51,528 bases of DNA from Opitutales bacterium. Its GTDB lineage: Bacteria > Verrucomicrobiota > Verrucomicrobiia > Opitutales > UBA953. Position 1 is the stretch's first letter. Each line of letters starts with the position of its first letter. The position numbers and the translations under genes were made by a program. Shown here in pieces: positions 1-51,528 of the stretch. The notes under the pieces are model-generated. The model made no database searches. It had not been told where the DNA came from and worked only from the letters and a program-made list of their open reading frames with translations. Location of the stretch: contig JAILGB010000010.1 of NCBI GenBank assembly GCA_024697185.1, positions 1 to 51,528 of the forward strand, written 5' to 3'.

Positions 1-20
1 GTAGGTCGTTGCCAGTTTAT

Positions 21-51
21 GAGCCCGCTTGGACTAAATCCAAGCGGGCTC
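21..51. terminator. Perfect 13-bp hairpin, possible terminator
   Basis: GAGCCCGCTTGGA at 21-33 pairs perfectly with 39-51 around a 5-nt loop. Only a weak T-rich stretch follows, so it may be a terminator of an upstream gene or another RNA structure. Confidence 0.4.
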
Positions 52-547
52 ACTTCGTTTATGAAAAGTGACCGGAGCCCGCAACCTCCGCCCCGATAAA
101 GGACAAGATCCCACCCACCCCCAAAAAAAATAAAGCACAACTTTTCTTCTAGAACGCCTAATCGTTATTGACAAAACTTGATAAGACAGCAATTGTTCAG
201 AGAATCATAATAGAGATTCTGGCGAGGATAAGAAAAACAATGACTGTTAGGATGTCGGAATGATTTTAGAGTATCGAGAACAAAGACAAGTTATAGTAGC
301 AGGATCTATGTAATCGTAGAGTGCCGAGTGTTGCGGGGAACGTGGAAATCGAAACTCGCAGACTGATGTCGAGCGTCTGTCCCTGAGATTGAGAGACAAT
401 TGTTGTGGCGCGTCGTTTTCAACAGGTGTCGAATAGGGGCGGAGCTGCTTTGCAGGGTCAATTATAAGATGGTTTTTAGGCGCTTGCGGCAGTTGTAAGG
501 GTGGCCAGGAACGCTCTGTCCAAGTTCAAATGTTTTTCAAGTTTAAA

Positions 548-576
548 TTGAGTTGAAATATCAATTGTCTTATAAT
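548..576 (+). promoter_or_regulatory. Sigma70-like promoter of the glycan genes
   Basis: TTGAGT (548-553), a 17-base spacer and TATAAT (571-576) lie 15 bases before the ATG at 592. No Shine-Dalgarno sequence is visible in the very short leader. Confidence 0.6.
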
Positions 577-591
577 TTGTTGGCTTAGAAT

Positions 592-1206
592 ATGTGGAAG
601 AATTGTTTTAAGAGATTTTTTGATTTTTGTGCGGCCTTATTCGCTTTGTTCGTTTTATCGCCGTTTTTTCTTTTTATCTCGCTTTGGCTTTTGGTTGTCA
701 ATCGCGGATCTGGGATTTTTTTTGTTCAAGAGCGGCCCGGCAGGAATGAAAAAATTTTTAAGCTTTACAAGTTTAAATCGATGAAGGATCTTCGTGACGG
801 GAACGGCGATTTATTGCCGGATGCGTTGCGGCTCACATCTGTCGGACGTTTTTTGAGGGCGACATCGCTCGATGAGTTGCCTCAATTTTGGAATGTCTTA
901 AAGGGCGACATGTCATTGGTCGGTCCACGTCCGCTTTTGAAACGCTATTTGCCGGCTTACCGTCCGCGGGAACGGCTTCGGCATTCTGTTCGTCCGGGAA
1001 TTACCGGCTGGGCGCAGGTTAATGGTCGCAATTGTATTTCATGGGATGAAAAATTAGCGTTGGATGTCGATTATGTCGAGCATTGTTCGTTTTGTTTGGA
1101 TCTTAAAATCATACTGTTGACAGTTTTTAAGGTTTTAAAGCGAAGTGATGTCGAGGTTGACTCGCAAGAAGGTTTTTTGGACGAATCGAGAGGTTGCTCT
1201 CATTAA
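592..1206 (+). CDS. Small monotopic phosphoglycosyl transferase (PglC-like sugar transferase)
   Basis: This 204-residue protein belongs to the bacterial sugar-transferase family, which moves a sugar-1-phosphate from a UDP-sugar to undecaprenyl phosphate and starts glycan synthesis at the inner membrane. One N-terminal hydrophobic segment (about 12-36) with the SP kink typical of the re-entrant helix is followed by the catalytic domain. The Asp-Glu dyad is at about 94-95 (SLDELPQ) and the VGPRP motif at about 110-114. The size matches the minimal PglC type. It is followed 22 bases later by a second, larger enzyme of the same fold. The sugar used cannot be read from the sequence. Confidence 0.85.
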
Positions 1207-1228
1207 AAATAAACGATAGAATTATTTT

Positions 1229-2614
1229 ATGATGCCACTTATAAAAATAGGTCAATTAAAATTCTTTTTTCGGCTGGCGGTCGTCTGTTTTCAGTTAGCG
1301 TTGTTGACGTTATGCTTTTGGTTTTGTTGGGAGCATTATTATGAAGTGCTCTTGTCGCAATCTTATGGTCCGGTTGCCACATTGGCGTTGCTGGGCGTTT
1401 ATTTTTTCGTTTTGATTTTTTCGACTTGTGTTTATGGCGGCACAAAGTATGCTTATTATCAAACGGAAATGCTTCTGTTGTCGCAAATTTTGGCGATGGT
1501 CGTGACAAATGCGCTGACGTTTTTAATTTTGGTTTTTGCTCTACACTGTCTGCCTCCCATTTTGCCGATGGCGATCTTGACATTTTTGGATGTTCTCTTG
1601 CTTTTGTTGAGCACAAAAATGGCAATGCCGTTTTTCCGTAAAGTTTATCCTCCCAAAAAATTGCTTTTGATTTGCCGTTCGGAGTTTTTGAACGAAGCGA
1701 TGGGAAAACTCCAAACGCGCAAGGATCTGTTTCATATTCAAAAAGTTTTGCCGGCGGAACTTGAATTGTCGGAGATTTTTGACGCCTATACGGCAAATGG
1801 TTGCAATGCGATTATGATCGACGGCCTTGAGAGTCAAAAACACGGACGAATGATCAAGCAATGCTATGAAAAAGATATCCGTCTTTATGCCGTTCCCCGC
1901 ATCCCGGAGATTTTGTTGCAAAATTCAGATCGGATTCATGCCTTTGACACGCCGCTTTTGTTGATGCGCAACGATGGATTGCCCTATGTAAACCGTATTA
2001 TTAAACGCAGTTTGGATCTTGCTATCTGTCTTCCCGCGCTGATTTTGTTGTCCCCGATTCTGCTTTTGACGGCTTTCGCAATCAAAATTGAGGATGGAGG
2101 CTCTGTCTTCTTTAGACAAGAACGCGTTACAATCGGCGGAAAGCATTTTAAAGTGCTAAAGTTCCGTTCAATGAGAATGGATGCGGAAAAAAATGGCGCG
2201 CAGTTCGCTTCGCAGAATGACAGTCGCGTTACGCGTGTCGGCAACTTTATCCGCAAAACGCGTATTGATGAATTGCCGCAGATTTTGAATGTGCTTAGCG
2301 GTGAAATGTCCATTGTCGGGCCGCGCCCGGAACGTCCTGTTTTTGTTGAGAAATTCTCATTAGAAATGCCTGAGTTTGTCTATCGTCAATCGGTAAAAGC
2401 CGGCATTACGGGCTATGCTCAGATTTATGGGAAATATAACACGTCGCCGATTGACAAACTCAAATTGGATTTGATGTATATTCGCAATCAGTCACTTGTT
2501 GTTGATTTAAAAATTATTCTTTTGACGATACGAACGATGTTTACGCCGTCGGCGGCGGAGGGTTTTTCAAAGGAACGCAGTTCGGAGATAAACGCTGCGG
2601 CGGGGAAGCAATAG
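1229..2614 (+). CDS. Polyprenyl glycosylphosphotransferase (WbaP/WcaJ-like)
   Basis: This 461-residue membrane enzyme probably loads the first sugar of an exopolysaccharide or O-antigen on undecaprenyl phosphate. About four transmembrane segments (roughly 11-33, 48-68, 81-107, 110-130) precede a soluble Rossmann-like region (about 143-240), then a fifth hydrophobic segment (about 261-284) and the transferase domain. The Asp-Glu dyad lies at about 347-348 (IDELPQI) and VGPRPE at about 363-368. Two ATG codons start the frame; the first is used here. The gene sits in the same direction after the small PglC-like gene. Two initiating enzymes side by side may serve two glycans or two acceptors. Confidence 0.88.
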   Translation: MMPLIKIGQLKFFFRLAVVCFQLALLTLCFWFCWEHYYEVLLSQSYGPVATLALLGVYFFVLIFSTCVYGGTKYAYYQTEMLLLSQILAMVVTNALTFLILVFALHCLPPILPMAILTFLDVLLLLLSTKMAMPFFRKVYPPKKLLLICRSEFLNEAMGKLQTRKDLFHIQKVLPAELELSEIFDAYTANGCNAIMIDGLESQKHGRMIKQCYEKDIRLYAVPRIPEILLQNSDRIHAFDTPLLLMRNDGLPYVNRIIKRSLDLAICLPALILLSPILLLTAFAIKIEDGGSVFFRQERVTIGGKHFKVLKFRSMRMDAEKNGAQFASQNDSRVTRVGNFIRKTRIDELPQILNVLSGEMSIVGPRPERPVFVEKFSLEMPEFVYRQSVKAGITGYAQIYGKYNTSPIDKLKLDLMYIRNQSLVVDLKIILLTIRTMFTPSAAEGFSKERSSEINAAAGKQ

Positions 2615-2724
2615 TTTTTTGTGGCGGGAACGCGAATTGCGGCAGTTTTGTCGTTCCCGCAAAAATTCGTTCCCGCGACTCGCGCATTGTTGCGATAATT
2701 TATAAAAAATGCCACAATGAAACT

Positions 2725-4602
2725 ATGATTTTGGCAAAAGAATCGGTAGTGCGCGTCTTGAATCGCCTCTTGTTTTTTTCGGCGGTTTTGTTTGCAGCCT
2801 ATTGTTTCACGCTTGAGTTTTTGAGTTGGGCGATCGGTGACTGCCGGCTTCCGTATGAGTTTTATTTTGGAGATCGCGGGAACGCCTTTGTTTTTGGTTT
2901 TGTTTTGGTGGCTTTTCAAATTTTGGCGTTGTCGCGCACGGGGATTTTTAAGGATTTGTTGCGCTATTTTTATTTGAATGATGTCGTTGAGATTTTTTTG
3001 TCGTTGTTTGTGGCGACGACCGTTCTTATTTTTGTAAGTTTTGTTCCCGCGATTGATCTTTGGGCGCCGCATATTCGTTTTGCGCTTTGTGTGAATGTCG
3101 TTGTCGCGCTGGTTTTTATTGTTTATTTGCGCTATATGTTCCGCCTCCATTGGGACAAGCGTTCCCGCGACGGTCGTGGCGTCGCGCAACATGTGGCGAT
3201 TTTTGGTGCCGGCGATGCGGGTTCGGAGCTTTGTGAGCATTTGCTCTCCCACCCGTCATTGCACTGCGTCCCGGTGGTGTTTTTTGATGACGACCCCAAG
3301 AAAAAGGGCTGTTCCATCAACAATATCCCAGTTGCGGGAATGTTGGACGATTTGAAAAGAGCGATCGAGCGTTATTCCTTCAACGAGTTGATTATCGCGT
3401 TGCCGACCGCAAGGCGTTCCCGCATCCGGGAGCTTTCGGAAATGGCGGTGGCGGCGGGCATTCATGCGCGCTTGGTGCCGAGCATTGAGGAAATCCGCGC
3501 GGGCAGGGCTGCAGTTTCGTCTTTGCGCGATGTTCAGATTTCTGATTTGCTGGAACGTCCGCAGAGCGATTTGGACAGTGAGGCGATTCACCAATTGCTT
3601 TGCGATAAGGTCGTGTTGGTGACGGGCGCGGGCGGGTCGATCGGATCGGAGATTTGCGAACAGGTGGCGCGCTGCAGCCCGTCGCGTTTGATTTTGCTCG
3701 AACGCTGTGAAGTTTTGATGTTCCAAGTCGAGCAGGCATTGGTGGCGGCGGGTTTTAAGAATATTGTCGTTCCCGTGGTCGCGGATATCAATGATGCCGA
3801 AAGGATGGAGGGGATTTTTTCAAAATACCGTCCCCAAATCGTTTTTCACGCGGCGGCGCACAAGCATGTCCCGCTGATGGAGCGACAGCCTTCGGAAGCC
3901 TTAAAAAACAATTCCCTGGCGTCAATGGCACTTTTTGAACTTTGCGAAAAATACGCGGTCTCCAAATGTGTTTTGATTTCAACCGACAAAGCGATCAATC
4001 CCACAAGTGCGATGGGCGCATCAAAGCGTTTGGCGGAGATTATGATGCAGGCGTTTGCGGGGACGCGGACAAAGACGGATTTTATGGCGGTGCGTTTCGG
4101 GAACGTGCTCGGTTCGTCGGGTTCTGTGATCCAGACTTTCAAAAAACAATTGGAGGCGGGCGGTCCGCTTACGGTGACTTCGCCAGAAATCAAACGTTAC
4201 TTTATGACGATCCCGGAGGCTGTCGGCTTGGTGCTCCAAACGGCTGTCATCGGCAAAAACGCATCGATTTATGTTCTGAAAATGGGCGATCCCGTGAAAA
4301 TTATCGATGTGGCGCGAAAAATGATCGAACTCGCCGGGCTTTGTCCTGAAAAAGATGTTCAAATCAAAATTATCGGTTTGCGCCCGGGCGAAAAATTGTT
4401 TGAGGAACTCAAAACCGCCGGCGAAGCTTTTGAACCCTCGGGGCATAAATGTATTGTGCGCTTCAAGTCCGAGGTGCTCAGTCCCGCGCAACTCGTGTCT
4501 TTGCGGGAACGCGTTTTGGAGGCCAGTAAAAATCCGGTGCGCAACGAAGTCAAAAAGGAAATCGCGAAACTCGTTCCCGAATACACGCCGTTTCTGGACT
4601 GA
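2725..4602 (+). CDS. Membrane nucleotide-sugar 4,6-dehydratase (PglF/WbpM/CapD family)
   Basis: This 625-residue protein has the full-length architecture of the membrane UDP-GlcNAc-type C6 dehydratases. N-terminal membrane helices lie in about 10-140. A degenerate Rossmann domain follows with GAGDAG at 161-166, then the NAD(P)-binding catalytic domain with GAGGSIGSE at 301-309. The active-site region reads STDKAINPTSAMGASKR: Ser/Thr at 419-420, Met430 in place of the usual Tyr, and Lys434. That Ser-Met-Lys arrangement is known for this dehydratase branch. The product, a 4-keto-6-deoxy sugar, fits as substrate for the aminotransferase 22 bases downstream. A CACAAT box ends 6 bases before the ATG, so the message may be leaderless. 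Confidence 0.9.
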   Translation: MILAKESVVRVLNRLLFFSAVLFAAYCFTLEFLSWAIGDCRLPYEFYFGDRGNAFVFGFVLVAFQILALSRTGIFKDLLRYFYLNDVVEIFLSLFVATTVLIFVSFVPAIDLWAPHIRFALCVNVVVALVFIVYLRYMFRLHWDKRSRDGRGVAQHVAIFGAGDAGSELCEHLLSHPSLHCVPVVFFDDDPKKKGCSINNIPVAGMLDDLKRAIERYSFNELIIALPTARRSRIRELSEMAVAAGIHARLVPSIEEIRAGRAAVSSLRDVQISDLLERPQSDLDSEAIHQLLCDKVVLVTGAGGSIGSEICEQVARCSPSRLILLERCEVLMFQVEQALVAAGFKNIVVPVVADINDAERMEGIFSKYRPQIVFHAAAHKHVPLMERQPSEALKNNSLASMALFELCEKYAVSKCVLISTDKAINPTSAMGASKRLAEIMMQAFAGTRTKTDFMAVRFGNVLGSSGSVIQTFKKQLEAGGPLTVTSPEIKRYFMTIPEAVGLVLQTAVIGKNASIYVLKMGDPVKIIDVARKMIELAGLCPEKDVQIKIIGLRPGEKLFEELKTAGEAFEPSGHKCIVRFKSEVLSPAQLVSLRERVLEASKNPVRNEVKKEIAKLVPEYTPFLD

Positions 4603-4624
4603 AAATCATATGATATTGTAAAAA

Positions 4625-5866
4625 ATGATTCATCTTTGTTTGGCAAAAATGTCAGAAACTGGCGCGGAACAAAAATTTGTTCAAGAGGCGTTTGACACGA
4701 ACTGGGTGGTGCCGCTCGGTCCAAACGTCAATGGTTTTGAAAGTGATTTGAAAACTTTTTTGGGCGGGAACGGCGAAATGGTCGCGTTGAGTTCGGGAAC
4801 GGCAGCCGTCCATTTGGCATTGCTCGCTTGCGGTGTCGGCGCCGGCGACGAGGTTTTGGTGCAGTCGTTCACATTTTGCGCGTCGGTGAATCCCATAAAA
4901 TATTTGGGAGCGTCTCCTGTTTTTGTCGGCTCGGAGGCGGGAACGTGGAATCTCGATCCGGAATTGCTTGAAATCGCGATAAAAGACCGGATCGCCAAGA
5001 CCGGCAAAGTGCCGAAGGCTGTCGTTCCCGTTGCACTTTACGGAATGCCTTACGATTGTGCGCGGGTTGTTGAGATTGCCGGACATTACGGGATTCCGGT
5101 GATCGATGAGGCGGCGGAAGCTTTCGGCAGCCGTTTTGACGGTCGCGCTCTCGGCACATTCGGTAAATTTGGAGTTTTGTCGTTTAACGGCAACAAAATG
5201 ATTACGACTTCCGGCGGTGGCGCGCTCTTTTGCGGAAACGCCGAGGACAAAGGGAAAATCGCCTGGCTCGCGACGCAGGCTCGCGACGCGTTCCCGTATT
5301 ATCAGCATTCGGAAATCGGCTACAATTATCGCATGAGCAATATTTGCGCCGGCATCGGCCGCGGACAAATGACCGTCGCCCAAGCGCACATAGACCATCA
5401 TAGGCATGTGCAGGAACTTTATGAAAAATGGCTCGACGGGAACGGCATTTGCGTTCACAGGCAACCGGTGGACAAACGTTTTGACTCCAATTTTTGGCTG
5501 ACAACGGCAACGCTCGATGAAAATCTAAAAATCACCGGGCAGGAGAATGTTTATAAAAATCTTGTTCGCTCATCAGTCGGCGGTGTCGCGGGAACGCTCA
5601 ATGCGACGGGAACGCCGACGACGGATTGCCAGCCCAATGACAATGTTGAGGCGCTGCGTTTGTTTTTGGAGCAAAAACAAATTGAGGTGCGGCCAGTTTG
5701 GAAACCGATGCACAAGCAGCCGGTTTACGCGGGAACGCCAATTTATACAAACGGTGTCGAGGAGCAGATTTTCAAACGCGGGATTTGTCTGCCGACGGGA
5801 CCGTGGGTGGGCGACGACGAAGTGCGTTATATCGTAAAATGCATTAGGGAGGCAATCGTGCTTTAA
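4625..5866 (+). CDS. DegT/DnrJ/EryC1-family sugar aminotransferase
   Basis: This 413-residue PLP enzyme belongs to the family that transfers an amino group to a 4-keto (or 3-keto) nucleotide sugar. The PLP-binding Asp is in IDEAAEA (Asp161) and the Schiff-base lysine in SFNGNKMIT (Lys191), followed by the usual TTSGGG. SSGTAAVH near residue 57 is the phosphate-binding region. It follows the 4,6-dehydratase with a 22-base gap. The pair therefore probably makes a UDP-4-amino-4,6-dideoxy sugar, as in bacillosamine-type pathways; the acetyltransferase of such a route is not in the window. The last part, near 5,580-5,740, is rich in the iterated GGGAACG word. Confidence 0.88.
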   Translation: MIHLCLAKMSETGAEQKFVQEAFDTNWVVPLGPNVNGFESDLKTFLGGNGEMVALSSGTAAVHLALLACGVGAGDEVLVQSFTFCASVNPIKYLGASPVFVGSEAGTWNLDPELLEIAIKDRIAKTGKVPKAVVPVALYGMPYDCARVVEIAGHYGIPVIDEAAEAFGSRFDGRALGTFGKFGVLSFNGNKMITTSGGGALFCGNAEDKGKIAWLATQARDAFPYYQHSEIGYNYRMSNICAGIGRGQMTVAQAHIDHHRHVQELYEKWLDGNGICVHRQPVDKRFDSNFWLTTATLDENLKITGQENVYKNLVRSSVGGVAGTLNATGTPTTDCQPNDNVEALRLFLEQKQIEVRPVWKPMHKQPVYAGTPIYTNGVEEQIFKRGICLPTGPWVGDDEVRYIVKCIREAIVL

Positions 5867-5895
5867 TTGCCTTGCGGGAACGCGGTCCCTGCGGG

Positions 5896-5925
5896 TTCGA
5901 CTTGGGATTTTTTTTTCGCTATAAT
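5896..5925 (+). promoter_or_regulatory. Promoter of tRNA-Leu
   Basis: TTCGAC (5896-5901) and a perfect TATAAT (5920-5925) with an 18-base spacer precede the tRNA by 12 bases. Confidence 0.55.
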
Positions 5926-5937
5926 GGTTTCTTGTTT

Positions 5938-6022
5938 GCTCGCGTGGTGAAATTGGTAGACACGTCGGATTTAGGTTCCGATGCCGAGAGGTTTATGGGT
6001 TCGAGTCCCTTCGCGAGCACCA
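5938..6022 (+). tRNA. tRNA-Leu (anticodon UAG)
   Basis: The acceptor stem GCTCGCG (5938-5944) pairs with CGCGAGC (6012-6018), followed by A-CCA encoded in the DNA. The anticodon stem TCGGA/TCCGA encloses loop TTTAGGT with TAG at 5972-5974. A short class II variable arm (CCGAGAGG) and a T-arm loop TTCGAGT are present; one T-stem pair (5996/6010) is a T-T mismatch. It should read CUN leucine codons. Confidence 0.95.
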
Positions 6023-6105
6023 GATTTTTGTTCCCGCAACGATTGTCGGCGGCGGGCGTATTTTTTCGGGAACGATTATGAATTGAGAAGCGGGGCTTAA
6101 AAATT

Positions 6106-6111
6106 TATAAT
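6106..6111 (+). promoter_or_regulatory. TATAAT box placing the start site on the ATG
   Basis: TATAAT ends 6 bases before the ATG at 6118. Transcription would start at about the A of the start codon, giving a leaderless message. No clear -35 box is seen. Confidence 0.5.
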
Positions 6112-6117
6112 GTGATT

Positions 6118-7938
6118 ATGTTTAAGCGCTTAAGACCCTATTATGCGTTGTTGCTTCGTGTGAAGTGGACGTTTTTGCTTTCTATTTTGTGCGGGATCGT
6201 TTCGGGACTTGCGAGCGGTTTCGGCTTGCCGTTGATGATCAAGAAGGTTTTGCCGGTGCTTTTTTCGGAATCGGGTGTCGGTGCGGAAGATCTCGTGATT
6301 TTTGACGCGGGCAGTGCGGAGGCGGTTGAGCGGGGTTTGGACTTTTTGCCGTCGATTGTCGTTCCCGCGGCTTATTTGCTGGTGTTCGCCGTGATGCTGT
6401 TGCCGTTGGTTTTTATTATTCGCGGGGTCTGTATGTTTTTTAACACGTATCTGCTCAATGTTTGCGGCATTTCGGTTTTGGAAGGAATTCGCATGCGGCT
6501 TTTTTCGCATTTGCAGGATTTGCACTTGGGATTTTTTGCGAAGCACAATTCCGGCGATTTGATGTCCCGCACGACAGGTGACACGATGTTGGTCAAAAAT
6601 GCGGTTGTTGAGGTGACCAACGATTTGGTGTTGCAGCCGTTTACGCTTGCGGGAGCGGTCGGCTTTGTCGTTTGGCAGGCTTTTCAGAGCGGAGCGGCAT
6701 TGGAGTTTATGCTTTGTCTTTTGCTCGTTCCCGCAACGGTTTTGCCGATACGTTTTGTGGGCAAACGCATCAAAAAGCGTGCGAAGCAGATGCTTTCCAA
6801 ACAGGGCGAGCTGACTGGGATTCTGGCGGAAAGTCTTCAATCTCCGCGAGAGGTGCGCTCGTATTGTCTGGAGGAGCGCGAATGCAGCCGTTTCCAAAAA
6901 TTTGTGCACGATTTTTTGAAACTTCAGCTTAAAGTGGTCAAATATGACAAATTGCTGACGCCGCTGATTGAGATGATTGCGGCATGCACGGTTTCGTTTG
7001 CCGTTTATCGTGCGGCGGTCGGCGGCTTGCAGCAGGATACGGTGATCGCTCTTGTCGGCGCGCTTTATTTCGCTTATGATCCGATAAAAAAGATTGGAAA
7101 AGTTTCCAATCGTCTGAAAGAGAGCTTCGCGGCGTTGCAACGTTTGGAGGAGATTATCCAGACGCCGATTGAGACGCTCGATCCCGCCGACCCGAAACCG
7201 CTCGGCAAAGTGCGCGGTTTTGTGGACTTTGACAAGGTTTGTTTTGAATATGATGCCGGCGAGCCGGTTTTGAGAGATGTGAGTTTTAAAGTCTCACCGG
7301 GAGAGACGGTCGCCTTGGTCGGCCCCAGCGGTGCGGGCAAAAGCACTGTCGCCAATTTGATCCCGCGTTTTTACGATATTTTTGCGGGAGCGGTGAGTAT
7401 TGACGGGAATGATGTTCGGGATGTCCGTTTAAAAGAATTGCGTTCATCGATCGCGATGGTTTCGCAGGAACCCGTCTTGTTTTCGGATACGATTTACAAC
7501 AATGTTTTGTTGGGCAGACCGGACGCGACACGGCAAGAGGTGATCGAGGCGCTTAAGCGCGCGGCGGCTTATGATTTTGTGATGTCGCTCGAAAACGGAC
7601 TTGAAACTCAAGTCGGTGAACGCGGCGGCCGTCTTTCCGGCGGACAAAAACAGCGATTGGCGATCGCGCGGGCGTTTTTGAAGAACGCGCCGATTTTGAT
7701 TCTTGACGAGGCGACATCGGCATTGGACTCGGAGAGCGAGGCGGCAATTCAGTCGGCTTTGGGCGAATTGGTGAAAGGCCGAACGACATTTATGATTGCG
7801 CATCGTTTTTCGTCGATTGCGATCGCCACGCGCATTTTGGTTTTTGAAAACGGCCGTATCGTGGGCGACGGCGCCCATGCGGATGTTTATAAAAACTGTC
7901 CGCTCTACAAAGAACTTTACGACTGTCAGACGCTTTGA
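6118..7938 (+). CDS. MsbA-like ABC exporter (membrane plus ATPase half-transporter)
   Basis: This protein of about 606 residues is an ABC exporter half-unit with an N-terminal six-helix membrane domain (about 1-330) fused to an ATPase domain. Walker A GPSGAGKST is at about 402-410, the signature LSGGQ at about 506-510, and Walker B with the catalytic Glu in LILDEATS; the switch His is in MIAHRFSS. The family exports lipids or drugs and works as a dimer. Lipid A core flipping (MsbA) is likely given lpxB elsewhere in the window, but this is inferred. The ATG at 6118 is preferred over the GTG at 6112 because TATAAT ends at 6111. It converges on the Ppx-like gene with no gap. Confidence 0.88.
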   Translation: MFKRLRPYYALLLRVKWTFLLSILCGIVSGLASGFGLPLMIKKVLPVLFSESGVGAEDLVIFDAGSAEAVERGLDFLPSIVVPAAYLLVFAVMLLPLVFIIRGVCMFFNTYLLNVCGISVLEGIRMRLFSHLQDLHLGFFAKHNSGDLMSRTTGDTMLVKNAVVEVTNDLVLQPFTLAGAVGFVVWQAFQSGAALEFMLCLLLVPATVLPIRFVGKRIKKRAKQMLSKQGELTGILAESLQSPREVRSYCLEERECSRFQKFVHDFLKLQLKVVKYDKLLTPLIEMIAACTVSFAVYRAAVGGLQQDTVIALVGALYFAYDPIKKIGKVSNRLKESFAALQRLEEIIQTPIETLDPADPKPLGKVRGFVDFDKVCFEYDAGEPVLRDVSFKVSPGETVALVGPSGAGKSTVANLIPRFYDIFAGAVSIDGNDVRDVRLKELRSSIAMVSQEPVLFSDTIYNNVLLGRPDATRQEVIEALKRAAAYDFVMSLENGLETQVGERGGRLSGGQKQRLAIARAFLKNAPILILDEATSALDSESEAAIQSALGELVKGRTTFMIAHRFSSIAIATRILVFENGRIVGDGAHADVYKNCPLYKELYDCQTL

Positions 7939-8853
7939 TCAGCGAAGCAGGCGGGCGGCGAGCCCGTAACGGAGATTGCGCGAGGAAGGATGGAGAACCG
8001 TTGTTCCCGCGAGCTGGGCGATCGTGGCGAGGATCAGCAAACTGATCGGAAGAGTCTCGACACGTTCGGGCGGTACGCCATGGGCGATACAGGTTTTGAC
8101 ATCATTGGCAATCAAAACCTCGTAAAGAGCGGTGAGCGCGTTCGCGGGAACGGGTTTTTTGAGGTCGATTAGCGGGAGTTCCGGAAAAGAATGGATAAAA
8201 CTTGCGACCGCCAAAGCACCTCCGCAGACGACAATCGGCGTTCCCGCCGGCAAATATTTTTTAAAAACCGGCAATAAAGCTGTTTTTAAGGATTCGAGAA
8301 CGATTTTTTGCGCTTCTTCCCGCGGGAACGATTTTTGATAAAATCCGTTCGGAAAAATTTTGTGAAGCAAAGAAACCGCCCCTAAACGCCAGGATGCAAA
8401 AAAATTATTTTGAGGCGCTATAAATTCAAGCGAGCCTCCCCCGAGATCGAAAATGGCGGGCGCGGGATTCAATGCCGCGACGGCGGGATCGCTCCTCACA
8501 CCGAGAGCGCTGGCGTCCGCTTCTTCTTCGGGCGAGAGCACCCGGACTTCGAGAGAAAATTGTTTGCGTATTTTCGAAAGCAGCTCGCCGGCGTTCACCG
8601 CAGTTCTAAAAACGGACGTTCCCGCGAGAATGATTTTCTCCGCGTGATGCAATTTCGCCTTGTAGATAAATTCATGAATCGTCTCAATCGCCTCCTCCAT
8701 TTTTTCATCGGGAATCAGGTCTTCCGCCCCGTCCTTGTGCGAGAGCAAGCGGATTTCGGCAAAACTTTCATAAATTGTTGCAATATTATAGCCTTCTGCA
8801 ACTAAAAGTTTTAGAGAGTTGGAGCCCAAGTCGATGACGGCGACACGACGCAT
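7939..8853 (-). CDS. Ppx/GppA-family phosphatase
   Basis: This 304-residue protein has the actin-like ATPase fold of exopolyphosphatase/guanosine pentaphosphate phosphatase. The first phosphate loop is VAIDLGSNSLKLLV at about 4-17, and the second glycine-rich loop IFDLGGGSLEF lies mid-protein. Members remove terminal phosphate from polyphosphate or pppGpp. It is about 300 residues, so it is the short form without the C-terminal HD-like domain; substrate choice cannot be decided. It is the only minus-strand gene in this part, convergent with the ABC exporter and divergent from prmC. Confidence 0.82.
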   Translation of the reverse strand: MRRVAVIDLGSNSLKLLVAEGYNIATIYESFAEIRLLSHKDGAEDLIPDEKMEEAIETIHEFIYKAKLHHAEKIILAGTSVFRTAVNAGELLSKIRKQFSLEVRVLSPEEEADASALGVRSDPAVAALNPAPAIFDLGGGSLEFIAPQNNFFASWRLGAVSLLHKIFPNGFYQKSFPREEAQKIVLESLKTALLPVFKKYLPAGTPIVVCGGALAVASFIHSFPELPLIDLKKPVPANALTALYEVLIANDVKTCIAHGVPPERVETLPISLLILATIAQLAGTTVLHPSSRNLRYGLAARLLR

Positions 8854-8938
8854 TTTTTAAAATCTTGTGATTAGTATTCTAAAAAAATGGGCGGGCAGGG
8901 GCAATTTTTAATGCTCGCATGCATTGTCATGTTAATTT

Positions 8939-8944
8939 TATAAT
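8939..8944 (+). promoter_or_regulatory. TATAAT box of prmC
   Basis: TATAAT ends 8 bases before the ATG at 8953, so the message probably starts at or next to the start codon. A matching -35 box is not evident. Confidence 0.45.
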
Positions 8945-8952
8945 AAGATGAA

Positions 8953-9795
8953 ATGCAGACTTTGCTTGAACTATTAAAGAAAGCCACGACATTTTTGGAA
9001 CAAAAAGGTGTCGGGAATGCACGGCTGAATGCGGAGTTGATTTTCGCAAACGTTTTGGCATGTCGGCGTTTTGATTTGTATCTGCAATTTGAGCGTCCGT
9101 TGACAGAAGAGGAAAAAGCGACATTGCGGGAACGGCTTGTGCGTCGCGGTCGGCGGGAGCCGGTCCAATACATCGTCGGAGATACGGATTTTAGAAAATT
9201 GACTTTAAAATGCGATCCGCGAGCTTTGATCCCGCGGCCGGAGACGGAAGAGCTGGTGGACTGCGTGCTCGACCGGCTTGGAGGGAGGACACGAATTTGC
9301 GATCTGGGAACGGGAACGGGCGCGATTGCGCTTTCTTTGGCAAAAGAATTGTCCGGAGTCAAAATTACAGCAGTGGATTTTTCAAAGGAGGCTTTGTCGC
9401 TCGCTAAAGAAAACGCGCAACGGCTCGCGTTGGACTCTCGCGTCGATTTTGTCTGCTCCGATTGGTTGGATTCGTTCCCACGGGAACGAATGTTCGACGC
9501 GATCGTTTCAAATCCGCCGTATTTGACAGAAGAGGAGTGGAAGACCGCGCAGGAAGAAGTGAGGGATTTTGAGCCGCGTTCGGCATTGGTTTCCGAAGAT
9601 GAGGGTTGTGCGGATTGTGAAAAAATTTTGGCGGCATCGCGGGAACGTCTTTTTGAAGGAGGTTTTGTCGCTTTGGAGACGGGGATTGCCCAACACCTGC
9701 GTTTGGAAAAATTCGCGAGGGAACACGGTTTTCAAAAAACGGAGTTGTTGAAGGACTATTCCGGTCGCGAACGATTTTTTGTCGCGTGGATTTAG
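8953..9795 (+). CDS. prmC: Release factor glutamine methyltransferase
   Basis: This 280-residue protein methylates the Gln of the GGQ motif in peptide release factors RF1/RF2, using S-adenosylmethionine. The N-terminal helical domain is followed by the class I methyltransferase fold with glycine-rich motif I (CDLGTGTGAIALSL). The diagnostic NPPY motif is at about 187-190 (SNPPYLTEEEW). Length and motif order match HemK/PrmC. The DNA carries several copies of the GGGAACG word, including back-to-back copies within the motif I codons (near 9,307) and at 9,474-9,488. Confidence 0.92.
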   Translation: MQTLLELLKKATTFLEQKGVGNARLNAELIFANVLACRRFDLYLQFERPLTEEEKATLRERLVRRGRREPVQYIVGDTDFRKLTLKCDPRALIPRPETEELVDCVLDRLGGRTRICDLGTGTGAIALSLAKELSGVKITAVDFSKEALSLAKENAQRLALDSRVDFVCSDWLDSFPRERMFDAIVSNPPYLTEEEWKTAQEEVRDFEPRSALVSEDEGCADCEKILAASRERLFEGGFVALETGIAQHLRLEKFAREHGFQKTELLKDYSGRERFFVAWI

Positions 9796-9952
9796 TTTTG
9801 AAGATTTTTGCGGGAACGGATTTCGGTTTGAGAACTGCCTAAAATTTTGAAATTTTGAAAATTTTCAGATTTTTGTCGCGCATTTTTGAGATTTTGACTT
9901 TTTCATTGTTTCCGAGATCTTTGGGCTTTCGGCGCGGGAGATTAAAAAGGTC

Positions 9953-9981
9953 TTGCAATTTTTTTGAGAATAGTGTTTTAT
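9953..9981 (+). promoter_or_regulatory. Probable promoter of the ribosomal cluster
   Basis: TTGCAA (9953-9958), 17 bases, then TTTTAT (9976-9981) lie 34 bases before rpsL. This is the best promoter match in the 220-base gap after prmC. No Shine-Dalgarno is seen before the rpsL ATG. Confidence 0.4.
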
Positions 9982-10015
9982 TAAAAGACACATCTAATTT
10001 TTTAACTAACAAAAC

Positions 10016-10399
10016 ATGCCTACTATCAATCAACTCGTTCGCAAACCGCGAGCAAAAGTCAATGTTAAGTCAAAGTCTCCGGCTTTGAATTGTTCGCCGT
10101 TCAAGCGCGGCGTGTGCATCCAAGTGATGGTGCGCACCCCCAAAAAGCCGAATTCGGCACAACGTAAAGTCGCCAAGGTCCGCCTCGTGACCGGGCAAGA
10201 AGTTATTTCGTATATTCCTGACGAAGGCAACAAGTTGCAGGAGCACAGCGTCGTGCTGGTTCGCGGCGGCCGTGTCAAGGACTTGCCGGGTGTCCGTTAT
10301 CACATTGTGCGCGGTCCGTTGGATTGCTCCGGAGTTGAGACGCGTCGTCGTTCCCGCTCGAAGTATGGTGTCAAACGTCCCAAGGACGCTAAAAAATAA
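10016..10399 (+). CDS. rpsL: 30S ribosomal protein S12
   Basis: This 127-residue protein is the decoding-centre protein of the small subunit. The start [12 protein letters not shown], the TPKKPNSA segment (the streptomycin-related Lys region) and the loop [13 protein letters not shown] are characteristic. It opens the str-type order rpsL-rpsG-fusA. The lysines at the classical streptomycin-resistance sites are the wild-type residues. The start follows AACTAACAAAAC with no purine-rich ribosome-binding site. Confidence 0.98.
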
Positions 10400-10424
10400 A
10401 CTTTAAAGATAGAAAATAGAACGT

Positions 10425-10907
10425 ATGTCACGTCGTCGTAAAGCAGTAAAAAAAGTTCATACTCCGGATGCTAAGTTTGGCAGCCCGTTGGTGAGCCAGT
10501 TGATTAATGTTGTCATGAAAAATGGCAAGAAGACAGTTGCAGAAAAGATTGTCTATGGCGCCATTGAATTGATGGCCGAAAAAATCGGCAAGGGCAATAC
10601 TGTCGAGCTTCTCGATGGAGCTCTCGAAAATTGCCGCCCCAAACTCGAGGTGAAATCACGTCGCGTTGGCGGTGCAACTTATCAAGTTCCGGTTGAAATT
10701 TCGCCGGAGCGTCAGACCAGCATGGCTTTCCGTTGGATTGTCGCCGCAGCTGCCGCTCGTAAGGGTCAGCCGATGAAAGAATCTTTGGCCGCAGAGTTTG
10801 TCGATGCGTATAACAATTCGGGAACGGTTGTTAAAAAACGTGAAGAAACCCACAAGCAGGCGCAGGCAAACCGCGCATTCGCGCATCTTCGTTGGGGCGC
10901 CAATTAA
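10425..10907 (+). CDS. rpsG: 30S ribosomal protein S7
   Basis: This 160-residue primary assembly protein of the 30S head binds 16S rRNA and contacts the E site. MSRRRKAVKK at the start, VGGATYQVPVEI in the middle and AFAHLRW at the end are hallmarks of S7. It lies 25 bases after rpsL and 37 bases before fusA. The region before its ATG (AGATAGAAAATAGAACGT) has no clear Shine-Dalgarno, like its neighbours rpsL and fusA. Confidence 0.98.
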   Translation: MSRRRKAVKKVHTPDAKFGSPLVSQLINVVMKNGKKTVAEKIVYGAIELMAEKIGKGNTVELLDGALENCRPKLEVKSRRVGGATYQVPVEISPERQTSMAFRWIVAAAAARKGQPMKESLAAEFVDAYNNSGTVVKKREETHKQAQANRAFAHLRWGAN

Positions 10908-10944
10908 TTTTTAATTCAAATTTAAAAGATAGAAATCGAACAAT

Positions 10945-13101
10945 ATGTCCGACCTTTCAACAAAAAACGCTAACGATCGTCCAACGCCGTTGGAATACAC
11001 TCGTAATTTCGGTATTGCAGCTCACATTGACGCCGGCAAAACAACGACTTCCGAGCGTATTCTTTTTTATGCGGGCATCATTCACAAAATCGGTGAAGTT
11101 CATGATGGCGCCGCCACGACGGACTGGATGGAACAGGAACAAGAGCGCGGTATTACGATTACATCGGCCGCTGTTTCTTGCGGTTGGACAGTGAAGGACG
11201 GTCCGTTTGCCGGCATCCCTCATCGTTTGAATGTTATTGACACCCCCGGTCACGTTGACTTTACGGCAGAGGTGGAGCGCTCGCTCCGCGTGCTCGACGG
11301 CGCGATCGCCGTTTTTTGCGCGGTCGCCGGCGTGCAGCCGCAGTCGGAGACGGTTTGGCGTCAGATGAACAAATACAATGTTCCCCGTATTGCTTACATC
11401 AACAAGATGGACCGCACGGGCGCCGACTTCTTCAACGCTGTCGAAGGCATCAAGACAAAACTTCGCGGGAACGCACACCCGCTCTTTTTGCCGATCGGCG
11501 CCGGTGAAACATTCAAGGGACTTGTGGACCTCGTGAAAGGTCGCGCGTATATTTACGACGACAACGAAGCCACCAACAATAAGGGAACGAAATACGACAT
11601 CGTTGATGTTCCGGCAGATATGCAGGACGCCTACGCAAAGTATCGCGAAGAACTCGTCGAGGCTGTTTGCGACTTTGACGATGTTCTTGCCGAAAAATAC
11701 CTCGGCGGTGAGGAAATCACGGAAAACGAACTTCGTGTTGCAATCCGTAAAGCGACATTGTCACTTCAGTTTGTCGGTGTGATTCCCGGTTCTTCTTTTA
11801 AAAACAAAGGTGTGCAGATGGCACTCGACAGCGTTGTCGACTACTTGCCGTCCCCCTTGGACTTGCCCCCGATGAAGGCTTTTGCCGATGACGGCGAAAA
11901 AGAAGTGGGCATTGAACCCGATGACAATACGCGTCCGATCGGACTTTGCTTTAAACTTTGGTCCGACCCCTATGTCGGCCAGTTGGTCTTCTTCCGCATG
12001 TATCGCGGAACACTCCGCAAGGGCGACGCTCTCTATAACCCGCGCACTCGTAAAACCGAACGCGTTTCGCGTTTGATGATCATGACGGCGATGGATCGCG
12101 AGGAAATCGATGTCGTTCGCTCTGGTGACATTTGCGCTCTTATCGGTCCCAAGGAAATCACAACAGGTGACACGCTCTGCATGAAGGAAGAAGACGTCGT
12201 CCTCGAGCCGCCCTCATTCCCGGATCCTGTTATTTCGATGTCGATTGAGCCGGAGACAAAGGCTGACCAGGAAAAACTTTCGATCGGCTTGCAGCGCCTC
12301 GCTCAAGAAGACCCGACTTTCCGAGTTCAAACCAACCAGGAAACCGGACAAACGATTATTTCCGGCATGGGCGAACTTCACTTGGATATTATTGTTGACC
12401 GTCTTCGCCGTGAATTTAAAGTTCAGGCAAAGGCCGGCAAACCTCAAATTTCCTACCGCGAAACAATCCAGGGCAGTGCTCATGGCGTCGGCAAGTTTAT
12501 TCGCCAATCCGGCGGTCGCGGACAATACGGCCACGCGGAAATCGAACTCGAGCCGAATCCCGGCAAGGGCATCGAGATTGTCAGTGAAATCGTTGGCGGC
12601 GTGATCCCCAAGGAATACATCAAGCCGACAACGGAAGGTATCGAAGAAGCCGCTAACAACGGAACAATCGCCGGCTATCCGGTTATCGATTTCAAAGCGC
12701 GCATCGTTTTCGGTTCCTATCACGAAGTTGACTCGAACGAAATGGCGTTTAAGATGGCGGGTATCTTCGCACTCAAAGACGCAATGGCAAAAGCCAGTCC
12801 GATTTTGCTCGAGCCGATTACAAAGGTTCAAGTCGAAACTCCGGAAGAATATCAAGGTGATATTATGGGCGACTTGAATCGTCGTCGTGGCCAAATCCAA
12901 AATATGGAAACGAAAAACGGCGTTTGCACAATCGACGCGTTTGTCCCCTTGGCAACGATGTTCGGCTATGCAACGGATGTCCGCTCGCTCTCAAAGGGCC
13001 GCGCCACCTACACAATGACGCCGGACCACTACGAACAGGTGCCCAACAATGTTCTCAAGGAAATCCAAGAGACCGCATCTCGCGCACCCGCTCGCTCGTA
13101 A
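10945..13101 (+). CDS. fusA: Translation elongation factor G
   Basis: This 718-residue GTPase drives translocation of tRNA and mRNA on the ribosome. The P-loop AHIDAGKTT, switch region [16 protein letters not shown] and NKMDRTGAD (G1-G4) lie in order in the N-terminal domain, followed by domains II-V. The C-terminal [10 protein letters not shown] region is typical of domain V. It is in the str order; no tuf gene follows, and the cluster passes directly into rpsJ 26 bases downstream. Confidence 0.98.
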
Positions 13102-13127
13102 TTTAACAATTTAACATAATAAAAATT

Positions 13128-13439
13128 ATGGCTAACCAAAAGAAAATACGTATTCGTCTTGAAGCTTATGACGCTCGCACGATCGATGCTGCTGCAGTTG
13201 AGATCGTTGAGGCGGCAAAGCGTTCGGGCGCTCGCGTTTCCGGACCGGTTCCGATGCCGACTCGTATCGAGCGTTGGACGGTCAATCGTTCTCCTCACGT
13301 TGACAAAAAGTCGATGGAACAATTCGAACAACGCACTCACAAGCGCTTGATCGACATTGTCGAGCCGACACAGCAAACGGTTGACGAACTTCGGAAACTC
13401 AACCTCCCTGCTGGTGTTGAAACAAGCATCACTGCTTAA
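13128..13439 (+). CDS. rpsJ: 30S ribosomal protein S10
   Basis: This 103-residue small-subunit protein (also known as NusE in transcription antitermination with NusB, encoded at 47,345). [14 protein letters not shown] at the start and [16 protein letters not shown] in the long loop are characteristic. It joins the str and S10 groups here. A 179-base gap follows before rplC, unusually long for this cluster. Confidence 0.97.
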
Positions 13440-13618
13440 TTAAACATTCGGCTGTTATCAAAATAAACAACTCACTTCCGAGTTTTGCACGCTTTAACTA
13501 CGAGTTGTCAGAAATTAATAAGTCAAATCACAAATTAAGTATTGGCGATTACGAGTTAAAATAACGCAGGTCTGTGCAAACGGAATTAATCCACCTGCCT
13601 CTTAGAAAAATATAAAAA
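13440..13618 (+). promoter_or_regulatory. Long spacer before rplC, possible leader RNA
   Basis: No ORF is seen. Two inverted repeats are visible: CAACTC (13468-13473) with GAGTTG (13502-13507), and GCAGGT (13566-13571) with ACCTGC (13593-13598). The S10 operon is often autoregulated by a ribosomal protein binding its leader, so this is a candidate control region; that role is inferred. Confidence 0.35.
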
Positions 13619-14251
13619 ATGAAATTACAACTGATTGGCAAAAAATTAGGGATGACCCAAATCTATGACGAGAACAACAACCTTGTTCCCGTGACCGTAG
13701 TTCAAGCGGGTCCGTGCCCGGTAGTCCAAGTCAAGACTGTCGAGTCTGACGGCTACAATGCCGTACAAATTGCCTACGGCGCGCAAAAGAAAGAGCGTTT
13801 GTCAAAGCCTGTCCAAGGCCATTTCGCGAAGGCTGGAATCGACACCCACGCGGTGCTTTCCGAAATTCGTTTTGATGATGCTCCCACATATAAAGTTGGT
13901 GACGTTTTGACGGTCACCACATTCAAAGAAGGTCAAATTGTTGACGTGATTGGCACCACAAAAGGTCGCGGTTTCCAAGGAAACGTCAAACGTCACGGTC
14001 AGCAAGGACAGCCTGATTCACACGGTCACATGATGCACCGCCGTCCGGGTTCCATTGGTATGCGCCAAACTCCCGGCCACGTTTTCAAGGGCAAAGATAT
14101 GCCTGGCCACATGGGACAAGTTCGCCGCACGACACAAAACTTGAGTGTTGTGAAGATCGTCGAGGATCAAAATCTTATCCTCATTAAAGGCTCCATTCCG
14201 GGTGCCAATGGCGATCTCGTCTTCGTGCGTGAAGCCAAAAAAGCAAAATAA
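13619..14251 (+). CDS. rplC: 50S ribosomal protein L3
   Basis: This 210-residue large-subunit assembly protein has its loop reaching to the peptidyl-transferase centre. IGKKLGMTQIYDENN at the start and the loop segment HRRPGSIGMRQTPGHVFKGK (including the Gln that is methylated in other bacteria) identify it. It lies 13 bases before rplD. Confidence 0.98.
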   Translation: MKLQLIGKKLGMTQIYDENNNLVPVTVVQAGPCPVVQVKTVESDGYNAVQIAYGAQKKERLSKPVQGHFAKAGIDTHAVLSEIRFDDAPTYKVGDVLTVTTFKEGQIVDVIGTTKGRGFQGNVKRHGQQGQPDSHGHMMHRRPGSIGMRQTPGHVFKGKDMPGHMGQVRRTTQNLSVVKIVEDQNLILIKGSIPGANGDLVFVREAKKAK

Positions 14252-14264
14252 GGAAGTTTAGACT

Positions 14265-14885
14265 ATGAAACTTAAAGTTTATACAGTTGATGGCAGCTCC
14301 TGCACAGAGAAAGATTTTGCAATCCCGACTCTCGAAGAGGGTAAGGGCGTAGCCGCTCTCAAACAGGCAATCATCACTTACCAGGCGAATCAGCGCCAGG
14401 GTAGTGCCAATAGCAAAGATTACGGCGAAGTCGCCGGATCCGGCAAAAAACAAGGTCCGCAAAAAGGTTCGGGCGGCGCTCGCCACGGCGATAAGCGCGC
14501 TCCGCAACTCTCCAAGGGCGGTGTTGTGTTCGGTCCCAAGCCGCGCGACTGGTCAAAGGCGATCAATGCCAAAGTCAAAAAACTCGCATTCGTGCGCGCT
14601 CTTGTTGACATCGCTTCCGAGGGAGGCATCAGCGTAATCGAGCATCTCGATACCGAAAACAAAAAGACAAAGGCGATGAACGAAACCCTCGCCAAGGTTT
14701 TCCCCAAGGGAAAAATCCTTGTGATTGAGAAGGTTTGGTCCGAAAATACAGCGTTCGCAATCCGCAATATCGATCGTGTTTTCACGACAGAGGCTGCTTC
14801 GGTTACAGCTTTCGATTTCGTGGCGTTCAGCCAAATCTTGGTCAGCGAATCCGCTTTGCAAGAAATCATTCAACGCGCTCAATAA
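14265..14885 (+). CDS. rplD: 50S ribosomal protein L4
   Basis: This 206-residue large-subunit protein has its loop lining the exit tunnel. In many bacteria L4 is the autogenous regulator of the S10 operon. The glycine/lysine-rich loop GSGKKQGPQKGSGGARHGD and the following VVFGPKPRDW are diagnostic. An AGGAAG Shine-Dalgarno precedes the ATG, unlike the first genes of the cluster. Confidence 0.97.
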   Translation: MKLKVYTVDGSSCTEKDFAIPTLEEGKGVAALKQAIITYQANQRQGSANSKDYGEVAGSGKKQGPQKGSGGARHGDKRAPQLSKGGVVFGPKPRDWSKAINAKVKKLAFVRALVDIASEGGISVIEHLDTENKKTKAMNETLAKVFPKGKILVIEKVWSENTAFAIRNIDRVFTTEAASVTAFDFVAFSQILVSESALQEIIQRAQ

Positions 14886-14900
14886 AGGAGATTCAGGAAA

Positions 14901-15182
14901 ATGAAATCTGCAATTATCAAACGCCAACTCGTTTCTGAAAAAACAGCGGCTTTGGCTGCAGAAAACAAATATGTTTTCGCCGTTGCCAAAGACGCGGATA
15001 AAAAGTCCATCGCTGCAGCTGTCGCCGCGGCATTCAATGTGACTGTTGAAGCGGTTCATGTCATCAATCAACTCGGGAAGCGTCATAGCTCGCGCACGAT
15101 TCGTGGCGCTATCGTGAAGGCTCCCGATGTAAAAAAGGCAATCGTCACTCTCAAAGAGGGCGACAAGATTGAACTTAACTAA
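14901..15182 (+). CDS. rplW: 50S ribosomal protein L23
   Basis: This 93-residue protein lies at the tunnel exit and is a docking site for trigger factor and SRP. IIKRQLVSEKTAAL at the start and VNVTVEAV-type beta hairpin features (FNVTVEAVHVINQLGKR) match L23. AAAGGAGATT gives a strong ribosome-binding site. It is 15 bases after rplD. Confidence 0.95.
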   Translation: MKSAIIKRQLVSEKTAALAAENKYVFAVAKDADKKSIAAAVAAAFNVTVEAVHVINQLGKRHSSRTIRGAIVKAPDVKKAIVTLKEGDKIELN

Positions 15183-15199
15183 TAGGGAGAATAAATATT

Positions 15200-16057
15200 A
15201 TGGCTCTTAAAACTACACGCCCATTGACTCCTTCTCAGCGTTATTTGGTCCGCAACAAGCAGGAACTTTCGAAGAAACGCCCGGAGAAAGATCTTGTTGA
15301 AAATAAAAATCACACCGGCGGTCGCAACAATAACGGTCGTATCACTTCGCGTCGTCGCGGAGGAGGACACAAGCGCCTCTATCGTCTGGTCGATTTCCGT
15401 CGTACCAAATACGAAGTTCCTGCAACGGTAACGGCACTCGAATACGATCCTAACCGCTCGGCAAACTTGGCGTTGATCGAGTATGCGGACGGCGAAAAGG
15501 CTTATATTCTCGCTCCGGAAGGTTTGGCTGTCGGCGCAACCGTCATGGCCACACAAAAACCCGTTGAAGAATTCAACCCCGGCTGGTCAATCAAGCTTCG
15601 CTATATCGCTCCGTCGACATTTATCCATGCAATTCAGATGGAGCCGGGCAAAAAGGCCCGCATCGCACGCTCTGCCGGTATTGCGGCGCAATTGTTGGGT
15701 ATTGAAGGCGATCGCGCTATTTTGAAAATGCCTTCCGGCGAGCAGCGTTACATCAATGCGGATTGCGCGGCGACTATCGGCTATGTCGGCAATCACGAAC
15801 ATCAAAATCGTTCGCTTGGCAAGGCCGGGCGCAATCGTTGGCTCGGACGTCGTCCTCGTGTTCGCGGTATGGTGATGAATCCGGTCGATCACCCCAACGG
15901 CGGTGGTCAGGGTAAGTCCAAGGGCGGAGGCGGCCGTCAGCATCTTCGTTCGCCGTGGGGTCAGCTCTCCAAGGGCTTCCCGACCCGTACCAAATCAAAG
16001 TCCACCAATGTTCATATTATTGAACGTCGCAATGGACGCAAAGTTAAGAAAGGCTAA
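15200..16057 (+). CDS. rplB: 50S ribosomal protein L2
   Basis: This 285-residue protein is needed for subunit joining and peptidyl-transferase activity. [18 protein letters not shown] near the N-terminus and the C-terminal [14 protein letters not shown] with the catalytic-region histidine are diagnostic. A GGGAG ribosome-binding site precedes the start. Confidence 0.98.
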
Positions 16058-16062
16058 TAACA

Positions 16063-16338
16063 ATGTCACGTTCTACAAAAAAAGGCTTCTATGTGGAAGC
16101 TTCATTGATGGAGAAAGTCCAGGCGGCTCAAAAGTCGGGCGATCATAAGCCGATCAAAACTTGGTCGCGTCGTTCGATGGTAACCCCCGAATTCGTCGGT
16201 CTCAATTTCAACGTTCACAACGGGAAAGTTTTCGTTCCCGTCTATGTGACGGAGAATATGGTCGGCCACAAACTCGGTGAATTTGCTCCGACACGCACCT
16301 TCAAGCAACATACTCAACCCACCAAGAAGGCTGTCTAA
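16063..16338 (+). CDS. rpsS: 30S ribosomal protein S19
   Basis: This 91-residue protein of the 30S head has [17 protein letters not shown] at the start and the [17 protein letters not shown] segment near the end. It starts 5 bases after rplB. Its usual partner rplV does not follow directly: a small secreted-protein gene begins 3 bases after the stop codon. Confidence 0.97.
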
Positions 16339-16341
16339 TCC

Positions 16342-16695
16342 GTGAAAAACGCCCTGACAACAATGTTCGCTTTGACGACGGTCGCGCTCTCCGCGTTCGC
16401 CGCCGTCACTCCGAATACCAAGTTGGTGCCCTGCGAAGTCGTTCGTGCGAGCACCGCTAAGGTTTCGAACATTGTTGTCGGCGAGAATGCCGATTATGTC
16501 GTTATTGATGCCGGAATGAATAAGAACTTCTGCACAGGAGCCTACTGCGTCCTTGAACGCGGGAACGCCAGAATCGCAGAACTTATCATTGCCGACGCCG
16601 ATGCCGAAAAAGCGGTCGCTCTCGTTACGGCACTCGAAAATTCACAATCAGTTTCGATTGGTGATATAGTAAAACTTAAAACTCTTACATTTTAA
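16342..16695 (+). CDS. Small exported protein of unknown function inside the S10 cluster
   Basis: This 117-residue protein is not recognised. The GTG at 16342 gives a clean signal peptide (MKNALTTMFALTTVALSAFA, cleavage near 20); the next ATG would remove its positive N-terminus. The mature part has a beta-rich look, with DYVVIDAG, GAYCVLERG and VSIGDIVKL spaced like proteins that carry repeated short beta-barrel segments ending in GD-x-V. It starts 3 bases after rpsS and ends 4 bases before rplV, so it is very likely co-translated with ribosomal proteins. It carries a GCGGGAACG copy, rare in the surrounding genes. Two cysteines (about 54 and 59) could form a disulfide in the periplasm. Confidence 0.7.
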   Translation: MKNALTTMFALTTVALSAFAAVTPNTKLVPCEVVRASTAKVSNIVVGENADYVVIDAGMNKNFCTGAYCVLERGNARIAELIIADADAEKAVALVTALENSQSVSIGDIVKLKTLTF

Positions 16696-16699
16696 ATCT

Positions 16700-17035
16700 A
16701 TGGAAGTTAAATCCATCTCCAAAAACGTTCGTATCACCCCCTCAAAGGTGCGTGATGTCGCACGGCAAATCAAGGGTCTTTCCGCGCTTGAAGCTGTCGA
16801 TCTGCTTCGCTTCATCCCGCGTAAGGCAGCCCGCCTCTTGGCAAAAACGCTCAACAGCGCTATCGCCAACGCCGAAAACAACAACGGCCTCAGCGCCAAG
16901 GATCTCGTCATTGTCTCTGCAACGGCAAATCAAGGTCCTGTCTTGAAGCGCTTCCGCCCGACGGCAAAAGGTTCGGCTCACCCTATTCGTAAATCCACTT
17001 GCCATATCACGATCGTGGTTGGTGACAACAAATAA
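16700..17035 (+). CDS. rplV: 50S ribosomal protein L22
   Basis: This 111-residue large-subunit protein has its hairpin lining the exit tunnel. ITPSKVRDVARQIKG at the start, NSAIANAENN mid-protein and GSAHPIRKSTCHITIV at the end match L22. Its start is 4 bases after the inserted secreted-protein gene. Confidence 0.96.
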   Translation: MEVKSISKNVRITPSKVRDVARQIKGLSALEAVDLLRFIPRKAARLLAKTLNSAIANAENNNGLSAKDLVIVSATANQGPVLKRFRPTAKGSAHPIRKSTCHITIVVGDNK

Positions 17036-17051
17036 TTGAAAGCATAACACT

Positions 17052-17681
17052 ATGGGACAAAAAACAAATCCTATCGGTTTTCGTCTTGCCGTCAACCACA
17101 ACTGGGAATCGAAGTGGTTCGCGAACAAGAAAGATTTCGCAGAAAACCTCGAGAGCGATTATCGTATCCGCGAATTTTTGAAAAAGAAATTGTCGGATGC
17201 GGGAGTGGCGCGTATCGTTATCGAGCGCGCTCGCGGCAACAAGATTCGCGTGACAATCCACAGTTCGCGTTCGGGTGTCATCTTTGGCAAAAACGGTGAA
17301 GAAATCCAAAAGCTTCGCGAGGAACTCAAGAAAAAATTCGGCAAAGAACTTCTTCTTGATGTCAAGGAAATCAAGTCTCCCGACCTCGTCGCACAGCTTG
17401 TTGCGGAAAATATCGCCACCCAACTCGAACGTCGTCAGCCTTTCCGTCGCGTGATGAAAAAGGCGATCCAAACGACAATGAGCCTCGGCGCGGACGGTAT
17501 CCGTTTGCGCATCGCCGGACGTATCGGCGGCGCAGAAATCGCCCGTGTGGAGTCTTCCCGTCAGGGTCGCGTTCCTCTGCACACGCTTCGTGAGAATATT
17601 GATTACGGCTTTGCTGAAGCCAACACCGTTTATGGTAAGCTCGGCATCAAGTGCTGGATCTGCGCTCACAGCGATCGTTAA
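17052..17681 (+). CDS. rpsC: 30S ribosomal protein S3
   Basis: This 209-residue protein lies at the mRNA entry channel and has helicase activity. MGQKTNPIGFRL at the start, the KH domain with VIFGKNGEEIQKL, and IAGRIGGAEIAR with the C-terminal domain identify it. It is slightly shorter than the roughly 230-residue E. coli form, lacking the extended tail. Confidence 0.97.
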   Translation: MGQKTNPIGFRLAVNHNWESKWFANKKDFAENLESDYRIREFLKKKLSDAGVARIVIERARGNKIRVTIHSSRSGVIFGKNGEEIQKLREELKKKFGKELLLDVKEIKSPDLVAQLVAENIATQLERRQPFRRVMKKAIQTTMSLGADGIRLRIAGRIGGAEIARVESSRQGRVPLHTLRENIDYGFAEANTVYGKLGIKCWICAHSDR

Positions 17682-17712
17682 TAATCCTTCAGTTTAGAAA
17701 GAGAGAAAAATC

Positions 17713-18141
17713 ATGGCAAATATTCAACCGGCACGCGTTAAGTATCGCAAGGTGCAAAAGGGCCGCATCTATGGCACCGCCCAATCTTGCAACGATCTCG
17801 CTTTTGGTGACTACGGCATTCAGGCGCTCGAGCGCTGCCGTATGACCTCGGCGCAGCTCGAAGCCGCTCGTGTTGCAATTTCACGTCATTTGAAGCGCAA
17901 GGGCAAAATGTGGATGCGTGTGTTTCCGCACAAGCCTGTCACCAAGAAACCCGCCGAAGTCCGTATGGGTTCCGGTAAAGGTAATGTGGAGTATTGGGCA
18001 GCGGTCATTCGCCCCGGCACAATGCTTTTCGAAGTTTCCGGCGTTCCGATGTCGGCGGCGCGCGAAGCAATGCGCCTCGCAGACACCAAGCTCCCCATCC
18101 ATTGCCGCTTCATCAGTCGCGAGCAACAGGCTAAGTTTTAA
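17713..18141 (+). CDS. rplP: 50S ribosomal protein L16
   Basis: This 142-residue protein lies near the A-site tRNA elbow. WMRVFPHKPVTKKPAEVRMG and GKGNVEYWAAVIRPG are diagnostic. It is the last gene of the cluster: a terminator follows within 20 bases, where rpmC (L29) and rpsQ (S17) stand in most bacteria. Confidence 0.97.
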   Translation: MANIQPARVKYRKVQKGRIYGTAQSCNDLAFGDYGIQALERCRMTSAQLEAARVAISRHLKRKGKMWMRVFPHKPVTKKPAEVRMGSGKGNVEYWAAVIRPGTMLFEVSGVPMSAAREAMRLADTKLPIHCRFISREQQAKF

Positions 18142-18160
18142 TTGAATAAAACAAAATCCT

Positions 18161-18196
18161 AAAAAAAGGGCTCGCGGGAACGCGGGCCTTTTTTAT
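18161..18196 (+). terminator. Terminator of the ribosomal cluster built on the iterated word
   Basis: GGGCTCGCG (18168-18176), loop GGAA and CGCGGGCCT (18181-18189) form a hairpin with one or two G-T pairs, flanked by an A-run and a T-run. The loop with its closing stem is a GCGGGAACG copy, whose GGAA makes a GNRA tetraloop. Confidence 0.8.
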
Positions 18197-18222
18197 TGCC
18201 GCAGTTTAAAAACAAAATTCAC

Positions 18223-18251
18223 TTTTCATCCCCAAATTTAAATTTTATAAT
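18223..18251 (+). promoter_or_regulatory. Promoter of hisG with start at the ATG
   Basis: TTTTCA (18223-18228), 17 bases, TATAAT (18246-18251). The box ends 8 bases before the ATG at 18260, so the message is probably leaderless. Confidence 0.55.
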
Positions 18252-18259
18252 AAGTTAAC

Positions 18260-19144
18260 ATGGAAGAAATAAAACCTTATTTGATGCTCGGTTTGCCCAA
18301 GGGCAGCCTCGAAGAGCCGACATTGTCACTTTTTGCCAAGGCGGGTTATCCCGTCATCAAAAGCGCACGTTCCTATCGCCCTGCATTTGACGATCCCGCT
18401 CTCGACGGACGCTTTGTCAAAGCCAAGGAAGTTTCCCGCTACGTCGAGCATGGCTATTTTGATTGCGGACTGACCGGCTACGACTGGATCGTCGAAAACG
18501 GCTCCGATATTGTCGAAGTTTGTGACCTCATTTACTCCCGGGCATCCAACGTTCAGAGCCGCTGGGTTATCTGCGTTCCCGAAAATTCCCCGATTAAAAC
18601 CATTCAGGACCTTAACGGCAAACGCATCGCAACCGAACTCCCGGGAACAACCAAACGCTACCTCGAAGAACACGGCGTAAACGCAGACGTGGAATTTTCT
18701 TGGGGCGCAACCGAAGTCAAAGTCCCAGACCTCGCCGACGCCATCGTCGATTTGACCGAGACGGGAACTTCCATCAAAGCCAACAAGCTGCGCATCATCG
18801 AAACTATCTTGAAAACCAATACAAAGTTTATCGCCAACAAAGCCGCATGGGCTAATCCCCAAAAACGCGCCAAGATCGAGTCCATCGCCATGATGCTCCA
18901 ATCCGCGCTCACGGCAAAACACCTCGTCGGCCTTAAATTCAACCTCCCCAAATCCCGATTGGACGAAGTCGTCGTCGAGCTCCCCGCACTGCGCAACCCG
19001 ACAATCTCCCAACTCTCAAGCCCGGAATGGATCGCCGTCGAAACAATCATCGATTCCAAATTGACACGTGATATCATCCCTGTCCTCAAAGCGCACGCCG
19101 CCGAAGGCATCATCGAATATCCGCTTAATAAAGTCGTTTATTAA
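18260..19144 (+). CDS. hisG: ATP phosphoribosyltransferase, long form
   Basis: This 294-residue enzyme catalyses the first step of histidine synthesis, joining ATP and PRPP. LMLGLPKGSLEEPTL at the start, the FDCGLTGYDWI segment and the PRPP-binding loop DLTETGTSIKANKL identify it. The length and the C-terminal extension (about 215-294) fit the long HisG form with the ACT-like regulatory domain that binds histidine. No other his gene is adjacent. It stands alone between two terminators. Confidence 0.93.
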   Translation: MEEIKPYLMLGLPKGSLEEPTLSLFAKAGYPVIKSARSYRPAFDDPALDGRFVKAKEVSRYVEHGYFDCGLTGYDWIVENGSDIVEVCDLIYSRASNVQSRWVICVPENSPIKTIQDLNGKRIATELPGTTKRYLEEHGVNADVEFSWGATEVKVPDLADAIVDLTETGTSIKANKLRIIETILKTNTKFIANKAAWANPQKRAKIESIAMMLQSALTAKHLVGLKFNLPKSRLDEVVVELPALRNPTISQLSSPEWIAVETIIDSKLTRDIIPVLKAHAAEGIIEYPLNKVVY

Positions 19145-19165
19145 TAGTTTCCAATAAAAAAAGGT

Positions 19166-19204
19166 GTTCCCGCGGGATTTTTTCTGCGGGAACGTTTTTT
19201 TTTT
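19166..19204 (+). terminator. Terminator after hisG made of an inverted pair of the iterated word
   Basis: GTTCCCGC (19166-19173) pairs with GCGGGAAC (19186-19193) around a 12-base loop, then a run of about ten T. The same element recurs before the second FGE-like gene. Confidence 0.8.
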
Positions 19205-19277
19205 AATAAAAATATTGCGTTTTTTTTTTGTGTGTTAGATTGTAGAGACAAGAAATACCTCTATTGGATTTATTTTT

Positions 19278-20486
19278 ATGAATATGAAATCGTTTATTGA
19301 ACTTGTTAAAATCCCCAACAAAAATTATTCGATTGGCAAATATCCCGTGACCCAGGCGGAATATAAGGCGATTATGGGCGAAAATCCCTCACATTTTAGA
19401 GGCGGAGATCGCCCGGTTGAAAACGTTTCGTGGCATGATGTATGCGATTTTTGTAAAAAGTTGACGGCGCGGGAACGCGCCCTCGGCAGATTGCCGAAGG
19501 GCTTTAAATATCGTCTGCCGACTTCGGAGGAGTGGGAAGTCGCCTGTCGTGCGGGAACGACAACGTGGTTTGGTTCCGGAGATACGGAGGAGGATTTGGC
19601 TCGTGTCGCGTGGTATTATAAAAATTCCGAAGATGAAACCCATCCTGTTGGGCAAAAGGCACCTAATGCTTGGGGTATTTATGATATGCACGGCAATGTT
19701 TGGGAGTGGTGTATGGATTATCGGGACTCGGGCCGTGTTTGTCGCGGTGGCAGTTGTGATTCAGATAATCGAGACGCGGATTACTGCGAGTCGTCGCACG
19801 TCAATGTCCCCAGCGGCAACCCGAACTACCGCGACCGCTATCGTGGCTTCCGCGTGGTTCTTGCTCCCGTAGGCCAATTTGAAGGTTGTGGTCAAGACCC
19901 GTTTGAAATAGTTGCAATCCCCGGCAGAAATTTTAGCATTGGCAAATATGAGGTGACACAAAAGCAATATGAGGCGATTATGGGCAAAAATCCCTCCCGT
20001 TTTAGAGGCGAAGATCGCCCGGTTGAATGCGTTTCGTGGCATGAAGCATGCGATTTTTGCCAAAGGTTGACGGTGCGGGAACGCGCCGCCGGCAGATTGC
20101 CGGAGAGCCTTGAATATCGTCTGCCGACTTCGGAGGAGTGGGAAGTCGCCTGTCGTGCGGGAACGACAACTCGTTTTTGTTCCGGTGATACGGAGGCGGA
20201 TTTGGCTCGTGTCGCGTGGTATGATGAAAATTCTGAAGATGAAACCCATCCTGTTGGGCAAAAGGCACCTAATGCTTGGGGTATTTATGATATGCACGGC
20301 AATGTTTGGGAGTGGTGTATGGATTATCGGAATTATTGGGATTGGGGCTCGAACCGTATCGTTCGCGGTGGCAGTTGGTACAACAGCGCAAATTTCTGCA
20401 AGTCGTCGTGCGACAACATCGCCGACCCGGTCACTGGCAGTATCGGCATTGGCTTTCGCGTGGTTCTTGCTCCCGTAGGCCAATAA
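19278..20486 (+). CDS. Two-domain FGE-sulfatase (SUMF1/C-type-lectin-like) protein with variable C-termini
   Basis: This 402-residue protein has two tandem formylglycine-generating-enzyme-like domains (about 3-199 and 209-402). Each contains YRLPTSEEWEVACRAGTTT, VGQKAPNAWGIYDMHGNVWE and a final GFRVVLAP. Catalytic FGE enzymes carry a specific cysteine pair near the end; here the region differs between copies, so oxidase activity is doubtful. The segment between CMDYR and GFRVV (about 19,728-19,846 and 20,322-20,453) differs strongly while flanking DNA is almost identical, and its variable codons mostly end in C or T. This is the look of a diversity-generating retroelement target, inferred. 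No signal peptide is visible. Confidence 0.8.
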   Translation: MNMKSFIELVKIPNKNYSIGKYPVTQAEYKAIMGENPSHFRGGDRPVENVSWHDVCDFCKKLTARERALGRLPKGFKYRLPTSEEWEVACRAGTTTWFGSGDTEEDLARVAWYYKNSEDETHPVGQKAPNAWGIYDMHGNVWEWCMDYRDSGRVCRGGSCDSDNRDADYCESSHVNVPSGNPNYRDRYRGFRVVLAPVGQFEGCGQDPFEIVAIPGRNFSIGKYEVTQKQYEAIMGKNPSRFRGEDRPVECVSWHEACDFCQRLTVRERAAGRLPESLEYRLPTSEEWEVACRAGTTTRFCSGDTEADLARVAWYDENSEDETHPVGQKAPNAWGIYDMHGNVWEWCMDYRNYWDWGSNRIVRGGSWYNSANFCKSSCDNIADPVTGSIGIGFRVVLAPVGQ

Positions 20487-20553
20487 TGTCCGTTTTTGGG
20501 CTTTTGTTATTCCCGCAAGATTTTTGTGCTTGTTGAGATCTTTGTGATTTCGT

Positions 20554-20589
20554 GTTCCCGCGGGATTTTTTCTGCGGGAACGTTTTTTT
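20554..20589 (+). terminator. Terminator after the first FGE-like gene
   Basis: GTTCCCGC (20554-20561) and GCGGGAAC (20574-20581) pair around a 12-base loop followed by seven T. It is almost identical to the hairpin at 19166 and belongs to the duplicated unit. Confidence 0.8.
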
Positions 20590-20661
20590 AATAAAAATAT
20601 TGCGTTTTTTTTTGGTGTGTTAGATTGTAGAGACAAGAAATACCCTATTGGATTTATTTTT

Positions 20662-21249
20662 ATGAATATGAAATCGTTTATTGAACTTGTTAAAATCCCC
20701 AACAAAAATTATTCGATTGGCAAATATCCCGTGACTCAGGCGGAATATAAGGCAATTATGGGCAAAAATCCCTCACATTTTAGAGGCGAAGATCTCCCGG
20801 TTGAAAACGTTTCGTGGTATGATGCACGCGATTTTTGCCAAAAGTTGACGGCGCGTGAACGCGCCGCCGGCAGATTGCCGGAGATCCTTGAATATCGTCT
20901 GCCGACTTCGGAGGAGTGGGAAGTCGCCTGTCGTGCGGGAACGACAACTCGTTTTTGTTCCGGTGATACGGAGGCGGATTTGGATCGTGTCGCGTGGTAT
21001 TATAAAAATTCCAAATGTAAAACCCATCCCGTTGGGCAAAAGGCACCTAATGCTTGGGGTATTTATGATATGCACGGCAATGTTTGGGAGTGGTGCATGG
21101 ATTCTCGGGGCTCGCTCCGTGTTAGTTGCGGTGGCGGTTGGAGCGGCAACGCGCTTTTCTGCGAGTTGTCATACGTCTTCGACGACGACCCGAACTTGCG
21201 CTTCTTCAATCTTGGCTTCCGCGTGGTTCTTGCTCCCGTAGGCAAATAA
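20662..21249 (+). CDS. Single-domain FGE-sulfatase (SUMF1/C-type-lectin-like) protein with variable C-terminus
   Basis: This 195-residue paralogue of the upstream gene has the same first residues (MNMKSFIELVKIPNKN). The ATG at 20662 is chosen by that match; an upstream in-frame ATG at 20617 lies in the duplicated leader. The core is nearly the same as the upstream domains. The C-terminal part (about 21,103-21,219) reads VSCGGGW...CELSYVFDDD and differs from both upstream domains before returning to GFRVVLAPVG. Its variable codons are AGC, GGC, AAC, TTC, TAC, GTC, GAC and similar. This fits a displayed or binding protein diversified at its end. Ligand and location are unknown. Confidence 0.78.
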   Translation: MNMKSFIELVKIPNKNYSIGKYPVTQAEYKAIMGKNPSHFRGEDLPVENVSWYDARDFCQKLTARERAAGRLPEILEYRLPTSEEWEVACRAGTTTRFCSGDTEADLDRVAWYYKNSKCKTHPVGQKAPNAWGIYDMHGNVWEWCMDSRGSLRVSCGGGWSGNALFCELSYVFDDDPNLRFFNLGFRVVLAPVGK

Positions 21250-21314
21250 TGCCCGTTTTTGGGCTTTTGTTATTCCCTCAAGATTTTTGTGCTTGTTGAG
21301 ATCTTTGTGATTTC

Positions 21315-21353
21315 GCGTTCCCGCGGATTTTGTTTTTTGCGGGAACGCTTTTT
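21315..21353 (+). terminator. Terminator after the second FGE-like gene
   Basis: GCGTTCCCGC (21315-21324) pairs with GCGGGAACGC (21339-21348) around a 14-base loop, then TTTTT. It is another inverted pair of the iterated word. Confidence 0.8.
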
Positions 21354-21440
21354 GTTTTTGAGCTTTTGTGCTGTTTGAAAGCCGTTGCAAAAAGGCTGTG
21401 GAGGGCATAAAATTATTGCAGATAAATAGAGATTTTTACA

Positions 21441-21977
21441 ATGAGTCAGTTGAGTAAAGAGATTGCTTACAACGGCAAGCAGGAGGGCTCTGTTGTCGTT
21501 ACGAAATTGGACGCGGCTTTAGACTGGGTCCGTTCGCATTCGGTTTGGCCGATGCCGATGGGTTTGGCGTGTTGTGCGATTGAGTTTATGTCGGCGAGTT
21601 GTTCGCGTTTTGACATTTCCCGTTTTGGGATGGAGGTGACGCGTTTTTCGCCGCGCCAGGCGGACTGCATGATTGTCTCGGGAACGGTTACTTACAAGAT
21701 GGCGCAGGCGGTGCGTCGCATCTATGACCAGATGGCGGAGCCCAAGTGGGTGGTAGCGATGGGCGCGTGTGCGGCGACGGGCGGGATGTTCCGCACGTAT
21801 TCGACTTTGCAGGGCGTTGACCGGATTTTGCCGGTGGATGTTTATATTTCGGGCTGCCCGGTTCGTCCGGAGGCGCTGTTTGACGGGTTGATGGCTTTGC
21901 AGGAGATGATTGCCCGGGAGCCGGCTCTCAAGCTGCTCAAGCGCGACCGTCCGGTAAAACCGCTGTATTTCAGTTAA
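21441..21977 (+). CDS. nuoB: NADH-quinone oxidoreductase subunit B
   Basis: This 178-residue subunit carries the terminal iron-sulfur cluster N2 of respiratory complex I. All four ligands are present: Cys44-Cys45 ([10 protein letters not shown]), Cys110 ([10 protein letters not shown]) and Cys139 ([12 protein letters not shown]). It sits on the cytoplasmic face of the inner membrane. The gene is followed by nuoC and nuoD but is not preceded by nuoA; an FGE-like gene lies upstream instead. Confidence 0.96.
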
Positions 21978-22006
21978 TCGCAAATCAAAAGAATGGTTTT
22001 GGCTTT

Positions 22007-22636
22007 ATGATGACAGAAAAAGATTTGGAATTGCAAAACGCTCTCTTGGCGAAATACGACTATGTCAAGGCGCGTTCGGTCCGTTCGGCGGATCATGCGT
22101 CGTTTGACGTTCCCGCGGACCGTTTGGTGGAGTTTGCGACGCAGTTGCGCGATGTTGAGGGTTTTGCGGCAGTTCAGGATTGTGAGGCGATTGACTGGGG
22201 TGTCGGCGCGGGAACGCGTTTTTCGGTGATTTGGCATATTTGCAATCATACGACGCATCTGTATATCCGTCTTTGTTGTGATGCGGCGGACAACGAGCAT
22301 CCTTCGGTCCCGTCGCTTTGCGGCGTTTGGAGCGGCTGCAACTGGATTGAGCGCGAGCAGTTCGATTTGATGGGTGTCAATTTTGTCGGGCATCCCGACA
22401 TGCGCCGCATTATGATGTGGGACGAATATCCTTATCATCCCTTGCGCAAGGATTTTCCGCTCGCCGGTGTCGATGTGCCTTATTATGACGAAGACACGGT
22501 CGCCCAGGCGTCAATCAAGGTGCAGCCCGCACCTCAAAACGGCGGTCCTTTTGTGGCGACGGCGGGAACGACAAAACGTAGTTCGGAACCCTGCGGTCTT
22601 GATCAGGAATGGACGGAAGGTCATCGAAAAAATTAA
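22007..22636 (+). CDS. nuoC: NADH-quinone oxidoreductase subunit C
   Basis: This 209-residue 30-kDa-type peripheral arm subunit of complex I has the segment WSGCNWIEREQFDLMGVNFVGHPDMRRI shortened here to its key parts EREQFDLMGV and GHPDMRRIMM. HPLRKDFPL at about 145 is the usual end of the conserved domain. It is separate from nuoD rather than fused as in E. coli. The C-terminal tail (about 170-209) is poorly conserved and contains an AGT codon triplet from the iterated word. Confidence 0.93.
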   Translation: MMTEKDLELQNALLAKYDYVKARSVRSADHASFDVPADRLVEFATQLRDVEGFAAVQDCEAIDWGVGAGTRFSVIWHICNHTTHLYIRLCCDAADNEHPSVPSLCGVWSGCNWIEREQFDLMGVNFVGHPDMRRIMMWDEYPYHPLRKDFPLAGVDVPYYDEDTVAQASIKVQPAPQNGGPFVATAGTTKRSSEPCGLDQEWTEGHRKN

Positions 22637-22658
22637 AAAATTTTAAGCATTTTACAAC

Positions 22659-23888
22659 ATGGCGACTCCTATTGAATTAGAATTTTCGGACAGTGCTTCG
22701 CGCGAGAATGAGCTTGTCCGGAGTGAAAAGCTTGACTTGTCGATGGGCCCGTCCCACCCTTCGACGCACGGTGTTTTGCGCCTGCAACTGGAGGTGGACG
22801 GCGAGATTGTGACCAAGTGCACACCCGTCATCGGCTATCTTCACCGCGGCGATGACAAGTTGGCGGAAAACATGACGTATAACCAATTTGTCCCGTTCAC
22901 GGACCGGATGGATTATCTGGCGCCGATCTGCAACAATGTCGCCTATGCTTTGGCTGTGGAAAAGTTGGCGGATTTGCAAGTCCCCGAGCGTTGTGCGGCG
23001 TTGCGTGTTTTGACCTGCGAGCTTTCGCGTGTTTCGTCACACTTGCTGGGCTTGGGCGTTTACGCGATGGACGTCGGCGCGATGACGGTGTTTTTGACGA
23101 CTTACACCGAGCGGGAACGCATTTATTCGCTTTTTGAAGAATTGACGGGTGCGCGTCTGACCAACAGTTATACGCGCATCGGCGGCGTCACGCGCGACGC
23201 TCCCGAAGGCTGGCTCAAAAAAGTAGAGATCGCCTGCGACAAGATTCTCAAGGGCGTTGACGAAATGGAGGCTTTGCTTACCCGCAACAAGATTTTTGTG
23301 GACCGCACCAAGGGTGTTGGCGTTATCACGAAGGAACTCGCTTTGCGCTACGGTTTGACCGGCGTCAATCTGCGTTGCACGGGTGTCGAGAGCGACATTC
23401 GCAAGGACCGTCCCTACAGCGGTTACGAACAATACGATTTTGACGTTCCCGTGACGACTGTCGGCGACTGTTACGATCGCTATCTTTTGAAGACGGAAGA
23501 GATCCGCCAGTCGATCCGCATCATTCGTCAGGTTTGCAAAACTTTGCCCGCGGGTCCTATTGTGGCGCAAGACGCAAAAGACATTGTGCTCCCGCCCAAA
23601 TCGCGCGTCTTGAACAATATTGAAGAATTGATCCAGAACTTTATGATCACGACGCACGGTCCCAAGATTCCCGCCGGCGAGGTTTATTTTGAGGCGGAAA
23701 ATCCCAAGGGCGCGCTCGGCTTCTTTATCCATTCCAAGGGCGAAGGCCATCCTTATCGTCTGCATGTGCGCGGTCCGTCGTTTATCTCCCTCTCGACATT
23801 GCCGGAACTGATCCCGGGAAGTTTCGTTTCGGACATTCCGGCGATCTTGGGTTCCCTCGATTTCGTGCAGGGCGAATGCGACCGCTAA
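22659..23888 (+). CDS. nuoD: NADH-quinone oxidoreductase subunit D
   Basis: This 409-residue 49-kDa subunit lines the quinone-binding cavity with NuoB. MGPSHPSTHGVLRL near residue 29, IGYLHRGDDKLAE, the LTNSYTRIGGV segment and the C-terminal SLDFVQGECDR identify it. The His-Arg region near the quinone site is intact. It is the last complex I gene here; the other subunits must be elsewhere. Confidence 0.96.
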   Translation: MATPIELEFSDSASRENELVRSEKLDLSMGPSHPSTHGVLRLQLEVDGEIVTKCTPVIGYLHRGDDKLAENMTYNQFVPFTDRMDYLAPICNNVAYALAVEKLADLQVPERCAALRVLTCELSRVSSHLLGLGVYAMDVGAMTVFLTTYTERERIYSLFEELTGARLTNSYTRIGGVTRDAPEGWLKKVEIACDKILKGVDEMEALLTRNKIFVDRTKGVGVITKELALRYGLTGVNLRCTGVESDIRKDRPYSGYEQYDFDVPVTTVGDCYDRYLLKTEEIRQSIRIIRQVCKTLPAGPIVAQDAKDIVLPPKSRVLNNIEELIQNFMITTHGPKIPAGEVYFEAENPKGALGFFIHSKGEGHPYRLHVRGPSFISLSTLPELIPGSFVSDIPAILGSLDFVQGECDR

Positions 23889-23976
23889 CGGTTTTTTGTT
23901 GCCGCGCTGATGTTTTTGGAATTTCGAGATAAGGGAATTTCACAGAATTTTTTAGATTAAAAAAACTATTTTTTCG

Positions 23977-25830
23977 ATGGAAGAAAAAGCAATCACACCC
24001 ATTCATGAACTTCGCCACAGTGCTTCGCACATTTTGGCGACAGCGCTCTTGCGTTTGTTTCCGGAGGCGCAGCTGGATGTCGGCCCCGCGACAGACGGCG
24101 GTTTTTATTACGATGTCGATCTGGAACATAAACTGACGACGGAGGACCTCGAAAAAATCGAGGCGGAGATGAAAAAAATCGCCAAGGAAAACCAGCGTTT
24201 TGAGCGCATCGAGGTCTCGCGCGAAGAGGCAAAAACTTTGATTGAGCAAACACCGTGGCTGCGTGAATTCAAGCCGGGTCGTCTCGATGACATTCCTGAA
24301 GGCGAGACGATCACTTTTTATCGTAACGGCGAATATCTCGATCTCTGCGCAGGACCGCATGTGCGCTACACTTCGCAGTGCAAGGCCGTCAAGCTGACCT
24401 CCGTCGCCGGCGCCTATCACCGCGGGAACGAAAAAAACAAGCAGCTCCAACGCGTTTATGGTGTTGTGTTCCCGTCAAAGGCGGAGCTCGACGAATACCT
24501 CAAAAACATGGAGGAGGCAAAAAAGCGCGACCATCGCAAATTGGGGCGGGAACTCAAATTGTATCACATCGACGAAGATGTCGGTCAGGGCTTGATTTTG
24601 TGGACACCCAACGGCGCAATTGTCCGCCAAGAGCTGCAGACCTTTATCTCGGAACAGCTTTTCAAGCAGGACTACAAGCAGGTTTTCACTCCCAATATCG
24701 GCAACTTGAATCTTTATCGCACTTCCGGGCATTTCCCGTATTACCGCGAGTCCCAATTTACGCCGGTCATCGACCAGGAGCAAATCCAAAAATTGGCGAC
24801 GGAAGGGAAGTCCTGCGCCGATCTCGCCAATCTTTTGACGGCGGGGCAGTTGGACGGCTTTTTGCTCAAGCCGATGAACTGCCCGCATCACATCAAGATT
24901 TTTGACTCGCAGCCGCATTCGTTCCGGGATTTGCCGGTGCGCTTGGCGGAGTTTGGCACCGTTTATCGCTGGGAGCAGTCGGGCGAACTCAACGGATTGA
25001 CGCGCGTGCGCGGTTTCACACAGGACGACGGCCATCTCTTTTGCACCGAGGATCAAATCGGGCAGGAAGTGCTCGGTTGCCTTGAACTCGTCAAAATCAT
25101 TCTCTCGACGCTCGGCATGACCAATTACACCGTCCGCGTCGGTTTGCGCGATCCCGAATCCCCCAAATACATCGGCAGTCCCGAAAACTGGGAAAAGGCG
25201 GAAAACGCCTGTCGCGCCGCGGCGGCAACGCTCGGCGTTCCCGTGACGGAGGAAAAGGGCGAGGCGGCGTTTTACGGTCCCAAGATCGACTTTGTCGTCA
25301 AGGATGTCATCGGCCGTGGCTGGCAGTTGGGCACCGTCCAAGTCGATTTCAACCTGCCGGAACGCTTCAATCTTTCTTATACCGGAGCGGACAACAAGCC
25401 GCATCGTCCGGTGATGATTCACCGTGCGCCTTTCGGCTCGATGGAACGTTTTGTCGGCATTTTGATCGAGCATTTCGGCGGCGATTTCCCGACATGGCTT
25501 GCGCCGGAACAAGTCCGCATTTTGCCGCTCAACGATTCGCTGATCCCCGCGGCGACGGAGATTCGCGAAAAACTCAAGGCGCTCCGTATTCGCGCTTCTG
25601 TTGACGGGCATAGTGACAAACTGGGCGCCAAGATCCGCCGCGCCGAGCTCGAAAAAGTGCCGCATATGCTCGTTGTCGGAGCCAAGGAAATCGAAGCGGG
25701 CGTCGTCAATGTCCGTTCCCGCGCCGACAAATCGCTCGAAGGTGTCTGCACGCTCGAACAATTTATTGAAAAACTCTTGCCGATCATCAGGGAACGCCGG
25801 CTTTCGCCCGACGCTCCGGCGGCAAAATAG
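23977..25830 (+). CDS. thrS: Threonyl-tRNA synthetase without the N-terminal TGS domain
   Basis: This 617-residue class II synthetase charges tRNA-Thr. It begins directly with the editing domain (HELRHSASHILATAL; His-x3-His, and later DLCAGPHV with the Cys and His), so the TGS domain of about 60 residues is absent, and the gap to nuoD is too short to encode it. The catalytic core has LKPMNCPHHIKIF, FGTVYRWEQSGEL and RVRGFTQDDGH; the C-terminal anticodon domain follows with QVRILPL. An insert of about 25 residues (around EQIQKLATEGKSCADLANLL) precedes the PMNCPHH motif. Confidence 0.93.
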   Translation: MEEKAITPIHELRHSASHILATALLRLFPEAQLDVGPATDGGFYYDVDLEHKLTTEDLEKIEAEMKKIAKENQRFERIEVSREEAKTLIEQTPWLREFKPGRLDDIPEGETITFYRNGEYLDLCAGPHVRYTSQCKAVKLTSVAGAYHRGNEKNKQLQRVYGVVFPSKAELDEYLKNMEEAKKRDHRKLGRELKLYHIDEDVGQGLILWTPNGAIVRQELQTFISEQLFKQDYKQVFTPNIGNLNLYRTSGHFPYYRESQFTPVIDQEQIQKLATEGKSCADLANLLTAGQLDGFLLKPMNCPHHIKIFDSQPHSFRDLPVRLAEFGTVYRWEQSGELNGLTRVRGFTQDDGHLFCTEDQIGQEVLGCLELVKIILSTLGMTNYTVRVGLRDPESPKYIGSPENWEKAENACRAAAATLGVPVTEEKGEAAFYGPKIDFVVKDVIGRGWQLGTVQVDFNLPERFNLSYTGADNKPHRPVMIHRAPFGSMERFVGILIEHFGGDFPTWLAPEQVRILPLNDSLIPAATEIREKLKALRIRASVDGHSDKLGAKIRRAELEKVPHMLVVGAKEIEAGVVNVRSRADKSLEGVCTLEQFIEKLLPIIRERRLSPDAPAAK

Positions 25831-25853
25831 CTTCGCGTTCCCGCAAATCTCCA

Positions 25854-26357
25854 ATGGCAAATCCGCTCCCTTTTCGCGTCGGTATCGGTTACGACGTTCA
25901 TCGTGTGGAAGCGGGTTTGCCGTGCGTTTTGGGCGGTGTGACGATTGTTGACGCACCTGTTGGCTGTGTTGCGCACAGTGACGGCGATGTCGTGGCGCAT
26001 GCTTTGGCGGATGCGATTTTGGGCGCGTGCGCCTTGCCGGATATCGGTCATTATTTTCCGCCCGGCGATCCCGCCTGTGCAAAAATCGATTCAATGAAAA
26101 TTGTCGCGCGCGCTGTCGCCGAGGCGCAAAAAAAGGGTTATCTCGTCGGCAATGCCGATATCGCGATCATCGCCGAACGCCCTAAGATCGGCAAATACGT
26201 TCCCGCGATGTGCGAACGCTTGGCGCTTGAACTCGGCGTTCCCGCAGATTGTGTCGGGGTCAAGGCGACGACAAATGAAAAACTGGGCGATCTCGGCGCA
26301 GGGAAGGGTATTGCCGTTTTTGCCAACGTTCTGCTCGTGGCGGGAACGGGCTGCTGA
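25854..26357 (+). CDS. ispF: 2-C-methyl-D-erythritol 2,4-cyclodiphosphate synthase
   Basis: This 167-residue enzyme of the MEP isoprenoid pathway forms the cyclic diphosphate. The metal-binding Asp and His are in GYDVHRVE near the start, with the second His in VAHSDGDVVAHALADA. DIGHYFPP and KATTNEKLG are also typical. It follows thrS by 23 bases. Two other MEP genes, ispG and ispH, are in the same window. Confidence 0.95.
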   Translation: MANPLPFRVGIGYDVHRVEAGLPCVLGGVTIVDAPVGCVAHSDGDVVAHALADAILGACALPDIGHYFPPGDPACAKIDSMKIVARAVAEAQKKGYLVGNADIAIIAERPKIGKYVPAMCERLALELGVPADCVGVKATTNEKLGDLGAGKGIAVFANVLLVAGTGC

Positions 26358-26374
26358 TTTTTTAAATGAAAAAA

Positions 26375-26403
26375 CGGCGTTCCTGATATTGGCGGGAACG
26401 CCG
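26375..26403. terminator. Bidirectional terminator between ispF and the exonuclease gene
   Basis: CGGCGTTCC (26375-26383) pairs perfectly with GGAACGCCG (26395-26403), 11-base loop. An A-run on the left gives a T-run for minus-strand transcripts, and ATTATTTTTT lies to the right for the plus strand. It contains the iterated word. Confidence 0.7.
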
Positions 26404-26408
26404 CAGAA

Positions 26409-26954
26409 TTATTTTTTCAAAAAAATATCATCGACGGGATAATTGTCGGGCAAATCGTCGAGTTCCTTGAGCAGCAGTTTGGCGCAGAGCTCGGCATCGC
26501 TGCCGGCGCGATGATGAATCCCGTAAAAACCGAAGATGTCGCAGAGGTCGGTCAGCCTGTGGCGTTGCAATCCGGGATAGAGTTTGCGTGAGAGCCGGAG
26601 AGTGCAAATATAGTTCAGCTCGGGAATCGGCAGCCCGTAATAGTCGAGCGTTTTTCTCAAACAGTTGGCGTCAAAGCGCATGTTGTGGGCAACGAGCGTC
26701 GGGCATTTTTCAATCTCCCGATAAAGTTCCAGCCAGATTTGCGGGAACGCCGGGGCGTTTTGCGTATCCTCAGGAAAAATCCCGTGAATGGCGCAAAATT
26801 CCGGATCGTAAAAATTTCCGGGCGGGCGGACCAACCAGGATTTTGTTTTTTCGGGAACGCCGTTTTTGATGATGCAGATGCCCGCTTCGCAGATGGAAGA
26901 AGGATTTTTGTTGGCGGTTTCAAAATCGATTGCGATAAAATTTTTGTCGTGCAT
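26409..26954 (-). CDS. DnaQ-like 3'-5' exonuclease
   Basis: This 181-residue protein has the DEDDh exonuclease fold. The metal ligands are Asp10 and Glu12 (IAIDFETAN), Asp95 (HNMRFDANC) and His148/Asp153 (HHRAGSDAE). Its closest known types are the stand-alone epsilon-like exonucleases of DNA polymerase III or RNase T-like enzymes; the exact substrate cannot be told. It is transcribed behind the 49-codon ORF on the same strand, with a gap of 32 bases, suggesting a two-gene unit. Confidence 0.85.
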   Translation of the reverse strand: MHDKNFIAIDFETANKNPSSICEAGICIIKNGVPEKTKSWLVRPPGNFYDPEFCAIHGIFPEDTQNAPAFPQIWLELYREIEKCPTLVAHNMRFDANCLRKTLDYYGLPIPELNYICTLRLSRKLYPGLQRHRLTDLCDIFGFYGIHHRAGSDAELCAKLLLKELDDLPDNYPVDDIFLKK

Positions 26955-26986
26955 AATTTTTTCAAGTCGTGTTGTTTCGGGAACGG

Positions 26987-27136
26987 TCAGTTCTCGGCAT
27001 AGCGGCTCGCGCAGGCGGCGCCCTTCACAAGGTTATGGGCTTTTTCATCAACGGGGTGCAAGCAAGGCGCCAATGCGGACTTTTCAAAGCAAGGTCGCAT
27101 AAAGGATGAGTCATAAGCGCTAAACGGACAGGTCAT
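26987..27136 (-). CDS. Small 49-residue Cys-containing protein of unknown function
   Basis: The frame reads MTCPFSAYDSSFMRPCFEKS and continues to RYAENstop, with four cysteines at 3, 16, 25 and 42. No family is recognised. Support comes from the promoter: TATAAT (minus strand, 27148-27143) ends exactly 6 bases before the ATG, as at the ABC exporter and dehydratase genes. It lies just upstream of the exonuclease gene in the same direction. The Cys spacing could bind a metal, but this is only a possibility. Confidence 0.5.
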   Translation of the reverse strand: MTCPFSAYDSSFMRPCFEKSALAPCLHPVDEKAHNLVKGAACASRYAEN

Positions 27137-27142
27137 AATATT

Positions 27143-27148
27143 ATTATA
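27143..27148 (-). promoter_or_regulatory. TATAAT box of the small ORF/exonuclease unit
   Basis: On the minus strand TATAAT is followed by AATATT and then ATG, placing the transcript start at the start codon. Confidence 0.5.
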
Positions 27149-27209
27149 CGATTATAAAAAAATCACGGGAACGCTTAAGCCTCTCAATCGTTTTGCCGTT
27201 CCCGCCGGT

Positions 27210-27238
27210 TTGTCAATTTGTCTCGGGCAATCTATAAT
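27210..27238 (+). promoter_or_regulatory. Promoter of pyrE
   Basis: TTGTCA (27210-27215), a 17-base spacer and TATAAT (27233-27238). It ends 10 bases before the ATG at 27249, leaving a leader of only a few bases. Confidence 0.7.
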
Positions 27239-27248
27239 TGTTCTTGTT

Positions 27249-27821
27249 ATGGATCCAGCAGTTCAAAATGAAGTTTTGCAGATTTTTAAAGACAGTGGCG
27301 CTTTGCTGACCGGGCATTTTATTTTGCGGAGCGGTTTGCACAGCGCCAATTATTTCCAGTGCGCGCAGGTTTGCCAATATATGGACAAAGTCTCGCGGCT
27401 GGTGGAGTTGCTGCTGCCAAAGCTGAAAGGCTTGGGCGTGCAGACGGTGCTCGCGCCGGCAATGGGCGGTCTGGTCGTCGGACAGGAAATCGCGCGGCAG
27501 TTGGGCGTGCGCTTTATTTTTGCAGAAAAAGAAGATAACAAATTGGTCCTCCGCCGCAATTTTAAAATTGCAAAAGGTGAGAAGATCCTGATCGCGGAAG
27601 ACGTGGTGACGCGCGGCGGCCGCGTCGTGGAATGCGACGACATCATCAAAGCCTGGGGCGGCGAAACCGTCGCCTGTGCGATGCTGGTTGACCGTTCGGC
27701 GGGCAAGGCGCATTTGCCGATGCCGTTTGTGTCGCTGCTCGAATTGTCGTTCCCGACTTATCCCGCGGACGCGATTCCTCCGGAGCTGGCTGCGATCCCC
27801 GCCGTTCATCCCGGTTCCTAA
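27249..27821 (+). CDS. pyrE: Orotate phosphoribosyltransferase
   Basis: This 190-residue enzyme makes orotidine monophosphate from orotate and PRPP in pyrimidine synthesis. The PRPP-binding motif is ILIAEDVVTRGGRVVE near residue 120, and ILRSGLHSANYF near the start is typical of PyrE. The ATG at 27249 is preferred to one at 27210 because the promoter TATAAT lies between them. It stands alone before ispG, separated by a hairpin. Confidence 0.92.
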   Translation: MDPAVQNEVLQIFKDSGALLTGHFILRSGLHSANYFQCAQVCQYMDKVSRLVELLLPKLKGLGVQTVLAPAMGGLVVGQEIARQLGVRFIFAEKEDNKLVLRRNFKIAKGEKILIAEDVVTRGGRVVECDDIIKAWGGETVACAMLVDRSAGKAHLPMPFVSLLELSFPTYPADAIPPELAAIPAVHPGS

Positions 27822-27828
27822 AAAATAT

Positions 27829-27861
27829 CGTTCCCGCGTCAAACCCCAGGCGACGGGAACG
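27829..27861 (+). terminator. Hairpin between pyrE and ispG from an inverted pair of the iterated word
   Basis: CGTTCCCG (27829-27836) pairs with CGGGAACG (27854-27861), followed by TTGATTTTCC. It may terminate pyrE; the T-run is short. Confidence 0.55.
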
Positions 27862-27893
27862 TTGATTTTCCCCCTTAAAAATTTTTTAAATCT

Positions 27894-29933
27894 ATGTATA
27901 CTGTTTCTCGTTTTAGCACCATTCGCCGTGCGACGCGTGAAGTTGTCGTCGGCGGTCAAGTCGGGATCGGCGGGAAAAATCCGATTCGGATCCAGTCGAT
28001 GACGACATCCAACACTTTGGACGTCGCGGGAACGGTGGCGCAGTGCATCAAGTTGGCGGAGGCGGGCAGCGAGCTGATCCGCATTACTGCGCCGACGGTG
28101 GCTGCGGCAAAGGCGTTGCAGGAAATCCACCGGCAGTTTTTTGACGCGGGATTTAAGGTGCCGCTCGTGGCGGATATTCATTTTTTGCCCGCGGCGGCGA
28201 TGGAGGCGATCGAGCATGTCGAAAAAGTCCGGATCAATCCCGGCAACTACGCCGATAAAAAAACGGGCGCGCCAAAGGATTATACAGATCGTGAATACGA
28301 GGAGGAACTGGAACGGATTCACGACTCCGTAGCCCCATTGATCCGTCGCGCCAAAGAACTCGGGCGCGTTTTGCGTATCGGAACCAATCACGGTTCGCTC
28401 TCCGAGCGGACGCTGCATCGTTTTGGCGACACTCCGGAAGGAATGGTCGAGGCGGCGATGGAGTTTGTCAGGATTTGCGAAGCGGAAAACTTTTACGACA
28501 TCGTTTTGTCGATGAAGTCCTCCAATCCCAAGGTGATGATCGCCGCCTATCGTCTGGCGGTCGAGCGGATGCAGGCGGAGGGAAAGAACTATCCGATCCA
28601 TCTCGGCGTCACCGAGGCCGGCTGGGGAGAAGACGCCCGCATCAAATCGGCAATCGGCATCGGCTCGCTTTTGATCGATGGGATCGGCGACACGATTCGC
28701 GTTTCCCTGACGGAAGACCCGTGGCACGAATTGCCCGTTTGCCGGGAGCTCATAGCGCGTGTCTCGCATGTGCAAATGCTTTCAAAAAACAGCGTTCCCG
28801 CGGCATCGCCGGTGAGTGACCGCGCGATTGATCCCATGTCTTATCGCCGCCGCGAAATCGTCGAAGTGGCGCTGAACAACAAAATAAAAATCGGAGCCAG
28901 CCAGCCGCCGCGCGTCTTTGCTTTTGCCGATGTCTCCAAATCTTTGGCGGAGATTATCGAAGACGTGCGCCGCGCCAATCGCCCGGAAACGCCGATCGAG
29001 GGTATCGTCCTGCCGATCGCGACAGAGTCCGACCTCGCCGCGGCAAGCCTCTTCCAAATGGAACTCGAAGGCGAAATCCCCGCGTTTATTTACGATCCCG
29101 TCCGCGACAGCGTTCCCGAGCTTTTCAGAAACTTTAAACCCTCCAAAAAATCGGCGACCTATATCCAGCGGCGTTTCAATCCCGCCAACGCGGAAATCGT
29201 TCCCGAGTGGGTCGAACTCTGCCGGCAGAAAAATGTCGGGCTGGTCATCGACACAACAGCCGCCGCGCGCGGTGCCGTGCTCCCGTTTTTAAAATCGTTC
29301 CCGCAGGAAAAATTGATTTTTACCACCTCCCGCAAAACGCCGGGCAGCCATGTCGTCGGCGGCTATCGTCAGTTGGCGCAGATGTTGGCAAACGCAGGCA
29401 TCAAGTCGCCGATTTGGATCCGTTGCAGCGAACGCGCGACCATTTTGCCGTTCCCGAAAATCCCTTCCGCCGGCAATGAAGCGCCGTTGTTGGAGGCGTC
29501 ATTGCTTGCGGGACCGTTGCTTTGCGACGGGATCGGCGATATCGTGAGTGTCGAGACCGCGGGAACACTCCCCAAAAATCTCGAACTCGCCTACAGCATC
29601 CTCCAAGGCGCGCGTTCCCGCCAAAGCCGCGCCGAATACATCGCTTGCCCCAGTTGCGGGCGCACACTTTACAATATTCAAGAAACCGTCCGCGAGATCA
29701 AGGCGCGCACGCAACATTTGCAAAATGTGACAATCGGCATCATGGGCTGCATCGTCAACGGACCGGGCGAAATGGCGGACGCGGATTTCGGATATGTCGG
29801 CGGCGGCCCCGGCAAAATCAATCTCTACGTGCGCAAACAGTGCGTCGAAATGGGCATCCCGCAAGAGCAGGCGGTTGACAAGCTCATCGCGCTCATTAAG
29901 GCGCACGGACGCTGGACGGAGCCGCCCGTATAA
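27894..29933 (+). CDS. ispG: 4-hydroxy-3-methylbut-2-enyl diphosphate synthase, long form
   Basis: This 679-residue iron-sulfur enzyme catalyses the penultimate MEP step. It starts with RRATREVVVGGQVGIGG and PIRIQSMTTSNT of the TIM-barrel domain. A large middle insert (about 300-560) separates this from the cluster domain, as in the plant, Chlamydia and Bacteroidetes type. The 4Fe-4S ligands are Cys585, Cys588 (CPSCGRT), Cys619 (MGCIVNGPGE) and Glu626, with the same spacing after the third Cys as in E. coli. It is followed by lpxB 26 bases later. Confidence 0.95.
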   Translation: MYTVSRFSTIRRATREVVVGGQVGIGGKNPIRIQSMTTSNTLDVAGTVAQCIKLAEAGSELIRITAPTVAAAKALQEIHRQFFDAGFKVPLVADIHFLPAAAMEAIEHVEKVRINPGNYADKKTGAPKDYTDREYEEELERIHDSVAPLIRRAKELGRVLRIGTNHGSLSERTLHRFGDTPEGMVEAAMEFVRICEAENFYDIVLSMKSSNPKVMIAAYRLAVERMQAEGKNYPIHLGVTEAGWGEDARIKSAIGIGSLLIDGIGDTIRVSLTEDPWHELPVCRELIARVSHVQMLSKNSVPAASPVSDRAIDPMSYRRREIVEVALNNKIKIGASQPPRVFAFADVSKSLAEIIEDVRRANRPETPIEGIVLPIATESDLAAASLFQMELEGEIPAFIYDPVRDSVPELFRNFKPSKKSATYIQRRFNPANAEIVPEWVELCRQKNVGLVIDTTAAARGAVLPFLKSFPQEKLIFTTSRKTPGSHVVGGYRQLAQMLANAGIKSPIWIRCSERATILPFPKIPSAGNEAPLLEASLLAGPLLCDGIGDIVSVETAGTLPKNLELAYSILQGARSRQSRAEYIACPSCGRTLYNIQETVREIKARTQHLQNVTIGIMGCIVNGPGEMADADFGYVGGGPGKINLYVRKQCVEMGIPQEQAVDKLIALIKAHGRWTEPPV

Positions 29934-29959
29934 TTTTTTACTCTCCTCTTATAACGACA

Positions 29960-31168
29960 ATGAAAATGCCAACTTTGCCAGAGGCGTTCCCGCCGCCCGT
30001 TCTTCCCGCAGACAAAAAACGCCCCGATTTGCTGATTATCGCGGGCGAACATTCCGGCGACGAATTGGCGGCGACGATGATCGGCAAATTGCGTTCCCGC
30101 CGCCCCGAACTCAGCATTGCCGGATTTGGCGGACCCGATATGCAGGCAGCGGGCGCGCAGCTCTTGTTCAACATGACGACATTTTCCGCCGTCGGCCTTG
30201 TCGAGGTTTTGGCAAATATTTCTTTTTACACCCAACTCGGCAACAAAATCATCGCCTGGATCGAGCGTTATCGCCCGAGAGCCATTTGCTTCGTCGATTT
30301 CCCTGGGATGAATTTGCGCTTGGCGGAAATTCTCAAACGGCGCGGTTTGTCGCGCAAAGGCGGCGGTGATATCACCCTCTACCACTATGTTTCGCCGCAG
30401 ATTTGGGCGTGGAAGGCGAAACGGCGCTTTAAGATGCAAAAATTGCTCGATTCCTTGGGCGTCATTTTCCCGTTTGAAGTCAAATGTTATGAGGACACGA
30501 CATTGCCGACTTGTTTTGTGGGCGATCCGTTTGCCGCTCCCGATCATGTTTTGCCCGTCGTCTATGACGCCGGAGGACCGGCGCTTCTCCTGCCCGGCAG
30601 CCGCCCCAAGCCGGTAAGCAAAATTTTCCCGATCCTTCTCAAAGCCTGGGAGCTGTTTTTGAAAACGCATCCGACGCGCCGCGCGGTCGTTTTGCATCCC
30701 GGCGAACCTGTTTTGACGATTTTGAAAAACCTTCTTGCGGGAACGCCGGCTGCGGTGCGCGAGAGCATTTCCCTCGTTCCCGTGGACAGTGTCGCGGAGA
30801 CGCAGCAGCCCGCGAGTTCGGTTTTGATGAGTTCGGGGACAATGTCGCGCACCTGCTCGCTGGCGGGCGTTCCCGGAGCGATTTTGTATTACGCCAATCC
30901 GTTGACGTGGATTTTGGGACGCCTGATCGTCGGCAAACGCATTCGCTATTTGGGCATCGCCAACATTTTGCTTGATCGCGACGTCTATCCCGAATACCTC
31001 CAAAAGGCGGCGGAACCCGTGGCGCTCGCCGCCCGTCTTAACGCCTGTTACGACGATCCTAAAGTCTTGGAGCAAATCCAAAAAGATTGCGCGGACTTGC
31101 GGGAACTCCTTTCACCGAAGGCGGGCGATCTCGATGCCGCCGCTTGGCTCGAAAGTGCCTTGTGCTAA
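29960..31168 (+). CDS. lpxB: Lipid-A-disaccharide synthase
   Basis: This 402-residue GT-B glycosyltransferase joins lipid X and UDP-diacylglucosamine to form the lipid A disaccharide at the inner membrane. IIAGEHSGDELAA near the N-terminus, GFGGPDMQAAGA, the VDFPGMNLRLA segment and YHYVSPQIWAWK are all LpxB hallmarks, and LLPGSRP marks the second half. The gene shows that the organism makes lipid A. It shares a short-gap unit with ispG and the cupin gene. Confidence 0.94.
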   Translation: MKMPTLPEAFPPPVLPADKKRPDLLIIAGEHSGDELAATMIGKLRSRRPELSIAGFGGPDMQAAGAQLLFNMTTFSAVGLVEVLANISFYTQLGNKIIAWIERYRPRAICFVDFPGMNLRLAEILKRRGLSRKGGGDITLYHYVSPQIWAWKAKRRFKMQKLLDSLGVIFPFEVKCYEDTTLPTCFVGDPFAAPDHVLPVVYDAGGPALLLPGSRPKPVSKIFPILLKAWELFLKTHPTRRAVVLHPGEPVLTILKNLLAGTPAAVRESISLVPVDSVAETQQPASSVLMSSGTMSRTCSLAGVPGAILYYANPLTWILGRLIVGKRIRYLGIANILLDRDVYPEYLQKAAEPVALAARLNACYDDPKVLEQIQKDCADLRELLSPKAGDLDAAAWLESALC

Positions 31169-31176
31169 AAATTTTT

Positions 31177-31512
31177 ATGGAAGCCAAAACTGTCATTGTT
31201 GAAAATCTCGCCGGAGGCGCCGGTCATGCGATAATGAAGCATCTGATCGGTCCCGAACAAATGAAAACATCGGCGCGCCTTTACGCCCAGGTGACTTTGG
31301 AACCCGGATGTGAAATCGGCGTTCACCGCCATCTCAACGAGAGCGAGACTTATTATATTCTCGCGGGAACGGGCGTCTATGACGACGACGGCGTCAAGCG
31401 CGAAGTCAAGGCGGGCGATATCACATTCACGGGACACGGGCACAGCCACGGACTTTTGAACACGGGAACGGAAAACCTCGTGCTCATGGCGCTGATCCTT
31501 CTCGAAAAATAA
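31177..31512 (+). CDS. Small cupin-domain protein
   Basis: This 111-residue single-domain cupin begins at the ATG at 31177, 8 bases after lpxB. The two cupin motifs are visible: GVHRHLNESETYYILAGTG with two His and a Glu as likely metal ligands, and GDITFTGHGHSHGLLN with the further His. It is probably a metal-binding sugar-related or regulatory cupin; the substrate cannot be inferred. It is likely co-transcribed with lpxB. Confidence 0.82.
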   Translation: MEAKTVIVENLAGGAGHAIMKHLIGPEQMKTSARLYAQVTLEPGCEIGVHRHLNESETYYILAGTGVYDDDGVKREVKAGDITFTGHGHSHGLLNTGTENLVLMALILLEK

Positions 31513-31514
31513 AG

Positions 31515-31534
31515 GGCGTTCCCGCGGGAACGCC
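31515..31534. terminator. Perfect 20-bp palindrome after the cupin gene
   Basis: GGCGTTCCCG is followed directly by CGGGAACGCC, that is two head-to-head copies of the iterated word without a spacer. The T-rich follow-up is weak (GTTTCC), so it may be a terminator or a protein-binding site. Confidence 0.55.
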
Positions 31535-31563
31535 GTTTCCGCATCGTTTTGCAAAATTCAGAC

Positions 31564-31592
31564 TTGACATAAAAAAATAAATGCGGTTTAAT
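31564..31592 (+). promoter_or_regulatory. Strong sigma70-type promoter of tRNA-Asn
   Basis: TTGACA (31564-31569), exactly 17 bases, then TTTAAT (31587-31592); the tRNA begins 18 bases downstream. Confidence 0.8.
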
Positions 31593-31610
31593 GGAATATA
31601 CATTTTTGAT

Positions 31611-31685
31611 TGCCCAGTAGCTCAGCGGAAGAGCAGTTGACTGTTAATCAATTGGTCGTAGGTTCGATCCCTACCTGGGCAGCCA
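31611..31685 (+). tRNA. tRNA-Asn (anticodon GUU)
   Basis: The acceptor stem TGCCCAG (31611-31617) pairs with CTGGGCA (31675-31681), followed by G-CCA. The anticodon arm GTTGA/TCAAT has loop CTGTTAA with GTT at 31643-31645. The D-arm GCTC...GAGC and T-arm GTAGG TTCGATC CCTAC are complete. Confidence 0.97.
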
Positions 31686-31689
31686 CTTT

Positions 31690-31720
31690 AAAGACGAGAC
31701 GCCGTGTCCCGTCTTTTTTT
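31690..31720 (+). terminator. Terminator of tRNA-Asn
   Basis: AAAGACGAGAC (31690-31700) pairs with GTCCCGTCTTT (31706-31716) with one A-C mismatch, followed by a seven-T run. Confidence 0.75.
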
Positions 31721-31760
31721 ATTTTACTTTCACGGGAACGGGAGATTAGAATATTTTCTT

Positions 31761-33650
31761 ATGAAAACCCTAAAGAAAATTTTTCAAGGCTGCGCCATCG
31801 GTTGCGCCGGTATTGTTGTCGGCATGCTGCTGATGATAATTTTGCCGATAATGATCGTCAGTTCGCTGTTGTCGGATGCGGTCAAGACGGAGATGGTTGT
31901 GACACCGACCTTGCAGGAAAACACCGTCTTGGTGATTGACATCGGACGCGGCTTCAAAGACGCGCCCACCTATTCGGACGTAAACTCGCCGTTGTTCGGC
32001 AGCGGTACCGGTTCCTACGGTCTCAACGATACGGTTCGCGCGATCGTCGCCGCTGCCGGAGATGAAAATATTGCGGCGATCCTGCTCAAAGGCGAAAATT
32101 GCGGCGCGTCGTTGGCGACAATCGACTGCCTCAGAACTTATCTCGCCGACTTTGCCAAGGACAAACCCGTCTATGCCTATCTGACAAATCCCTCGCAGTC
32201 GGACTATTTGCTCGCGGGACCGGCGACGATGATTATGCTCAACAGCGGCGCGGAGTTCTCCTTCATCGGTGTTGCAACGGAACATATTTATATCAAAAAT
32301 CTGCTCGAAAAAGCCGGCATCGGCATCCAGGTCACCAAAGTCGGCAAATACAAATCCGCCGTCGAGCCTCTGATCTGCGACACGATGAGCGAGGCGGACC
32401 GCGCCCAGTCGCAAGCGATTATCGATGCGCGCTGGGATTATATTTTGGCGAACGCAAGCGCCCGCACCAAATTTTCGCGGGAACAGCTCGAAGCCCTTGC
32501 CGCCACCGAACCCTTCCTGTCTCCGGAACGCGCCAAGCAGCTCGGCTTTGTTGACGCCGTCGGACAAGACAGCGACCTTATTCGCTTTGTCTGCGAAAAA
32601 ACCGGCAAAAAGGACGAAGCCCTCGAGTCCTTCCGTCAGGTTTCATTAAAAACATACATGGATATCGCCGGCATCGCCAAAAATACCATCGATCCCAAGG
32701 AATTCGTTTTTTCACTCACCAACGCCAATTTGAACAAAGTGACGGCATCTCCAGAAATTTCCTCCGTGGCGCTGCTGGTCGTCGAAGGCGAAATTGTTGA
32801 CAACAACGAAGGCGCGGAATATGTCTGCGGTAAAAAATATGCGGCGCTCGTCCGCAAGCTGCGCAACGATTCGTCCGTCAAAGCCGTTGTCATGCGCGTC
32901 AACAGCCCGGGAGGATCCGTTTACGCCTCCGAACAAATCCGCTACGAACTGGAACTCCTCGCCAAGGAAAAACCGCTCTATGTCAGCTTTGGAGATGTCG
33001 CGGCAAGCGGTGGCTACTGGATCTCGACACCCGCCCAAAAAATTTACGCCAGCCCCTACACTTTGACGGGCTCGATCGGCGTGTTTGGCATTTTGCCCAA
33101 TATCGAAGGCCTGACCCAAAAAATCGGCATCAACAGCCTCGCTCTCAAAACCGCGCCCTACGCCGACATCAACAGCGTCATGCGCCCGCGCAGCGAAGCC
33201 GAAATGGCGATTATTCAAAAGACCGTCGATGAAATCTACGGGAACTTCATTTCCCTCGTCGCCAAAAGCCGCAACCTCCCCAAAGAACACGTCGAAGAAA
33301 TCGCCCAGGGACGCGTTTGGACGGGAATGGCGGCAAAACGGATCGGGCTCGTGGACGACTTTGATTCCCTGGAAAACATCCTTGACTACGCAAAAAAAGA
33401 GAGCGGAGCCGACACCATCGCCGTTTATCCCGAACCCAGCGATCCCGCACAGATCCTCTTCGATCTCTTTAACGAAGACTCCGGCGAATCGCCTGTCTCC
33501 AAAATCTCAAAAACGCTCACGGGAACGGCAGTCAAAGGCGCGATCCCGCGCCCGGCGGACAAACTTTATCAAAAGAGCGTCCGCACCCTCGATTCGCTCG
33601 ACGACCCCAACAACGTCTATGCACGCCTGCCGTGGATAACGGCGGAATAA
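31761..33650 (+). CDS. sppA: Signal peptide peptidase SppA, 67-kDa type
   Basis: This protein of 629 residues is an inner-membrane serine protease with one N-terminal membrane segment (about 13-38) and two tandem ClpP-like domains. It cuts leftover signal peptides. The catalytic lysine is Lys198 (KVGKYKSAVEP) and the serine Ser416 (AASGGYWIS), in the first and second domain as expected for the long form. It has its own region after tRNA-Asn; the glycosylase gene starts 1 base after its stop codon. Confidence 0.93.
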   Translation: MKTLKKIFQGCAIGCAGIVVGMLLMIILPIMIVSSLLSDAVKTEMVVTPTLQENTVLVIDIGRGFKDAPTYSDVNSPLFGSGTGSYGLNDTVRAIVAAAGDENIAAILLKGENCGASLATIDCLRTYLADFAKDKPVYAYLTNPSQSDYLLAGPATMIMLNSGAEFSFIGVATEHIYIKNLLEKAGIGIQVTKVGKYKSAVEPLICDTMSEADRAQSQAIIDARWDYILANASARTKFSREQLEALAATEPFLSPERAKQLGFVDAVGQDSDLIRFVCEKTGKKDEALESFRQVSLKTYMDIAGIAKNTIDPKEFVFSLTNANLNKVTASPEISSVALLVVEGEIVDNNEGAEYVCGKKYAALVRKLRNDSSVKAVVMRVNSPGGSVYASEQIRYELELLAKEKPLYVSFGDVAASGGYWISTPAQKIYASPYTLTGSIGVFGILPNIEGLTQKIGINSLALKTAPYADINSVMRPRSEAEMAIIQKTVDEIYGNFISLVAKSRNLPKEHVEEIAQGRVWTGMAAKRIGLVDDFDSLENILDYAKKESGADTIAVYPEPSDPAQILFDLFNEDSGESPVSKISKTLTGTAVKGAIPRPADKLYQKSVRTLDSLDDPNNVYARLPWITAE

Positions 33651-33651
33651 G

Positions 33652-34395
33652 ATGACGGAAATCGCACGGCAGGTCATCGACGCCACGCGCGAACTTTCTC
33701 AAGCCGCGGGAACGCTTAAATTTGGCGATCCCGTGGCTTTTGTTTACAATCCGCTCGAATACGCGGCAAAACCGCACGAAGAATACCTGAGACGCTTTGC
33801 GGGAACAAAAAAGCGGGTTATTTTTTTGGGAATGAACCCCGGTCCCTTCGGAATGGCGCAAACAGGCATTCCGTTTGGGGAAATCAACGCCGTGCAAAAC
33901 TGGCTCGGTATTTTCGATCTCGTCGGCAAACCGCCGCGGGAACACCCCGCAAAACCCGTGGACGGATTCGCCTGCCGGCGTTCGGAGGTCAGCGGCAAAC
34001 GTTTTTGGGGACTTGCGCGGGAACGCTACGGCAGTGCCGAAAAATTTTTCGAGGAGCATTTTGTCGCCAATTATTGCCCGCTCCTCTTTGTCGCCGGCAA
34101 CAAAAGCGGCAAAAACCTCACCCCCGAAAACCTCGTTCCCGCCGAACGCTCCGCCATTATTGGTCCCTGCGACCGTTATTTGCGGCAAATCGTCAAGATT
34201 TTGGAACCGGATTTTGTCGTCGGGATCGGACTTTTTGCCCAAAAGGCAGCCCAACGCGCTTGCGACGGCTTGCCCGTGACAGTCACAACGATTTTGCATC
34301 CGTCGCCCGCATCGCCCGCCGCCAATCGCGACTGGGCAGGGCAGGCGACATCACAACTCGTCGCCGCCGGGATCTGGCGACAAACCGCGCTATAA
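33652..34395 (+). CDS. SMUG1-type uracil-DNA glycosylase
   Basis: This 247-residue protein closely matches the SMUG1 family, which removes uracil and oxidised pyrimidines from DNA. The first motif is FLGMNPGPFGMAQTGIPFG (the water-activating Asn region), followed by ANYCPLLFV and the late HPSPASPAANRDW motif containing the leaving-group His. SMUG1 is mainly an animal enzyme with scattered bacterial members, including verrucomicrobia to my knowledge. It starts 1 base after the sppA stop, so the two are probably co-translated. It converges on the DUF3298-like gene. Confidence 0.9.
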   Translation: MTEIARQVIDATRELSQAAGTLKFGDPVAFVYNPLEYAAKPHEEYLRRFAGTKKRVIFLGMNPGPFGMAQTGIPFGEINAVQNWLGIFDLVGKPPREHPAKPVDGFACRRSEVSGKRFWGLARERYGSAEKFFEEHFVANYCPLLFVAGNKSGKNLTPENLVPAERSAIIGPCDRYLRQIVKILEPDFVVGIGLFAQKAAQRACDGLPVTVTTILHPSPASPAANRDWAGQATSQLVAAGIWRQTAL

Positions 34396-34397
34396 AA

Positions 34398-35399
34398 TTA
34401 CTTTACTTCCCCTAAGACTCTTGAAAAATTCATTTTTTTCAGGCGGCGCATAAAGTCCGGAGTAAAGCAGTCTTCCAATTCGTGGTAGGGGACTTCTATT
34501 TCAATACAGCCGGATGCCCAAGGACCGATTTCGTAGTGGCTGTATTGGAAAACAATTCCCGACTTCGTGAGCAACAGTTCGGTCTTTTCCGGAGGCACGA
34601 GGAAGCGACCCTCCTCATCGCCGAGCCAACGTTCGCGTAGGGAATCCTCCCAAATCCCTTCCCGTTCGGCTGCGTCTGAAAAAGATTCCGTTCGCCATTT
34701 ACAGCAGAGCGCTTCTTTTTGCGTTTCAAAAAGCTTCGCTTCCTTGCCCGCCAAAAAGATATCCTTAAATTCGAGTTTCCGATTGTCGCTAAGATCATAA
34801 ATCAGTGTATCGGTATCGTAATTCGGATGCGCCCCGCCCGGACAACCGCGGGTGATTTTATAACAGACGAGGCTGTCCGAAACCAAATAGCGTTCAATGA
34901 ATATCGATTCAAACATGCAGCTCCAAAAATCCTGATTTACAGTTTTGTTTTTGTTTACAAATTTATATTCGGTATAAGATTCATTTTCACTTATGCCGGA
35001 GATTGTCGGATCGTGGAGAAATTTGTCAATCTGCAGCTCAAGGTCCGTCCCGCCAAAAAGTTCTTTTTGAAGTCCCGAAAGATCGCGGTCGTTGATTTTT
35101 GCCGGCCAGTCGACAGATACGACCCGTTCGATTTCTATGATGTTTTCAGCTTCGCCGTCGGATGCGTAATTGATTTTAAATGTTCCTCTGAGATATTTTT
35201 TAGTTTCCTCAAACAAAAGATTCGGAATCCCCTCAATGTCACTTTCAAATTTGTAAGTTGTCTTGTCGGATTCGCCAATTTTAATCGTCCCGCATTCCTC
35301 TTCAATAATTGTAGGTGTAGGCGCCTTGTGTTCGGGAGTAGCATAGAGCGGCACGACCGTCGAGAGCGCGATAAGGGCAAAAATTTTTCGTATCGTCAT
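34398..35399 (-). CDS. Exported DUF3298-like protein
   Basis: This 333-residue protein has a signal peptide (about 1-20, MTIRKIFALIALSTVVPLYA). Its C-terminal half resembles the DUF3298/RsiV-type domain: GGAHPNY at about 188-194, a following YDL segment, and FQYSHYEIGPWASGCIEIEVPY near 285-305. In the known family this domain occurs in anti-sigma factors that bind lysozyme and in peptidoglycan deacetylases; no sigma factor or catalytic domain is next to it here, so function is open. The gene marks the left edge of the accessory region. Confidence 0.7.
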   Translation of the reverse strand: MTIRKIFALIALSTVVPLYATPEHKAPTPTIIEEECGTIKIGESDKTTYKFESDIEGIPNLLFEETKKYLRGTFKINYASDGEAENIIEIERVVSVDWPAKINDRDLSGLQKELFGGTDLELQIDKFLHDPTISGISENESYTEYKFVNKNKTVNQDFWSCMFESIFIERYLVSDSLVCYKITRGCPGGAHPNYDTDTLIYDLSDNRKLEFKDIFLAGKEAKLFETQKEALCCKWRTESFSDAAEREGIWEDSLRERWLGDEEGRFLVPPEKTELLLTKSGIVFQYSHYEIGPWASGCIEIEVPYHELEDCFTPDFMRRLKKMNFSRVLGEVK

Positions 35400-35515
35400 T
35401 GTAAAAAATAATTGGGATTAAAAAAATAAAAATTCAAGGTCTGTTGTCTCAAATAATTAAGTTATACGATTTTGTCGGACAAATCAATGTCCCCTCGCGG
35501 GAACGGGAAAAGTGC

Positions 35516-35544
35516 TTGACTTGGGGAGGGTTTTTAAGGATACT
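35516..35544 (+). promoter_or_regulatory. Strong promoter before the Rhs remnant
   Basis: TTGACT (35516-35521), 17 bases, GATACT (35539-35544). A hairpin TTCCGGC/GCCGGAA (35552-35573 region) lies in the leader, about 25 bases before the ATG at 35600. Confidence 0.7.
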
Positions 35545-35599
35545 GAATGAGGTTTCCGGCAACCCCGCCGGAATTAAAAACAATAGAAACAGGTGATTT

Positions 35600-35828
35600 A
35601 TGTCTGATCCGGATTTTCAGCCGAGGACTCCGTTTCCGGGGACATGGGTTCTGACGGGTTCTGTTCCCGCGAACCCGCTCCAGTGGTTGTCCGAGCACTA
35701 CGATTCCGAGCTCGGGCTTGGTCTACTACAATTACCGCCACTATTCGCCTTACGACGGTCGCTCCCTAACGCTATTCCAAGAAGAATCGTCTCCGGAGGA
35801 GGTTTTTTACCATGATTTTAACATATAA
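35600..35828 (+). pseudogene. Rhs-family remnant with internal deletion and frameshift
   Basis: The frame opens MSDPDFQPRTPFPGTW and then runs into the end of an Rhs core: NPLQWLSEHYDSELG. One extra base near 35,720 (CTTGGTCTAC) shifts the frame; removing it restores GLVYYNYRHYSPYDGR, the hallmark of Rhs/YD-repeat C-terminal cores. After that the frame ends at 35828. An Rhs protein would be over 1,000 residues, so its body is missing. The intact promoter in front suggests that the original locus start was kept and the middle was lost. Confidence 0.75.
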
Positions 35829-36420
35829 AACAGGAGAACCTGTCTGGTTGGGAGATCATGTGCTTGCAGCAGGTACTCCTGCCGTTATCCGTTCGTTTAC
35901 TTGGAACAAAGATTATTCCGTCAGGCTTTATATTGAAAATATTTCCGGGAAATCTCTATCAACTATCGATGTAATTCCGGAGGATAATCGATCATTGCTT
36001 CCAGCAGATACGAGTGTCGCTTGCGACAGTGAATGGAAGAATGTTTCCTTCTTGAAACGAGGCGAAATACGCTACGTCACCTCCGGTGTTCCCGTTAAAG
36101 TAGGCGATGTCGTTGCGGTTGAACAATCATTTGGTCTCATGAAACTTTGTTAAATATCCGAAATTGTGTATGGTAAAAGACAAGAAGGAGAAATCGTAGC
36201 TGCGGACGGAACTTCAATCAAAAATACGGGATGCTTTGTCACGGATAAAATCTGGGGAAACACTAAATTTTCGACGTTGGAAATACTTGATGATCGAGAC
36301 TTTCTCTCTGACGAATGGGAACATGTGTACTTCGTTCGTCGTGGAAATTTAACTCCTCCGGAACGCCCTAAAGATCGGATGTTGCAAGAATTGTGGGACA
36401 ACCTATTTAAGACCCCGTAA
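35812..36420 (+). pseudogene. Immunity-like protein gene interrupted by an in-frame stop
   Basis: A GGAGG ribosome-binding site precedes the ATG at 35812. The frame encodes 113 residues to a TAA at 36151-36153, then continues in the same frame for about 88 residues to 36420. The joined protein (about 200 residues) resembles the 175-residue protein encoded at 39,524. Both share V-x2-GD-[IV]-VA-[FV]-E and, near the end, EW/AWE-[HN]-[IV]-Y-[FY]-[VI]-RR. Position directly after an Rhs end fits an immunity gene for an Rhs toxin, inferred. The first half could still be made alone. Confidence 0.6.
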
Positions 36421-36488
36421 AGGAGGAAAAGCGAGAAGCAAAGAACAGCGTTGGGAGGAAATAAACAAGAGTCTGACTTGTCATAAAA

Positions 36489-36614
36489 ATGACGAATTTC
36501 TTAAATCAAATCACGAGTGCTTACGACGCGCAAGGCCGCCGTTTCGAGAAAAAAGTCTCCGTAGCGGGAACGCGCCCGCTTCTTCGAGTTCCGCGGGACG
36601 CAACACGCGCTTGA
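36489..36614 (+). pseudogene. Short Rhs repeat fragment
   Basis: The 41-residue frame MTNFLNQITSAYDAQGRRFE... carries a YD-repeat-like piece (YDAQGRRFEKKV). It contains a GCGGGAACG copy (AGT codons). It has no complete Rhs protein around it and is taken as a remnant between two small orphan genes. Confidence 0.55.
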
Positions 36615-36663
36615 TCGCCAACGATTATTGAGTGCGCGAAATAAATAGGAGAGTTTGCAATAT

Positions 36664-37282
36664 ATGAATTTCCCTGTTTTAGAATTAGGAGAAACTCAAT
36701 TTAATCTGTTTGTTAATTGTGACAAAGCGATTGAATGTTCTCGTGGTCGTCTTGGTGTCGAATACTTCCCCGGAACCTTGTTTATTGATGTGAATGGGCG
36801 AGTGTGGAAATGCGTTCGCGCGCAATTTGTCCGTTATTTGCGCCCATGGTGGGAGCAATTCCTCCCGGGTGGAGATCCGTTTCGCAAGGCGGACCAAGTT
36901 GGAATTTCAAGAAGAACCAATAGCTTTCCCTGAATTGCTTTCGATGCTGGAAACACGAGTTAAAAGTGATGATTTGCAAGTCGGGTGTATCGTCAGTTCT
37001 TTTCCGATCAAATTACTCATCGATGAAAATTTGGCGATTATGAACGACAAATGGACTCCAATTCTCAAAAACATCTCGGCATTTATGCGTCTTCGTCGTT
37101 TGGAGAAAAAATTAAAAAATGATCCCGGAGCGACAGAATGCGCTTCTCGATATTTTAACTTATATTCGACATGGGCAAAGATAAAATTTTGCAAACAACT
37201 TCATATTTGCCCCGATGCAAAATCGCTAATTCCGATGATTACTTCGCTATTTGAAGAATTTATAAATAAATGCGCGCATTGA
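36664..37282 (+). pseudogene. Unrecognised gene broken by a frameshift
   Basis: An AGGAGAG ribosome-binding site and the ATG at 36664 open a frame that runs to 36933 (MNFPVLELGETQFNLF...). The following part, from about 36,870, is coding only in another frame, reading RRTKLEFQEEPIAFPELL and on to a stop at 37282. Joining the frames would give a protein of about 205 residues. No family is recognised; the setting suggests an immunity protein. A sequencing error cannot be excluded. Confidence 0.5.
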
Positions 37283-37284
37283 CG

Positions 37285-37743
37285 ATGACTGAGTATCCAG
37301 ATGATGTTGAAATTGCTCCGGGATTGCTTAGCGGCGATCTCGACGCAAAATTTGCTCTAAAAATTTTTAGCCGGAAAACGGTAGACGAAGTTGTAGAATA
37401 CCTGCAGAAAGAGGCTCCAAATCCGTATGATATTTTTGAACATTTTTACTTTATGAGTAATCGTGCGTTTTTGTTCTATTTTCCTATCTTCGAGAAATAT
37501 CTCAGAGCGGAGCAGGAGTCATACGGGGAAATTGATGATGTCTTTGTCCTGGCTGTTTTAAGGCTTCTTAAAGATCGCGGGAACGTCCTTGCGGGAACGG
37601 ACATTGGCGCTTTGATAAGCAACCTTCATCGTGCGATTTTAGAATTGATGTCATCCAAGGATTCAAACAGCACGGTAATACAGGAAATAAAGAAATTGTG
37701 GATTGAAGCGAGCTATCTCGGCTTGGAGGATAGAGGAAAATGA
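37285..37743 (+). CDS. Unrecognised soluble helical protein in the Rhs island
   Basis: This 152-residue acidic, helix-rich protein starts MTEYPDDVEIAPGLLSG, two bases after the preceding stop. It contains FEHFYFMSNRAFLFYF and a VLAGTD segment written by a GCGGGAACG copy. No family is recognised. Its place in a run of small genes between Rhs pieces makes an immunity protein possible. A lipoprotein gene follows after 35 bases. Confidence 0.55.
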   Translation: MTEYPDDVEIAPGLLSGDLDAKFALKIFSRKTVDEVVEYLQKEAPNPYDIFEHFYFMSNRAFLFYFPIFEKYLRAEQESYGEIDDVFVLAVLRLLKDRGNVLAGTDIGALISNLHRAILELMSSKDSNSTVIQEIKKLWIEASYLGLEDRGK

Positions 37744-37778
37744 GTATGGGCGCTTTAATCTAATTATTTTTTCAGGGT

Positions 37779-38390
37779 ATGAAAAAAATATTCTTATTGC
37801 TCTGCTGTGGAGCATGTGTGCTTTTCTTCGGATGTTTTTCGTCGGAGAGATCCGATTCCGAAGCCGAATCGTGTATATGCGACCAACTCCCTTTCTCGAA
37901 GGGTGAGATACGCGAAATGCATCTTCATTATTGGGTGCGCGTTCGCGAGAGCGGCAACTACGAATCCGGATATGATTCCGGAATTCGGGAACGCATTGTT
38001 ATTATCCGTTCGAAGAGAGAAATTGAAGAACTTTTATCCGAACTATGTCCTGTCTCAAAGGAAATCGTTCCCGCGAGCGCATCCGTTAATTTTGCTCTTT
38101 TAGCAGACAAAGGTGCCCGATGGCACGGAGAAATTCTTAGCAATACGAAAATTCTAATAGAGCCGAATGTTTTGTTTACTCTAAAAAATTACAGGTTCCC
38201 CGTATTTTGCAACGCGATTTGTGCAGTTTCAGAAACATGGATTCGGAGCGAAGCCATAGGAAAGCCGACGTATGTGAATCCAAGCTGGGTTACGTTTAAT
38301 AAAGAAGATGCCAGAAATCTTGAGATGCTTGAATACAACGAAACCGCCGATGGTTTGTCCCATGATTTTGTACGAGTCTATTACCGATAA
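37779..38390 (+). CDS. Putative lipoprotein in the Rhs island
   Basis: This 203-residue protein has a lipoprotein signal, MKKIFLLLCCGACVLFFGC, with the lipobox LFFGC and acylated Cys19. The rest shows no family I recognise; segments such as MHLHYWVRVRESG and IVIIRSKREIEELL suggest an alpha/beta fold. A membrane-anchored immunity protein is one possibility given the neighbours, but nothing in the sequence proves it. Confidence 0.6.
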   Translation: MKKIFLLLCCGACVLFFGCFSSERSDSEAESCICDQLPFSKGEIREMHLHYWVRVRESGNYESGYDSGIRERIVIIRSKREIEELLSELCPVSKEIVPASASVNFALLADKGARWHGEILSNTKILIEPNVLFTLKNYRFPVFCNAICAVSETWIRSEAIGKPTYVNPSWVTFNKEDARNLEMLEYNETADGLSHDFVRVYYR

Positions 38391-38404
38391 ATACGTTAAC
38401 TATT

Positions 38405-38839
38405 ATGCTCTCTTTCACACATCTGCTGAAATTTGAATTCCTCCAAGGAGGCTTATTAAAACTATCAAGAAAAGATTCAATTGTTGGCATTGAATCTTGG
38501 TTGTGCATACTTGCGCCTCCGGAGAGAAATACTGTTTCGGCAATCCTTTCACGCGCATTGGCTCCATGCTTGGAACAAGAAAATCAGATAAGATCTTTTC
38601 CGTTTTTGAGCCGACTTTTTCTTCGGTTAAAAGGGGTTTGTTGGATAAAATACATCGGATCGTTTTCGGATTCCGAGCTCCGAGCTTCTATCCGCTTTTC
38701 TTTGGCACTAAACAAAAGCGGAGAAAAATTGTTTTATCTGGAGACCGAAGCAATGCGTCCGTCGTTCCACAAAGAAGTCGTTTTAACTTCGTTCGACTCT
38801 GTTTTGAGTCTTTTTAAAACTCTTTCGACCGATGAGTAA
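38405..38839 (+). CDS. Unrecognised 144-residue protein, doubtful
   Basis: The frame MLSFTHLLKFEFLQGG... to ...LSLFKTLSTDE is open for 144 residues, starting 14 bases after the lipoprotein gene. No family is recognised. A competing frame (38497-38817) overlaps most of it, and codon use is not convincing for either, so the gene may be real, degraded or partly spurious. A remnant of an Rhs sequence begins right after it. Confidence 0.35.
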   Translation: MLSFTHLLKFEFLQGGLLKLSRKDSIVGIESWLCILAPPERNTVSAILSRALAPCLEQENQIRSFPFLSRLFLRLKGVCWIKYIGSFSDSELRASIRFSLALNKSGEKLFYLETEAMRPSFHKEVVLTSFDSVLSLFKTLSTDE

Positions 38840-38849
38840 AAACAATTGA

Positions 38850-39515
38850 TCCGCCGATCCCGCCGACAACATCACGACGACAGTTTATGACTTGGGGCAC
38901 AGCAAGCCGTCTTGCGTGACGCGTTCTTATGTCGCCTTGACCGGCGAACTCGCCTCGATTTCCTACAACGACGGCACACCTACCGAGACTTTTTCCTACA
39001 ATCACCTCGGGCAACTCACAACTGTGACCGACTCCGCGGGAACGACGACTAAAATCTACGATTCCTACGGGAACGTCGCCACGGAAACGCAAGGTGCGAC
39101 CGGTGCGACGCTCGCGTTCGGCTACGATGCGTTCGGACGCGAAACGACCTGCACGATTTCGCGCGGCCAGCAGACAATTGCGCTTTTCGGGCTGGCTTAC
39201 GACGCGGCGACGGGACAGCTTTCTGTCGGCTCTTACGGGAATGTCGAGTTTGCCTACAATTATCTTACGAGAACGAATTTTTTGTCGAGCGTGGAAAATT
39301 ATTTTGTCACAAAGACGAGAACTTATGAGTCCGCGCGTGACTTGCCTGTTGAAATCGCTTATAATGACAGCGTGAGCAAGCTCCTCGCAAAACGGAACGA
39401 CAGTAATCCTAAATCTTGTGAATGTCGCTATACAGAGATTGATGCTACTCTTAAGCCTCCACCTGGTGCTGTTCCGTTTAAAAAACCAACAGGTGGCGGC
39501 ATTGTTTTAATATAG
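38850..39515 (+). pseudogene. Rhs/YD-repeat fragment without N-terminus
   Basis: From 38850 an open frame lacking a proper start encodes YD-type repeats: SYNHLGQLTTVTDSAGTTTK, IYDSYGNVATETQG and GYDAFGRETTC are recognisable. It ends with an unrelated 45-residue tail (...PPPGAVPFKKPTGGG) and a stop at 39515. It lacks the N-terminal export parts and the Rhs core end, so it is a displaced toxin-end cassette or a remnant. The immunity-like gene starts 8 bases later, the usual toxin-immunity arrangement. Confidence 0.7.
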
Positions 39516-39523
39516 ATTTTAAA

Positions 39524-40051
39524 ATGTATATATTTTACAACACCCATAATCCTGTCATTGTTGGGGACAATGTTTATGTAGAGCTTTCAAATGGTGAGAT
39601 TGTAAACGCTCAAATAGGCGGTTATCATTTTGAAACGGCTAATGGGAACACCCCTATAAATTCTCCGAAGGTGATTATTCAAGCGACAGATGTTGTAGAT
39701 GGCAAAATTAAAGTCGTGGAGGCTACGCTTTTACAGCCGATAAAAATTTCATGGGATTCAGTAAAATTGCAGAGTCGGGCAAAATCCGGTTTGCTTTTTT
39801 ATCATGAAAGCGGAGATGAGGTTCAAATCGGAGACATTGTTGCGTTTGAAGCAGCTTTAGAAAAACCGATTGCGAATATGAGCTTGGGTCGTATTGATTC
39901 TTTTTATGATCCTGTCTGCGGACTTGACAAATTTAATTGGGAACCTGGTTTTTGGGTAAATATCCGCGATGAAGAAAATCTTATTATGTCGATAGATCCA
40001 TTAGAAAATTCGCCTGCATGGGAAAATATTTATTATATACGGCGTTCGTAA
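39524..40051 (+). CDS. Immunity-like protein paired with the Rhs fragment
   Basis: This 175-residue protein has no family I can name. It aligns by eye with the interrupted gene at 35,812: GDEVQIGDIVAFEAAL matches GVPVKVGDVVAVEQSF, and ENIYYIRRS matches EHVYFVRRG. The two genes each follow an Rhs fragment by less than 10 bases or overlap it. A role as toxin antidote is inferred from position. The gene lacks the iterated GGGAACG word, consistent with recent arrival. Confidence 0.6.
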   Translation: MYIFYNTHNPVIVGDNVYVELSNGEIVNAQIGGYHFETANGNTPINSPKVIIQATDVVDGKIKVVEATLLQPIKISWDSVKLQSRAKSGLLFYHESGDEVQIGDIVAFEAALEKPIANMSLGRIDSFYDPVCGLDKFNWEPGFWVNIRDEENLIMSIDPLENSPAWENIYYIRRS

Positions 40052-40192
40052 TCATAATAAGAAAGTGTCTAGGATGGAAAAATCATTAAACGAGTGATTG
40101 TCGGTTTTCCCAAAAATGGAGAGGCCGGAAATTGTTTCGACATGTGAATATGAAACATCAAATATCAATACTATAAAGAATCCTAAGATAAA

Positions 40193-40504
40193 ATGTGGAA
40201 ACGTTTGTTAATTTGGGCTGCGTCCCTTTGTTTGGGCTTGTTTTCCCTTTGGGAAGGATATTGGCTTTTCGGTTTGATAATGCTGGCGATTTCTGTAGGA
40301 TCTGTTTTTTTATGGATATTCAAACTGTTTCGGGAGAGAAACGATTTCAAACAGAATTTTAAAATATCGTCGAAAGATTTAGTCTGCCTTGCGGCTGCAT
40401 TAGGTTTTTTTGTGATTTCGTCTCATTTTTGTGTTCCTTGGATCAGCTGGTGCGCTCTCGCAATAATTGTTGGGATAAAAATCTTTTTTGTGTCACGTTC
40501 CTGA
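40193..40504 (+). CDS. Small membrane protein
   Basis: This 103-residue protein has about four predicted membrane segments (roughly 5-20, 22-44, 62-79, 82-100) with short loops: LLIWAASLCLGLFSLW, YWLFGLIMLAISVGSVFLW, LVCLAAALGFFVIS and WCALAIIVGIKIFFV. It has no recognised family. It lies at the right edge of the accessory region. Confidence 0.5.
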   Translation: MWKRLLIWAASLCLGLFSLWEGYWLFGLIMLAISVGSVFLWIFKLFRERNDFKQNFKISSKDLVCLAAALGFFVISSHFCVPWISWCALAIIVGIKIFFVSRS

Positions 40505-40633
40505 AGTTGCGGGAACGGGGAGGGGCTGTTCGCGGGGAGCGTGGCTGTTTGCGCGCGTTCCCGCGGGGCGGTTGTTTTTTTAAAAACTTTAAACGATTAA
40601 TAAAAAATCGTATAATTAGAGTGTTTTAAAATT

Positions 40634-41680
40634 ATGGAGAACATAGGAACACATCATACTTTGGCGTGCATTTGGGACTTTGACAAAACCTTGACGCCCG
40701 ATTATATGCAAAAGCCTCTTTTTGAGGAATACGGGATTGACGAGAAGCGTTTTTGGAAGGAGGTTAACGCGTTGCCGGGGATTTATGAGTCAAAAGGCGT
40801 TCATGTCTCCAAAGATACGATTTATCTCAATCACCTTTTGAGTTATGTCAAAAACGGCCCGTTGCGCGGTCTGTCAAACGCGAAGTTGCGCGCGCTCGGT
40901 TCGCGTATTCCGCTCTGTCCGGGCGTTCCTCAGGTTTTTGACAAACTTCGTGCCTATGCCAAGGAATACGGCAAAAAGAAGAATCTTGATATCGATTTGG
41001 AGCATTACATCATCAGCACGGGTTTGGCGGAGATGATTCGCGGCTGCGAGCTGGCGCCGTTTGTGGACGGGATTTTCGGTTGTGAGTTTATCGAACAGCC
41101 GTTGCCGCCCGGCTACACTTCGCAAGAGGCGCTGGAGCTTTTGGACGAATCGACGGAGATTTCCCAGGTGGGCGTGATGGTGGACAACACGATCAAGACG
41201 CGTTTTATTTTTGAGATCAACAAGGGCTCCAACAAAAATCCGGACATTGATGTGAATGCCGTCGTTCGCGCGGAGGACCGCCGTGTGCCGTTTTCCAATA
41301 TGATTTACATCGCGGATGGTCCGAGCGACGTTCCCGTGTTTTCGGTGGTGGGCAAGGGCGGCGGTTTCGCGTATGCGGTCTATTCGCCGGACAAGCGTGA
41401 GGAGCGTCGCCAAAACGATATGTTGCAGCAGTCGCAGCGCGTGAACGGTTACGGTCCCAACGATTATCGCGATACGGAATTTTCCTATGACTGGCTCTGC
41501 ATGCGGATTGAAGATATCGTCAACCGCATCGATAAGGCGCGTCAGTTTGCGGTGATGTCCCAAGTGTCCCAGCCGCCCAAACATCTGCATCCTTCGGCGC
41601 TTGAGGCGAGCATCGCCCCGTTGCCGACGCCCAATCCGCAGCGTCCTCACGGCAAGCCGACCCAACCCGATCTGTTTTAG
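40634..41680 (+). CDS. HAD-family phosphatase
   Basis: This 348-residue protein has the haloacid-dehalogenase motifs: the nucleophile Asp15 and acid Asp17 in IWDFDKTLTP, motif II near ISTGLAE, and the metal-binding ADGPSDVPVF that replaces GDGxxD. The substrate is unknown. A proline-rich tail (residues about 318-348) follows. TATAAT at 40611-40616 lies 17 bases upstream. The stop is 4 bases before ftsK, so the genes are probably co-transcribed. Confidence 0.8.
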   Translation: MENIGTHHTLACIWDFDKTLTPDYMQKPLFEEYGIDEKRFWKEVNALPGIYESKGVHVSKDTIYLNHLLSYVKNGPLRGLSNAKLRALGSRIPLCPGVPQVFDKLRAYAKEYGKKKNLDIDLEHYIISTGLAEMIRGCELAPFVDGIFGCEFIEQPLPPGYTSQEALELLDESTEISQVGVMVDNTIKTRFIFEINKGSNKNPDIDVNAVVRAEDRRVPFSNMIYIADGPSDVPVFSVVGKGGGFAYAVYSPDKREERRQNDMLQQSQRVNGYGPNDYRDTEFSYDWLCMRIEDIVNRIDKARQFAVMSQVSQPPKHLHPSALEASIAPLPTPNPQRPHGKPTQPDLF

Positions 41681-41684
41681 TCGT

Positions 41685-46473
<4,789 letters not shown>

Positions 46474-46525
46474 GTCTTGCGGGAACGCCGGATTTATATG
46501 ATAATTTAGACGAGGAAATTTTGAA

Positions 46526-46780
46526 GTGGCGCAAAGTCCGAAAGCAGACGAAAAGTCTTTTGCCCTGTCTCCTAAACTCGCCGGCGAGTTTAGGAGCAAT
46601 TCCCTGCTGTATCGCGAAGTCATGGAGGAGCGCGAGGAGATTTTGCGCCACAAATGGTATTTGTCCGAGCGCGCCGGCCACGATGTCGGCATTTACGAGA
46701 CGATGGCGGACTGGGTCGCCAATCACCGCGCCGCCTGGATTTGCGCCTGGCGGACAAAAAACAATCCGCCCAGAACCTAA
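46526..46780 (+). CDS. Small protein with a DUF4032-tail-like segment
   Basis: This 84-residue protein starts at GTG 46526 behind a GAGGA ribosome-binding site. The core EILRHKWYLSERAGHDVGIYE resembles the short HRWYLSE-AG-DVG segment that I recall from DUF4032 proteins and small actinobacterial and planctomycete homologues (the quoted run continues to TMADWVANHR). Its role is unknown. It lies between ligA and ribH. Confidence 0.6.
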   Translation: MAQSPKADEKSFALSPKLAGEFRSNSLLYREVMEEREEILRHKWYLSERAGHDVGIYETMADWVANHRAAWICAWRTKNNPPRT

Positions 46781-46838
46781 ACTTCCCTCCTAAAAATATT
46801 TGTTCTTTCTCTTTACAGCCTTTTAAATCACAAAAAAA

Positions 46839-47333
46839 ATGAGCCAGGACCCAGCAAAGCCCCTCGCGGGAACGAAGATTCAATTTACCGGCAACGACAG
46901 GATGCTGATTGTCGCGTCGCGCTACAACCAAAGCTATGTCGATCATCTTTTAAAACGCTGCAAAGAGACATTGCTCGCGGCGGGACTCCCCGAATCCCAA
47001 ATCGCCGTCGTGCGCGTTCCCGGTGCGGGCGAAATTCCCGTCGCGATCGCAAAAGGCATTCATTGGGACGACACGATGAACCCGCCGCCCTTTGCCGTCG
47101 CCATCGCCCTCGGCATGGTGATTGCAGGCGAAACGCCCCACCACGAAGTCATCGCCCACTCGACCGCCAACGCCCTTCAGGAACTCGCGACCCGCTACCG
47201 CGTTCCCGTCATCAACGGCATCATCGTCACCAACAACAACGCCCAAGCCGACGACCGCGTCTATGGCGCGCAGGACCGCGGAAAAGAGTTTGCCGACACG
47301 GCAGTCGAAATGTTCCGGATTTTTAACCGCTAA
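46839..47333 (+). CDS. ribH: 6,7-dimethyl-8-ribityllumazine synthase
   Basis: This 164-residue enzyme catalyses the penultimate step of riboflavin synthesis, condensing the aminouracil and butanone phosphate. VVRVPGAGEIPVAIAKG and the HHEVIAHSTANALQEL segment with the active-site His are diagnostic, and PVINGIIVTNN follows. It probably assembles into pentamers or capsids. ribH-nusB neighbours are common. Confidence 0.93.
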   Translation: MSQDPAKPLAGTKIQFTGNDRMLIVASRYNQSYVDHLLKRCKETLLAAGLPESQIAVVRVPGAGEIPVAIAKGIHWDDTMNPPPFAVAIALGMVIAGETPHHEVIAHSTANALQELATRYRVPVINGIIVTNNNAQADDRVYGAQDRGKEFADTAVEMFRIFNR

Positions 47334-47344
47334 TTTTTAAAACT

Positions 47345-47932
47345 ATGGAAACTCCCAACGAAAACGGCGTTCCCGCCAAGCAACGGAAAGTGACGGCGCG
47401 CCACCTCAACCGCCTGGCGGCTGTGCAGTTCCTGTATGCCTGGCTCTCCACCCACGCCGCCAAAACAATACCCAATCGCGACGAACTGGGCTCCGAACTC
47501 CAGAACTTTTTTAACCCGCGCAGTCCCAGTGTTGACGAAAGCCTGGAAACGAGCGATCCCGAAATCCACTATTCCCCCGCGGACTCCTTCGCCTGTCTGG
47601 GCGGCGATGTTCCGCCGGAAAACGGACACGCCCGAAATTTTTACGCCTTTGCCGAACAGCTCGCCGACGGCGTTCTCAACAATCTCGAAATGATCGACGA
47701 AAAGATCAAGGCGTATTTGAGAAACTGGGATTTTGACCGCGTCGAAAAAGTCGCAATGATCATCCTCCGCCTCGCGGTTTATGAACTGACCATGCGCGTG
47801 GATATCCCGCCGATCGTCTCCATCAACGAGGCGCTCGACCTGACCAAGGAACTCGCCTCGCCGGACGCCAAACGCTTTGTCAACGGCGTTCTCGACCAGA
47901 TCAGCCAGACATTGGGCAGACCGCGCCGCTAA
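47345..47932 (+). CDS. nusB: Transcription antitermination protein NusB
   Basis: This 195-residue protein binds boxA RNA with S10 and helps rRNA antitermination. The N-terminus has ARHLNRLAAVQFLYAW, and the end has the RVEKVAMIILRLAVYELTMR and PPIVSINEALDLTKELASPD segments typical of NusB. It is longer than the 139-residue E. coli protein because of a middle insert (about 45-85). It lies between ribH and ftsY. Confidence 0.9.
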   Translation: METPNENGVPAKQRKVTARHLNRLAAVQFLYAWLSTHAAKTIPNRDELGSELQNFFNPRSPSVDESLETSDPEIHYSPADSFACLGGDVPPENGHARNFYAFAEQLADGVLNNLEMIDEKIKAYLRNWDFDRVEKVAMIILRLAVYELTMRVDIPPIVSINEALDLTKELASPDAKRFVNGVLDQISQTLGRPRR

Positions 47933-47939
47933 TACAGTT

Positions 47940-48842
47940 ATGTTCCCCTCTTTGTTCAACAAATTTAAGGCGGGCTTCAAAAAAGCCTTCGGCGGCCTCA
48001 GCGGACTCTTCGCCAAAAAAATCGATCCCGAAACCCTCGACGCCCTCGAAGAAGCCCTCTACGGCGCCGACTTCGGAGTCGAAACCGCCAACGAAATCCT
48101 GGAGGAAATCAAAAAAGCCTACGCCAAAAACAAAGAGCTCCACGGAGCCGACGCCGCCGCAATCGGCAAAGAGATTTTGCAAAAAATCCTCGAAGGCGCC
48201 GAGGGAAAATTCGATCCCGTTCCCGCGACCAGACCCGAAGTCATCGAACTCGTCGGCGTCAACGGCGCGGGCAAAACCACAACGGCGGCAAAACTCGCCT
48301 ATCGCCTCGAACAGGACGGGCACAAAACCGTCTTGGGCGCCTGCGACACTTTTCGAGCCGCCGCCAACGAACAAATCGCCGCCTGGGCAAAAAAACTCGA
48401 CCTCCAGCTCGTCGCCAGCCAGCACGGCGGTGACGCCGCCGCCGTCGCCTTTGACACCGTCAGCGCCGCCAAAGCCCGCAACGCGGATTTCGCCATTCTC
48501 GACACCGCCGGCAGACTCCACACCAAAAGCCACCTGATGGACGAAGTCAAAAAAATCGGCAAAGCCGTCGCCAAAGTCACCGACACCGCACCCCGGCACC
48601 GATGGCTCGTCATCGACGGCACACTCGGCTCCAACTCCATCGAGCAGGCGCGCGTCTTCAACGAACAGTTCGAACTCACAGGACTCATCGTCACAAAACT
48701 CGACGGCAGCTCCCGCGGCGGAGCCCTCGTCGGCATCTGGCGGGAACTCCAAATCCCCGTCTATTTTGTCGGACTCGGCGAAAAACCCGAAGACCTCCAG
48801 CCTTTTTCCACCCAAAACTATATTGACGCCATTTTTAACTAA
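47940..48842 (+). CDS. ftsY: Signal recognition particle receptor FtsY
   Basis: This 300-residue GTPase receives SRP-ribosome complexes at the inner membrane. The N domain (FNKFKAGFKKAFGGLSGLF) opens with a basic amphipathic stretch; there is no long acidic A domain. The G domain has GVNGAGKTT at about 106-114, DTFRAAANEQ, DTAGR and TKLDGSSRGGALVGI. The ATG at 47940 is used because the family begins just there; an earlier in-frame ATG lies inside nusB. Confidence 0.93.
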   Translation: MFPSLFNKFKAGFKKAFGGLSGLFAKKIDPETLDALEEALYGADFGVETANEILEEIKKAYAKNKELHGADAAAIGKEILQKILEGAEGKFDPVPATRPEVIELVGVNGAGKTTTAAKLAYRLEQDGHKTVLGACDTFRAAANEQIAAWAKKLDLQLVASQHGGDAAAVAFDTVSAAKARNADFAILDTAGRLHTKSHLMDEVKKIGKAVAKVTDTAPRHRWLVIDGTLGSNSIEQARVFNEQFELTGLIVTKLDGSSRGGALVGIWRELQIPVYFVGLGEKPEDLQPFSTQNYIDAIFN

Positions 48843-48845
48843 ATT

Positions 48846-49298
48846 ATGCTCCAAGAAAATTTCCTATCCCTCGTCTTTGACGCCCAACAACTGGCAAGCA
48901 TCCGCAGCCTCCAAAAACGCTACAAAGTCGAAAAAATCTCAAAACTCCTGCGAGCCATCGCCGAAAATGCCGACAAGGCAACCGTCAAAAAAACCGTCGC
49001 AAAAGGCAAACAGATCACTTTTCGCGTCAGCAAAAAAACCTTTGAAAACATCAAAAAAATCGCACACAGAAACGGAAACAATTTTTCACAACTCTTCAGA
49101 ACCCTGATCGACCAGACCGAAAAAATCGTTCCCGCCAAAACCCTCAAAAGCCTCGCGGCAAAGGCGGCAAAAAGCGTTCCCGAAAAAACGGCAAAAAATG
49201 GCAAAAAAACCGCTCCCAAAATCCAAAAAGCCGTTCCCGCCAAAAAGAAAACAAAGCCCGTTCCCGCCAAAAAAGTCTTAAAGAAAAAATCCCGATGA
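48846..49298 (+). CDS. Ribbon-helix-helix-like protein with a histone H1-like basic tail
   Basis: This 150-residue protein is not assigned to a family. The middle part ITFRVSKKTFENIKKIA with SQLFRTLIDQ looks like a ribbon-helix-helix DNA-binding unit (a beta strand with alternating residues, then two helices). From about 90 the sequence turns into a Lys/Ala/Pro tail (ending KPVPAKKVLKKKSR), as in H1-like bacterial proteins. Part of the tail is written by copies of the CGTTCCCGC word. It follows ftsY by 3 bases and overlaps ispH by 4. Confidence 0.6.
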   Translation: MLQENFLSLVFDAQQLASIRSLQKRYKVEKISKLLRAIAENADKATVKKTVAKGKQITFRVSKKTFENIKKIAHRNGNNFSQLFRTLIDQTEKIVPAKTLKSLAAKAAKSVPEKTAKNGKKTAPKIQKAVPAKKKTKPVPAKKVLKKKSR

Positions 49299-50164
49299 AA
49301 GTTTTGCGGGCAAAAAGCGCCGGATTTTGCAAGGGCGTCGAACGCGCGATCAACATCGCCCTCCGCGATGCCAAGACCGGACGCTATTCGCATATTTTTA
49401 CCGACGGACCGCTCATCCACAACAACCAGATGATGGCGGAACTCGCCGGACACGGCGTTCGCGAACTCGACAGCGACCACAAAAACCTCACGGCGATCCC
49501 GCCGCAGGAAAGGGACAAATGCGCCATTATCGTGCGCGCCCACGGCATCACACCCCAAAGACGCGAGATTCTCAAAAAACTCGGCATCGATTTTCACGAC
49601 GCCACCTGTCCCGACGTCGCCAAAATCGCCGGACGTGTCAAAATGTGCGCCAACAAAGGATTCGCAACCGTCATTTTCGGAGACCCCCAACACCCCGAAG
49701 TCGTCGGTATCCTCGGATACGCCCAAGAGCGCGGATACGCCGTCAGGACATTGGAGGATATTCAAAAACTGCCGCCGCTCGGCGACAAAGTCTGCTTAGT
49801 CTCCCAATCGACCATGTTCGTCGATGATTTTGAAAAAATCGCCGAAGCCCTCAAAAAACGTTTCCCCGCCGCCGAAATCTACAACACGATCTGCGGCGCG
49901 ACACGGGACCGCCAAGGCGATATTCCCGCCCTCGTCGAACAAGGCGCACAAGCCATCGTCGTCATCGGTGGCAGACACTCCGCCAACACCGTCAAACTCG
50001 CAAAACTCGTCGAAGCCAGCTCCGTGCCGTGCTTCCATATCGAAACCCTCGCGGAACTCGATCTCAACGCCCTCAAAAGTTTTAAAACCGTCGGCGTCAC
50101 CGCAGGAGCCTCAACACCGGGATTCCTCATCGACGAAGTCTGCAACGCAATCGAAAAACTATAG
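49295..50164 (+). CDS. ispH: 4-hydroxy-3-methylbut-2-enyl diphosphate reductase
   Basis: This 289-residue iron-sulfur enzyme makes IPP and DMAPP in the last MEP step. The first cluster cysteine is Cys12 (AGFCKGVERAI), the second in DATCPDVAK and the third in TICGATRDRQ. The catalytic Glu region and the VIGGRHSANTVKL and AGASTPGFLIDEV motifs are present. ATGA overlap with the upstream gene suggests coupled translation. It is the third MEP gene of the window. Confidence 0.95.
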   Translation: MKVLRAKSAGFCKGVERAINIALRDAKTGRYSHIFTDGPLIHNNQMMAELAGHGVRELDSDHKNLTAIPPQERDKCAIIVRAHGITPQRREILKKLGIDFHDATCPDVAKIAGRVKMCANKGFATVIFGDPQHPEVVGILGYAQERGYAVRTLEDIQKLPPLGDKVCLVSQSTMFVDDFEKIAEALKKRFPAAEIYNTICGATRDRQGDIPALVEQGAQAIVVIGGRHSANTVKLAKLVEASSVPCFHIETLAELDLNALKSFKTVGVTAGASTPGFLIDEVCNAIEKL

Positions 50165-50392
50165 CCGCGCCGCGGGAACGCCGGGAATGGCGGGAAACGG
50201 GAACGCGATAGCGGGCTGGGTGCGCTCGGCGGGAACAGAAATTTTGAATCCTAAAATCTGTGGATCCTAAAAAACTTGTTCCCGTATGGATGTTTTTTAT
50301 TCTTTTTTGAAAAAATTTGCTTGTTTTTTTTTTTTACGTATTGTAAAATCATTGTAGGAAATTTTTAAGCGAAAACAAATTCTTATAATCTT

Positions 50393-51151
50393 ATGAAAAA
50401 ATACATAGCAGCACTAACACTTATCGCAGCGGGAACGACACTGGCGAATGCGGAGAATGTTTTGACGCAGTATGCCACGATGTCGGACCTTGTGAGCAAG
50501 GCGGCAACGATTACGGCGACGAATGTCAGCGCCAATTACGCGAACAGCGTGACGGCTTATGCTTTTGCCGCCGGCACAAATTCGTTTCTCAACATTACGG
50601 ATACCGATCTTTACAGCTACGTGACCGGCGGGACCGGCTATTTGACGGTGGCGGCATGGATCAAGGCGGATTCCGTTACGGAAAACTCCGTCTTCTCGTT
50701 TGGCGGGCAAGGCGACGGCGTCAAGTTTGCCCTCAAAGACGGCAAAATGCAGTTTACGACAAAAAATGTTGCGGACAAGAATACGAACTCGGCGAGCATT
50801 ACGGCAGGAGACTGGACGCTTGTCGCTTGGGCGCTTGATCTCTCGAAGAGCACCAATTCTCAAGTCTATGTCGGCAACTCGACGACCACGATAAATGTCG
50901 GCACTTGGAATGCGGCGAATCCGCAGACCTTTGCCATCGGTTCCGGCAACAGCGGCAATCTTCGCGACGGTTACCTCGGCGAGATTGCAAATCTGACCGT
51001 GTTCAAGTCCGACTCTTTGGCGGATGCGTCGGAGGTTGTTGCGAAAATGGGCAGCGCCCCCGTCCTCGTTCCCGAGCCGTCAATGTTCGGCTTGTTGGCA
51101 GGCATCGGCGCCTTGGCACTCGTCGGCGCGCGTCGCCGCCGTTCCCGCTAA
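50393..51151 (+). CDS. PEP-CTERM protein with LamG/concanavalin-like domain
   Basis: This 252-residue exported protein has a signal peptide (MKKYIAALTLIAAGTTLANA). The mid part YLTVAAWIKADSVTENSVFS and the ATINVGTWN-type strands resemble a LamG/concanavalin jelly roll, which binds glycans in other proteins. The C-terminus is VPEPSMFGLLAGIGALALVG plus a basic end (residues about 226-252), the PEP-CTERM signal recognised by exosortase for export to the surface, often linked to exopolysaccharide. TATAAT at 50384-50389 lies just 3 bases before the ATG; a longer leader from an upstream TATTGT is an alternative. Confidence 0.88.
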   Translation: MKKYIAALTLIAAGTTLANAENVLTQYATMSDLVSKAATITATNVSANYANSVTAYAFAAGTNSFLNITDTDLYSYVTGGTGYLTVAAWIKADSVTENSVFSFGGQGDGVKFALKDGKMQFTTKNVADKNTNSASITAGDWTLVAWALDLSKSTNSQVYVGNSTTTINVGTWNAANPQTFAIGSGNSGNLRDGYLGEIANLTVFKSDSLADASEVVAKMGSAPVLVPEPSMFGLLAGIGALALVGARRRRSR

Positions 51152-51166
51152 TTTTTGCGACTTAAC

Positions 51167-51207
51167 AAAATCGCGTTCCCGTAAAATCCGCGGGAACGCG
51201 ATTTTTT
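51167..51207 (+). terminator. Long terminator after the first PEP-CTERM gene
   Basis: AAAATCGCGTTCCCG (51167-51181) pairs with CGGGAACGCGATTTT (51191-51205) around a 9-base loop, then T. It is an inverted pair of the iterated word. Confidence 0.85.
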
Positions 51208-51390
51208 GTTCTCGGATCAGAATTTGCGGGAACGCGAAAGCGGGAACGGGAAAGCAGCTTTTGTTTTAATAGAGACACAGAGGCGCAGTTGGCGGCTTCT
51301 GTTTTTTTGTTGGACTGACAAAGTCTCGAAAATCTCAGTGCCCCGTGTTAAAAATAAAAGCGAACGGTGAAGAAAAATTAAGGAAAAAAG
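51208..51390. other. Short gap between the two convergent PEP-CTERM genes
   Basis: No gene is seen here. It contains several GCGGGAACG copies and is bounded by two hairpins. Confidence 0.5.
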
Positions 51391-51425
51391 AAACGCGTTC
51401 CCGCGGATTTCACGGGAACGCGTTT
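51391..51425. terminator. Bidirectional terminator for the second PEP-CTERM gene
   Basis: AAACGCGTTCCCG (51391-51403) pairs with CGGGAACGCGTTT (51413-51425), 9-base loop; runs of T flank it on both strands. Confidence 0.8.
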
Positions 51426-51443
51426 TATTTTTACCTCAAAAAA

Positions 51444-51528
51444 TTAGCGTGCGCGACGACGGCGTGCACCGACAAGTGCCAAAGCTCCGATACCTGCCAG
51501 CAAACCAAATGCCGAAGGCTCGGGAATG
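51444..51528 (-). CDS. C-terminal end of a second PEP-CTERM protein (cut by window edge)
   Basis: Read on the minus strand, the last 27 codons give IPEPSAFGLLAGIGALALVG followed by ARRRRAR and TAA at 51446-51444. This is almost the same tail as that of the gene ending at 51151, so an exosortase-sorted paralogue faces it. Only the sorting signal is inside the window; the body of the protein cannot be judged. Confidence 0.85.
   Translation of the reverse strand, partial: IPEPSAFGLLAGIGALALVGARRRRAR

Follow-up and report, generated by a model that had tools for sequence, protein, structure and literature searches.

In mutagenic retrohoming, the reverse transcriptase (RT) of a diversity-generating retroelement (DGR) copies an AAC-rich template RNA with errors at adenines, and the resulting cDNA replaces the variable region (VR) at the 3' end of a target gene. 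Template codons are mostly AAY, so that nearly any substitution at position 1 or 2 yields a sense NNY codon, and the encoded residues lie at the rim of the binding surface in the lectin fold. The prototype, the DGR of Bordetella phage BPP-1, is phage-borne, diversifies the target Mtd and uses the accessory protein Avd rather than an HRDC protein. Catalytic formylglycine-generating enzymes (FGEs) carry paired active-site cysteines ahead of a conserved GFR motif. In Treponema denticola, the DGR targets possess an FGE/C-type-lectin fold, an HRDC accessory gene lies beside the RT and remote targets are present (PMC4891356). T. denticola isolates without RT and template repeat (TR) keep their targets, whose VRs differ from the template of a sister mostly at adenines (PMC4891356).

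Here we analyze three FGE/C-type-lectin domains in an Opitutales genome, encoded in a stretch of 51,528 nucleotides that is referred to as the window. The kind of locus is already known from T. denticola, and the additions are the host, the tandem array and the detection of targets across species.

Three tandem FGE-like domains with divergent C-terminal segments

Two ORFs of 402 and 195 amino acids encode the three FGE-sulfatase (PF03781) domains, named copies A, B and C (Table 1). All reading frames are intact, and the ORF of copy C (20662-21249) lies inside a longer open frame. Amino acid identity among the copies is 74-78%, with 78% for copies A and C, while the closest foreign homologue, found in the sister species G016, reaches 63%. 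A fourth, diverged lipoprotein copy is present on contig C18 of the window genome. By inspection, this paralogue and the G016 target have a signal peptide; none is seen in copies A and C.

The start of copy C and its upstream flank are A-like and its later part and downstream flank are B-like. Informative sites follow the same course, matching A in the first part and then mostly B. By its sequence, copy C is thus an A/B recombinant tandem duplicate, and this mosaic together with the repeated flanks indicates that the array arose via tandem duplication and unequal recombination. Constant-region dS among the duplicates is ~0.10. The corresponding dN/dS of 0.68-0.93 suggests weak constraint, compatible with decaying duplicates.

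Table 1. Coordinates of the domain copies, their variable regions and the conserved blocks that follow, numbered from the first base of the window.
Feature	Position	Strand	Remarks
Copy A, FGE/C-type-lectin domain	19278..19877	+	PF03781; first half of two-domain 402-aa ORF 19278-20486
Copy B, FGE/C-type-lectin domain	19902..20483	+	PF03781; second half of 402-aa ORF 19278-20486
Copy C, single-domain FGE/C-type-lectin ORF	20662..21246	+	PF03781; 195 aa
Variable region, copy A	19725..19853	+	core spans the codon following CMD-Y-R to GGC TTC CGC; exceeds the sister-species template by five codons
Variable region, copy B	20346..20459	+	114 bp, equal to the G016 template core
Variable region, copy C	21109..21222	+	114 bp, equal to the G016 template core
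Conserved 3' block, copy A	19850..19877	+	CGC GTG GTT CTT GCT CCC GTA GGC CAA
Equivalent block, copy B	20457-20483		3-6% divergence
Equivalent block, copy C	21220-21246		3-6% divergence

Between the CMD-x-R and GFRVVL motifs, pairwise nucleotide divergence among the copies is 31.5-37.8%. In codon alignments, the 60 codons (180 bases) before this segment diverge by only 5.0-7.2% and the 33 bases (11 codons) after it by 3.0-6.1%. A sequence-only reading of the window had described three FGE/C-type-lectin domains that are nearly identical outside a strongly differing segment. The contrast of 31-38% against 3-7% in the flanks bears out the segment itself. Near identity is a fair description immediately around it (5-7% before, 3-6% after) but not of the whole upstream region, which diverges by 7-14%, so that the 'constant' parts are not quite identical. 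The copies also differ in length, copy A having five extra codons within the core and copy B five just before it. In copy C the VR ends 8 codons ahead of the stop codon. A conserved GGCTTCCGCGTGGTTCTT block comes after the VR and, judged by its position, may be the place of a candidate IMH-type homing boundary. Third codon positions account for 6-9 of 35-42 differences in the VR and for 9-15 of 31-60 upstream. Codon-position bias alone was judged too weak as a test for a DGR in the window, and a test based on template adenines was used instead.

An AlphaFold2 model of copy C (mean pLDDT 94) has as its top fold match in the PDB the T. denticola variable protein 1 (TvpA, 2y3c), ahead of true FGEs. 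2y3c is likewise the top match in a sequence search with the window protein, and the window variable segment aligns with RVLRGGSW...LGFR in the C-terminal part of TvpA. On the PF03781 assignment and this model, copy C is a C-type-lectin-fold gene whose 3' end holds the VR, as in a DGR target. A single cysteine alone recurs in the FGE tails. The window proteins would probably bind ligands and not be catalytic.

A complete DGR in a sister species

Outside the window genome, copy C finds its best match on contig C33 of G016, a genome of the same genus, next to an RT. This locus (C33:6617-9288) encodes, in order, a secreted FGE target, an HRDC-domain protein (PF00570), the RT and an AAC-rich TR whose start overlaps the 3' end of the RT gene. 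The target possesses an N-terminal helical region in addition to its signal peptide. The RT carries the motifs LPIGNLTSQ and YMDD, and its top match among solved structures is 8ub7 (E = 6.7e-46), which we take to be the Bordetella BPP-1 DGR RT complex. The VR of the cis target (VR1) differs from the TR at 15/34 adenines and at 1/89 other bases (p = 3.5e-9). For a remote target on contig C40 (VR2), mismatches fall on 18/34 adenines and 2/89 other bases (p = 1.7e-10). By these sequence features, G016 holds a complete DGR with RT, TR, VR, accessory gene and adenine-only mismatches, plus a remote second target, and the system is apparently active. Further DGRs, which have related RTs and near-repeats with zero non-adenine mismatches over 90 bp, occur in other families of the order, over which DGRs of the G016 type are scattered.

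Template adenines of G016 predict the variable sites of the window copies

The G016 template was used in place of one from the window's own lineage; a neighbouring housekeeping protein shows 30% difference between the two genomes. Its only function in the test was to label sites as adenine or non-adenine. It had no role in site choice, and variation was then scored among copies A, B and C. Variable sites comprised 30/33 template adenines and 23/81 other sites (p = 4.6e-10), and when the template was moved in whole-codon steps between -24 and +24 bases, the adenine count stayed at or below 20/33. Where codons are aligned to template AAY, 43/45 window codons are NNY compared with ~54% in the constant parts, in agreement with the earlier statement that variable codons are mostly NNC/NNT and constant ones mixed. 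The G016 TR also has the length and codon pattern found in the VRs of copies B and C.

Direct comparison with the G016 template gives the same direction of bias. The copy C VR has mismatches at 23/34 adenines and 22/89 other bases (p = 1.5e-5), and an adenine excess is seen for copy B as well (p = 0.005), whose VR is the closest match to the template in the window genome (76% over 84 bp). Over all sites, adenine bias is not significant in the FGE tails of two other loci of the same genome (C18b, p = 0.24 and 0.51; C21, p = 0.22). A weak bias (p about 0.003-0.01) is nevertheless found for G016 C9 and G013 C5, an FGE pair with conservation across species, because template adenines fall in loops. 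An adenine excess against a foreign template is therefore not unique by itself, and the among-copy test is the one relied on. With a sister template as stand-in, the non-adenine differences (15-25% pairwise) are not cleanly divisible into decay and template difference.

Since adenines of a foreign TR predict the variable window bases and the signal is lost on shifting, the assignment of the three segments as DGR variable regions is strongly supported at the sequence level. The DGR origin that the sequence-only reading had proposed for them is upheld by this in-register prediction and by the adenine-only change of the G016 VRs. Variation without any retroelement, whether ordinary diversifying selection acted on a surface loop of the FGE family or gene conversion homogenised the flanks, would suit the loop-rich nature of FGE tails, the recombinant duplicates and a constant-region dN/dS that is not low. 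It leaves unexplained, however, why foreign adenines predict 30/33 variable sites in exact register, why 43/45 codons are NNY and why an intact, adenine-only DGR acts on the orthologous G016 targets; moreover, the FGE tails of G016 C9 and G013 C5 are conserved between the same species. We consider such an origin hardly credible.

RT, template and HRDC gene are missing from the assembly of the window genome

The window genome is a draft assembly of 1.59 Mb in 32 contigs that is 97.4% complete. No DGR RT was found in it with PF00078 (RVT_1), with the sister RT or with an eight-member DGR RT profile, and no HRDC gene with the G016 HRDC protein. The G016 TR DNA matches only the VRs and short stretches of 18-22 bp, and a degenerate TR pattern with three mismatches allowed has copy B as its sole match in the genome. 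The RT, template and HRDC gene that make a DGR complete are not present in the assembly. Because the RVT_1 and sister-RT searches do detect such RTs in other genomes, the absence is genuine as far as the assembly goes, though not proof for the organism.

The window itself contains neither an RT nor a template, as had been noted from its sequence. The accompanying proposal that the system would act in trans is unsupported, given that whole-genome searches returned no machinery or template. Two outcomes had been named that would jointly speak against a DGR: lack of RT and template in the genome, which holds for the assembly, and lack of bias towards template adenines, which is contradicted by the bias present.

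An active DGR could still rewrite the three targets in trans if its RT and template were located in the unassembled 2-3% or in an unbinned element. A cassette of ~2 kb could be missing from a draft of this kind, in which assemblies can break at DGR repeats and near-identical TR/VR repeats favour such breaks. The C40 target of G016, rewritten from the C33 template, shows that remote targets occur in the genus, and diversification after the duplication implies activity not long ago. These points have to be set against six kinds of search without an RT, HRDC gene or TR. Third-position differences argue in the same direction: they occur at 7-11 of 38 codons among the window VRs but at 2 of 41 between the two VRs of the active G016 system, an excess that is expected if homing has stopped refreshing the sequences. 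Together with the distribution described below, this makes present activity in trans unlikely, if not negligibly so.

Targets are more widespread than the machinery

RT and HRDC gene are found in 1/8 genomes of the genus, namely G016, and six further genus genomes (90-98% complete) have no RT and no HRDC gene, which weighs against an overlooked active system in the window genome. DGR-type VR targets are also present in G000, G012, G013 and G015. The FtsK-APH site allows a direct comparison. In G016 it holds target, HRDC gene, RT and TR; in G013, with flanks of ~90% DNA identity, the same syntenic site holds an FGE VR gene alone, without HRDC gene, RT and template, again speaking against activity in trans. 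The difference arose through loss of the cassette in G013 or its gain in G016, and the sequences favour loss because the G013 VR is adenine-biased.

Several other RTs were considered and rejected as DGR RTs. The one in G015 (C76), with its GPHVSN and IDDY motifs and a methyltransferase-like gene next to it, is similar to Abi/DRT enzymes. In G007 and G055 the RTs have motifs of group II introns (QGGSISP, QGAVISP), and the G021 RT has the appearance of a non-LTR element. The viral_contigs set contained no relatives of the G016 RT and no exact match to the constant-region pattern; homologues of the window protein in this set are distant only (31-39%).

The patchy occurrence of the machinery also bears on the possibility that the targets came by horizontal transfer, already varied, from a relative with a DGR, and that no diversification took place in the window lineage. 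RT and HRDC gene in a single genus genome and the scatter of G016-type DGRs over the order would fit such an arrival. However, three tandem copies with similar flanks and different VRs, plus the C18 copy, need either diversification after duplication or several arrivals, and copies A to C are closer to each other than to any foreign homologue. Arrival of ready-made variants is consequently very improbable.

Further FGE genes were observed in related genomes. In G015, whose genome lacks a DGR RT, one locus (L061, C44:8000-14000) contains two tandem FGE genes with DGR-like tails that differ from each other (RVIRGGSCLNFAQNC... and RVIRGGGGDCSPRSC...). G003 and G008, which belong to another genus of the same family, have ~23 FGE-like matches each (e.g. 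L064, L065), and the one G003 tail examined shows a strong adenine bias relative to the G016 template (26/33 vs 21/81, p = 2.4e-7). No RT was found in these two genomes, both of which are incomplete. Their FGE-like genes possibly represent a much larger DGR target set.

Other features of the window

The 9-mer GCGGGAACG occurs at 106 places on both strands of the window (1-51528), ~1 per 490 bp, compared with 0.55 expected from base composition; examples are positions 19186, 19469, 20574 and 21316. Loci of six genus members (G000, G011, G012, G013, G014 and G016) have a high density of 1.6-3.4 per kb, those of G015 and G017 a low one of 0.2-0.35 per kb, and elsewhere the 9-mer is rare or missing. 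GCGGGAACG resembles a dispersed motif of the DNA-uptake or Chi-like type and is also part of hairpins near the window FGE genes. An ORF at 50393-51151 ends in PEPSMFGLLAGIGALALVGARRRRSR, a PEP-CTERM-like sorting tail, with similar tails in ORFs of G016 and G012. At 38892-39515, a short ORF with YD/RHS-like repeats (TFSYNHLGQLTTVTDSAGTTTKIYDSYGN...) appears to be a piece of a larger RHS-type gene.

Discussion

The window copies are probably orphaned DGR targets whose diversification followed their tandem duplication and was the work of a DGR that has since been lost or is absent from this strain. A DGR would have acted in the window lineage after the duplication that made copies A to C. The cassette would then have been lost, recently, or be missing from the strain, leaving fixed orphan targets under ordinary mutation. 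Diversification after the duplication, and well after the split from G016, is indicated because the flanks (dS ~0.10) are far less diverged than the variable regions; gene conversion of the flanks could mimic this pattern.

A related scenario sees the RT-template cassette as a helper that comes and goes in the genus and is carried by a minority of strains or species, while targets persist and are re-diversified when it returns by gene transfer. We regard it as a rather doubtful extension, but if it were true, orphan targets would constitute a standing repertoire that can be re-activated. Targets that have merely been orphaned, the reading we prefer, already matter for how DGRs are found. DGR surveys begin from the RT gene, and leftover targets in RT-less genomes are easily missed. 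A sister-species template detects targets across species (p = 5e-10), offering a practical route to 'fossil' DGR targets. The G013/G016 pair, one site with and without HRDC gene, RT and TR, lets the frequency of loss and the usefulness of fixed targets be asked.

Among known systems, the DGR of T. denticola with its TvpA target family is like the window locus in having C-type-lectin-fold orphan targets in RT-less genomes, with 2y3c as the best match in both sequence and fold. Unlike in T. denticola, the window host is unrelated, tandem copies share one ORF, a recombinant single-domain copy is present and no signal peptide is seen. In addition, the RT occurs in 1/8 species of the genus, and the comparison is made between species, not strains. 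The DGR of G016 provides the closest foreign homologue (63% amino acid identity) but is complete, whereas the window genome has targets alone. BPP-1, finally, shares with G016 the adenine-specific logic of mutagenic retrohoming, and the G016 RT is related to that of 8ub7.
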